From Hyalella azteca (Eukaryota; Arthropoda; Malacostraca; Amphipoda; Hyalellidae), in NCBI RefSeq assembly GCF_000764305.2, contig NW_025947279.1, positions 62,001 through 126,000 on the forward strand: 64,000 nucleotides of DNA. The letters are read 5' to 3'. Numbering within the stretch: the first letter of the stretch is position 1; each line of letters opens with the position of its first letter. The translations under genes and the position numbers were made by a program. This document shows, one piece after another, positions 1 to 64,000 of this stretch. The notes below the pieces were generated by a model. The model had not been told where the DNA came from. It searched no databases and saw only the letters and a program-made list of their open reading frames with translations.

Positions 1-1126
1 ATTGAATTCCTGAAATATTCCTGATTTAGTTCGTTCAATAAATAAAAACATACATGTAAACAATAATCAGCTGTTTAATTCGATTTCATTGTTCCTCATC
101 TCTTTGGATTAAATTTCACTCATCCTGCAGCCGTTGTTTACGGATTTAAAAGTTTTTTCTTATTTACTAGTAAATAATACTTATATCAATCCAATTCGTT
201 TTTCAGGGCAACAAAATTCATGGCATTTTTTAAAAATTACAATTAACATCCATAGTCAGCAATTTTTTATTGGGGTATTAATATCTGCGACAAAAATATT
301 CCAATGCACGGATGGAGCAACTTAAAATTGCAGCAAATTGCTCAACCGGCAAGTCTTTTGTGACCTGCAAGATGCCTTATATATGAGCTATGACGAGGAA
401 AACTCCCCGCTTAAATTAGTGGGCTCAGTCATTTGTTTCGTTTTCTAATTAGGGATGATGACTCAGGTTTATTAATTGTTAGTCGAAATAACTAAACACA
501 CAATTAAAACATTCGACTGTAACCAAACCACAATGCAACAACAGAAAAGTCAAATGTTTTACGATCAAGACAAACAGTTTCATCTGCATGATTCCAAAAT
601 GCATAGCCTCAAACTCAGGTATGAATGATTCTGAAGCAATAATACAATTTATTCATAACATACATCTGACCCACCTTACGTACAATTTCTATATTATTTA
701 TCTTCTAAAATGCGAACAAAATAAGTTAACAGAGAAGTCAACTATCACTAATATCTTTTTGAAGAAGAACATTAAGGCGTCGGTTATTGAGGAATGTGAC
801 GGCGCATGCCATTGTAACATTTATTGTAATGAATTTCGTCGAATTTTGTCGTATCTATATCATATGGATGCGATAAAAGTGATAAATATAAAAGTAAATC
901 ATAACATTTACTTATCATCAAAAGACAATCTAGATGTTCGCTAATGGTTTGTAGTTAGAGTATGTAGGTATGGCTTCCATTTTTTATTTTGTTTGCGTGT
1001 TTGTTTTTTATTTTTTTTTTTGCGTGTCACTGTATGGTTATTGAATTGTAGATTATTAATATTTCCTGTGAATTTTGACTTTTTAACATAAATGAAACAC
1101 AATAGTCGTTAGTTTCGTGCATTGAA
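1..1126. other. AT-rich flank, no supported gene
   Basis: Contains a 118-codon ATG-initiated open frame at 588-944 (+) with no signal peptide or recognised motif. At this base composition an open frame of that length is expected about once per 64-kb window by chance. There is a TATA-like tatatatg near 374 and an arthropod-initiator-like TCAGT near 425, but their spacing is poor. Confidence 0.4.
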
Positions 1127-1264
1127 TTTATTTATTTAAAAACGACCATCAAATTTGATGATTAAAATTTACTGTTAGTATATTCGTAGAATTTGTCTGA
1201 AATGTCAGCACATTAGGAATCCACGGTCAGGAGAAGAGCTATGTCCGTCAGAGAAATTAATTTT

Positions 1265-1475
1265 TTATCCAGCACACAAGGCCGGATATGTGGCCCCAGC
1301 AACAGAGCACATGTACGAGACAGAGAACGTGACGCCTGTATTGACAGTCGTGATGTGCGTTAGGGTGGTAGTAATGGACCACCAAACTGTGTACGACAGA
1401 CGGGCCTTCTCGTTCTCCGCGGTGTCGGACTGTACGGCGTCCAGAGAACTGTCCAGTAGGTCACCTGGAGAATCC
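1265..1475 (-). CDS. exon 3 (terminal) of the Thr-rich secreted protein
   Basis: 211 bases opened by acceptor gctgtgcacag|G. The first base completes the ATG codon split across the intron. The exon encodes an acidic linker and the C-terminal Thr-rich unit with two Cys, ending PALCAG and TAA. It has better codon structure than the surrounding AT-rich sequence. Confidence 0.66.
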
Positions 1476-3304
1476 CTGTGCACAGCAACAGTGATTGCAT
1501 TAATTAGGAAAACGCAGGTGTATGACGCATAAAATTACGTGCCAAATGAGCTCAAATTCTGCATTCACAACAAATTATTATTTATTTTTCATTTGCCCAC
1601 GTTCCACGCGATTCAATTATAAAATTCACGAATGGGTAAAGAAATAATTGAGTTTTTCTGGCTCGCATATAGTTAGAATCTAAGGAAACAAATTATAACT
1701 TTTAAAGTCTCGCTACGCTTATTTTTAAATATAACTTGAAATTTCTTGTATGACTTGATTCCAAGAAACTGTATATTAATGGTGGCAACTGCTAGTAACA
1801 TGATAATTACAAGTAACGATTCACTGGATACATATGGCATTTCAAGGTTCTCATGTACAATGAACTGCTCTGAAGATTCGCATTTCGGAAGATTTCATGC
1901 GCAGCAGTGAACAGAAGACGCGTTTTTTATAGTTTCAAAAAAATTATCGGCGGAAACAGTGTCAATATTCAAATTGGGTGGCTCAAATTTCCAGATTCTA
2001 AAATTTGTCATGAGTTAAAGACGAAAAATACAGTACAGCGTTAACAATAAGTCGTTAAAAATGGTGACATTCAAAACCTCAAACAAGGTAATTCGAATAA
2101 CTCGAGTCTTTGCTTCTATAGAGATTGCCTAGCACTCTCTGAAGTGTGCACGATTATTTTCCCACGATTCGGAGAACGAACTTGTTCTGAATGAGCAGCA
2201 TGAACAACTTAGTGATTGTTCAAGTAGATTCCTGTAATCATAAATTCGAATAAAAACACTTTCTCTAATAAATGAATTTACGATATCACACTCACATAGC
2301 AGCTAGTTTTTTGTTCTGATTCTGCGAGAATAATCTCCTGCGTCTCTTGCCACATGCCACGGGATTGATGGATGTGGCACAGGTCACGGGTGCTGTGGTG
2401 GTCGAGGTGGTGACAGTCGTGATCGTCTTGCGGCTGTTGGCTGCGATGAGACGAGCGTCTTCGGGGAAACGAGAACGCGGCCTGGGTGCGACCTCCGCCT
2501 CGTCGGCTGTCAATATTAAATATGATATAGGTATCTATAATATAAAACCTTCGACTGGCAAGGTGGCCGCAATTATACAAAGGAAATAATTTTTCAATGC
2601 GTGGTTCTGATTTTAAACGAACTTTAATGCTTTTTTCATGGCCAAGATACAACGCCATCTACATTCCTCTGCAATATTATTTGCCACATATAATAACTAA
2701 CGCGCTTGTTCCTATCAGATTAGCAGCTCGTCTGCTCACGCTTCAAGATAAATATAGAATTCCGTCACCAGTCATATTCAGTCCACCAGCTGAGTAATTA
2801 TCTGTATCCATGGTTAATAAATTTCCTCACCACGCTTGGTGAGTGCTAAAAACTTGAGACCTATTTACTTGAAAAGTCTTCTCTGAGTTAATATCAAGTT
2901 TTTACAGAAATTTTTTGAATAGAGCGAAAATATAGCGCGAATAAAAGTTCTAGTACTTGTTTGAACACGTTTGAATAGTGTTACGGGCTTGACCAGCCCA
3001 TTTTATATTCTTCCTCAGTAATGCAGGTATTTTCCTACTAAATAATTAAAGTTCATACATTGATCGATTCAAGACGCGAAATCCCAGTGAAGATGTTCAA
3101 GTGTGGAAATCTAACAATTCATTAATGATAATAATTCGTTGGTCTTGATAACGAATGAAGAAAAAATGTAATCAACACCAAATTCGTCTCACATGTTGAA
3201 TGAGGAACTAATCAATATTCTTCACCTGCTGAGCACTAAAGCTCACCTGCGAGAGAAGCACCCAAGCCTGCTATGAGACACACAAACAAAAGTCTTTCCT
3301 TCAT
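1265..3304 (-). CDS. small secreted Thr-rich, Cys-containing protein, three coding exons
   Basis: Coding exons, in transcript order, are 3304-3247, 2506-2296 and 1475-1265 (stop TAA at 1267-1265), giving 159 residues. Exon 1 encodes a textbook signal peptide (MKERLLFVCLIAGLGASLA). Phases match at both junctions: G|CC gives Ala and AT|G gives Met. All introns are GT-AG (donors GTGAGC and GTGAGT; acceptors ttgacag and gtgcacag). After the signal the protein has an acidic/basic linker, a Thr-rich stretch (TITTVTTSTTTAPVTC), a Cys pair followed by GKRRRR (possible proprotein cleavage), a Gln/Asn/Lys linker, an acidic segment, and a second Thr-rich stretch ending in Cys...Cys-Ala-Gly. The two halves look like diverged copies of one unit (ITTV...T...C...P..C.G). 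I recall similar small secreted insect proteins of unknown role but cannot name one. AATAAA on this strand at 1132-1127 is a suitable polyadenylation signal. Confidence 0.72.
2296..2506 (-). CDS. exon 2 of the Thr-rich secreted protein
   Basis: 211 bases, noticeably GC-richer than its flanks, open in the frame set by the signal-peptide exon. It encodes the first Thr-rich and Cys-pair unit and the GKRRRR basic cluster. If the donor AT|GTGAGT at 2295-2294 were not used, translation would stop at once (ATG TGA), which would give a short isoform ending ...KKLAAM. Confidence 0.68.
3247..3304 (-). CDS. exon 1 of the Thr-rich secreted protein (signal peptide)
   Basis: Nineteen codons plus one base. 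The residues form a positive N-terminus, a hydrophobic core and an Ala-Ser-Leu-Ala cleavage context. The donor GCAG|GTGAGC is strong. Just upstream on this strand is ctccccacag|attagggaaaATG, which looks like a 3' splice site, so a 5' UTR exon may precede it. A TATA-like ggtatataaaa about 30 bases before that AG offers the alternative of transcription starting nearly at the AG. I cannot decide between the two. Confidence 0.7.
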
Positions 3305-3715
3305 TTTCCCTAATCTGTGGGGAGAAACAAACAGCATGAGCTAATTTTATATACCAAATAGGAGCTGCGATTGAAATTTTCAAAAGTTTGATTGGATTGT
3401 TTCATTTAATTTCAGTAATTAGCAAATTTCTACACGTTACACAGCCTAATCTATCAAAGACTGCGCTCTCTCATTATAGGAAAAATCACAATAATAAAAC
3501 GATTTTAACAGCAGTTGAAGGCTTCTAAGTTTCTTGTCGGCAATTGTTCAGCCTTTATAATTAATTCATGCAGGTAGAACTGCATTTCGGGAACAAAAAC
3601 TGATGCTTCATTTTTTAACTACCCTGAGCCTATATTCTCAATTCATGAACACTGCTCTTATTTCTACGTGTGGTTAACCTTCATTTCCTCGGGATGTTTA
3701 AATAATAAGTAGGAA

Positions 3716-3862
3716 AAGTGGCGAATTTAATTTTCTAAATGAATAGTTGAATTTTTCATGACATTAAATTTTTTGTAGAGTTCAGTATTATTATTTCCGC
3801 AAATGCCGTCGATTGGGAAGGAAATGAAATTCTAATTTGTAATTTTGTTCTAAATTTTTAAA
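3716..3862 (+). repeat. copy 1 of a ~147-bp direct repeat
   Basis: Starts aagtggcgaatttaatttt and includes a gccgtcgattg motif followed by aaggaaatg. A diverged copy lies in the same orientation at 5372-5518. Together with other repeats between 5.1 and 7.2 kb this marks a mobile-element-derived region. Confidence 0.7.
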
Positions 3863-4410
3863 AAGCATATCGAACATCTGTTCAGAATGAATTTTCATGA
3901 ATGATAAATGGTTCGAAATATGAAAACGAAAAATTAAATTTATAAATGGTCACTTCTCAGCTGAATTGTGATTTCATATTGAACATAAAAAACGATGTAT
4001 ATACATGTATTTGCTATTGATCGATTTTAACACGCAATATTTTTTGCTGAGAAGTTACAGGACAACCTTTATTGCGTATGATCATTAAACACATAGTCAA
4101 GTTTGATTTTTTGGTGTTCGGCATTTAATTTGACAACATTAGGCCCAATATAATATTTAATATTAGGCGACAATTAAGGCCCGATTTCGAGAGCTAAGAA
4201 TTAATTTCATTTTAGTGGCATTAAAGTTCATAGTGAAGGCTTTTAAATGTCCTGCACCGTATATAAAGAAATATAAAGAAATTTACAAGCTTCAAAAGTT
4301 TATGAACATATTTCCAACTACACCAGGCCAGCGGAATCTCTGGCACGTCAGTTGGACAGATTGTTTGCAGTCTAACCATGAGCCGGAAAAGCGTCCTGTT
4401 AAGTACTCAC

Positions 4411-4540
4411 CTTTCACAAGGTTTAAATTTGTAGTTCTCATTTCGGTACATGCCAAAGATGGTGATTAAAACAAAATATTTTAGCATTTTCCTTGTTTAG
4501 AAAAATAAAGACGACTAACTCTACAAACGAGGCCTACCTG
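4411..4540 (-). other. possible upstream coding exon of the Thr-rich protein gene or of a separate small gene
   Basis: On the minus strand, acceptor cttttcctttcag at 4541 opens a 130-base segment that ends at a strong donor (GAAAG|GTGAGT, 4411/4410). Inside, ATG at 4487 begins a hydrophobic start (MLKYFVLITIFGMYRNENYK) and runs 25 codons plus two bases to the donor. Joined to the acceptor at 3315/3314 it would read in frame into MKERLLF of the Thr-rich protein. It could be an alternative 5' exon of that gene, an unrelated small secreted gene, or a coincidence of AT-rich sequence. Confidence 0.25.
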
Positions 4541-5191
4541 AAAGGAAAAGCGACACAATAAAAATGCTGTGAAACAATGATTTCAGACAGGACTAATTTC
4601 GTCTTCAAATTTGAATAATCATGGATACACCTGTCACGTCGCTCGAAATCTATTTGAATAATTAGAAATCTTTGTTTGTCTCAATTAAATAAGTAATTTT
4701 TAGTCAATACACTCGTATTTAAACTTTCATTACCAAATTAAATTCGATTTTTAAAGGGAAAAATTCTAATAACAATAAAAAATCTATTGAAAACGTTTGG
4801 ATAGAAATATAATTACCTATCAAGACCCAAAATTAAACCCTTTACGGGAAGTACGCTCCTCCATCAAAACTTGAACTGATTTGAAAATAATAAATTGACA
4901 TTATAATCATGGACCGACTGGCAGCTAATCAAGTTTTGCGTTAGCGGGAATCACAATTGTCGACAATAACAGACAATGAATGTATAATTCTGTATCATAG
5001 TGGAAAATTGCTCCAATCATGACGAGGAAATGTAAAACGACAGAGAATATACTTGGTTCTTTTATATCATGTATCATGTGGTGCTACTCATTGCTGGGTA
5101 ATGTATCAGAACACTCTGACAAAATTTATATGCGAGCCCGACTTAGCAACACACAAGCAAAATTTAGAGGCGCGTGCGACTCTGCATTGAG

Positions 5192-5355
5192 GCCGCCTAG
5201 GACTCGGGGAGCACGTAAATCAGCTTCTCTATGTCCGCTTCGCGGTTATGAGCAGTCTACGGGCAGCTTGCTAGCTCAGTATAACTCGGCTCGGCCAACC
5301 CTTGTCATACTCTCAGGCGGCTATAAAGCATGAAAGGTGACTCTGAACAGAAATT
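5192..5355 (+). repeat. GC-rich dispersed repeat, copy A
   Basis: The first part (gccgcctaggactcggggag, from 5192) recurs diverged at 5610-5633. The second part (about 5237-5355, with agcttgctagctc, caacccttgtcat and ctataaag) recurs diverged at about 7077-7198. A 104-codon frame (5019-5333) crosses it and is probably not a gene. Confidence 0.55.
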
Positions 5356-5371
5356 GGTTTCATAAGTATTG

Positions 5372-5518
5372 AAAGTGGCGAATTTAATTTTCTAAATGAG
5401 TAGTTTTATTTTTCATAGCATTAAATAGTTTGAAAATTCCGTATTTTTTCAGCAAACGCCGTCGATTGATAAGGAAATGCAATCCTAATTTGAAATTCTC
5501 ATATAATTTTTTTAATAG
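5372..5518 (+). repeat. copy 2 of the ~147-bp direct repeat
   Basis: Same start motif and the same gccgtcgattg / aaggaaatg core as 3716-3862, with small indels and substitutions. It lies just upstream of the YqaJ-type open reading frame. Confidence 0.7.
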
Positions 5519-5820
5519 TCAAGAAGACTCAGAATAACTTTGCGCCGAGTGTAGTGACTATTCCGCCGTAGACTAGGCGGTCCCCAATTTTGTTAGCTCG
5601 GGTATAGGTGCCGCCTATGACTTGGGAAGCACGGTGGTGCTTGAGAGCCGCGAGGTCCCGGAGAGGTTCCTAAGCAGTTCTTCACTAATTAGGGTGAACT
5701 TTACTCCACTCGTAAATGAGATGACGATCTGAAATTTTCCATACTTATCTAGGTATTTATTTACAATCCGTGTAAAGGAACAAAAAATATGTAAGCTTTG
5801 TATAACACCAGTTATGATAG

Positions 5821-6369
5821 ATGATAATAAAAACAACAAGCAAGCAGTTGGTCGCCCACAGAATAATGAATGGCTTGAGTGACACGATTCATGCCATAGT
5901 GTGGGGGCGGGAGAGGGAAACTTCAGCGTTAGAAGGATTACAAAATAAAATGGACATCTCAGTGAAAAGATGCGGTTTTTTCGTAGACAAAGATTTTCCT
6001 TATTTAGGTGCATCCCCAGACGGTCTTGTGGATCATGACCACGTTGTTGAAATCAAATGCCCAAGCTCTGCACGTTATTTCAAGACAATAAAAGATGCTG
6101 TGATTGCTATAAAATGCAATCATTTGAAAGTCGTTGACGATCAAATAATAATGAACAGAAGGCATTCCTACTTCTTCCAAGTTCAAGGTCAGATGAAAGT
6201 TACCGGACGAAGTAAATGTTATTTCGTGACCTGGATACCAGAAGATATACATATAATTGTCGTTGAATATGAACCGATGTTTTGGCTCAAGCGAATGGAA
6301 GTGCAGCTTAAGAATTTTTACTTAAACAATATGTTACCTTGCATTATCAACGATGATGTTGAATATTGA
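5821..6369 (+). CDS. YqaJ-like exonuclease domain protein (lambda-exonuclease superfamily), element-associated, probably 5'-truncated
   Basis: An ATG-initiated frame of 182 residues. It carries the hallmarks of the YqaJ/lambda-exonuclease fold, a PD-(D/E)xK nuclease: WGRERE near residue 28 with the conserved Glu, PYLGASPDGLV near 61 with the catalytic Asp, VVEIKCP near 75 with the catalytic Glu-x-Lys, and YFFQVQGQMKVTG near 117 with the conserved Gln. It ends with the usual FW...L..FY tail. Such domains are widespread in arthropod genomes, commonly as repeated, element-linked proteins, and descend from phage-type recombination nucleases. The usual N-terminal part of the domain is missing from this frame. 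A short ICKL-containing stretch in another frame just upstream (about 5785-5800) suggests a frameshifted start. All key residues are present, so the core looks little decayed. I do not claim activity. Confidence 0.7.
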   Translation: MIIKTTSKQLVAHRIMNGLSDTIHAIVWGRERETSALEGLQNKMDISVKRCGFFVDKDFPYLGASPDGLVDHDHVVEIKCPSSARYFKTIKDAVIAIKCNHLKVVDDQIIMNRRHSYFFQVQGQMKVTGRSKCYFVTWIPEDIHIIVVEYEPMFWLKRMEVQLKNFYLNNMLPCIINDDVEY

Positions 6370-7020
6370 ATAGATATTGAATATTCGTTGTACGGGTCAT
6401 TGTGTATTCAGTCGAGCGAGCCTCGACCATATGAGAACAAAGAGCCTAACAATTTTCACCTTCCCTCCCTCCCCCTCTCAAAAACCCCTACTGCGGTTTA
6501 CCAACTTCCCTCTTCTGTCTCCATCTCCAAGGAGACGGACACTTCGCTCATGTTATGTAAGCGCCGGCGCTTATCGCTGTCTCTGTAAGTAAACTTTTAG
6601 TCTCTGTACAGTCTGAATTACTGTCTCTGTAGATTGATAAATCCTGATTAACAGTAAAAGTTAACATTTCGTCGCATTTCTGTAACCTTCCCTCGACGTA
6701 CCTATATAAAGAGAAAATAATTAATAGTCTAGTGACAATATGTTTTTCGTTCAGAAATTTGTACTCTATGAATTAAATATCATCGAAATTATTTAGGTAT
6801 TGAATGTGATGTATTTATATGATGAAGATGAGCATGTAACTGCGCGAAAACAGCCAGCCTATTTGGCTTGAAGTCTAAGCTCATATTACAGTTACGCGTC
6901 TGCCTAAGTCTATGAGTGTAGAGCAGCCAGACGCAGGCCTGCGCTCGCATGACATTCCGTTGACACCACACAGCCAGACGTAAGATACTATTAGTCACGG
7001 CAGCGTCCGCGATCACCCTC
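6370..7020. other. 3' flank of the YqaJ frame; pyrimidine-rich and CTGTCTCTGTA repeats
   Basis: Follows the stop of the nuclease frame. Positions 6460-6540 are strongly pyrimidine-rich. The motif ctgtctctgta appears twice within 6570-6640, with a shortened form (gtctctgta) between. A tatataaag string occurs at about 6701. Open frames here are under 80 codons and have no recognisable features. Confidence 0.4.
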
Positions 7021-7076
7021 GCTTCGGAGTTCGGGCGGGTCTACATACCCCCCTCAAATCCACCGCTCATTGCGTG

Positions 7077-7198
7077 CTTCGGCCGAGCTTCAAGTTCAGC
7101 CTCTAAGCAGCTTGCAAGCTCGGTAAGACTGCATCAGCAAACCCTTGTCACACTTACAGGACACAATAAAGACGGAAAGAAGATTTTGACCAGAAGCT
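7077..7198 (+). repeat. GC-rich dispersed repeat, copy B
   Basis: Aligns by eye with 5237-5355: shared agcttgc.agctc, caaacccttgtcaca, an acaataaag / ctataaag block and a trailing gaccagaag block. Copies A and B flank the YqaJ-type frame, which suggests they belong to one element or a nested set. Confidence 0.5.
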
Positions 7199-7280
7199 AA
7201 ATTTGCTCGGGCGGCTAAGAACACCCAAAATAACTCCAATTGGAAAATTGTGACTCTTGGGCAGGATTTTAGGGGCTCCT

Positions 7281-7348
7281 GGGGCCATACTTTCAAAACT
7301 CGCTAAGTGAACGTAAATTCTTACGCTCTATTTGAAAGTATAGGCCCT
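7281..7348. mobile_element. short MITE-like remnant, family A (GGGGCCATACTTTCAAA ends)
   Basis: A 68-bp segment whose ends are inverted repeats: left ggggccatactttcaaa, right tttgaaagtataggccc. The left 40 bases match the left end of the longer element at 25970-26313, including cgctaagtgaacg. It is probably an internally deleted derivative. Confidence 0.6.
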
Positions 7349-8857
7349 GATTTTTGTTGGAATATGGGCTCTGAAGTGGCGATTTGACTTTTAATTTTGA
7401 AGACGCAAAGAATGGAGAGAGTTGTGAGCGTTATTGAATTTGAGCAATAAGAAAAAATGAGTGCAGATCGTAAAACCAAAGTATTGACCTGAATGAAGTA
7501 TACATTACATGGCTGATTGAATAATAATTGTAGTCATACTACAAAAATTAAATAGAACGATTTGGCCATATAAAAATGTTAGGAGCTAATAATAAAATAA
7601 TGTTAAAAGCCGGTATGTAACAATTTTCCCAAGCGGTCGTGAAAAATCGAGAATTTTAAACCATGCACATCTTAATTTTTCCGCAGTTTGAGGTTTTACA
7701 CTTCCGACTATCTGGAGCTGAATTCAGGAAAGACATTATGGCTTTTCTAACTATGTTAGTGACGATACTAGTCACGGAATAAGTAGAAAAGAAACTGAGT
7801 AAAAGCTGTCACCAGCACCCTGACTCTCACCACAGTGGGACCTGGTGAGTTGCTGCCTGCAGTAAGTAGCTTACTCAAGACTGGATGACGAATAAATTGA
7901 CTACAGCGGACAAAATCGGCTCCTTGACCCTTATCGTACCGCAAGGTTTTAGTGCATTATAATCTACCAAGTTTAGGTAAAGTTGAACTAATGCAATCTG
8001 ACAAGAATAAAACGACTACATATTTTGATTGGGCTTGTATATAGTTCCCTAGGCGTTTTCAGTTTTTTTTCTTGTGCCAACAATGAACGGGACTATTTAT
8101 GCAAACGATTTTGTGATTCGAAGTTGATGCAAAACCGAAAATGGTTTATTATCTTCTCAAACATTCTCAAATCTCATTGGCCTATACGTCACAAAAGCTA
8201 ATAAAAAAGATCGGCAAACTTTCGGGAAAAAAGTTACATCAATGCCGACAAGGTAATAATCTTATGAAGCGTGTTTAACGCCGTAAAGATATCGTCAAAT
8301 TTTGAGCTGGATCATTTGTCTTGCCAAACGAAAGACGGAAAATATGTTCACGGAGCTCATCGATCAGTCTTTTGTTTACGGAACATACAAAGTGCACGAG
8401 GAAAAGATTATTACGAAAAATTTTAAGTTTATTTCACCCTTATGAAGAGATTGAATACATTCAACAAAGTAATAAAGATTGTGGCGAATATTTCGATCCT
8501 ATATTTCGTTAAATAATTAGAATTGATGATAATCCCGATTCTACGCAGTCCTACATTACAGAGTGCGCAAGCCGAGAAGTCGGGCGTTATTATTTAAGTT
8601 TTTTAATGACGTAGCCACATAAATTCAGTGTTAAAATTAATTTTAAATAGAAAATGATTGCAAAGGTTTCTCCTATTTTATAATTTTAGTAATGCAAATT
8701 TTTTTCTATCGAATAATTTTCTGCCACTGGTACAAAGTATACCAGATGTTGGTACATTTAATTGTCGTTCAAATTATAAAATTCGATTAAATATTGAAAA
8801 CCTAACAGAGTAAACAATTTTTCATAATTTAAAGCTGGATGCAACTCTGAAAATTAC
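7349..8857. other. intergenic, no gene seen
   Basis: AT-rich sequence with only short frames (the longest near 8321-8512 lacks an ATG). Nothing recognisable. Confidence 0.4.
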
Positions 8858-10148
8858 GGTAGGGCAACATGGGGCAGCGCCCCCCCCCTTTTTTCAAACT
8901 AAATTTTTGATGAAGTTTCAATTGATACGAGGCGGTTCTTTGTTTTGTTTAAAGGTACAACTAATGAGGAATGTATGATATGAATTAAACACCTATATGT
9001 TCATTCAATTTTTAATGAAACACTTTTTTGTAAAAAGTGTCAAAATGGGCCCATTGCCTCACCCCTGGGGCAATGGGCCCATGGGCTTGGGGCAAGGCGC
9101 CCACCCATGGTCCCTTTACCACAAATGCATATTTTTCGTTTAAAAATGATAAAACAACACTTTACAGTTAAAAATATGAAAATGCAGTAAAAAATATGAC
9201 ATTCACTCATTCATTAACAACTCAAAAAATCATATACTTAACTTGAAAAAAATATACTCTTGGCTTAAAAAATCTATCACTGACGGGAAGACAAATATTT
9301 CATTGACATAAAAATCTTGACTTGAAAATATATCCTTGCGATAAAAAATTCGTCCTTGACATGAAAAAATGAATCCTTGACTAGAAAAAATATATTTAGC
9401 TGATCAGAAAAAAAACTTCGTTCTAGTTTCGTCCATAATCCAGATATTATGTGCAGAAAATTCCTACCTAATCGTGATTTCAGCCAACACCATAAAAACT
9501 CTCATCAACTTTTGGCTCATTGGTGTTGACTGAAATCAACTTTTGGCAAGACAAGAGTCAATAACTCGAAAAGTGGTCATAAATACTCATAACTAGAAAC
9601 TAAACCTGCTGCCTTGAGGCGGCAAATAAAAAAATCATGCAATATGAAGTGTAATTTGTAATTCAAAAAGCTAGTCATAGTTTGAAAAGGTCATTGAGAC
9701 AAATCTAATGATGTATAACACAAGACTTCACCATGCATGGGCGCTTTGCCCCGTGACACGCGTGGGCCCGTTGCCCCCACTAGGTATCATTTCAATTTAT
9801 ATCGTGTCAACATTTTATTTTAAAAGCTAATAGTCTAAACTTGGTCTCAAAATTATCCCTATAAATATTACTTTGAAAAAATAATTCACAGTAATTTCAA
9901 AAGCTTCATCTATAGTAATCGAAAAAAAACTTTATTTAGCGGCAAAAAAATTTTTATCTGGACTAAAACAGTTATTCGCAAATAACTTAATAACGCAAAT
10001 ACTTAGCAAAACGTAAATCCGTACACTTCATCCCAGTGAAACTGTCGACAGGCGGTAGAGAACACGGACCAATATCTGCCATACTTAGCGAGAAACCCGC
10101 TATGGGCCCGTGACCCGCAGTGGGCTCGCTGCCCCATGTTACCCTACC
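8858..10148. mobile_element. non-autonomous DNA transposon with 22-bp terminal inverted repeats
   Basis: The left end ggtagggcaacatggggcag (8858 on) and the right end, the reverse complement of gcgctgccccatgttaccc-type sequence closing at 10148, pair over 22 bases with one clear mismatch. Subterminal blocks rich in gggcccatgg and ggggcaa occur at about 9047-9115, 9733-9780 and 10100-10140. The interior is AT-rich with recurring cttgac...aaaaaata motifs (9240-9410) and a 16-bp imperfect hairpin (9476-9537). No transposase frame is present, so it would depend on a helper. I see no clear target-site duplication and do not assign a superfamily. Confidence 0.7.
9476..9537. repeat. inverted repeat inside the 8858-10148 element
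   Basis: gatttcagccaacacc pairs with ggtgttgactgaaatc (one mismatch) around a loop of about 28 bases. Likely part of the element's structure. Confidence 0.6.
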
Positions 10149-10311
10149 AAGGAAAATCCATAATCCCTAATCTTGATGGCAATGCCAAATTACGTATTTT
10201 CGAAATAATTCAAAATTAAATATCTGGAGGAATAGTGAAATAGGTGATATCAAAATCTAAAAATTCAACTCAACATATATGAGAAATTATCTATTATAAC
10301 AACTAAATTAG

Positions 10312-10529
10312 TACACTGTTAGAAAAATCACCGTTAACGGTATTACCGGCGTTTCAGTGGCCGGTCGGCACGTGAAAAGAAACATCGTGTTGCCGTTTTT
10401 ATTCTAATTTAACACTAGAAATCCATAAAACATCTGATAAAAACGGCGAAACAGTTTACTTTCACGGGGCGACCGGCCACTATAGAACGCCGGTGGGACC
10501 GTTTTTTCACCGTTTTTTCTAACAGTGTA
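10312..10529. mobile_element. MITE with long inverted repeats and TA flanks (mariner-like target)
   Basis: The ends are TA-CACTGTTAGAAAAA and TTTTTTCTAACAGTG-TA. The inverted arms continue inward with an accgtt block, ccggcgtt...ccggcc-type sequence and cgtgaaaag/ctttcacg, so nearly the whole 218 bp folds on itself. TA at both edges fits Tc1/mariner-type insertion. No coding capacity. Confidence 0.75.
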
Positions 10530-11718
10530 ATAGAGAACTTGTCATTCAAACCAGCAAAGCCGTAAAAGTTATAAAGAAAAAATAAAAATAAAAAATCAGA
10601 AAAAAATGCAAAAAATATTCAGTCTGTAAAGAAAAAATTTTCAGAAAGGAAGAAAAGCGATCAGATTTTTTTATGGTATGTAAGATGTATGGATAAGTTC
10701 AAACTAATAAAAAAATAAAAGAGTTCAGTGAAGAAGTAACAGCCCGGCTAATCCATCGCTAAATGTTCTGTAAAATAAATAGAAGATAAGGTACGCAACA
10801 AGCGACGTGGTTTTGTACTGAACGTTTGTTCAAACATTCTCAAAACGAACTTGACCGCGTGATCTTCGTTGTTGTTTTGTAAGAAATTCAAAGAATTCAC
10901 AGCAGACCGAATGCACAGTTCTTTGCAACGTGGCAGCAGTAGTCAGAGCATGGCAGGTAAAGTCGGGACTCGAGGCTAAATTCAATCAACCAATAAATTT
11001 ATTGATGTTCTTTGACTGTGAACTTAAAAACTTCATGTAAATAATACCAGAATAAATGTATCAACCAAAAAATTTCAGAGAGAGTTTCCAAGTTGGGATT
11101 CATTAAATTTCCACAATTGAATGGTCAGCTTTAAGATATGGAACCATTTTGGAAATCAATATTTGGAATGGATCTCTCTTTCAATCCTCATTTTAGATAT
11201 TTAGAATATGTATGGGTAAATTTTTCCTTCCTTATCAACGGCGGAGTAAAATTACAGTACTATATCGAATTAACGTTTTTAAAATAAAGTATATAGACCG
11301 TAATAAACATTTTACTGCATATACTAGCAAAGTATTTCTACCTGGTTGCGATTTATAATTCTTTCCCAGGTTCAAAATTATCATTAGTTGAATTACTCAC
11401 ATAATATACAAGGCCCTTGCATTTCTTTTATTTAAATTTCTTCGAAAGTAAGTATATATGAATATACCATAAAACATTGCTTGATAACGATAAATTAATT
11501 GGCTCTTCCATGTTAACGGCCGCAACTATCCCCTGGCTATAATGCGTCTATTTAAATAAGCGCATGAAATAAATTCGTAGTTAAGAGCATGAGCACATTT
11601 ACGTTAAAAATAAACTCATGTATGTGATTTGTCAATGCAAACGTCAGCGTTGCCAAAATAAAATTATCTCAATTTAAAATCAAAGATTAATATACTCACT
11701 AATCGTGGATCATTTTTT
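10530..11718. other. AT-rich, no supported gene
   Basis: The only point of note is ATG at 10911 followed by 15 codons and a good donor (GGCAG|GTAAAG at 10956). It could be a short first exon but has no partner I can identify. Confidence 0.35.
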
Positions 11719-11845
11719 ATATAATATAATATAATATAATAAATTATAATATAATATAATATAATATAATATAATATAATATAATATAATATAATATAAT
11801 ATAATATAATATAATATAATATACATTTAATATAATATAAATATA
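11719..11845. repeat. (ATAAT)n pentanucleotide satellite
   Basis: Near-perfect runs of the 5-base unit ataat, interrupted once near 11740 and ending in diverged ataataaatata. A second shorter tract lies at 12181-12236. Confidence 0.9.
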
Positions 11846-11879
11846 TTCTAATCTATTAGGAATCTTTATATATTTCTGC

Positions 11880-12040
11880 GGTCATCAGCACAAGTGCGTA
11901 CAAAGTTTGTAGCGGCAGCGGACGAGACAGAAGTGACATCCGAGGCTGGTACAGGCTAGCACGAGAGACGCATGACCTGATGCTGCCTCTACCCTCCCTG
12001 CCCCCACTCCTCTAACTCTAACTACAGGGCAATGCTTGTG
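11880..12040. other. GC-rich patch between two (ATAAT)n tracts
   Basis: About 160 bases of clearly higher GC, with agcggcagcggacgagac and ctgcctctaccctccctg. The edges share a weak inverted relation (agcacaagtgcgt and gcttgtgcgtg). No open frame of note. Possibly an old insertion. Confidence 0.35.
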
Positions 12041-12180
12041 CGTGGATAACCATTGGGAAAATTGTAATATTATATTCTTCCATACATTTACGTTAAGGAC
12101 ATAATGAAAACTGCATATTTATTATTAAATGAAATAATAATACTTCATTCGTAATAATTATATATTACCAAATATTAATA

Positions 12181-12236
12181 GTATAATATAATGTAATATA
12201 ATACAGTATAATATAATATAATGTAATATAATATAA
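12181..12236. repeat. second (ATAAT)n tract
   Basis: Runs of ataat with occasional gtaat variants, about 340 bases after the first tract. Confidence 0.85.
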
Positions 12237-13584
12237 CATGATTTTTTTTCGATAATATTAGGCAACAAATCCTAATTTTAACACTATGCTCAATATCACT
12301 TCGAAAATTGTTTTAGATAACCTCACCTAATCTATACTTCTACATTCGCTTTGTTATGTTAAATAATGCATTACCTGGAAAAAATAATCTGATGAATTCT
12401 AATTGCAAGAATTCAATGGATGCGAAATGCAAGTGGATCGTAGATTTATTTAAGAATATTAATTATTGTGACTTGCACAGACAAGATTAAAATATGAAGC
12501 GATTACCTTTTCACTTGATATTTTCACAGTAAATTTTGATAAAGTTTTGCCTTGGGGGGTTTCCAAGTGCGTAGGTACAGACATGAATATCTAAATAGTA
12601 TGTCCTATAAGACCGTTTTAACGAGAAACATATTCATTGGTTATTTTGAGTATAATCCATGATCGATTACCACGACGAAGTCTTGATATCGCGATTACTA
12701 CTGTTATTATTGTGATCTTGGGGTCGATAGGGAACCAACGATCATGATACTTATGGCAGCAGAGATACATTTTGTATAAAAATGTACGCAGGAGTCTTTC
12801 CTGTTATAAATTTTTGATGGTATTTTTCCCGAGCTAAAAATAAAAACGAAACACATGATTATATATTTCATACGCGTGGGCTCCTTTCTAAGCATCAAAT
12901 CTTTGAAAAGAGGAATGTTAACTAGTCTTCGGTGAATAAAGAGAGATGATAATCATGCTGTCCTAGCTGTCTTGCTTTATTAATTACAGACTAAATAGCA
13001 AGCCAAACATTTTGTCTTACCCGAATTTTCGCTTGAATTTGTGCAATAGCTAGTTGATGAGATTATTTCGCAAAAAAGTCTAATTATAATTAGATTTTGA
13101 AAACTGTTATGTGTATCCTCAGATGATTATTTGCACTAATTCATCCTGTAGCTTGTCCCAAGGACAAGGAATTGACTCTTTGTAAATTGTAATAATTTTG
13201 GAAAATATTTGTATAAAAATAAATAAATAAATTTTTACAAATCGAATATCAAGTTTTGATCCTCAAACTTCTTTCCAGAATGCATCAATCGATCCAGTTT
13301 CATAAGTAGTTTCTAAATCTTTATATTTATGCTGAAAAAGTAAATTGCAATAGTGAAATCCAAATTTACCATAATTTTCGAGTGTCAGACCATAGCCAAA
13401 CTATAAAACTTATTCCAGTAATATTAAACTTTTAATTTTTCACCATATCCAAGATATGCAAGGCAGCTATATGCCGCTAGGGGCCGGCCGTGCTAGTCGG
13501 TGATGGCACCGGCTTTCATTGTCCAATTTTTAGTTCATTGACACAGGCCAGTCTCTGGAGTCTGACTCTGACCCTAAAAGAATT
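12237..13584. other. AT-rich, no supported gene
   Basis: A 63-codon minus-strand frame (12898-12707) contains a hydrophobic stretch (MKYIIMCFVFIFSSG) but has only three Cys and no other support. Treated as chance. Confidence 0.35.
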
Positions 13585-13750
13585 TGTAAAAAATATAACT
13601 CAGTACTCACTGCAGTGAGAGACAGAGAGCGCATTTTCTCGTCGACGAAAACTTGAGGTCACGGACGGACGGACAGACGGACAGACAGACAGACGGACAT
13701 GGCGAGCACAATAGTGCATTTTTCTATAAATGAGAAATGCGCTAAAAACA
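13585..13750 (-). mobile_element. family A element fragment, inverted relative to the copy at 26 kb
   Basis: Carries, as the reverse complement, the same blocks as 26130-26300: a tataactcagtactcactgc palindrome, gcattttctcgtcgacga, a ggacggacggacagac array and an ataaatgagaa block. The terminal GGGCC motif is not visible on the left side. Confidence 0.75.
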
Positions 13751-15913
13751 CACATCTTCATGATGCTTCAACAGTGTCTCTATTAGATAATAGTTGTACA
13801 GTTCTATACATTCTATAATACATATTGAATTAATTATTAATGGATTGTTCAACCTGCAGTTTAAATAACAAACATGTTGAATTTCAGCGGCTGTTTCCAC
13901 AAACATAGGATAGCCTGCTTTTAAATTTTTATGCAGAAAAATATCAATCATTCGACTCGAAACTGACAATTTTTAGGCAATTTGTACCTATATGTTATGC
14001 TTTTTCAAAACATTGTTGGCTGTTTTTAGAACATATGATAGCTTTTTATAGAACATATGCTAGGTTTTTTAGAACAGCAATCAGCTTTTCCGAATATTTG
14101 TATCTTTTTAGAATATTTGTTGGCCTTTCTGATAAATTCACTGGTTAATTGTGTCATTTTTGCAAATTGAGATTAATAGATTAGTATTAAATATATTATA
14201 TATTGCGGTGTTTCATTATTTGATTGCAGCGATTTTTATTTGATAAAAATAAATGATTGGTTGGAGGTGCAATGTGAGGGCTACATACTCCAAAAAATTC
14301 GTCGTTGAATGATAACTACCTTTTTTGCTGGAATAAATTACTATGTTTCCGATTGTTCACTTAATTTAATGCTCGCACGATTAATTCTTTTAATTGTGCA
14401 ATGGTCCACGTCAAAAGTTTAAAAATAATTCATTCCATTTTTTGTGTAGTGATTCTTTAATGTTAAATAATTTTACACCTTTTTATTTGATTTTTATGGA
14501 ATCGACTTTTTGAAACCTTATAAAAGTTCAACCACCTCACCAGCTCAACCGTTGCAGGAAAATCCACCGAAAATCTCCTGCCATCGCTGCTGCTGACGTG
14601 TTGACTCTCTCGAGTTTTACTTCAACTTCTTTATGATATATTCTATATGAATATTCTAAATTGATCTTCTCTATAATTATAATTAAAAGTCGATTTGAAT
14701 ATGCGATTGTATTACATTGTAGAGCTTAATTACATCTGGACGTATTGATTGAATAAAATGTACACTTTGTTCGAAGATGAAACGAATCATCGAGAACCAG
14801 TACTGTTGTCCCGATACGCTATTCAGGTATAGTTTCGTCCCTTCAATTTCAGTTTTGGCCTCCCGTAGGCTTCTTATGAATTATCTCAATAAATTAATCT
14901 TCTGAATGTGCATCGTGTATAACCACGATCACACATTCAGAAGTGTACCACGAGCAGAATTAGTTCAAAGCTCGAAAATTTCCGTCTTAATAAATGCCGT
15001 GTAACGATTTTCGTAGTGTGGAACAATTAAATAGAAAGCGATGAGACGAAATTGTACACTTTCGAATTGTACACTTTCATTCGTCTGCATTAAATTTTTT
15101 CGTAAGCGAGCAAACTTACCCTAATTAATTATCATGTTCTGCGCTGAGTGAGTGAGTCAAAACTTTTAACTTGGGAACATAAAATTTGTTCACGGCCCAT
15201 GGAACTGTGATTTGATTGCGTACAGAATACAAGGATAAAATGCATATAAATGACCTATAATTAGGAGAGAATTTATTTTCTGCGTTATATTGATGAGATC
15301 GAATATTTGCATCATATTAAATCAATTTAATTATTTACATCTCGAACATACCACGTTTATAGTTGGCAATCAGCCCGAAACTTTAATTGTAGAGGATAAA
15401 CAATTTTTTCGCAGAGAAAACATTTTTGTGAGCATAAGTATTTTAAAATTATAATTTAACGTAATTTCTAGCATGTAATTAGTGAATCTGAATTTGAAGA
15501 AAATTAACGGGTAATTTTTTCATCTTTATTATGACCGAAGAAAATTAAGAAACCTTAAAAAGCCTAATGTGTTATTGTTTTCTTCTTTGTGTTAACAGAG
15601 CCCTTTACCATAAATGAAAAGCTTAGTACTAGTACTTAGTACATCATTCTCTGTATCATGCGTTATTACATGGTTTCATCTTTGAAACTTCATCAAGCGA
15701 GGACATACATAATTGCACCGCAGTCCACAGCATGTATTTGTAAACATCATGATCGAATGGAGCTTGTAGTTACACTAGGGCACACATTATTTTATTTTTT
15801 AATGTGTGCGGGAAGCACATTGCAAGAATGCTTCCATTTACATAGACGAATATATTTCTGGCAGTGCGATTCGAAGCTAAAACAAATCAAATTTAAACAT
15901 TGAAAGGTAAAGG
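13751..15913. other. AT-rich, weak promoter/exon signals only
   Basis: A good TATA box (ttataaaag, about 14518) is followed by a pyrimidine-containing leader. ATG at 14758 opens 23 codons that end exactly at a donor-like CAG|GTATAG (14826/14827). No downstream exon could be matched. A 12+6 bp hairpin lies at 14899-14943, and a 15-base unit (aattgtacactttcg) is duplicated in tandem at about 15049-15078. Confidence 0.3.
14899..14943. repeat. short hairpin
   Basis: cttctgaatgtg pairs perfectly with cacattcagaag; inside, atcgtg pairs with cacgat around a tataac loop. At about 45 nt it is short for a typical insect miRNA precursor. Confidence 0.6.
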
Positions 15914-16006
15914 GATGGTGGATGGTGTGTAGTGGTGGCGATGGTGGTGTGTAGTGGTGGCGGTGGTGGTGTGTAGTGGTGGCGGTGGTGGTGGTGGTGA
16001 TGGCGA
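15914..16006 (+). repeat. GT-rich minisatellite, 22-bp period
   Basis: Three near-identical copies of gtgtgtagtggtggcggtgg-type units, followed by a ggt/gat run. Confidence 0.85.
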
Positions 16007-19000
16007 TGCTACCAGGAAATGTAGGAAAAGATCAAGAGGTGACCCAGGGTGGCCAGAAAAGACACAATTGTATTTTTTTATACAATAGTAGGTGGCGAAA
16101 AATCGCTCCGCCCATAAATTGATTGACGGTAGAGGGATTTGAATAAGCCATTAAAGTTGAAAGGCATTGGGTATTGTACACGACCTGCACGAGCGTATAT
16201 TGAATAATGGCTGTTAGGTTTAGGGGGATTGTACAATGCGCATTATAATCGTGATCGAAGACCTCGATGGTGATTTACTGTCATTCATCTTAGGTCTTAT
16301 GGTTGAATATAAGCATGGTACTATGAAAGAATTTGACTTGTATTCGGCAAATAACTACCTTTATGCTAACAGCAATTACGGGCGTGTGAATTTTACACTT
16401 GACGTTGTGCAATCTCGATACGTTATCGTAATTGATCAATTTAAAATAATTCGTAACTATGTAATTTTTTCGATAATTAAAGTTTCCTTTGAGTTCCTTT
16501 GAGTCAGTTTTTAAAGTGAGAGCTTTGGTCTTGCCAAATACTGAATATTATTTGGGGTTATATTATTTGCAATTTGTAGATCGTTTAATAAATTACAAGG
16601 ATATTATGAGGTTGATCACAGGGATGATGTATAATAACTTGCTTGGGGGTGCAGTACAGGTGTGACATAAAGTGTCAAGAAAAAACGGCCAGATGAGTGT
16701 AATTGTACATTTATTAGTAAATTTGGAATTTGAGTTTGGAAAAAGTTCAAATCGGCAAATTTAATCAACAAAGGTCCATTTGGCAAACTCTGGACTTGCT
16801 GCCGTTGGTGGAAAATTGAAGTCCTTCTGCTTGATATAATTAACAATAAATTAAAAACAAATGTTCTTGAAACGTGTTTGAATTACACTTGACGTACATC
16901 GCAATGACGCGTCGAACGACAGAATCATTTTTAGGATACTTTTCCAGGCACGTACTAGATAAACCACGGGCACAGGGTCTATGACTATCAGGGTAAAGAA
17001 CATCTTGCAGAGCGGAGTAATAACCTAAAAATTTTCAATATGATTTTCTAATAATTGCTGATCCATTCATTATTTACTCATTTGGTTAAATTTTTCATGT
17101 ATGCTTTTATATCGCATAAAACTTGAACTGTCTGAGCGTGCTCAGATAAATGTAAGTAATGACACGATAATGTGCACTATTTTGGGAATTATATTTTCTT
17201 AACATTTTTCAAGGGAAATGAAGTAAGAGAAAATCAGTGTCTCGTGTAATTTTGTATGTTGTGTTTGATATGAAGTTTCAGTGAGGCGGATCAAAATAAA
17301 GAAGTATACCTATAAAGAAGTTTTTAATGGACAGCAACATAGAAAATGCACGTAGAGGGTAGACACATTTAAATTTTCTACATGGTCAATATCTCGAATC
17401 CCACATTCGTGAAAATAATAGAATGAAAGAAAATGTGGCAATAAAACGCTTCATTAGCCAGCTGTTTTGTCAGTTCAAGAAATATAGAACATGATTACCA
17501 GCAATTAGCACAACCGAAACCTGCAGGGACGAGTATTTTGACCTAAATTTAAAATAAGAACACGGAGCAAAATTGGATAAAAACAGGCAATGCACAAAGA
17601 ACTGTAAATCAATAATTCCGCATGCTGCTGATCAATTCCCTTAGCCTGGTATTTTATTTTTCAATTTCGGTTTTAATATCTGCCCTGTGAGTTTCGGTTG
17701 TAGGATTTTATTGCAGGACTTAACGAAGAAGCTGGACTCTTAGATATTAAATAACCTATAGTGATTTTTCACCATATTTTCGTTGCTTAAATATTCTCGA
17801 ATGAGTTAAATCGGGCGATTAAATGAAGTTTGCACATAATTGCTTTAGTTTTCCGCCATTTTACACAAAATTTTAATTCAATTTCATTCAATTCCATGAA
17901 ATTTATGCCTTGGAATCGTCTGGATATTCCGATTGGTTTATTTGGATGTGCATTCCGATACGCAACACAAATTCTCAGTTTTATGAGGCTGCATTGTTTG
18001 CTCCGGAAATCGACAGAAGCCATTGTTGGCGAGTATATGGATACGAAAATATTTAATTTCTGATAGTTTGAAATAACGCAGGAGGTTATTCCAAGTTGAT
18101 TGCGCTTAAGATGTTTGATTTGAAGACTAAATTAAATGGTAAAACTAAACGGACGAGCAATTTTTTAAGGATCGGCGTAGGAATATATTTCTGCTATAAC
18201 TTAATTTGGTGTTATTTTTCATTCTGATCTTCTTCACCATGACCGCACATTAACTACTGTCAGGCTGGGCAAAGGTCCGATAAGCGATTCTGTTGTGATA
18301 CTCATCATCGCGTCGTGCTTGACATAGTCACATTTGAAGAACATTTGCAGTAAAATTGCTAACCAAACATTACTATTGGAATGTATTGAAGTATAGTATG
18401 AAATTTCTAATACTAATAAGAAATGTTGGCCCCAGCACAACACTTTTCTATTTAGTCACATTTTCGAGATAAACCAGTTTATTTTGAGCCATTATATTTA
18501 AGTGATAGCTAGGCCGGCTCAATTAAATCGCACAGAAAGTGCATGCTGCTAATCAATACCACAGTTTAAACATTTCTTAAATATATCTTTAAATTGACAA
18601 AATGCCTTCAAAATAAAGACAAATAACCAAGATAGTTATTGGATGTATATCTAGTGCAGACATGTTTCAGTTTACGCTTGAGAATTAGCTTGCAAGGAAG
18701 GTTTCGAGAACTTCCCAAATCAAATAAATTTTCGGATTTGTACAAAAATGGAACGGGAATACGTATTTCGTGGTCCGGAGGTTGCTGCCCTTGTGTTACA
18801 TAATTCCTGTGAATGAAACATAATAAACAAATAAGCAAAATAGCATATTACGATGTAATTTGGCATCATATTATCACGATAAATTGGGTACAGAACGTCT
18901 CAAGCTCAAGTTTAAGACATTGCTAAATGAAGCACTCGTCTTTACGCAACGTAAAATTTAGTCCATAACGTTGCGCCTTAAGTCTACTTGTGATAATAGC

Positions 19001-20440
19001 GTAAGCCACGATATTCAATACTCAAAGACATTAACTGCGAATAATTTTCACCAGAACAAGATAACCACTAATACAGGACTCTGTAGCTTCACTGTCCTAT
19101 TACAGGCTATAAAAGCTGATCACGAAATTGAAACCTGATATTTTCCCAACGAAGAACTCCGCACAAACTCGGAGTTTTTTAACTCGGCAAAATCATCGAC
19201 GATATCTCGAGTTCGAAAGACAATCACAACTCGACACCTGTCGTTACAATGCACTGTAACAGTGGAATATCTCGACGACGCTCGACGGGAGAAATCATTC
19301 ACACTCAGACGCTGCTGAAGGCCACTAGCTGCACACAAGAAACCTATTTAATAGATATCCATTAAGCCATTAAGACTTTCCTGTGGTTCAAGATGAGAAT
19401 TTGAGAACGTAATGCGTTCCTCAATTCATCATTAGACTTGATTGAATTTAAATTCGGAATGTTTCACGCATTATCATTTAGAAAACCGTTTTTCTTAATT
19501 AAAGTTTTGTTTTTGTTTGGAATAATTCGCCAATAAATAAGATATTCCTTCAAGAAGGTTTGACGGGTAAAAAGATATGCAGCGTACATAAGCGCACGAT
19601 ATCTAAATAATATAAATGATTCGCTTATACCTCTCTGTATAAGCCAATCTTTTACATATAAAGTATTTGCTAATAATAGAGAAAATAAAAAATTTATTTG
19701 TAAGTATTTTTTTCTTAATAAGTGACCTGTTTTATGAGATTTCATTTTTTTGCTTTATTGGAGCTAGTAATATCTAGTTTATGTTAGATATTTTTGAAGT
19801 CCAATATATATTTGTGAGCTCTAAATTTTCGAGTGCAACGCGTTTTCGTAGCCAGTTTACCGCCAGTTGCTCTTCTTTTGAATCGAAATAGATTTTCATG
19901 ATGGAGAAAATTCAACATGGAAAGCGACGACAATTAATTCGATGGTCAACTTTTGGGGAGCATGAAGATTTGAGTGAAATAAATGAAATAATTCGTGTAA
20001 ATAAGTCTTGTATCCTTGGCAACTGACTAATTATTATATTGAGATCTTTTGGATTGATCAAAGCAGAACAATTTAACTTGCGAACACCGGAAATAGCGAA
20101 CTGAGGTCGGGTAGATCCTTCAGAACAAGTCAAGGTTTAACATGTTTCGTTCGCTGCAACTGATTCAAATCATGAATGACATCAGTGGGCTTGGTAAACA
20201 TAGGAGAAAAATAATGTGGAAATTATGCCAGTCCGTGTGTTTGAATGCACTAAACAAATTACGAGCTGTAATGTGTGGTGGATATATGCGGCGGTGGTAC
20301 GGAGCGGTTACAAACAATACTAAAATTGGCGGAAAGATTCGCCCCTCAGAGGCGGATGTTTTATACATGGCGGATGTTTCATAAACCTAAGCAAGTGTCA
20401 TCGACAACTTTCATTTTTCACGGCCCTATATACTCGAGCT
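16007..20440. other. AT-rich intergenic, no supported gene
   Basis: Open frames are all under 95 codons and within chance expectation. A minus-strand frame (18838-18608) opens right after a good acceptor (tttcattcacag) for 66 codons, but with no partner exon it was not accepted. A TATA-like ctataaaag lies at about 19106 (+), with no coding start behind it that I can support. Confidence 0.35.
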
Positions 20441-20446
20441 CGAGCC

Positions 20447-20710
20447 ATGAGCTTCACAAGTTCATTTCGATCTGAAAACGCGTTGATGTAGCTTTTTAAC
20501 TTTATATGTAGTTTATATAATCGCGATATAATCATTATATAATCATATACTTTATATTATGAGTCGATTAACGATTCTTATTTTTTCAGGTTGTCACAAT
20601 TTTATAATATAATAGAAAATCGCTCTGCCTTGGATCAAGTGGAAAAAATGAGTCATAATCTTATGCGTATTTCATCCCGCGTTACTCATTTTAAACATAT
20701 CATTAAATAG
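20447..20710 (+). CDS. candidate two-exon small protein (53 residues), weak
   Basis: ATG at 20447 runs 13 codons plus AT to a weak donor (AT|GTAGCT, 20487/20488). A 102-base AT-rich intron ends in a strong acceptor (cttattttttcag, 20589), and the next exon stays open for 39 codons to TAG at 20710 in the matching phase. The product would start MSFTSSFRSENALM and continue as a charged, probably helical segment. No family is recognised. Intron size and acceptor look natural, but the donor is poor and the exons are short, so this may be coincidence. Confidence 0.22.
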
Positions 20711-23700
20711 TAGCTCGTTTTCTCCAACTTTGACTTATGTTACTAGATGTAAAGGACTTTCTTGTTGGCTAGTCCTTTGGGAACGTTTGCTGAACTATTC
20801 CAAGACGCGCCATCATGGAAGGGTAAAAAACGAGTATACCATGATGTACGGTTTCTAGAAAGAAAACGACAAATATACACAAGATAAATATACAAGAAAA
20901 AGGATACGCTAATCACATGAAATAATAATATGTGAACCAAGACAAGACAATAATTAAACAGGATAATCAATAATACACGAAAACAAACGATAAATCGAAC
21001 GAACCGAATAGCTTGGTTCCTCTGGTAGTGCAGGCATCTGTATATCAAGGGCTAACAATGAATGCTGTCACGCTTGTGAAATCAACTGCGTTAAGTAGGC
21101 TAATTCTATTGCTACAAGTTTCAGAAAAAGGGAAAATGGCGGCTACACTAGATGTTCATTAAAAACGTATTCTTTGCTGAGTTCCTTTCCTTTTATTTTT
21201 CCATTCATGACGTGTCTGGAATTTTAGTTTTGCTATCGGTCACCGCCACAAAGGAAACGATCGAAATGCCGAAAATTTCAGCAGTTGAGTGGAATTTACA
21301 TGAAAAGTTTGTTGTTTTTTGTTCCTATATTGCAGTGATTGTCATGAGGCTTGATTCTTTTTCATTTCCTCAGTGTGTGTCACGATTATAGTTCGTAATA
21401 CTTTTACGGCTGACCTGAAAATTCAGTCAGTTTCATATGGGATTTTGTATGATGCTCGTTTGAACTTTTTTTTAACAGCGGGGTCGCTAATAACCTCTTA
21501 AACATAAATAGGATATTGTACATTATACGCTCAATCTGTTCAATAATAATTTTTATCCGGGGAGTTGTGGAAACTGAATAATGTTCACGTCCATCTGTGA
21601 AGATTACCATTATCTTTGTAATCACAAACGTTCTTAGATTTTTAATATCTATAAGGAGCTTTAGGAACACTCTTAGGGAGTGTTGAACGAACGATTAAAT
21701 GAAAATCTAAGATAATCATATTGCGTTATCCATACAATCATTTGAACCTTCATTACGATTATAATGTGATGGAAATACTTTTCCTCACGCAATAAAAATC
21801 ATTTCAGCAAATAAATATAATAACTAACTTATTAACTAACTCGAACAACTTATTAGCATAGCTTGGACCAATTTTAATAGTTTTTTAGTTTTTTAAACGA
21901 TGATTCAGCTGGAAAATTGGAATATTGAATGTCCAATAAGTCCTAAAATTCAATCCACTGGTGGCATGGGCAACATCCACAGAAAAGCATGAACCCTAAT
22001 TAGGTGAGCTGAGAATATAATAAATATTTTTCAAATGTCATTCAATTACTCATTCTTCATATCATCATTTGGGAATTTAACTTTCGATTTTATTCTCTTC
22101 AAGTCCCTTTGTCAAGTTTCATCTCACATGACGATTATTAGTTGAATGTTTCTTAAAGATACGCTACGTAATCTCTTGCGTGAATAATACGAAGGTGTTC
22201 TACTTAACGTGTCACATTATTTTGCCTTCAACCTTGTGCGGTATAGGTTTAACCATATAAATATGAAACACTATTATATGGTGAACATTTTTATTAGTAA
22301 TTGAATGACGATTTTACCAGCCATGAGATTAGAGAAATTGAATCTTAATAGACACCAACGGAATTGTGAAAATTTTTGTAACAAGAAGCGATGTGTGCTA
22401 CACGAGACTGAGGTATCCGTACTGTGAGATTTCAGACCGCAGCCGAGCTAAGCTGATATTTAAGTGATGGCTTCACATTGACGGCTGAATCTGTGTGGAT
22501 TTTTACATGTAAAGTCCACCGTATAAAATGTTTTCAATCTGTTAGTTACTCCTCTATAAAACTATAGGAAGTCATTTCTTCCCATGAAAAAATTATAATC
22601 GTAAAAATTACGATTATTTCATTTTGTCTTGTACTACACTTTTTTGGTACATCACACGTTCATTTTTTCGGCTTTAAATATACAATTTCTATAGAATTTT
22701 CTCCGAAAATTGCATTGCGTTGAGATTAGCATAAGGCAATAAAACAGGGCAACACAACGTTGCCTCTAAAGTAACTTTAAAATACGGTCATGGTCATTAA
22801 TCTTAGTGAACAACCTACAATTTTCCATTCATGTGGCCGTGAATTGTAGGTTGAGATCAATGAATTGCATTCTTGGCACAGTACGTCATCGAATTTTACA
22901 ACCTCTTTTTCCTTTTACGACCAGAGTATTTCGCTTCCGAGGCAGGACCAGTTTCTGTTTCACAAGCTTCATTTAATTAGACGGTAATTAAGTTTTGATT
23001 CTAAACGGGATCATCAATTATACGAGCAGTGCGACTCTGTAAAACTGCTAATACGCGCCTTGAGTCACTAGCCGGTCCGGCCTCCACGGAATGTTAACGA
23101 AGTAGCTGTCATGAAGAGCGGCATGCGAATTTCTTCGGGCGCAGCTGTACATGAGTCTACCGTGCCCTCGGCAGGCCAGTGCATGGGGTGAACGATCTTA
23201 TGAGACCGAGTGTTGCACTCACAATGCGATTATCCGCGCCGTTTGCGGTGAAAAAAATCGTTAGGTACCTGCTATTATACGCAAACTATTCTAGAACTAG
23301 CATTACTAGTTAATAGATTCATTTTTCTGCTTACCAATAAGTTTAACGAACTTAACAAATGTTTACGCGGATAATATGTATAGAGATTGGAATTATACCA
23401 TGACCTGATGACTACATTTCAGTGTAATGAGATAGCTGAATTCTTGATGCAAAAGAATATTGAGAACATCAAAGTATGAGTTAGATATTTGTGAACCAAA
23501 TTCAATGCATGTATTTTGCTTTAAATTAAATTATTTTCCACGTTATTATTATTGTCCATTAGCTAATTCAATGTTTTCATAGACATTATCATTCATCTAA
23601 TATAACATCAATTCTTAAAGCATTCAAGTAAAGATTTATCAAGCAGAATTAATTTTTCTCAGCTGGTTCTATTCACATAACTCCGAAGTCATGCATACAC

Positions 23701-25969
23701 GTACGTCTTTATTTTACCTCTGAATGTGATTATCCAGAACCGTAGAGGAACATAGGGGCGCATTCCGTACAGCTCATGAGGCTCGCTCCCCCGCTCGCTC
23801 CGCCTTTCATTCCTTTACTGGCAATATTCAACGAGCCCCGGTCATAATTTCAGGGAGATTGGCCTTACTACCAAAATTATGAAGAATCTGAAACAAGAGA
23901 ATCATTTCAGGTGGAGGGTTTACTTTGGAGCTGTTTGTTGCCACTGTAAACAAAACTATTTTTTTTACTGTCTGAAACTCGGTCGGCCGTTACTTTGATC
24001 ATTGATCAAAGTGAAAATAAAATATTAAATGGTATGGCAATGCTTTCTAACCGCCATTTATTTACATGCGCCTTTTTAAATGAATCAGTTTAGAAATTAA
24101 ATCGAAAACACATTTACTTCTACCTATATTTCTTGTTAAATGACCACGTATTTTTTTTAATTTCATAAAAGAAAATATGCACCAAAAAAGTATATCGCAT
24201 ATTTATGGGCTATAAACTGCATCTTACTTTATTGAACGAGAAAAGCAGTGCAAATATGTGATTTGATTTCCAATTAGTTTTATAAATTCTAGCTTCAACC
24301 ATTCCGGTTATTTCTCACCATATTTAATGAGATTAATTCTGTCTACAACAGCGCACTCGTAATTGATTACTGACATTATAGGTGCCGCAGCTTTTCAAGC
24401 TGGAGCAACGTACTTTAGCTGAGCATCATCCGACTTGACTGTTCTTTGTGTGCCTTAGACACAAATTTCACGACGGCTTGTGGTTTCGCTCACCCATGTG
24501 AAGTCAAGCAATAAGAGTGAGAGCGTAGAAAAAAATACTAATGGCGTGCGCGAGCTTTGGTCGTTGACCTGCTGTCGTCATTAAAATCTCATGTGTACGA
24601 ATCCTCATTTCAGACGCACTGGAATTCTACCATAAATTGAGACTAGATTCCAAACAGTTTTGAACCATACTCACTATACGATGATAAAGAACAATTTTCA
24701 TGTCTTGAACGAGATTGTGAATAAAAAGTCGAATAAGATGATGCCTTAAGCAAATTCATAAGTTACCATGATTCAAGGTAAATTCCAAAGCCATGCCCGA
24801 AGTTATAATCAAACCCCGCGTTCTGAAAGAACTACTGCTCGGTGCATCGCCCCAAGTTTAATGATGAGACGGTCTCGGGTTCATTGAGTCCGAATATCTT
24901 GGCTGGTCGTCTCGCGTTACTCCACACAACTTTACCAGCAACAGATGACGGCACTTAAGATGAATATATGACCCATCCTGGCTCGATGAAACATGGATGC
25001 AGCGACTTCCGGACTATGAGGTTAAGAAGAACCTGTTCTGTTTAATGATCAACGTTACTGTCTTGTGCAGTTCCTTGACCATGATGTAGTGGAATTTATT
25101 TGAATGCTTAATCCGATACGAAGAAAAACAGTATAACAGTGAACCCGAATATATTATCTAGTTTTCCACCTGTATTGACGAACAACCATATAGCTTTTTC
25201 AAGTGGTACTTAACAAGCTAAAGAAATGAAATCAAATCTTGGGACTTATCCATTCATTATTAATTCTTGTAAGGGATATTTGATTCAACATATATCGAAT
25301 GTCATTTAAATAACTAAGTTTAAAAAATAACATAGAACATATTGTCATCCATCTTCTTTGTTTGTCTAGATTCACTTCGCTTTCATCCCGAGCTGTCAGC
25401 CTCCGTTTTTTTCTCGGTCACTGAAAGAGTGGCAAATATGCACTACACACAATCATTGCTTGGTTTGATTCTCGAGGGTTCCCAACCTTTGTAAATAGCA
25501 ACATTTGTTCGGAAACCAGTAAAATAAAGTAGGTAAATTGATTCGGTGAAATACTGTTTACAGACATCATTTACAAGCCGACATTTCTTACTGTTAGGGA
25601 AAGAATGGAATGAATGACATTTTTAGAGGCGAATTTATGCTTTCATTCAAAGTTCAATAAATTATAGCCACTATGACATAGGCCTATAGTCATCTTTCTA
25701 AAGTCAATTTATAAAATACACATTAAATATGACAAAAATCGCTGTTTATTCTTCAATAAAAAAAATTTCTCGTTAGTTGCTTTAAAATATGCATAATTGT
25801 GAGCTATTATATCGTAACGTATTATTCTCAGGCTTTAAAAATTAATTTCCCATCAGCGACGAGATACCAACATTCATGATCTGCAATGTTTAATATCCCT
25901 TTTACTATACCTCATCAATCACTATTTTGTACCCCACAAAAGAACTCATGCTGTTATTTAAATACCAGC
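20711..25969. other. AT-rich intergenic with two GC-richer patches
   Basis: No gene supported. Perfect short palindromes occur at 22594-22616 (ataatcgtaa arms), 22811-22853 (caacctacaatt arms, 19-base loop) and about 23993-24013 (actttgatc arms). GC-richer patches lie at 23040-23260 and 24790-25050; each holds short open frames in more than one register but no splice-compatible structure I can defend. Confidence 0.35.
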
Positions 25970-26313
25970 TGGACCATACTTTCAAAACTCGCTAAGTGAA
26001 CGAAAGTACTTACGCTCATTTTTCTTGTCTATGATTAGTAGATTTGGCTTGAAAGGCCTTCAATGATTACACGGAGCTTACGATCTCTTAACTTTTTAGG
26101 GCATATTCTCATTTATGGAAAAAACTCGGAGCTTACGATCTCTTAACTTTTTAGGGCATATTCTCATTTATGGAAAAAATGCACCATTGTGCTCGCCATG
26201 TCCGTCTGTCTGTCCGTCCGTCCGTGACCTCAAGTTGTCGTCGACGAGAAAATGCGCTCTCTGTCACTCACTGCAGTGAGTACTGAGTTATATTTTTTAA
26301 AGTATAGGCCCAG
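25970..26313. mobile_element. family A MITE-like element, longest copy
   Basis: The left end ctggaccatactttcaaaa and the right end tttaaagtataggcccag form imperfect terminal inverted repeats. The left 40 bases match the remnant at 7281-7348 and the right half matches the inverted fragment at 13585-13750. It contains a perfect tandem duplication (26072-26180, 55-bp period), a ctgtctgtccgtccgtcc array, and the palindrome tcactcactgcagtgagta. No coding capacity. Confidence 0.75.
26072..26180 (+). repeat. 55-bp tandem duplication inside the family A element
   Basis: Two essentially identical copies starting cggagcttacgatctctta at 26072 and 26127. The identity implies a recent event. Confidence 0.9.
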
Positions 26314-28986
26314 CGCTGTAGCGACATCGACATCGGCACTCGAGAACGGTCGTCTGGACTACGTCTGTACACCCACGTCACCACAGCGCAGCGAGAGTAA
26401 TGGACTCGTCCGATATTACGCCTGCAGCCACGCATGACCTGTGCGTAGAATAACCTTGAACGCTCTACCCGCACCACAGGTATACTTGTGGTAACCCTTC
26501 TGCAATCCTCAAGCCAACATCAGAACATTTTTCTTTGTATGTGTACGGTTGTGCGAATACTATTCTTTGTATTGTTGTGTGAATGCAAGTAGGAAATCTT
26601 AGTTCCTATGATGTAAGACATAGTGTACTAACCAAGTTTAGAATACATGAATGCGGATGAATTTGTTTGGTGTCAATCTGCTGATACCTGTAATTGTTGC
26701 CAGCAATGAAATGACAAGTCCGCATTTCAAACTAAACGATAAAAATATTGTTAATCTGAAAAATCCTTCTACGATGACGCGGAATGCTTCAATTCCTCTC
26801 CAGAAATTGTATTTTTTCAACACCTATAGAAAGTGAACTCACTGGCAAGCTCAGAATGTGCTTATATATATAAACAACTATAGTTCGCCGATGGCTTGAC
26901 GACGACAGGTCTGGCACCACCGGGTGCCGATACTTCCAGCTTTTGCTCGTCAAAAAAAAAAGCAGGCCTGGTATTTGAAGCTATAGTGGCTAAATTTTCC
27001 ACATTGATAAGAAAAACTGGCACGAGGCAGAAGAGGAGTGTTTTGATGTAACGCCTTATCTCATTATTAGATGTCAATAAATCAGATGAATTTGTTATGA
27101 ATCGTTATATTTATAACAAATTTGTTATATTTCCGAGTAAGACAGGAAATCGTTTGACAGTCACTCCACAGAGTGTATACCCGGTAGAATTTTTTCCAAA
27201 CCCTTAGTGTAAAGCGTAATAAGGAGTACACATGCCAAATCCATTTTAATTTTCAGCGTTTTATTTTGCGTTACAGGCTTGCTGAGATCTTACGAAATTC
27301 TTTACCAGAATCACACAAATGAAGAAAGAGACGAGACGTGATGGGACGAAGTCTTCAGAAAATTTATATTCTAACCACGTACACTTCGTTTTTCAGAAGA
27401 CTCGTTAATGAGTGAGTAAAGTCTTTTGAAGTTTGCTTCTCTGAAATTACTTGCCGGCTGTTTTGAAAAACACAACCATATCCTAACATTAATGTAAAAA
27501 TATGCTCTGTAGCCAGCGTAAATGTACAAATAATATTTAGTTGCAAAATATATGTCCAAATAACTTTTCATGTTTAACTCACAATTCCTAAATTTTGCTA
27601 ATCAACGAACAAATTTTCTGGCGTGCCGACAAAAATAATTTTCTTTGCGGTTGTGAAGACGCTTAGGTAATCTCGCATGACCAGCCAAATCTAAGGAGAA
27701 GTCAGTGAACAGCAGGAAAATAAGACTTAGTGGCGGGGAAGAACGAAAGGGAGAGTCAGGGATGGTAATTAGTGGGGGTAATGTATGGGGTTGAAATGGG
27801 GGGCTACATCCCCCGTTCTCGGGGTGAGTGTCCGCTGGCTGTCATGGGCCGTTGACTGCCAGCCTGCAGGGAACACCGCGATGTCCGAATTTGAACGTCC
27901 GCCCACATATTTGGCTTATAGAATAACGGGCACATATTTTTGTTAGGGTTGAAAAAAGTCCTTCTGAGAATTTCTTGTTGCTCAGAATCTTTACTGTCAA
28001 ATCCGCCCCCATGCAACTTCTCGTAATCTTGGCATGGTAATTTAAGTCAGATCAGCAAAAGAATTTATGATAAATTTCCATCTGAATTATCGTCAACTTT
28101 ATAGTAGAAATTCAATACTTCTGTTCGAAGAAGTACTGCCCGTTCTTTTCATGAATTACAAGCAATAATCCGTAGGAGCGACTTGAAACTCGGCTGCTTG
28201 ACTTCTGGAAAACTTTAAGCACGCGCTACTGAAGGCTCTTAACAATTATTGAACGCTCTGGAGAAAAAAACAATATTTCAACATATATATGGGCAGCTAT
28301 TTGAGCAAATTATCTAAGCCAACAACACCTTGTACGAATGAATGCAAAACTTGCCCATGAGTTCTTGGCAACTCTTCATAAAAGTTGATGGCAACTCTGC
28401 ACACCAATTACGGTCAAATATGCTCTCAATTTACACGTAATTCTGCCCTATAATTGCAGGTTACCCTGGATGAGAATGACCCGTGGATTTGCATAAGAAT
28501 AAATGTAGGTTTCAGAGCAGGTCTGAATACGAGGAATACAAAATTAGCTGGCGAGTCAGACGAATAATTTTAGTTGACTCTAATTGCTTGTCTCTTTGAA
28601 TTTTATTCGATAACAATTAAATAAGAAATTAAGCGATCGAATGAGTCGCCAAAAAACGATAGTGAGATTTGAAGATATTTTGTCACGAGAAAAAGAGACA
28701 TGATTACGAGCTCAATATTTTAAAAAATGTCCTGAAGAGTTCCGACTTATGCGATCCGGTTTCAGCACTCACTAGACTATCGCAGAATTTGTGTTGAAAA
28801 TGTTTGGAATTGAATAATTTGTTAGGTCTTTGCGAACCGTTTACGCTTTTATGCTGTTTCAGACATGTAGATAAAGTGCGTGACAGCATCGCACCCGCTA
28901 CATAATAATGATACTTTTTACATCAAGACGCCGTCCTAACAACACAATGTATCTATAAGAATACAAAAATATCTGCCTCTAAGAAA
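26314..28986. other. AT-rich, no supported gene
   Basis: Minus-strand frames at 27077-26862 (hydrophobic start, then Ser/Pro/Val-rich) and 28016-27804 lie in GC-richer patches and look protein-like. Neither has a supported ATG or matched splice partners, so they are not called. Confidence 0.35.
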
Positions 28987-29127
28987 ATGGCATCCTGTGC
29001 ATTAAATCGGCTGAGCTCAGCAGCAAGATATAAAGTTATTAATGCTCTAATGAACTCATCAGATAATCAGGTCCTCAGAGAAGAAGTTGATCACGTAGAC
29101 TGCGTTTGTGAAGGCGTTGCCGGGTGA
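28987..29127 (+). CDS. candidate short coding exon or small ORF (46 codons)
   Basis: ATG at 28987 has a good animal context (aagaaaATGG) and opens 46 codons to TGA at 29125-29127. The product starts MASCALNRLSSAARYKVINA and ends CVCEGVAG. A donor-like GCCGG|GTGAGA sits just before the stop (29123/29124), so it may be a first exon. A TATA-like ctataagaa lies about 35 bases upstream. The sequence after the donor is also open in other registers, perhaps only because it is purine-rich. No family is recognised. Confidence 0.28.
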   Translation: MASCALNRLSSAARYKVINALMNSSDNQVLREEVDHVDCVCEGVAG

Positions 29128-32044
29128 GAGTTCTCATGAAATACAAAGAATCCAACACGAAATTTCGAGCAATGGATGACAAGAAGCTCAGCCTATCCAA
29201 GTGATCGGCAGATTCAAAGATGCAGAACATTTTCGGAAGAGCCGCGAAGAGATGTAAACTGTGATATGTAAAACAAGTAATAGTTCTAATATATCAGGAT
29301 AACGAGATGCAGCCCTGCATTACTCCTCTCGCCAATCTAATAAAAGTCTTTCCCTCACCTACATCGAATTAGTTCCTTAATTACGATGAGAGGCTCCAGA
29401 ACTCAACGGAACTGATATTTATTAAGTCTTTTTCTGCGCATTTTAATCGAGATCGAGTTTCAACTCGAAACCGCAAACGTACTGCAAAACCAAACAAATC
29501 CGTTATTAGTACCTCGGAAAAAAGTATATTTCACTTCTCTAGCTTTGCATGGTAAAAAAATTCTAAAAAGGCATTCATGGGTATTCCAAGACATTCTTGG
29601 CAGAAACACTGTTTCATTATAAACAACAACAACTTGCAAAAACAAGTACTTTGAATCCTTATTGCGAATATATTGTTTTCAGTTTCAGTTTTATATATAT
29701 TTACATTTCGATCAATCCTTTTAGCAACAAAATTTAAAGAGAATCTGTTTGAACATTCGAGATAAATATTTCGCGATCAAAGTGAGAAGCAAATTCAAAA
29801 TAAAACTACGCAAATTTAAAGTTGAGAAATTGTTCAGGAATTCAGGATTGAATCTCAATTTGTTATTGAAATAATTTTCACTATTAAGCAATCCAGGTAA
29901 CGAAATAGCTTATTGATATTCAAATGTATTCTGAATATTGTTTTCATTGGGCTGAGTTCTTCCTGCTACATGTATTATTGTGAAGAACATTCCCTACACA
30001 CGTTACTCGTCCATGAATATCGCTTATGTTTCGACTCATGGTCACTTGAAACCTGAATCTTTTATCGTTGAATATTTTTGGCACGCTTTTGAATGTATCT
30101 AGGATGAGTTAATTCATCACATGAAAACGATGAAAACATTAGTTTTAAGCTAATAAGTCATATGGCTTGTAATTGCTTATAAGTGGGTTCAGTGAGGTCA
30201 TTGATATTGCTCTGGTAGCGCTCGTCGCTAATTCTATGCTACATTCTCCTCCTTTTGAAAGTGAGGTTACTCATCTCAGAGTCTATAGCAGCACTCCCCG
30301 ATTGCAGTCAATATAAAAATTTGGGTTTTAAGCTCCTTGTATGCTTTCGAATGACCCTATCAAAAGTCTATTTATGCTTGATTGATAAAGCATCTGTTTA
30401 ATATAGATGCTTCATCAATCACATCTCTAACATATTTATTTATACTAATGAGCGATACCGTAATTAAATTACATGAAAAATCAGCGAATTTTTATTATTA
30501 TTTTTTTAGTGAAATTAACTAACACTTATTTACAGGAACTTTTCAACAGAATCTGGAATGCGGAACGTTTGCGAATTATTGCACTTCACCATAGCGTTAC
30601 ACTTCCTAACTCGTTTGGACGATTTTCTCTCACAAATAAAATTCATCATTTCCTGATGTGTAATGGGACAAAATTCTCAAAAATTCTTTGATGATGTCAT
30701 TCAGACTGCAATGACATTCACGGATACATCTATATTCCTATAGTCCATTGTTTCTAGATTTATCGACTAGGAAATATACTTGTTGAAAAAATTAGGCTCG
30801 CTGGCCTTGGTGCGATCCGGCGTAGTTCAGTTGACAGAGAAGGAACTGTTCGATCGTCCGGCTTTGAAGGACGCGTGTCTTGAATAAGGAGAGGCTACGC
30901 ACGATGAAAGGATGAAAGGGACAGTAGAGGAGGTTGTGGGAGACCACAAACTTCTGGCGCCTTCGAAATCATTCGAAAATAAAAGGCATTTGAACATTTT
31001 TGACGAAGAAAAACTAAAATTATGCCAACAGCCAATGACCAGTCTTTCCCATTCAAAACTCTTACAAGTAAGCATGTAGTTTACTTTGGCGATACAGTAT
31101 AGGTGCACCCGTGATGAATTTTATTTTTAAATTGTGTGATCTCTTTTGTAATTACCCACATCAATAAACTAATGTTTGCTGAATTTTGATACAAGATCCA
31201 TATTTGCTACAAAATTCGGTTCCTTCTCCCTGTGATATGAAAATTAATTTTTCGTTCGGAAACCTCAACACCTCTCAAGTAATGATCCTTCCTAACTCGC
31301 TGAGAATAAACGGAACACGAGTTAAAGTTAAATTATAATACCTAATTTAATAAAATAAGATTAAAAGGCATCGAAAATGGACTGCCCTCTAAAACTGTTA
31401 TTGACGCCAAATTGTTCGGATGTTGGTCGAGCAAACCGAAAAATTTTAGTGAGTCTCCAAATAACAAGATGACTATTGCATCCAACAGCGTACATGCTTA
31501 GCAAATAGTGTGTTGAGATAAGACACTTTTATCGATCTCAGAGTTTTGGATGCAACTGGTCATCTTTTGGGAAGTTCAAAAAAGTAAATCTAATAAGTCT
31601 CCAATTAGTGTCGGCAGCGAAATGATTCACTTCGGAGAAATTTTCTCAGTACACTCTCTGTCTCGGCAGTAAACAATAAGTGAATATTTTCTTTACCATA
31701 TCTTAAATGTTATCAAGCTTTTATTAGAGGCTCAAAAATTGTTCCAGCAGCATCAACATTTTCATTTTAGTTGATCTTGATTATCCACGATTGAATAATT
31801 TTCATTTTAATCTAAGGTTAAAGTCTGATTCTATATGAAAAATAATTGAAATAGTTCCATGGATATTCGAAAATTTTTACGCTCATTTCAACTTTTAATT
31901 TAGTTTTCGATATTTGTTACGATATAATAAAATTGCGTTCTAGTTTAAAAATTAGAAAAAATGCTACCGAATCTCTCAAATTCATACTGAAAGATTTACA
32001 ATTTCTCTTTTGCAACAAAATATTCTGAATAGTATGCTTTAGAT
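29128..32044. other. AT-rich, no supported gene
   Basis: At 30379-30421 a 17-bp stem with one mismatch (tgattgataaagcatct against agatgcttcatcaatca) closes a 9-base loop. Positions 30830-31090 carry a plus-strand frame of protein-like composition broken by one TAA and ending at a donor-like CAA|GTAAGC; it could be a relic exon. Confidence 0.35.
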
Positions 32045-32515
32045 GCGTTCATTTTTATCCATTATGTTTTTCTCCTTCCGAGAAAGAGTGTAGACTAGGG
32101 TCAATGTTTAGACGAGACAACATCTTCCTAAGATAACGACCACTGGCAAGGTTGGTAGTGTATTGCTCGATAACATCAACATCATTCTAATCTTTTAGTG
32201 CACATTCATTTTCTCCAGCCAGGAAGAGTAAGGGAGTAAAGTCCATGAATGGGTCACACATCATTCTTGTGCATCACAAAGCAATCATTTTTCTTCTACC
32301 GAGAAAGAGTGTAGGCAATGTGTATATAAGGTCAGACATCATCATTCATGTTTTACTACACACTCATTTTTATTCTGCCAAGAAAGAGTGCAGGAATAAT
32401 ATATTTGAATGGGCCAAATATCATTTTACTGTATTGGTACAGAGATTGGTATAGAGTGTAGGAAGGGTGTATATATGGTCCAGACAACATCAGTCAAACG
32501 TATAGCTACGCTCTC
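32045..32515 (+). repeat. degenerate tandem repeat, about five units of 70-150 bp
   Basis: Each unit carries (a) a cattttt.ttctncc.agaaagagtgtagg block, (b) a gtgtatata-gg-ccag/cac block and (c) an acatcatc/acaacatc block. The agaaagagtgtagg-like cores lie near 32079, 32221, 32302, 32382 and 32450. Units are strongly diverged, so this is an old array. Confidence 0.65.
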
Positions 32516-34986
32516 ATATAGAAGGCTCGACTGTGTCTACGTGAGAGAGAAGGTGAAGCCCGTCGATTGTTTTCGATGCAGAGCACAAGTTTGATGTTTG
32601 CACTTTCAGCTTCGATACGTTTATAAAAAATCCTATGCGATACATCTTGTAGGATTCAGTAACTTTCTCATATTAAGTGCGTCTTATGTCACATGACACT
32701 TTGGTATGTAACCAACGTATTCACTTTATGATTAACTATATATTATTATCACTGCAATATAATCAATTTTTCAGAGTCATTACCGAAAAAAACGCGAGCT
32801 TTATTTCATATGAGATTATTTAAAAGAGTAGCTTGAGTTATATAAGTCTCGTTTTACTTCCTGAATGCCAAGTAACAACAATAATTGATAAAGAAAAATT
32901 ATTTATTTATTTATTATGTTAGTAAGTTTTATAAAATATTTCGTTTTCTCTTAATTGGCTCGGTTATGTCAGCATATTTCCTTAAGACCTTAACAAACTT
33001 ATAAACTAGTACTTAAAAGAAGAATATTTAAAATGAGTAATTTGGAAACATGTTCAAAACTAACGTGAAGTTACGATTGAATGACGTGATACTTATTAAA
33101 ATAGTGTAAAAATATATTTTAGAAATATATTTAAAAGAAATATATATTTTAAAATCGCTAATATATAATAATTAATTTTGACATCGCTTTTATCGATGTA
33201 GCGTGAAGATTGTCAGCAAATGAAGTAAATTCTCAGCTGTCATTAAAGCCTGAATTAACGCACTGTATACGTAATAATTAAAACACACGTTCAAGTTAAG
33301 GCCGATTTCGAGTTTGAGTTCCTCCAATTTTAATTGTCTCGTTGAGACTGTTTAAAAATTTTATATTAAACCTCGAATTATACGTCATATGTAAGCCTTA
33401 TGTTCGCAGGTTGTAACACTGTCCTAATATTTAATGCCTGTGGTGAGTAGTAAACGAACTATTCGGACTATTGTAGGCATAATACTTCGAAATTTTATTA
33501 GGGTTTATACCAGAAAAATTTGGCTGTTATTACCCATTTAAGTATAGTACATTGCTCCCTCTATGAAACCTGTAGTTCGAGGTCGCATGTATCAATTAAC
33601 GTTGAGCTCATTAGTGCGCAATCAGCAAGTTTCTATACAGAGGCAACGTCATTAGCGTGAAGGTTGTTTCCAGTACAGTTATTATTCACTGAGAAACCGT
33701 TAGGTCGCTGACATTGATTTCTTATGCTTTTTAATCGTATGTCAACTGACGTTATCTTTAACTAACAGGTATTTAGATAAGAATTGCATTGACGGTGCTT
33801 ATTTTAACCGGAGACGCGTCAAGTTAACCTTCTGACTATATACTGACCGCCTCTCTGGTAATCACCTATATAGGTTCCCTGAAGGTTATAGCACAAACCT
33901 CATTCAATAGCATTAATGATGGTTTTATTAGCCGTAGATATACCAGCTATCATAACAGCTGGATCTTGGCCATCTCAGTTCAAAAACTGAATAGCATAGC
34001 AGCTAGTATTATAAGCGTTAGGTTGACTATCGGCTGCACTTATTATTATAAACATCTCGTAACTTGGCATGCATAATTCCATGAAGTAATTAATTTTTTA
34101 TACAGCTTACAGCTTTATATGTGCATATAAAAGCTGTACGGATTCAAGATTAATTTCGGCAGCAAATTTATTGAGATTGCTCTACTTTGGAAAGATTCAA
34201 TGTTGCAGTGATTATTGGAATTATTTAAAAAGAAACAGAAAATTTTCTGTCATCGATGCCATGATTTTGAAAAAAAAATTTACTGACTTGAACACAATTT
34301 TTTAACTATTTGTTAGGTCATATTGAAAGATTTTGTACGACGGTAGAGGTCAGAAAAGGTATTTGGTTTTTGGAAGCCTTAGCAAACTTACTTTAATTTT
34401 TGCAATTTTGCTTCAACATTTTGTGTTTCAACTGTTGTAGTATTTTAGTCAAAAGATTGGTATTTATACCAGTCTAGTGAATGTTCGAAAGATTTAAATG
34501 TGATTCGCTTATCGTTCATGTTGATTACCTAGAGTAAAAACTTTGGCATTTCTAAATTTTTGAGTGATTGATCACGAGTTTCAAATTATTAGAATGATAT
34601 CTGTGTAAAGTTGCAGGAACCGAACCTTGAATATATGAAAAATAGGAGGCACGGAGTTATTTTCATGACCCTGTTTCGTCCGTTAGCAAAAATAAAATAT
34701 TCACTAAGTTATCACAGATTATTGGATGCCAGCAACAATCCATGGAATGCGAGTAAATATATTCGTTATTATTAATAAAGCATTGAACATAATACACTGT
34801 ATCCAGTTACATCGATGGAAAGTTCGTTAGACTAAAATAACATCCATGAATTTTATCATTCTATCAAAATATATACACGAGAAGTTATTCAATGTCCTAA
34901 GCAACAGAGGCAGGGTTCGGTTCTGGGATTCCAAACTCCCGCACACAAGTTGTATCGCATAGTACCTAGGCATCGCGCTGGTGGCA
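32516..34986. other. AT-rich upstream region of the large gene
   Basis: No gene supported. Contains a near-perfect hairpin at 34109-34137 (acagctt-tatatg arms, 2-base loop), about 850 bases before the TATA box of the large gene. This interval would hold its distal control elements, but I cannot identify specific sites. Confidence 0.35.
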
Positions 34987-34994
34987 TATATAAG
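34987..34994 (+). promoter_or_regulatory. TATA box of the large SYGPP/(GK)n gene
   Basis: TATATAAG in the context ggcatatataagagctcg. Transcription should start about 30 bases on (near 35017), leaving a leader of about 150 bases before ATG AAG at 35169. The leader has one upstream ATG (35135, eight codons including its stop TGA). It is a strong, focused promoter of the type usual for tissue- or stage-specific cuticle genes. Confidence 0.7.
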
Positions 34995-35168
34995 AGCTCG
35001 TCTGCCGGTCCCTTCTTATTCCGTGTCCGGTCTCCGTCAAGAGAGGTGTCAAGTGACGAGTCTTTGGTGCCTTAAAAAGTCGAGTGCTTCTCTACGGGTC
35101 TTAAGAGACTTTTGCGACTGCTGCTCCAAGCCTGCATGATCGCTACTGGATACACGTGATTCTTCATT

Positions 35169-35174
35169 ATGAAG
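35169..35174 (+). CDS. exon 1, two codons (Met-Lys)
   Basis: ATG AAG followed by GTTAGC. A first coding exon of a few codons that splits the signal peptide is common in insect cuticle-type genes. Joining it to 45301 keeps frame and gives a better signal peptide (positive Lys before the hydrophobic core) than starting at 45301 alone. Confidence 0.5.
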
Positions 35175-38100
35175 GTTAGCCAAGTTTTAAATTCTAGCGC
35201 GTTAATAGCAAAATTTTCAGTTTTGCGCTATTCAAAATAAAATGAATGCAGAGAATATACCGTAAGAATGTGTTCAAATTCAAATTTACCACACGAAAGG
35301 CAACGTGTCATTGGTCCGTCCATACCAATTTTACCACTAATAAAATAATTATAACTATTATTTTAATTATTAGTAATTTCTAAAACCTGGGAAAATATGA
35401 TGAAAATTTCATCCTCGGCCAATTTTCGCTAAGGAGTTGATGTGGAATTGAATTTGAACAACAATAAGTGTGTTTTATCTAATTTTTGTAAAATTTAACT
35501 CCTTGATTTTTTTAAGATATAAAGTTTTGAGACGCCTTCTATTATAAAATATTAATTATGTAAACTCTATTTTTTCGCTTGGATGTCTGAATTAGATTAC
35601 ATTTTTTCTACTCAGGTCCACAGATCTTTCTATTTATCGTCAATGCCATTTTCAGGTCTACCCTAACGGCAAGCATTTCATCTTAATGTCAAAAAGTTAC
35701 TGAATATTTTCAAATTCAACGCCCCATAAGAAAAACAGAGTGCGCACACTCTCAACTTTTTAAAATACATTGTAGCTCGTATGCAGACCACGCTCTTTTA
35801 ATTTTATAGTTTTAGGAAATATTTTTTCCGGTAACTAACACATACACATTTCAAATGGAACTTTCGAAATTTATTCCGTCGTATTAAAATCTTTTTAGCA
35901 ACCCAATCAGCATGAGCTTTTCAAATAAAGCTACTAATGGGTATTTGTCAGTTTTTGAATTTGAATTGAATTCGAAAGTTTTCTTGTTCTCTTTCATTTC
36001 ATCGTCTTTTGATTAAGATGTCACTTACTGACAACAATTAATATTATTCTTAGCTGATTGATATTACTTTAAAATCAATGAATATTGACATTAAACTGAA
36101 AATAAATGAGGCTAATCTCAATTTCTAAAAATACTCAATCTACAAAAAAAAATATACATACACTGCATGCTAAGTTATGACGTCGGTTTGCTATGGTGTG
36201 CATGGTGAGTGCCTCTCGGCATACAGATAGAAAGCAGAAATCGTGGAAAGCAAAAATACTCTCATCAACTATGGATCAGCCAAACCTATAATGCCTATCC
36301 ATATGGCAAGTTATATTTACTGACTTGATCTACTTGTCATATGAAACAACTCTTATTCCTGATAGCTTTCTTACGACGTCCACTACCCGCACCAAAAGAT
36401 CTGAATCCATTCGTCGAGTGTTGTTTTTTCGTTCAGAAGATGGGACGACGCACGTACGCCGTCTTAAGTACGAGGTCGTTGCTGAAGTGAGCGGGAAGTT
36501 AGGCCGTTCACATACAAGATCAAAATGAGAAATGATAATGAAAAAATACTGACCTGACAATCTCTTAAAAGAGAAGGTATGTCGAGGAAAGCTGATTTCA
36601 TATTCTGCCAGTATCTCATACAGGGAATTTAATTTTAGGAAAAGCTTTAGTAATCATTTATGAAGTGTATGAACCGTTTCCAAAATAATACCAGAAACTG
36701 GGAGGTTTGTTTTAAAAATTATTATTGAATTGAGAATTCTAATAATTGACTATAAATAAAAAAGCCACTGAATTTTCTAACAAAAAAATGTCACTATTTA
36801 AAAATCCAGCAGCCTCAGTTAAAAGAGAAACTACACAATGGATGACAAAATCTAATTTTTTGCAGGAATGGCACATATAGGGTATTGCTTTAATTTATTA
36901 ATTGCATCTCAACAGTACTATATAATGAAGATGAGTGCCCGCATTATCTAAAAAAATGTACTCATTTTTATTTGGCGTGAAAGTTTTTTCAGTGGACAGT
37001 AAACATATGTTTGTTTCTGCTGTCAGCGGTCAGTAATCAAATATTAACGCGAGTGTTTTATTTCCCTTGAGATTGGCTCATTGCTGGGCCGCATGGACAT
37101 CGTATAAAGTTCACAAAACATCTTGTCAAATTTTCTGACGTAGCGGTTGTCATGTCCACTAGCCAATTCGAGCCAACACTCGTATGGCTGTCATGGTGCT
37201 TCATGGAGTTCAATATCCACAATAATCACCGGATCGACGCTTTTTTTTCTCTCTATATTTTCATTTAAGAACTTTTCTCAAACCTAAATTTCATCAACCA
37301 CCTACCTTTAATATCAAACCTAGGGATAAAACCTGCGACGTTTTATCAAATTCCCAAATGAACAAATAGGATACAATATTCTGAGAGCAAATACAAGTCA
37401 TCATGATGTAGCCTGCAATTTTTTTGTCAACTTTTTAGGACGCTTAAACCTGCTTCATTTGCATGCAAAAAACTAAGCACTTTTCCTTTCCGGCTTCACA
37501 ACAGCAGCCCAGCAGCAGTTCGTGCTGACATCATCAGCGAAGCTCGTTTCCTCTTTCCTGGTTTCAGACTAAATTTATATAAAGCTATTAAATTTGCAAA
37601 AACATTTATACTGCCTTTGCATTAGGTATTCTAGATCCCAAATTTCCCAATCATAATCCAAAATTTCTCTCATATTACTTTTTAAACCTTATTAGGAAAT
37701 CATTAATTTTTGGCATGATTTAAATTAAAACTCGTATAGTCAAAAGTTGTAGAACATATGTTTCACTAATTAATTGTAATTAGTAAAATACATATTCTCC
37801 CTAAATTATATTTGATATCTAATTAAGTAGGCTAGAAAAAATTTCATGGTAGCTATCTATAATTTATATAAATTTAACAATGTATAAAACCTACATGAAC
37901 TGCCGTGCCTATGATGATTTCTTGTAACAGAATTTGATATTCACCTTAAATTAGCATACTTAAATGTACTTGTGTTACTACTGCATTGAGTGTTAGCTAC
38001 TCAATAAAAGCGAATACTGTATAGTAAGAAGATAATAGCAGATCAATAATATTCTTGTCCAGAATTCTTCTCGGGAACCACTTTCTCCGCCTGCATTGCA

Positions 38101-41100
38101 GGACAGAACCGCCCGGATAACATTTGATCTTTATATCCCTTGCCCACACGACTGGTAGAGTTGCTGCATGCGGCCAAGCGACGATTGTGAGGCCCAGAGC
38201 ATATAATTATTGTATTGGCTCCGAATATTTCTGATAATTATATTAAAAGTTAACAATTTTATTGATGGGTACTTTGATGATCACTGAAAAAAATTGAGTT
38301 TTTTTTTAATATTTCTGCTGCAAAACACCGTTCGAACTTAGGTGTATTGCTGCTGTATATATACTTTCACATGTCCTGGCCCACGTCATGAGAGCCAGCA
38401 CCTGCTCTTGCACAAGCAAGAACAGATCATCTAGCAATCGCGAACCGGTTTTAGGTAGTTTCTTTGAGCACGAACGTTTTCGAGATGCATTATGAAGCTT
38501 TGAAGAAAATGATACGGTGCATCAAATGTTTCGAGATGAAAAAAGCTATAAAGTTTGAAAGAATGTTAAAAATCCAAGGAAGAATATGCTGTTTTATTGA
38601 TATCATTATTAATTTTATAAATATTGCAAACAAATTTTTAAATTGATGTTAGGAAAATCATTAAAGCTCGCTATGATCAAAATGCAAATGGTCGTTCAAG
38701 CACTTAGTCTGATGGTTAAGCTTTTATTATTGAAAATTCTCTGAAAAAAAGGGGAAAGATGGTTTACCACAGCACTTGGCATTTGAGAATTGACCTATCC
38801 TTTCCGCTCTCATCCCTTGAGTAACCTTAACGGTACTTCTCTGGTCGTCCTATTTAAACGAAGAACTTTCTCCTGAACGCACCCTATGCACGCGGGCTGT
38901 CCGTTTACTTATTCAAGCCCAATACATATGAAGATCTTGAAATGCATATCTGCTAGAAATATCATAGGAGCAAAGGTAAATTAATGTTTTCTATATTGGA
39001 AGCGATGTCAGAATTTCTCCCATCAATTCATTCATCACCAATTATATAGTTTCAGCGGCATGATCCGTTTACCTACGAACATTATTTTAGATGGAGGTAA
39101 ACATAGTTATAATTACAAAACTGCATTGTATTGTTTTTAAAATTTTTATCTTGGAACTTGATGTGGTTATATACTGAACACTCAAGCTTCTGAACCCGAT
39201 GATACAATTCGTGATTCAGATCATCATTCACATTCCGAGCGATTCACTCTCATTTTTCACCATGCAACTAAAAGGCCTCGGCTCTAAAAAGTTACTTCGC
39301 AAAAAAAAGTTGCAGTACAAGCGAAAGCAACTCGTGCCCCACGCCGCCCAATCCCTTCGGCAAGAAGTTGTCCGGCGGAGTCGAAAGTTACACGAAGATC
39401 AGATCCTGCCTGGGCAGACTTGAGAGTGCCTCTCAGTCCAAGCTTATCATCCTTCAAGCTTGTTTCAGAAATGGATGCAGATAAAGTTACACAAAGTGAA
39501 GCTATGTATAATTAGAATCGTGAAGAACAAATCAATCATTAGCGAATGATGGTGATATGATTGTTTCGACGGACATTATTCATGTGAAAATGAGGAGTGA
39601 CACTTTCATTATCGCTTGATGAACATAGGACTATTTCAATGTAAATTATTTGTTGATAAAGACGCCGCTCTCTGGAATTGATCACTTGTTCACGTCTCAA
39701 AAAAATTTTGCTTACAAATGCCATCATATGTTATGTACTTTTTTATGTTTGAATGAAAATATATGTTTGAAACGTTATGTGTGTGATAAGGAATTAAATT
39801 ACTTCTGGATCATTCTACGCATTTAATACTCATCTTTGTTTTAAAAAGCTAAAAATTTTATTTTTTTTTCATTGATGCGCATGTTAAACGTGATTTATGT
39901 AAATTATATAAAAGTGGATTTTGGTATCACGAAAAAACTGTAGTTATATCATCCAGATATTATTTTGGTAGTAAAATTATAACAATTTTTCTGTTATCAA
40001 TGCTTGTAAATTAATGTAAAGTAATCACGACGGAGATTGATGGTGGAGATATAACTGATGCATTGTTGTACACCATATATAAGACCCATGTTTGAGGTGA
40101 GTTACTGTATCTAGCTGCAGGTCGGTAAGTGAAGAAAATATAAATTAATTTACGAGGACTTCCGACAGGGTATATAAAATTATTTTGTTTTTATTATGAT
40201 GAATTGTGATTTTTTTTTGCTAGAAAGAGCAAAGAGATACCCATAAAAATTATGAGTCTATTTTTTCAAAACTTCCTACTTAATTTATCTCACTTAAATC
40301 CAGATATACTTGGTCCTTGAAAAACCATATATAGTCTTTTATAGTAACCTCTTCTTCTCATTTCTTCTTAAGATGATTCAGACATAGTTATGGCAATACC
40401 CGTTTTTCCAGACACGTGAAATGGATACATGAATTTAGTAGTAACAAAGCCGTTAACAAAGGGTTCTTTATCCGAAGGTAACGTTACTATGCACTTCCTC
40501 TTTCAGTGATATTAAAAACTTTTTAATTGTATTTATACTCTCATTAATAAGATTGCTAGTCATTGTCTCCTATATTAGTTAATTATTCGTTTGTATGTCC
40601 CTTGATTTGATTGAGGAAGAAGTGGCATACCGTAGACACGTCGTCAGGCGGTCTAGGGGAGGTGTAGGTTTCCTCTGACGCTCATTATATTGGACTGCTG
40701 ACTGGATTGGTGAAGTCTGCATGGGAGTTTCACCGGCAGCACATGAGCCCAGCGTCATTCCAGATACAGAGCTTTGTTTGCTCTCCCGTTATTATTAGTT
40801 TTGTGCTTGCAGTCGAATAAATTATATATCTGTTTAATAATGGCAGATCTCTGATTAATAAGCTTTAATTTCGTACGCTAATTTTTGCTCGCGAGTTTTC
40901 GCACGTACAGTACAGCCGATGTTACTTCATCACCAATATTCTCGGTTGATATTTTAGTGCTTACAAAGATTACCTGAAATTTAAATTAAAATTCAGAAAA
41001 GATGTCATCGCATCGTAATGCAAGCTTTATATTTCTTTCTTTTTCGCGTACATTATTACAACATGTTATTTGGCTTCACAAATTACAAGCTGCGATAATT

Positions 41101-44100
41101 TTTTTTTTTTTTCGAACTGATGTTTACGTCCAATATGAGTTGGCAAAATATTAACGGATAGTTTATTAGATATTTGCGCGCTGACGATGCCAATTCCAGG
41201 CAATGAAATTATTAGATCCATTCGTGGCTGTTACCTCACTGAAAATCATCACTTCATTGATCATATATTCATTTAGGACAATTTATCATTCACTTCTATC
41301 AATACGATAAATATTTTCGGTTTCGTTTCTAAGATAAGAATGTGGTTATTTTCGCATACACGCATATATTTTTGCAAATAAAGCACTATTTGCTAAAAGA
41401 CTCGTTAAAAATTCGGTAATGAATTATTTACAATGAAATTTGTTTACCTGCATACTAATATATTGCCTGCACAGTATTGCATTTCATTTTCAAATGGTAT
41501 TTATAATTAACCAAGAAAGGGCATGCCATGGAATTGGTCATCTAGCATTTCCATGGCAGGAGCCAAGAATATTATTTGAATGACAGTAAAAATTTACCAG
41601 GCGTTAAAAATAATTTAACAGCATCGAATTTTGATAAAATATTGTTCTTCTTTCAGGTATAGAAAAGGTTTCTATATCACGCATAGTAACTTTGGCAATC
41701 AAGTGGCTGAGCTATATAACTATTAATGAGCACGTCGTTTAAGCTGGGGCTATATTTTATTTCTTGTAAAACTTGTGAAGCGAATAATGAAGGTTAGATA
41801 TTATTGAAGGATTGACCAGATGATACAGTCTGAGGGGACGGAATTGAGAAAAATTATTTATGACATGAGATGTGCGTCGTTACAATCCATCGAGACTGGA
41901 AAAAATTATATAAAATGATGCTTTCACTGGGTGATTTTTCTATTTTACAGACTTGTATGCAGTAATAAACCTCTTGTAACCATGAAACAATCTTCTAGAT
42001 ATTTTATTTCCTCAAATTAAATTCCTTTTATTATACTTGCTTTACATTTCACTATAGCACGAATTCTGAATTAGTGCCGAGAGTTACTTCCTATTGGTAT
42101 AGTTCGGCACAGAAGTCCTTCCTTCGTGTAAATAAGCTTGATTGAAGACCAGAGAATGCCTTTTTCATACTTGCGTGAAAGAATACGTCCGCATATATTA
42201 TTAATCCCTGCACTATTTAAATTGCTAAATGAAATACAAAGTGCCAGCGTTCACCTTAACAATGAATAGACGATTCACCTTAAGACGATTCTTAAAAACA
42301 ATGAATAACTTTTAACGAAAATTCATTAAAAGATACTAAAATACATTTGATTTTGTATTCTTCTGAAATAAACAGAATTTCGTAAACTTATAAACGACTA
42401 ATGATTTGCACCTTAAAGAAAAAACTTTAGAAAGAAAGTGGCAAAAACTTGTTTAAAAAACGAGAAATTTGTTTTATTCACATTTGTATTCATTTAAACT
42501 CCTCAATAAATTTTACAAACAATTGCCGTATTTTCTTTTTATCCGGAAGAAAATTAATTTCAATTAAATGCTGGCTTGCGGTAAAAGTTTGATAATAATA
42601 TATCAAAATTAAGTTGCTCTTTCAGCCTCATTTGTTTATCAGCCTTTTATGAAATAATCAATTTGTTTACTACTGTCATTAATCACTACACAAGCTCGTT
42701 TTTCCTCCTCCTACACAAGTCTTATTCGAACTTCTCTATCAAATGACAGAGGCTCACTTTCTGGCTATAGCTTTCTCTGCCTCGCGAATCTGATTAATTG
42801 GCTCAATTATGCCATTGAATAATGTTCTGATTGTTTGGGGAAATGCCTCTCATCAAGTGAGAGTCTTTGCGTGCCTCTCGGATGGTCCTTTCGGTGTCTC
42901 CTAGTCGCAATAGTTGATGGAATCATGATCGTAATTAATATAAATAAAGACGCTGTAACAGTGCTGCAAACGTAGACCAAAGCTTTTAATTGAAATAATG
43001 CTGTGCTGGAATTGATAAAGTATCAATAATATACTTTATTGTTTACCATCGTTATAATATAAAGTTTTCCCACGCATCATTCGAGTCAAAGCGTGTTTTT
43101 TGTTTGGAAAAGTCCATAATTTGATCAAGGCTATACACGCTCGTATCAGAGTGTAAATTTTATCTTTTTAGTTGTAAATTCTTTGTCTTTGGTAACAAGC
43201 AGAAGCTTGCATAATAAAAATCCCATAATGATACGTCGCGAGTTTTTTTTCTTTAAGGGATTTATCTTTCCAAACTTAAGCATTTGGTACGGAGATGTTT
43301 CTAGTTATAATATTCCTATTAATAATATTTCATTTGAAAGAACACCCTTGTAATTTTCAATCGGCCAATTGAAATTGAGAATTTTAAAGGTGTCTCTAAA
43401 AAGTGAACTTCTTTAAATTAATAACTCTATTATTTCGAAACCTTAAATAAAAATTTCTTTTAATTTTTTCTTTGTACGAAAAGTCTTTGAGTTGAGTTTT
43501 GGCTATTTTCAGACCTTGAATGGCTTCTAAAAAATATGCATATTTCTACTGCATTCGAATTCATCTCAGCGCCGCCTCGCATTTTGAGGAATGCATGCAA
43601 CACGTGACGGTGTTCTAATAATTATATACCAGGCGATCCGTATGGGCACGAATCTAGTGAAAGTTATCGGTATTTTGACGTGAATTGTATCGAGTTTTGA
43701 CTCTCAAAAACTGAAAGTAACTTTCACCTACTGAATTCAAAGCAAGACTTAATTGTTTTCTACGTCAAAAAAATTCGAAGTGTTCTGAAATGAGGTCTTG
43801 ATTAAGTACAAAATAATGTAATTAATCAAATTTGTACATGTACAAATTTGAAAAATAGTTGAATAAGTACATAAAAAGGCCCGTTGCTATACGTTTATGT
43901 GAAGGAACACTTACAATTGCTCAGGGCGCATTTTTGCATAAAACAACCACAAAAAAAAAAAACATTCTATGTTAGTGTTCGAGTTATATACCATTGATAA
44001 ATATATCAACTTTGTTGATTCTACCTCCATACTGAGCCGTTGACAGTGCACAGCTTTTGTGCTCCCAGTCCGAGCGATGCAGAAGTATAAAACACCACAG

Positions 44101-46270
44101 AGCTGACAGATGTCACAGATGTCAGCTGAAGAGTAAAAGTGCGCTACTTGCAGCCCATCTGGAATGCAAGAACACTAATACAATGAGACACCCGAACTGT
44201 TTGTGCACTAAACTGAGTTCGCTGGCGATGTGTGGACTTGTTTTAAGCTGGTCGTCTAGTTTGGTTGAGTCACAACTCCACATCAATATGCCGTTTATGA
44301 ATCAATAGTGTTCGTTGACGACGAAATTTTTCCGTTAAAAACCATCCTGACAAAACTGAATTAATGATGCTTGAACTGAATAAAAACTTCATGTTTCAAA
44401 TCGTTGAGCGATTCAACGGCACCTGTGATGCTTTTGCGAACAATTACAAGTCAGCGTCATTTTACTGCATATTGCAGAGGCTTAAAAAATTTCTATCCAC
44501 AGACGGAATTCTTAACTTGAGTTGCAAAATTTTTAATTATCGGTCTGATGAAGTAGATAGTTGGTTGATTTATATCGATTTGTACTTAAATTAATATGTA
44601 CTTAATTAATATCAAATTATGAACTGTTTAATTCCATTTCAATACACGCCACTGCCACGAAAAGACGCGTGTTCTTAAAACCAATTCGATAGGCCAAATT
44701 TAAAGGATAAGCGATAAGTTGAAGTGTCCTATATATAGGCCGACCACGAGACTGTTGACACTTAGAAAGCACGACATCATAATGCAAGTCACACACAAAC
44801 TGCGCCGTGCACGACTTGGACATTCATTTACCCTTTCACTTCCTAGCGCGCCGGTTCTTTTAAAGCAACCGAGCCTAACTTGGCATTGAGCCGATATGGA
44901 AGATTCCATCATGCATTTATTATGCCTTCAATTCTCCTTGCCGCGTTATTTGGATTTGGTATCGTCAAAATATTAGTTTCATTTATATATTTAATCATAA
45001 AATTGCCATGCTTTTTTTCAGGTACTATTTATATTTTATTTTGCGATGATGCCCTGTTTTCCAGGTTGCTTCTTTGAACTCGAAAATTTAGTTTACTGAA
45101 CACAAACTTCCTACAAATTTTGTAATAGTTAGAGATATTTAAATACGGTCCTTTCGGTCATTTCATCTGTCTCTTCAGTTTTGTTCTGCGCCCGTATCCC
45201 ATCAGGAAATCATTTTTAATGAGTGACTATCCTACTTTTATGTGAGATGCCTTTTTACCAGCATTATTGCTTATCACCACAGCCCTTCTCTTCGTTGCAG
45301 ATGTTGAACCTCGCGTGGCTGCTGATGGCGCTGAGCGTCGCACGAGCAGACCATCCTCCCCCGGCGGCGTCTTATGGCGCTCCTCCACCGACCTATGGTC
45401 CACCTCCTGCTCCATCTTATGGACCACCTCCTGCTCCATCTTATGGACCTCCTCCGGAGCAGAGTTACGGGCCACCACCGGAGCAGAGTTACGGTCCACC
45501 ACCAGAGCAGAGTTACGGACCACCACCAGCTTCGTATGGCCCTCCAGCTCCGACTTACGGTCCACCAAAAGCGACGTACACGCAACTAACTCCCATCTAC
45601 CCAACTTATATACAAGCCGTTCCTGCCTACATCGTGCCAATACCTCATCACGAGGTGCAAGGTGGCAAAGGCAAAGGGAAAGGAAAAGACAAAGATAGCT
45701 TTTTCCAAAAGGTAGGCTAACTTGTGGGCATGTGCTATAAACGCAATCAATTTTCGCTCTGCTGTTTTGTTTACAAATTTTGCATAAATGAATTCTTAAA
45801 TTAGGTATTGAAAAAATCACTGTTGCAAGAGTATGCAGGTCGATTGATTTCACAGCCTATCATGACGCTTGGAACAGTTTCATTATCTCATTTCAGTTCT
45901 CGATCTTTGTGAATTTTTATTGAAGAGCTCTCAGCTGTTTTGTGTCCCTTTCTTTCAACATTTCATCTCTTTGTAAAAATCTGTTTCACGCATGCGCACG
46001 CGTAAGCTTTCGGATCTTCTTGAAATTATTGATCCAATGGCTTTCAAATTATTTTTCAATTTTAATGCATATGCTTCTTTCATTTAATCCACTTCACCCT
46101 CAGCATGTGCCAAGATAGTATCAGCTCAAAATTAGTGAATCCTCCTTTCATTTAAAATGCTTTAATTTCCTTGCATTTTAGGTCACCAAGTTTCACGAAT
46201 TAATCATGAACGGGATACATGACATAAAAACGTTTCATGCTAATTATAAGTCAAAGTCATTTATCAACCA

Positions 46271-46310
<40 letters not shown>

Positions 46311-49300
46311 GTTCCACTTTACCGGACTTTAATTAATTTTTTTTTTAAATTGCAAAAAATATATAAAAAAAACTTGACCTGGCTGGACCTAACCTCAGTA
46401 AAACGGTCTCTAGCAACCTAAAGAAGGGTTTTAGACACTTCAAACCCTAACTCTAACCCTAACCTAACGAGGTTGGCGTTTTTTTGGTGTCCGGTAATGT
46501 AGTTCATTTATTTTCGTGTCCGGTTATTATACATAAATAAGTACTAGCGTCAATTACCGGACTCGATTTTTGTCCGGTTTTGTACCCGATGTCCGGTAAT
46601 GTAATATACAAATCATTCATTGCACATAATAAAATTGTTGAAGAAAATCTATCCATTCTTCTATCAAGGAAAAACATTTTCAGATGAATATCTGTTGTAT
46701 CTATTAACACAAAATCTTTACTCCAGACTTTAACTTCGTGAGCGCCATGCTACTTAAGATTCTGATTTCTGTCTCAGCCTTCGATGGAAAGCTCGGGGAA
46801 TGTTTGCAGGAATTTGGGGCTCGTACTGTTTTTTATTTAAAAAAAAACTTCATCTCTAAATTTCAACCAATAAACATCCTTTTCCTGTCAGCAATTTTTT
46901 CAACGCCTTTCAACCTTTATGAACACAAACATTCAAAATTTGAAATTTATGCTTGCTTCTAAATCGAATCCTCAAAACTGTTTATTCACGTTCAATAACA
47001 TTTCGTTTTCAAAATAAAACTGTAGGCAAATTCAATGTAAGAATTAATTTTCAAACCTACACGGCAATGTCCGTTCACCCGAGTGCCCATCCTTGGCCCC
47101 GACAGAAAGGCAACAAATACTATTTTCCTGAAGAAATTCGTGAAAAGTTCCAGGAACTTAAGGACGCCAAAGAATACATCAAAGTGGGCCTCAATAATAT
47201 CAAGAGCAAAATTCTGGAGTGGAAGGGACGTTTGAAGAGGGCCAAAGGCGCTTTCTTTGCGGACAAAGGAGAACAGCTCATCGATCAGGCCCTTGATCTT
47301 TACACGCCGCAAGAGGGCAAGGGCAAAGGAAAGGGAAAGGGAAAAGGCAAAGGCAAAGGCTTTGATGACTACGAAGACGGTTAGTGAAATTAACTGTATT
47401 TCACACAATTCTACACAGGACTTTACAGGCCATATTATAATTCATGCTATCCATGCTGTAGATTAGGAGTGAAGATTTTTCTCCAATTATAATATAAGTG
47501 GCACTTTCATGATTGCATCAGGTGTATTATGACTTCTCAGAAACATTTTATAGGAACAGTTATTTTTGCATGATTTTTGTTCAACACGTATAAAAACAAA
47601 GTTTTTCGCCTGAATGATAAATCATTATCAGTAATTAATGTTCACCAACGTTATTGTCAACTGTTGGCTTCTTCATGTCATGCATTTGCAAAAAGATTGG
47701 ATTTTTTTAAACTATTCAGTTCCTATTTTCCCACCACTGTCGTTAGTAGGGAAGCAGCAAAATTTTTAAGAGCTAAACTAGAGGCCTAAAATTAAATCAC
47801 GCGAAGAGCTTCAGCTAGAAAGTCTTTGAGCGGCATGCGCTGCCATGCAGATGCCCAGCATACAGAAGAAAGCGCGCGGAATTGTCGATGATCTCTCGTT
47901 TGTAGCTCGCTCGCTACAGACCATAAGGTCGTTTCCTTTCGGTTTTCAAGTTCACTCTCGCCCTTTAAACTAAAATTGTTCATTATCGCTCCCACTAACC
48001 GTTTGAGTGCTGCCATTGAGATCTCGTGCATGTAAGGGAAATTTTTTAGTCAGTAGTCGAATTTGCAAAGCAATATTCACGTGAATGTGATTGAAAAATG
48101 TCATCAATTCGAATTGTTCAATAACATAAGCAACTTGTATATTTAGTTACAACTTATTTAATTATACGTCATGCTCTGTTGGTTTCAGTAATAGTGTGTT
48201 CTATCTTTGCTGACCAGTGTTTAATTTTAGGCTACAAATTTTTCATTCGTGCAGAGAGCTCTTACGGAGGCTACGGATACGGTCCCCCATCTAGTGGATA
48301 TGGTGCTTCAGAAGGCAAAAGTAAGGGAAAGGGAAAGGGTAAGGGTAAAGGAAAAGGAGGTGATGATGTTGATTATTCTGGATATTATGATAATTATGGA
48401 GAAGGGAAAGGAAAGGGCAAAGGCAAAGGGAAAGGTAAAGGTTCCTCGAAAGGAAAAGGAAAGGGAAAAGGTAAAAAAGAGCCAGAAGTAATAGAAGAGC
48501 CATACCCTGCTCCAGTGGAAAAGCCAAAAGCGTCTTATGGGCCTCCACCTGCGCCATCTTATGGGCCTCCACCTGCACCATCTTATGGTCCTCCAGCTGA
48601 GCCTAAACCTTCATATGGACCCCCGGCCGAGGAGCCAAAAGGTTCTTATGGACCTCCACCAGCGCCATCATACGGCCCTCCACCTAGTCCTCCACAACAG
48701 TCATACGGTGCACCACAGGCCAGTTATGGCGCCCCAGCACCAGTTGAGTCGAGTAACTATCAAGTATTCAACCATGATGATAGTGAACCTCTCGCTCCGT
48801 CCGCACCTCCATCAAGTGGGCCTACATATGGAAATGGCGGTAATGACGAAGGAAGAGGCATTGGACATGCTTCAGAAGCTGTCAGTGAAGAATATGGGCC
48901 ACCTAAAACACATGACGTAGTTGAAGCGTCAAAGGAAGGGTATGGATCTGCAATAGGCGTTGGAGTTGGAGGAGGACCTATTTCAGATGATGGTGGTAAC
49001 GGTGGTGGAGGTGAAGTCAGTATTAATTCCAATGGCGGTAATGGAGGAGGTACTAGTGGTACGACATATGGTGATGGAGCTGTTGGGATAAGTCCAACCG
49101 TACAGAATGGTGGCTCGTTCGCCGTTGGCGGATTCGCAGATTCCGCAGCACTTGACGACATCGAGGAGGGCCCGTCGTCTTACGCAGCATTACCTTCAGT
49201 TCAACATTCTGTTTACGTTCAAGGTGGGGTTTTGGATTTTTTTTCGAGCATTTCTGAATGCTTCGACTGCAAGATCAATAGGGGTGCCTCACTAACACGG

Positions 49301-52300
49301 AATGGAATGCGTGAGTGTATCTATGAAATGTATATATAAACGATCCAAGTTCAGCATTCATCCAACGATATCCATAAATCCTGTCATTTTTTGGTGAAAT
49401 ATGTTATGCAGTTATGGAAGCTATGGAAAAATTAGGCCATGCATCAATCATCATAGCTTGCATCATTTACGTCGGCATTATGTAAATATAATGTTCATGA
49501 AATGTAATGAGGAAGGTATTTGAGGAGTAGAAAAATCCAAACATCCACAGTCAGAAACTCCAAGTATCCAACATACGAGCATCAACCTCCTCTCTGGATA
49601 TCCAAGAAGGCAAATGATATACTTTTTGAGGCAGAACCATAGTGCATTCGAACTGTGAAATGGAATAAAGTGTTCAGTATTGTGCGCGTTATGTAAAGCG
49701 TGGTCTTATTATCAGGTATTCGTAGAAAAGTACATCAAAATCATCTCTTTTTTGCGCTCAATTACTTCCAGTAGGAGCTGGTACTGGCAGCTTGACTTGT
49801 GTTCTTCATGGATAGTGACGCCATTCGACCAATAAATAACGATTAAAATTATTTAACATTATACTGATGAAACTAATTAATTTTTTTATTAGTCATGTAT
49901 TTTGAGTCGATCATCCTTCATTTCAGTTAACGTTCGAAAACTCTTCTACGCCTGATGCTTCTTCTACACTGCATCCAGAAAATTTCTGGAATTCATTTTG
50001 CTCATTTTTGAATGATACTTATGGCAAATTAAATCTGTTTCATTTTAATCTATTCAAACATTTTCAGTGTTCATTTGAACTAAATCCTGAATGGGTTAAT
50101 TTCTATTTTAATGTACAAATTTCATATTTTTCGCTTTGCGCCCTTAATCTCCCTATTCTCCCTATGCCAGCCACCAGAAAAGCTTAGAAACACTTGGGCT
50201 CTATTTATACACAAATAAACATAATTCATACACTTTTCTTTTTGGGTGTATTTTTAGGCCATTGGAACAGTCGAATTTGCAGAATAGCGTCTATCTTAAC
50301 ACAATTCTACTCCATGTACTTTTCATGCAAGTTCACACCTTTCGTTTCCTTTACTCACGACATCAATCGTTAAATCTGTTCGATATTGCATGTAACGGTT
50401 AAACGTTGGAAACCAAAATGTATACACGTAAAAAATTGCCAAAATAGTGCTTAAATGCCAGACTCTGCAAGTGCGCGGAATGTCGAAAAAGAAGCTAATA
50501 GGGGGCCAACGTGATGTGTAAATAATAATAACCCTTTAAATATATAAATCTCTGTTAACTAAATTTCCCATGAAAACTAAACCGTTAATCCCTAACTGCT
50601 CCCAATAATTGTTGCGTATTTTGATATATATATATTATGACATGATCACTTGCCGTGAAACTGAAATATTAGAGCACTCGTATATATAATTGAAGAGAAT
50701 AAATTCAATTCTGTAAAGTTATCTTTCGTAATAACTGAAAAAATGTATGATAAAAAATGAAAGTAAATTTGAACTGCAATTGCGCGAAACTCGCTAACGC
50801 GTTACCGAAACGCAGCGAATGGACGGCGCATTAGATCGCCCAATCGAAGAAGAGACTCGAGTCAACAACCTGGGCTCGCCTTCTACAGCTTCGTTCCCAC
50901 CCACTACGGCGAGTCGCCCCTGAGACGAGTACGGCGCGACGGTAAGCATCCGTCGGCTTCGTCAAGCTTCGAAAAATGTCTCCAGACTTCATCCATATCA
51001 GTCATTAAAAAGCGAACACTTAACTATTCATCCGCGAAGACTGACGAAACACATGTCATTAACTGTGGAAATCAGTTATGGATTAGCTTCAAAAATTTAG
51101 CTTACAATTATTGTAGAATAAGGCCACTTCCAGAACTCACGTCTTTTGAAACGGCAGTAAATTTTTCGACAAAATTTTATTATCTTTAATTTGACATCGA
51201 TGGAGCGATGCGAACTCGATGCAATTGAAATTGCGAAGATTTTTGCCGTGTTTTATATTGCGAATTTCATCATTAACTGATTATAATGGATCAGATATTT
51301 GATTAAACTATGGCAATCAGAGCAGTAGTTTGCAAAATTAATTTTGTTCATGAACCAAAAATTGAATGACTGCAAGTGAGGTAATTTTCCGCACCTCATT
51401 TTCTTTATCAAACAGTAAAACCAGGTAAAATGAACGCAAAGTTTTTGCCCTGCACTGTCTCAACCCGCTGTTTACATGTAGGCTCATGTTTCTGGTCTGT
51501 AGTTGTGCATAATATTAGCAACGCTAAATGCATAGATCGGCAGCAGGTTCAGGTGTATTATCCAGACTGGACTTCACGCTAGCTCATTAAAGGCATTAGC
51601 TCATGGCATCAAATAAATTTCATTTCGCTCTATTATGAGGAATTAAAAGAATTTTCTGAAACCAATCCCGTCTTATTGATAAGTGATGATGAATTTTACA
51701 AAAAAATATTGTAGACATTCCACTGATTAAATATCTGAATGTCTACTAATATAAAATTTATTTCAGAGAGCACGTATTCCGCTGTTCCAACCGGTGAAGT
51801 GCCGGTATCATCTGTGCATTCGCCACGTCTGTTCAACGTGGCATCGACTAGATTTGGACTTCCTTTCCTTGGATCCAATGGTGAGCAGCAAAATATTCGT
51901 CTAGCCATGCAGGCTGGAGCGTCACAACTTCCTGTTATTCCATCTTACATGTCTGACCTGACCATAGGAGTGGAGGAACCTAGCCTAAATAAGATGCAGG
52001 ATGCTTCTAACAGTCAGTTTATGACGCTGCCTTCTTCTACCCATCATCGGAAAGTTGCTATTGATGGCTTGTCCAAATTCTCTAAAAATGATGACCAATC
52101 AAACACGGAACTCGACCTAACTAACCCAGATACTGACTATGGAACTCCAAAGCCAATTGACATTGTGCATGATGGACTAAATTCTGCAGGGTTTCTTAAA
52201 ACTTTTATGGGTGACGATGCTTTCATGAATAACAATGTTAATGAAATATCAATTTCAACCCATCGCCATCCTAAATCGATGTCGTATCTATCTGAATCCG

Positions 52301-54753
52301 TTATAAATGTTGACACAAAAAGCGGCTTTCAAACAGATGAAACTCCGGGTCCACAGTTAAATTTTCTGACAGAAATTTCATCACTTGAAAAAGAAGCTCC
52401 TGCCCTTTCATCTTATAACACAAATCAAATGATCCCTGTTCCAGTGCCTCTTAGAGTGATTCCAGCCGGTTTAATCTTGCCAGCGAACGATTTTCCCGCC
52501 AGAGGAGTATCATCGTATTCATCTTATAATCCCTTCCCTGATGTCATTCAGTTCAAGGGTAAACATCCACCAGTTGGTAGCGCTTCGTATGCCCCTCCTA
52601 GTAGAACCCCTCGACTGCGACAAACTTCTGGGCTTTCTGTAAACGGCATGTTTCCTATTCAATTGCCGAACATGCAGTCTTCAAACTTGATGTTTCCTGA
52701 TCATAGTTTTAAACTTGCTCCTATAGATACTATGTTAGATAGTAGTGGTTCTTCTATCACATCTAATTTAGCTATCAGTAGGAAACCTACAATGAGTTCA
52801 TACTCGGACATTTCTCAAAGTACGTCGTTCACTCAAGAGTCTCAACGTAGTCTAGATTCTCAAAGCATGAATCAGATTCGACATCTCTCTCAACTCACCT
52901 CATGCAAAATGACCGGTACTCCATCTTCTTTTGGAAATTCGATTTCCGTGACCATATCACCACAGAATTCCAGAGACAATCCACTAACTATCATGAAAGT
53001 TCATTTGAATGAAAAATATGCGCCTGGCCTATTTAGTAATTCATCACCAACAATTGATGCCTCATCGCACTCATTTTTCCACACATCAAAAACTAACAAT
53101 GATAGAAGTGAGAATATTAATGACTATAAAGGTGGGAGATTTCAGGTGTCCGAGAAGTTTCGACACATGAAGCGTGAAAAACCGACACCGATTTCTAGCA
53201 GCGAGACTAACGAACAACCGGAACGAAATATTTCTTATGGAAACGGTTGGGAAATTATATATGGGGAACCTGCACATAACATAGCTCTTCCTATTTCAAA
53301 TAACCAACAAATAAATTTGCCAGTAGCTTCACACCTTAAACAAATCTCTGAAAATGAAGAGAAGCATCCCGATGTGGATGGCATAAAAATTTCTTATGGT
53401 ATGCCTAGACCATACACAATTTTTTCCGACGACGAACTTGCAGATTTCCGAAGCAAATCTTTCGCTCTACGCGTTAAACCTACTTTTGATCTTTTCCAAA
53501 AGAATATTGGAAGTAATTTAAAGAGTCAGAATCACAATAAACCGAATGACTTCATGACAACCGATATGACGAGCGAGCTCATAGACGTTGGACCAAACAA
53601 TAAGCCGAAAACAGTATCAAATTCATGGTCAAGTTATTCATCTTACCAACGTTCGAATTCATCCAAAGCATCACCTGAGTCACTTCCGAACAATATTAAA
53701 TTAGAATTTCAGGAACCGCTGATCAATTTAAGAAATAACCTTAGGGTTATCGACTTGCATAAGTTACAAGATGCTAGAAACCGTCTGGAATCCATTGGGA
53801 TGCATGAAGGTATGAAGCTAAATGATGGCTGGGCCTTAACTGATACAACTTCAGGAATTTTTAGCGTGCCAAGTGCTGTGGCTATAAATATTAATTCTCA
53901 AACAGAGCGCCTATCTAGAACTGCTGACAGAATTGGTGCAGATTTTCCTCCTAAGAACACGAATGACCGTCTTGTTGGTGGATTCATTCGAACTGTAATA
54001 GGTAATGCTCCGTCGTCGCCAGCTCCTAATAAAATTTCAGTATCAAATGAAACCCAAAACGGTATTACGCTTAGCGATTTAAATAATGGTGGAAATAATA
54101 TAGTTTCGCCGCCAGTGTTGAACACAATCATTCATTTGACGAATTTAAAATCCGTTGAGAGTTCAGAGTTTGATAGCGGACCGCTGAGTCGGTCCAGGGT
54201 TCTGAAAGTAGTTGAAGCTCCAGATCTGTCGAACGTTCCCACTGGCCAGGCATTCCCAAATGGGGTCAATGCTATTTTGACGAGAGATATTGTTGATAAA
54301 TCCCGAGCAATTCCAGAAATAGTGGTAATAAAATCAGTATCTATTCCGTCCTTCTTCGCTGAGAATAACATGCTCAATAGTTCATCAGTTACCGTGAAAG
54401 ACTCCCTTCGCTTTGGGACTGACTTGGTGCATGAGGCCAGTGAACTTTTCGTTAGACGAGATGACGCCTTCAAGTCTTCGAACTCTCCAAAAGCAGCTCG
54501 GTTATTAAGTGAGGGAAATTTTGCAGATGATGTTCTCATGAGTGTTTCTTCGATATTGAAAAGTAATTTCATCGCTAAAAACTCGAGTTTTGCGGAAGAA
54601 TATTTTCCCGATTCGAAAAGAAATGACTCGCTACCAGTAATAACAAATAATTCTACAATTGATGAATTGGGATATTTTTCGACAGAACCTCCTCCATTCC
54701 TTAATATAACTAGTTTATTCGAGCCCGTAAGTTTTAATTTAACTCAAAGCTGA
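35169..54753 (+). CDS. large secreted SYGPP/(GK)n repeat protein, five coding exons (~1,548 residues)
   Basis: Coding exons are 35169-35174, 45301-45711, 47106-47379, 48255-49223 and 51767-54753; phases are 0, 0, 1, 1 and all junctions agree. The protein starts [18 protein letters not shown] (signal peptide). It then has nine SYGPP-type repeats and a GK run (to about residue 139), a charged helical exon ending in GK repeats (140-230), a second SYGPP/GK/Gly-rich exon (232-553), and a long Ser/Asn-rich tail with scattered SY(G)xP motifs and NxS/T sites near its end (555-1548). Composition and signal point to an extracellular structural protein, in the broad style of cuticle or resilin-like matrix proteins. 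Tyr could allow cross-linking, and the (GK)n tracts are polycationic. I recognise no named orthologue. The first exon is linked by phase, position and typical insect architecture, not by direct proof; it is the least certain part. AATAAA lies at 54772 and 54795. Confidence 0.72.
38928..39484 (+). CDS. candidate nested two-exon small Cys-containing protein (85 residues)
   Basis: TATTTAAA at 38851 is followed by ATG at 38928, 16 codons and donor AAAG|GTAAAT (38975/38976). A 299-base intron ends in a modest acceptor (caactaaaag, 39274). The second exon is open in the matching phase 0 for 69 codons to TAA at 39484. It encodes a Ser/Lys-rich segment with spaced Cys ([20 protein letters not shown]) and a C-terminal ACFRNGCR. 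The second exon is GC-richer than its flanks. Against it: the first exon is not a signal peptide, the acceptor is weak, and other frames there are also open. Confidence 0.27.
40076..40124 (+). promoter_or_regulatory. second TATA promoter with very short first exon inside intron 1
   Basis: TATATAAG at 40076-40083 shares the extended CATATATAAGA context with the box at 34987. A perfect-type donor (GGTCG|GTAAGT) ends a potential leader exon at 40124. Spliced to 45301 it would let translation start at the ATG there. The predicted exon is only about 18-20 bases long, which is unusual. Confidence 0.35.
44086..44308 (+). promoter_or_regulatory. TATA promoter with short signal-like ORF or alternative first exon
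   Basis: TATAAAAC at 44086; ATG at 44183 opens 41 codons to TAG at 44308, with a hydrophobic segment ([20 protein letters not shown]). A donor-like TTTG|GTTGAG near 44264 would end a phase 0 exon compatible with 45301. It could be a small secreted peptide gene, an alternative first exon of the large gene, or chance. Confidence 0.27.
45301..45711 (+). CDS. exon 2: signal peptide, SYGPP repeats, first GK run
   Basis: 137 codons in phase 0. Hydrophobic core [15 protein letters not shown], then eight YGPP plus one YGAP units with PAP or EQ spacers, a Tyr/Pro/Ile-rich linker ([20 protein letters not shown]), a His pair, and [16 protein letters not shown] before donor AAAG|GTAGGC. Read-through past the donor stops after two codons (Val-Gly-TAA). 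The repeats create long open frames in other registers on both strands; those are artefacts. Confidence 0.82.
46276..46306. repeat. (TA)n microsatellite
   Basis: About 15 uninterrupted TA dinucleotides within intron 2 of the large gene. Confidence 0.9.
46309..46603. mobile_element. MITE-like cluster of TTACCGGAC motifs in intron 2
   Basis: TTACCGGAC begins the segment (about 46310) and GTCCGGTAA closes it (about 46593-46601). Inside are further copies in both orientations near 46489, 46519, 46552 and 46573. It also contains aaccctaactctaaccctaacctaacg (46443-46469). Just before it is a (TA)n tract (46276-46306). Confidence 0.5.
47106..47379 (+). CDS. exon 3: charged helical segment plus GK run
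   Basis: 274 bases, phase 0 in and phase 1 out (donor GACG|GTTAGT). The acceptor is atccttggccccgacag. It encodes [20 protein letters not shown] and a further 40 residues rich in Glu, Lys, Leu and Ile with heptad-like spacing ([18 protein letters not shown]), then [13 protein letters not shown] and seven to eight GK dipeptides ending FDDYED. Unlike the other exons it has no YGPP, so it may be a folded or coiled module. Upstream in-frame sequence (from about 46953) is open but out of phase with any earlier acceptor that joins exon 2. Read-through gives Gly-TAG. Confidence 0.75.
48255..49223 (+). CDS. exon 4: second SYGPP/(GK)n and Gly-rich exon
   Basis: Acceptor tttttcattcgtgcag; first codon completed as G|AG (Glu), then [20 protein letters not shown]. 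Three lysine-glycine tracts surround a Tyr/Asp spacer ([16 protein letters not shown]), then eight SYGPP or SYGAP units, an acidic linker, and a Gly/Asn-rich stretch ([20 protein letters not shown]). The donor CAAG|GTGGGG is weak. Read-through adds 39 residues with three Cys to TAA at 49339, and AATAAA follows at 49664, so a short isoform is plausible. A second in-frame acceptor exists at 48230 (+8 residues). The exon is phase 1-1, so skipping it keeps frame. Confidence 0.82.
49664..49669 (+). terminator. polyadenylation signal for a possible short isoform
   Basis: AATAAA about 325 bases after the read-through stop at 49339. Confidence 0.4.
50770..50941 (+). promoter_or_regulatory. CpG-rich patch with strong donor inside intron 4: possible internal promoter and first exon
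   Basis: About 170 bases of high GC with many CpG, unlike the AT-rich intron around it, ending at donor GCGACG|GTAAGC (50941/50942). It contains a 34-codon ATG frame (50819-50923, starting [17 protein letters not shown]) that stops before the donor. A transcript from here could splice to the exon at 51767. The unmethylated-CpG look fits a promoter active in the germ line, but this is inference. Confidence 0.38.
51767..54753 (+). CDS. exon 5: long Ser/Asn-rich C-terminal part (995 residues)
   Basis: Acceptor ataaaatttatttcag; first codon G|AG, then [15 protein letters not shown], mirroring the start of exon 4 (ESSYGG). The frame is uninterrupted for 994 codons to TGA at 54751-54753, far beyond chance. 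Ser, Asn, Pro, Ile and Thr dominate, with a single Cys (LTSCKMTG) and scattered relics of the repeat: [49 protein letters not shown]. Predicted glycosylation sites (NSS, NNST, NITS, NLTQS) cluster near the end. No known domain is recognised and it looks largely disordered. A consensus donor (GAGCCC|GTAAGT, 54726/54727) lies 27 bases before the end of the stop, so a spliced alternative end is possible. Confidence 0.85.
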
Positions 54754-54771
54754 TTCATAGATGTACATTGG

Positions 54772-54800
54772 AATAAACCTTAGCGAGTGAATGAAATAAA
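54772..54800 (+). terminator. polyadenylation signals of the large gene
   Basis: AATAAA at 54772-54777 and again at 54795-54800, 19 and 42 bases after the stop codon. A third lies near 54843. Confidence 0.65.
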
Positions 54801-56499
54801 TTTTTATATATGTGAATGCAGTATAATCATTAAGTTCTAGTATAATAAAAAGTGTGTTATTTTATGGTCCGTGACGATCACATATTCCGACTAACTCATT
54901 TTTCTACCGTGGAACTCTGCTCTCCCCTGGACTCGAGTTTGACTCCGTGACTTAGGTAATTTGTATACGAAAGTTCCAAGCACATTAACGTAAATGTATC
55001 GCACCGACAAACTTCGTTACCTTTAATGTATTAAAGAGATTACTGAGATTTTTAACAAGAAATTGTATTTAATTTGACGCGATCTTGATTACATTTTTGC
55101 AATACCAATATCTTGAGATCTTGCAATATCAATATAATACAATAATATCTTGAACGCTTTTTGCAATACCACGCAGCCGACTGCACAGTGTATATCATTT
55201 TATCGTCACTTGCACTGAATTGTTCACATTGTATTTATGAACTGAAAATTTCTCGTGCTTTTTATGAAATGCTCACTAGCGTTTGCACTCAAAACTGTAG
55301 ATTACTCATGTAAATTTTTTTCATCATCGTCATTTTCGCAATCAGAAAATCATTATTCCCGACACAATATCTATGACGAAATTTATCATGCTATATCAAT
55401 TGTACAATGACTGCTTGACATGAACGTAACTACGCATAATCTTAGTTCGTCAAGATGAGTTTTCAGCAAATTTTTATGCTTCACTGTTTGATTTGGATTG
55501 AGAGTTTTCAGGATCATTTCTCCTCGCTATTTAGAACTGTACTGCGCCTCGGATAGCTCATCTAAACTGAAGCCACCTCACTGAGTTGCAACATCCACCC
55601 TGATAAGAGATAGTCTATTAATTTCACCCTGGGAGTCAATGGTACATAACGTTGGTCGCTTAGCGACCCTAGAATAACTCCATCACTATGGTTGTAATTT
55701 GATGTGCATGTAAATCTTCCTCTTCTCTTTATTTTCATTAAAGTAGATTTAGTACGGTATTGTTGTATATATGTTGAATTTTTTGCTAAGTTTAGTGAAC
55801 ATCTGAAACGTCGAATTCCATATGGGGAAATTCAAGTTTCAGTATAAATGATAGCGGGCCCTTGCATTGGGGTGCATATAGAAGTGCATGATTAGCATAT
55901 ACATAAGTATATTTGCTGTAGTGCAAAATTATGCTGGCTGGTAAGTTCTTTAGTCATTTTTCAGTAAGTAAACAACAAACTTCTCATGGTGTTGTCGGTG
56001 CTGTATATTTCGGCTGATTATCCTTGTTTGGGAATGTAAAATAGATTTTTCGATTAGGTTTTGTCAAAATTTCTCTTGATCTGCATCGATGGGTATTCCT
56101 GAAGTTCTATCAATATAATTTGATCAACCAACAAAGTTTAATCAAAAATTGCATTTGGAATATTTGTTTACAAATTTTATAACGAACTCTCCAACGACAG
56201 TATTTATTCTATTCAGAAACGGGTTAAATTTTCACAATATATTATTTTCATATGCACTTTCATCTTGTACCTTTAGAAATTCAAGCATAATCTATCCTTC
56301 ATGCTTTAATTTGAAGTTCATTATTTTTTCGACCCTGAGTATATTGGCCGTATGATAAATATGAGCATTACTTCATTCACCCATAATTCGGTTCATTTTA
56401 TCGGCATTTGTCTTTCAAGTTTAAACAACTTTTGGGACTAGTAGTACAAAACTCCTTGTTATTAAATTACAATTTAACGATTTTTCTTTCCTCCTACAG

Positions 56500-56619
56500 G
56501 CAATTATCGAACTTAAGACCCTCCCTCCGTCGACACACAAGTCGCATTTATGCGACGAGTTTGATTGTCCCAGTCGATGCAGGTTACGGGAAGTCCCTCA
56601 GCTAATGAGTGAAGCGTGA
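56500..56619 (+). other. possible alternative terminal exon of the large gene
   Basis: A strong acceptor (tttttctttcctcctacag) opens 39 codons plus TGA in phase 0, matching the phase of the internal donor at 54726/54727. The encoded tail starts AIIELKTLPPSTHKSH and has three Cys (CDEFDCPSRC). Splicing would replace the last eight residues of exon 5. The evidence is splice signals and phase only. Confidence 0.27.
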
Positions 56620-58644
56620 ACAATTAATTGTTAATGTTGATGTTTGTATGGTATAAGTGATTCTACTGCAACCAGGTGTTTATTTTCGTTTGTGGATGTT
56701 GCAAAGTTACCATTGTTGATTGTTTTAAAAAAAGAATCATTAGGTAGAATAATTGTTGAAAGTAATTGAGCAATTTGTGAGATTCTTTTGCGGTAATTAC
56801 AATGTGACGCTCGCATTCAAAATGAAAATGTTATAGACGAGATTAAGATAGTTAAAATTTTACAATATCGTCTTTTACAAATCATATCCCAATTTATATA
56901 CTGCTATACTTGAATATTCATACTTGCCTACTGCGTTGAAATTTATGTTGAATTTACCGGTATACTTTTTTTATCTAGATTTTATGTTCGAATCGAGATT
57001 GGCATTTTTAATTTTGAAAATTTCAGAATAATAATTATATTAAAGGTCAATTTTCACGGTGATGAAATTTAACGATCTTCATTGATCGATGCTTATTTTC
57101 ATTGATCACGGCTGACTTGTAACTTAACAAACTTACGCTCCAACTACAATAATAATATACGAATAAAATTAAGTAATGATAATATTGGCATCTATAATTC
57201 TAATTAAAAGAAAAATGAAGTGGGAAATGTCAGACGTAGGAGCTAAATGATCCTATGTTATAATGTTCTTAGAATAGTTTTCTAGGAATATTTTAACGTA
57301 ACATTTGATGTTAGAGGTTGCAATGTAAATATATTACTTACCAGATCGAAGAGTTTGATGAAAAGTGTTCCATCTTTATGAGATTCTCCCTCTGTTTAGG
57401 CGTCAAAAATGTAAAAGCATTTTCCGTTTTTAAATTTCAATTTTCTGAATTTTATTATTAATTCTTTGGTAGTTGGATTTTTCAAATGATGTACTTCATA
57501 TTCGTCCATGTTTTTTAAGAAGTTCAATGCAAATTTTTGTGTAATTATTCATTTTTTCCTCAATTTCCAAGCAGTCGGTATGAAATGAGCCCTATGAATC
57601 GTCAGTAAACTCGTTTTTAAATTAATTTGTGTTTTATTCGCGTGTCTCGACTGACGACTTTAATTAAACCTCTGGCAAGAAAGTCTTCTTATAAAAAACA
57701 GTACAGTGGAAGACCTCCCTCTCCTTCCAGCGTCTTCGCTAAGATGTCGTTACCAAACATCTATTATCCCTATGTAAAATTATATCATTCGTCACTTATT
57801 CTATACAATTATATCATTCGTCTCATACCAATCATTCGTCACTGAAAGTCACTTCTGAGAATAATGAGAGCATTTGATGAAAGGTAGTATAGCCTGGCAC
57901 AAAATTTATGCTAATTCAGATAATTTTTTCTTTATTTATTTATTTTTTTTATGGTACAGTTATCGATATATCTCTGAGCAATATACAGTAAGTAGCGTGA
58001 AACATAATAAACATTGCAGTAGGTCTCTCTTAAATTATCGTAATAAATTTTATACAATTTAAATTATTTTGAAGAACATGAAGTGAAGAGAAAACATAAT
58101 TTGTAACATCATGAAAGAACAAAGTCAACAGAGAAGTTCACAAATGAATCTATTGCAGACTTATTACTATTTTGTTCTGGCCGTGAAAATGAATTATTTA
58201 GTCATATCCGTTAGCGAGAACGAAATTTTTATAACAGTTACAGAGACTTCAATAAATATTATTGTTGAGATTTGAGAGGAAAAATTGGTTTATCTGAATT
58301 GGAGTTTTCCATCAGGATAAACTGGGTTCGCAAATACGAAATGCCTGACTTATATTTTTTGAATTAGTGGTAAATATTACGCGTATATTACGTTTCTTAA
58401 AACTTTCGGGGTTGAAAATTGGTCTATGAATGTAATAATCGCAAAGTAGATAGAGATGGTACACGACTTTCTGCGCTTTAATTGGTTTTGTAGCTGTAAT
58501 TTAATTTGTATATAATTTTTTTAATTGCGGAGGACTGTTATTAGCACAAAGAGGTAGGAGGCAGCCTTGATCAAACATATTTTCAGAAATATACATGAGC
58601 TGAATAAACCTAGACATAACGACACGGGACACCAACACGTAGCG

Positions 58645-58712
58645 TTCCGAGACGCTCAATCCGAGACTCAATCCGAGTCTCGGATTCCGAGACGCGCAAT
58701 CCGAGTCTCACA
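58645..58712. repeat. cluster of ATCCGAG(A/T)CTC repeats
   Basis: About five copies of an 11-13 base unit in both orientations (ccgagacgctcaatccgag, then gagtctcggattccgagac), able to form a hairpin. Confidence 0.6.
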
Positions 58713-59166
58713 CCATCAGTATCCACTATCTAGCTCGATAGACTCCAATTTATCTGTTCGACAAATAGTTCAGCTTAACTGAAATAAACATTTCTTGGGG
58801 GAAACCAAAGAATGCTTTAATAGTTATTCAGCGAATTCATTTCGATGCGAATGGAAATGGTTGAATTGTTGACCCGGAGCCTCAGTTTGATTTAGTCATG
58901 CCACAAATTTAAATTTTTTCTATTCATCAAGAATGAAAATGTATTTGCAGTGACATTAGTAAAACTATGGCTCACACGATAATCGGTATACATTCTATAT
59001 TAATAATTCATAATTTTGTGGCTTCAACGTTAATTAGGCCGTAGGCCTTTCGCCGATTCTCATTATCTCAGAATGTTCACAGCTTGTTGGGGTCACAAAC
59101 GCACTGCTCCAATTTTCTTTGCTTTGCCTCCTCGCCGATTCTGGCCAGAAACTGGTACACAGAGCT

Positions 59167-59284
59167 GGGGTCGAACCATGGGGGAGCGCAGCCGTGCACC
59201 ACCAATTTTGTACACCACTAAGCCCTGAATCGAACGCCTTGGCTCTCTCCGGACCTACACCAATCAGCCGTGCACCACTCGGCT
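59167..59284 (-). mobile_element. tandem tRNA-like units (SINE-type)
   Basis: On the minus strand two units follow each other. Unit 1 has an A-box-like AGCCGAGTGGT (59284-59274) and B-box-like GCGTTCGATTC (59237-59227). Unit 2 has A-box-like GGGCTTAGTGG (59225-59215) and a consensus B box GGTTCGACCCC (59177-59167). A-to-B spacing is 47-48 bases in both, as in tRNA-derived promoters. A further B-like box lies at 59337-59327. The segment ggtggtgcacggc recurs. No full cloverleaf is present. Confidence 0.55.
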
Positions 59285-59596
59285 CTGTCCTCTTCTTGAC
59301 CACCACCTGCCGTGCGCCACCAGGCCGCAGATCGAATATGACTTCCGGGCATCGTTAAATTACGTAATTTTACGTTCACCGCATCTAAGGTTAGGTTTCA
59401 CGTAGCATAGTTCTGTTGAAAAATTTATCCTCCTTCGACAAGTGGCCGTTCGACCGATGGCTGGTTCGACACACGGCCTAGATACGGACGGCTTGAAGTG
59501 TTGAAGGCTACGTTCCGGAAGGCAGGAATCATGATGGTCCATTACATCCAGGGCAGTGGTGGTCTTCGGCAGGCGACCCGAACCATGGTTGAATAG

Positions 59597-59823
59597 TATA
59601 AGGTTGACCCATCAGAAGCCCATTTTTGCGGATGTAGTTCGATGTTCGCCTGTGACGTCACTGATCTCAGTGACGTCACGGGCATTAACCAATCACCGAA
59701 ATGCGATCAAACCAGTCAATCAATCCGTCATGGGAATGACGGGTTTATTTACGTTTCTCGATCTACGTGACGTAACAAGAAAGCTGAACTGAAAGACGGA
59801 ACTTCTCGCGGGTCAACCTTATA
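59597..59823. mobile_element. MITE with TA flanks and internal CRE-like palindrome
   Basis: Ends TA-TAAGGTTGACCC (59597-59610) and GGGTCAACCTTA-TA (59810-59823) are perfect inverted repeats with TA at each edge, typical of Tc1/mariner-type insertion. The interior holds a long palindrome, gtgacgtcactgatctcagt closing with gacgtcac, plus another cgtgacgtaac. About 227 bp, no coding. Confidence 0.75.
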
Positions 59824-59890
59824 GGGTCGAACACGCACCTCTTTTCAAACTAATTACTCGGAACTGTAACCACTGGGCCACCCTGCCCCA
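59824..59890 (-). mobile_element. tRNA-derived relic next to the MITE
   Basis: On the minus strand an A box (TGGCCCAGTGG, about 59880-59870) and a B box (GTGTTCGACCC, 59834-59824) have tRNA-like spacing. The T stem does not pair, so this is not a functional tRNA. It abuts, and its B box nearly touches, the right end of the MITE at 59823, suggesting the MITE inserted into or beside a SINE. Confidence 0.5.
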
Positions 59891-61898
59891 ACCAAATTCT
59901 CAAATGGACGGTTTAGGTTCGAGCCAATATGCTAAAGTTGAGTAGGTTAAAATTATTTAAATTGGAAAACGTAAGCCATTGTCTGCTAAATTTGTCTTCA
60001 CAAATAGCCGCAGGCCAAAATCACGAACCTGAATTTTAATTAATTTAATTATACAGTCATTCCCTTCTTATTGCATTGAAATTTACCATTGAATTTTTTT
60101 TATATAATGCTCCAAGTTTCCAATTCGAGCTTGAATCCATGTAATAGTCAGCAGCAACTAATTTGCGCTCATTTTTGTGGACGATGACGGTGCTGCTGTG
60201 GAAATAAAGCTGTTTTTCAGATCACAGCATCATGATTAGAAAGAGTGCTTGCGTTAATAACAGGTTTCAAACAGTTATTTTGCTCGGAATTCTTGAGGAA
60301 TGTCCATTAATTGAGGAAATTGAAGTTTCAATGTTCGACATCTTTGTCTACTGTACAAATCAGACTGATCAAAGTAAGCCAGCAGAAATCTTAAACGTGA
60401 GCCAACTTGAATGTCCAACGCAAGCTGTTCCAAACTCAGTGCGAGCCAAAATCCACTTATGATTCATGGGCTATGAATTTTGTATGGTCATAAATTTTCT
60501 CCCACTAGTCGTAAGATGCGAAAAGAGAAATCACGAAGAACCCCGTTAATGCAGAATTTGTAACATACTAGGCTCCGGACACGAATTAACCATGCGGAAC
60601 CCTATTGACGTTCAGTAAAATTTTCAACATTAGTTCAGTGTTGAATTAGGCACGTGATCAGCATAGTCGGAACTCGGAAGTGTGTGTGCTATATATCCGG
60701 GAGGCACCTTCAATATTAGAAGCCTGATTTCCAATATCCAAGTTGTCAATGGAGAAAAAAAATGTCGTCATTGTTGACTCACAAACAAATTGTTTAGTGA
60801 TTATTAACCGAATTCGTGTTTGTCCGCTTATATAAATGATGACCTATTGACCTATACCATCAGTGTGAAGTCAATCAGCTGAATAACCTTAAGATAAGAG
60901 CTCGTATTTGAAGTCTAGTTTAGTAATTACTTAATGATTAGTAACCCGATTATTAGGGTGATTATAATGGAAATAATAAGGGAGCCGTTGTACAACTACT
61001 ACCGTCAATGACATATTGGCCGCCATGCAGATACTACACTTACTTCTCCGCCCATTACTAAAAATCGTATAATGCTAGTCACAACCAATATTTGTAGGGT
61101 TTGATAACTACATGACGACTACGAAGCTGTTTCGCTCGCGCTAGAAAGATTAGGTTCAGTTTTGTTATAAAATAGATCGTTACGATTAATTCTGTTGCTG
61201 GCCGGCGACTTGAGTGTTGTGATAAGGTTATCGGCATTGCCGGTAGTACATTCTTGGTTTGGATTAGATTTCCGGTGGAAGAGCACTGCCACATTGTTCT
61301 GGAAACATGAAAAGTGTGTTGCCGAAGTGAATAGAGTAGCATGTTGCCTTAGAAATTAGGTATCCAAGCAATATTTAACCTGTTTTCGTTCTACGCGGTA
61401 ACAACTTTAAAATGTCTTCGTTTAAATGAAACGGTATCATTATGTGTATCACCTACGCGCATAAAATTTAAAACTATTTTAGGTTCTGTTATAATTATTC
61501 GAGTTATGCCCTATGTTCAAAAGAGATTTTTCGTACCTGAAAATTCACCTCAAGGCTCAAACGGCCGGGGATTAACCAAACATTCCTCATGATTTTTTTT
61601 AAAGGGCCCGCTGTAAATAAATTCTGTTGCAGCAAACTACATCAGAATAATTTTGTGTTCATTTTATTTCTTCCAGACATCGCTTCACCTGCAGTTTATT
61701 TAAAGGGTTAAATTTTTAACGAAGAATATGATTAATTTTGACATATATAAATTTGTGATGATAATATATTGAAAAGCTCGTAGTGAGTGTAGGATCTGGA
61801 TGGATCAATGTGTGTCTCTTGTCTAGTAACTTCTTTGTTAATACGAATAGAAAAAAGATTCCTTGATCAATCCAGAAAAATGGTATAATTTGGTGCAG
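59891..61898. other. AT-rich, two weak coding-like segments
   Basis: Plus strand: acceptor gctgtttttcag (60219) is followed by a 79-codon open frame through ATG 60232 to 60462. Minus strand: acceptor catgtttccag (61307) opens 59 codons (starting NNVAVLFHRKSNPNQECTTG) to TAG near 61130. Both resemble terminal exons but have no matched upstream exon. Confidence 0.3.
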
Positions 61899-61904
61899 AT
61901 GAGG

Positions 61905-61994
61905 ATGTCTTTCTATAAAAGTAGCAGTAAGCTCAACAAATACGCAAGCCCGCCGTATACTAGGGATTGTGCGCCTTTCAGCCCACCCCTAAAG
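61905..61994 (+). CDS. candidate first exon of a plus-strand gene
   Basis: ATG at 61899 or 61905 opens a frame of up to 32 codons that ends exactly at a consensus donor (AAAG|GTGAGT, 61994/61995, phase 0). The peptide starts MSFYKSSSKLNKYASPPYTR. The same DNA contains TATAAAAG at about 61914, so the alternative reading is a TATA promoter with a short noncoding first exon (about 61945-61994). In either case a transcription unit heading right is suggested. The segment 63152-63301 is open in the matching phase. Confidence 0.3.
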
Positions 61995-63151
61995 GTGAGT
62001 CCAAAACTTCAATGTCTTTTCATCAAAAATTTTTAAAACCCTATTCGAATCGTCGAAGCGTGCTTGAAAATTACATAGTACAGTCCTTAATATTTGTTGT
62101 TGTAATTGCACCCTTCTATTCTGATCAGACATGTTTTACGTAGCACTCATCATCTGCCGTAAATATTGCGTCGACATAATTATTCTGGAACACCACGTCT
62201 GGCTCCCACATCGCCATAGCGGGTAACCACTTCGCTCACGAGCCGCACTGCACCTGTCGCTGAAAATGAGTTGCCAGTAGTCGCAAGACCAAATTTCAGG
62301 AATCAGTTCATAAAAAAACGACAATTTTCCTATATGTAACACTTGGAGTTAGATAATTCGAGACAGAAGATAAGGTTTAGTATCTGAAATTTTAAGAATA
62401 TGCGTAGAAAATTATTGAGCAAGTTTTCTTCAGTTCCGTTTTGTAATTAAATTATCTCTAATTGTTGATGACGCTCTTTAGACGAATTAAGAATGTAATA
62501 TTGCCCCGATTAATTAACTCAGATTTCACAGTTGAACACAAATGAAAATTGATGTGGAATCTTATATATAGTGAAAGATTACTGTTCCTTATAGCCTAAA
62601 GGCATTTCAAAGGGAAAATGAATTATTAATGCAGTCATGAAGTCATGAACTTCGCTTGGGATAGATTAACTATATTCCGGTATTAATGGTCCATGCTCAA
62701 CGAGTGTGAAGTTCTAACTGTTTGCTAAGTTGATCATTGATGCAACGCAATGCATCAATTAGTTTTCTCGACGTGTGTACAGACCTTTATAAAATCACCG
62801 CTGCTAATTTTTGAGAAACCTCATCATCGCTATAGACTCGATTCATACGGATGAAGTCTAATAGCATAAGCCATATTATTATTTGCATGCGCGGAATAAT
62901 TTTTCCCTCATAATTTTGGAGTGATGAAAACGACGATGTGTTTAATACTCAAATCGCTTTCTTTCTACGAAGCTCTTTCATTTTGAACGTTTACCGCAGA
63001 ACACTGGAAAACCCACCGCCAGATGTCCCCTAGCTACTACACAAGTGTAGTTTCTTCGCCAGGTGATTTTCCACTAATCCCATCCTTTAAGAGAAGAGTA
63101 ACAGTGCAGTATGGAATCCTTTAAAACATTGAGATGTAAATTTAATTTCAG
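61995..63151 (+). other. intron-like or intergenic AT-rich stretch
   Basis: If the exons at 61905 and 63152 belong together, this is an intron (GTGAGT...ttaatttcag). Otherwise nothing of note: a minus-strand patch (62342-62136) is GC-richer with short open frames of uncertain origin. Confidence 0.3.
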
Positions 63152-63494
63152 GTTCTCCTTACAAACACGCAGCTGTTGCGAACGCATAGCACCATAGGTT
63201 CACAGAGTGTAGGTGGAGCTTCGGTGTTGCCTGGAACGCGTTGGATGGAGTGTTCAGTGTTGCGGACTTGCGGTGGAGAACTAGTGTCACTGGAACCACA
63301 GGTCGGTGTGGTGTGTACGTTGTGGTGGTGTCGTGTTGTGATGTAGAGTGCGTTGTGAGCTGAAGTGCTTTCAAGAATTTATCTGTAGTCATTTATTGCT
63401 GCAAGATCCCAATGATATTCAAGTGAATGAGAAACTTATCAAGTATGATGGATATAAATTTTTACTTACGCCAGAGCGGAACATGAGTAAAGAG
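63152..63494 (+). other. G/T-rich patch: possible internal exon or promoter with first exon
   Basis: Acceptor gtaaatttaatttcag opens 50 codons in phase 0 to a modest donor (CACAG|GTCGGT, 63301/63302). Alternatively a TTCAGTGTTG initiator-like site (about 63252) could start a leader reaching ATG AGT AAA GAG|GTGAGT (ATG 63483, donor 63494/63495). A frame ending at that donor includes LLLQDPNDIQVNEKLIKYDG. The minus strand is also open here (63392-63159). I cannot choose between these. Confidence 0.28.
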
Positions 63495-64000
63495 GTGAGT
63501 ACGGGAGAAGTTGAAATGCATTGCACCAGCTCTGTATTCTTCCTCCTATCTCTGCCTGAGATCCTTTGAGTTTGTGGCTCCCAGGAATGCGTTTACGGGA
63601 GAATGATCATCGTTTGTAGTTTCGTTGGAGCCTTGTTCTCTGAAGAGTTAACGCTTCTCATTATCTGTTGTTCTAAGCGTTAGCTGTGGAGCTGTAGAGA
63701 GAAATCCTCACGCGGAAGTGAAAGGCAGTTTAACTTAATCTTTGGAAAGTTATTGCGGAATAAGGAAAAGAACTTTCCGATTAAAGAATTGAAATCTTGC
63801 CCAGTCATTACATTTCTAATTTGTGTCACAGAAAGTAAATTTGTTTTAAAGTTTGGAGAGGAGGCTGTCACAACAGGTTTCGTGAAGGTTAAAATTTGAC
63901 CTACTCTTTCCTGAATATTTTGCGAATCCTTCGTGTCTATAGAACCTTTCATGAAATAAAATAATACAAATTTTGATTGAAAATTCCTATGTTGTTCAGG
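63495..64000. other. window end, no supported gene
   Basis: A 90-codon minus-strand ATG frame (63952-63680, starting MKGSIDTKDSQNIQERVGQI) has no recognised motif and is within chance length. The window ends in gttgttcagg, which could be an acceptor. Confidence 0.3.

Follow-up and report, generated by a model that had tools for sequence, protein, structure and literature searches.

A candidate arthropod gene for a long secreted protein with YGPP repeats, Gly-Lys tracts and a helical module

A five-exon gene model

The window, i.e., the whole 64,000-nucleotide stretch of DNA that was analysed, carries on its forward strand five exons that, once joined, read openly through 1548 residues to a single terminal stop. 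Judging by the sequence, they have the look of a single genuine gene, encoding a long secreted protein. The first-pass annotation had described five exons with consistent phases and an uninterrupted last exon of 994 codons, and both descriptions held: the joined frame is open throughout, and exon 5 codes for 994 whole residues and contributes to one shared codon. The introns measure 10126, 1394, 875, and 2543 bases, and the features are as follows.

34987..34993, + strand: putative TATA-like box (consensus match), ~180 bp upstream of the inferred start codon
35169..35174, + strand: exon 1, coding part (Met-Lys), ATGAAG then GTTAGC, in frame with exon 2
45301..45711, + strand: exon 2, signal peptide, first SYGPP block and first GK tract (acceptor, donor, period-3 peak, P0001 alignment)
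47106..47379, + strand: exon 3, helical module (~69 residues) and second GK tract (P0001 and P0014 alignments, AlphaFold2 helix)
48255..49223, + strand: exon 4, more GK tracts, second SYGPP block and acidic Gly-rich part (period-3, units common with exon 2, phases)
51767..54753, + strand: exon 5, Ser/Asn-rich tail of 995 residues, stop codon at 54751-54753 (1004-codon stop-free run, YGxP/SY/SSY enrichment)
54795..54800, + strand: likely polyadenylation signal AATAAA (pattern scan)

Further AATAAA signals were found by the pattern scan 3' of the stop, at 54772 and 54844. The two longest stop-free runs between 35 and 56 kb, of 1004 and 404 codons, both fall within this gene. The longest run obtained in 20 simulated 64-kb sequences was 195 codons; that of exon 5 is five times this maximum, and we rejected a chance frame as its explanation. 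With a period-3 threshold of 5, chosen by us, a signal was detected in exon 2, exon 4 (peak 16.2), parts of exon 5 and, weakly, at 39066-39419, while exon 3 gave no peak of its own in the scan across the whole window. The segment at 39066-39419 was considered as an additional exon and rejected, with a period-3 value of only 5.2 and frames that looked non-coding by eye. Phases agree at the three internal junctions, which luck alone would produce once in 27. With splice-site scoring matrices set from general knowledge, the donors of exons 1 to 4 fall, among all GTs, within the best-scoring 1.8, 0.5, 2.5, and 0.4%; among all AGs, the acceptors of exons 2 to 5 fall within the best-scoring 0.12, 6, 1.5, and 13%, the exon 2 acceptor being the best of the gene and that of exon 5 a weak one.

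The gene model is least certain at exon 1, which has just six coding bases (ATGAAG) and a modest donor. A short upstream reading frame lies at 35136-35159. Among the five candidate first exons in the region from 30 to 45.3 kb, that at 35169 has the weakest donor; the alternatives at 33434, 36193, 36202, and 40088 have stronger ones, yet they were set aside, and an upstream TATA match is present for two of these four. Another, longer candidate first exon lies at 40058. We kept 35169 provisionally, because of its TATA box and its MK start, with which two relatives described below (P0001 and P0014) also begin. The signal peptide, judged by eye, is encoded in exon 2.

The helical module and its relatives

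The N-terminal 553 residues were searched against 5.8 billion sequences, with 7988 candidates scored and 25 matches listed at E <= 0.001. The best of them (P0001, E 7.9e-24) is an unnamed JGI metagenome protein of 491 residues that aligns over residues 37-222 with 45% identity (94/208 columns) and 35 gaps, mostly within repeats; past residue 222, the alignment continues only as repeat-only matches. It is ungapped at the exon 2/3 junction (FFQK/KGNKYYF against LFTKKGGKTYF, the slash marking the junction), which supports the join of these exons, and also in the helical module, where identity is 55% along 67 residues in an alignment that runs across the junction. A second protein, P0014 (845 aa, unnamed, from the krill Meganyctiphanes norvegica), aligns with the core of the module over 45 ungapped residues at 36% identity, with a phmmer E of 6e-4 against the 25 matches only, and this match by itself would not be significant at whole-database scale. 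Its score of 70 was reached by none of 2000 shuffles (mean 31), and none of 2000 shuffles reached that of the P0001 module against P0014. Over the 25 matches, module scores were 178 for P0001, 70 for P0014, and 36 for the next.

Every one of the 25 matches carries YG[PAVI]P units (4 to 28), so the other 23 can be explained by repeats. P0023 was not accepted into the helical family, 115 of 1000 shuffles scoring equally high, and the plant MORF matches (P0002, P0003, P0006, and P0012) were attributed to low sequence complexity. With plant RNA-editing factors among the proteins drawn in by YGPP, repeats by themselves prove little. When the whole database was searched with residues 90-212 only, a segment covering the module, none of 115 candidates was listed; P0001 was recovered with the longer, 553-residue query only.

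The helix core KxK[IL]Lx[WF]KG...KG is present in this protein and in 2 of the 25 matches, P0001 and, in a weaker form, P0014. AlphaFold2 predicted one helix at residues 9-66 of exon 3 in both of two jobs, with moderate confidence (mean pLDDT of 76.5 for exon 3 alone and 66.9 with P0001 and P0014, a shallow alignment of three sequences). Exon 3 alone had a single Pfam match far under the cut-off (EBNA2_Core, E 0.05, over the GK tract), and its five matches in a PDB sequence search, the best at E 0.21, were taken as chance.

The first-pass annotation knew no named protein with this architecture, yet the plan is not unique to this gene: judged by sequence comparison, the N-terminal plan of repeats, Gly/Lys stretch, and helix is common to one clear unnamed relative (P0001) and, more weakly, to another (krill P0014). 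Like our protein, P0001 has an MK signal-peptide-like start, SYGPP repeats, a Lys/Gly stretch, and the SLFTKKGGKTYF...LEWKGRVLRAKG helical module followed by GKGKG, but it is shorter, has no GK tract of at least three units and ends in 162 Thr/Pro/Glu-rich residues. In the krill protein, the MK start and the YGPP repeats recur, as do the KAKILGFKGDILLKKG core of the module and an N/S-rich tail, and one of its GK tracts has three or more units. It differs in its LPKF repeats and many YPAP units, in a tail that cannot be aligned with exon 5, and in that the local alignment leaves out the first 17 module residues. Since unnamed relatives share the front part, the protein looks like a member of an undescribed family and not a one-off.

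Repeats, charge, and extent of the transcript

The 17 or so YGPP/YGAP units reported earlier were recovered as 16 YGPP and 3 YGAP matches (17 in the form [ST]YG[PA]P), and the GK tracts reported in three separate exons as five tracts of at least three units, one in exon 2, one in exon 3, and three in exon 4. Pairwise differences among 17 SYG[PA]P units number 108, 52, and 390 at codon positions 1, 2, and 3, respectively, a third-position excess of the kind that conservation of the protein sequence would leave. There is a single cysteine in the whole protein; the N-glycosylation sequons number 11, and every one lies in exon 5. Its net charge is -16, with +13 in the exon 4 GK region and acidic YGPP, Gly-rich, and tail parts. 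The protein is a block polyampholyte, a chain of oppositely charged blocks, and not a polycation; the polycationic GK blocks of the first-pass annotation are thus locally basic, as in exon 4, but do not set the charge of the whole, and the binding to nucleic-acid-like polyanions suggested along with them found no support in this analysis.

Exon 4 is tied into the gene by its phase and by the units that it has in common with exon 2, of which it repeats both SYGPPPAP and GK; exon 4 residues 332-373 match exon 2 directly (E 6e-5). It is also a phase 1-1 cassette with a length divisible by 3 that can be skipped keeping the frame, and joining exon 3 to exon 5 would give a protein of 1225 residues. 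Exons 4 and 5 both start with AGAGC (coding ESSY and ESTY), and this common start together with the in-frame cassette makes alternative splicing quite possible. A motif of exon 4 resembling one in krill, YGPPK[TS]HD[VI]V (krill YGPPKSHDIV), was dropped as evidence after YGPP masking: none of 1000 shuffles reached its score unmasked, whereas 346 of 5000 did so once YGPP was masked, and P0001, without the motif, scored the same.

None of 7993 candidates scored gave E <= 10 when exon 5 was searched against a large protein set, and the exon had no PDB sequence match and no relative among the 25 N-terminal matches. Even at E up to 10, Pfam returned no family, either with the N-terminal 553 residues or with exon 5; NCBIfam gave nothing above the cut-off (exon 5 had one match below it, E 0.084), and Rfam no match at gathering scores.

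From its phase, from a reading frame that closes just upstream of the acceptor, and from its enrichment in YGxP (3), SY (11), and SSY (6), each count being reached by none of 5000 shuffles, we infer that exon 5 would belong to the same transcript as exons 1 to 4. Two genes or alternative 3' ends, with exons 1 to 4 making a shorter YGPP/GK/helix protein and exon 5 lying in another transcript or in an isoform joined to exon 3, seem rather unlikely to us. Such an arrangement would accommodate the exon 4 cassette and the in-frame 1225-residue product, the stop at 49339 met by read-through of the exon 4 donor, with an AATAAA at 49664, the ATG at 51739 in the frame of exon 5 itself, and the size of P0001, just 491 residues without significant alignment to exon 5. 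It sits poorly with the same YGxP, SY, and SSY enrichment that exon 5 shares with the rest, with a frame that stops just upstream of the acceptor and whose ATG is followed by no signal peptide visible by eye, and with an intron 4 that holds no period-3 segment above the threshold. The tail of the krill protein, too, is N/S-rich (N 11.1%, S 10.5%), though it cannot be aligned with exon 5.

Known matrix proteins and the proposed function

Resilin-like proteins of Group IV are described as secreted, with a YGAP-type repeat core and without the R&R domain; mosquito cuticle was found to contain one of them, and elastic properties were shown for a recombinant protein of the group (PMC10743668). Our protein resembles them in having repeats and no R&R domain, its secretion being judged by eye. 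For the chitin-binding R&R domain of resilin, there was no Pfam family at E up to 10 and no match to a rough R&R pattern of our own; the N-terminal EPPVxxxYLPP of resilin is absent as an exact pattern, with a loose PPPxxxY at residue 21 only, and the Group IV repeat core PSS[SQ]YGAP has no match, the units present being the related SYGPP and SYGAP. The GK tracts, the helical module, and the long tail further distinguish it from resilin and Group IV. By analogy the protein may work like them, but given the absence of R&R, EPPVxxxYLPP, and PSS[SQ]YGAP, we do not file it with either.

The CPLCP cuticular proteins are given as Pro-rich, with Lys, Val, and Tyr (PMC12426002), and are said to carry three conserved motifs (PMC8062583). 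Their low-complexity, proline-rich character recurs here (exons 1 to 4 have P 15.0%, K 9.2%, Y 7.6%, and V 4.0%), a likeness in composition only. Vajk-4 is linked with CPLCP3 in one paper on cuticular proteins. The Pfam families Mucin-like (PF16058) and DUF4794 (PF16042) had no match in this protein; among eight matches of the protein search that were scanned, P0005 passes the former and P0021 the latter. Literature searches found no papers for SYGPP with cuticular protein, YGPP with insect cuticle, or GKGKGK with cuticle, and GKGKGKGK with insect gave a single match, a trypanosome paper by its listing. A table in a crayfish shell paper includes one peptide beginning YGPPPPGPPP and, within that table, no SYGPP repeat; other YGPPP papers among the matches listed looked unrelated by title.

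We favor, with modest confidence, a single arthropod gene whose product would be a long secreted protein of the extracellular matrix, most likely a cuticular one. Its assignment to an arthropod is based on the homologues and the style of the gene. The reading as a whole is based on the open, phase-consistent model, on the third-position variation, and on homologues with the same order of signal peptide, YGPP repeats, Gly/Lys stretch, and helix. What had been proposed at the outset, a matrix or coating protein that is secreted and combines a helical module with YGxP repeats like those of resilin, fits the sequence, the AlphaFold helix, and the homologues alike; no chitin-binding or other known domain was found above cut-off in Pfam or NCBIfam. 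In such a protein, the Tyr/Pro (YGPP) repeats would stay disordered and provide extensible segments that, as in resilin, are joined via tyrosines. The Gly-Lys tracts could act as flexible amine-rich stretches for quinone cross-linking or for ionic contacts, with the acidic parts of the protein itself and other matrix components as partners, and the conserved helix may mediate association with itself or with a partner. The long acidic tail, which holds the single cysteine and whose sequons are perhaps glycosylated, might serve as hydrated filler or as a spacer.

That the protein belongs instead to silk, an egg coat, or an adhesive, with the GK blocks giving cohesion to acidic partners, appears improbable. 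Low-complexity Tyr/Pro/Gly composition and charged blocks are common in such secretions, and those of our protein would fit them too. An indirect point against silk is that the relative P0014 comes from krill, which are not known to make silk. Indirectly as well, the closest functional analogues described are cuticular (PMC10743668).

Together with its relatives, the putative cuticular matrix protein could tentatively, at somewhat less than an even chance, define an undescribed extracellular-matrix family across insects and crustaceans, in which YGPP and Gly-Lys segments surround a conserved single-helix module (K-x-K-[IL]-L-x-[WF]-K-G). Such a protein would be a natural block copolymer whose one chain unites elastomer-like, cationic, and helical blocks with acidic, perhaps glycosylated, ones. 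If this is confirmed, arthropod matrix proteins would gain a family with a recognizable non-repetitive helix, by which relatives could be traced where repeats alone mislead, and studies of cuticle mechanics and biomaterials would gain a naturally occurring case in which elastomeric, cationic, and acidic blocks alternate.

Exon starts and 5' region of the repeat-rich gene

In the five-exon model of this predicted secreted protein, exon 4 (from 48255) and exon 5 (from 51767) both open with AGAGC in identical phase, encoding ESSY and ESTY, respectively. Omission of exon 4 would keep the frame and give a product of 1225 residues. At the 5' end of the gene, an upstream reading frame of seven codons (35136-35159) ends 9 bases 5' of the inferred start codon. 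Within intron 1, the segment at 39066-39419 carried a weak period-3 signal (5.2, threshold 5) and is overlapped by an 81-residue open frame; we considered it unconvincing as an exon.

Other features of the window

A 55-base unit is duplicated in tandem at 26072-26179, with a match of 100%. At 5821-6366 (+), a 182-residue open frame matched Pfam PF09588 (YqaJ viral recombinase domain) with an E-value of 3.1e-15 and is probably a piece of a mobile element.
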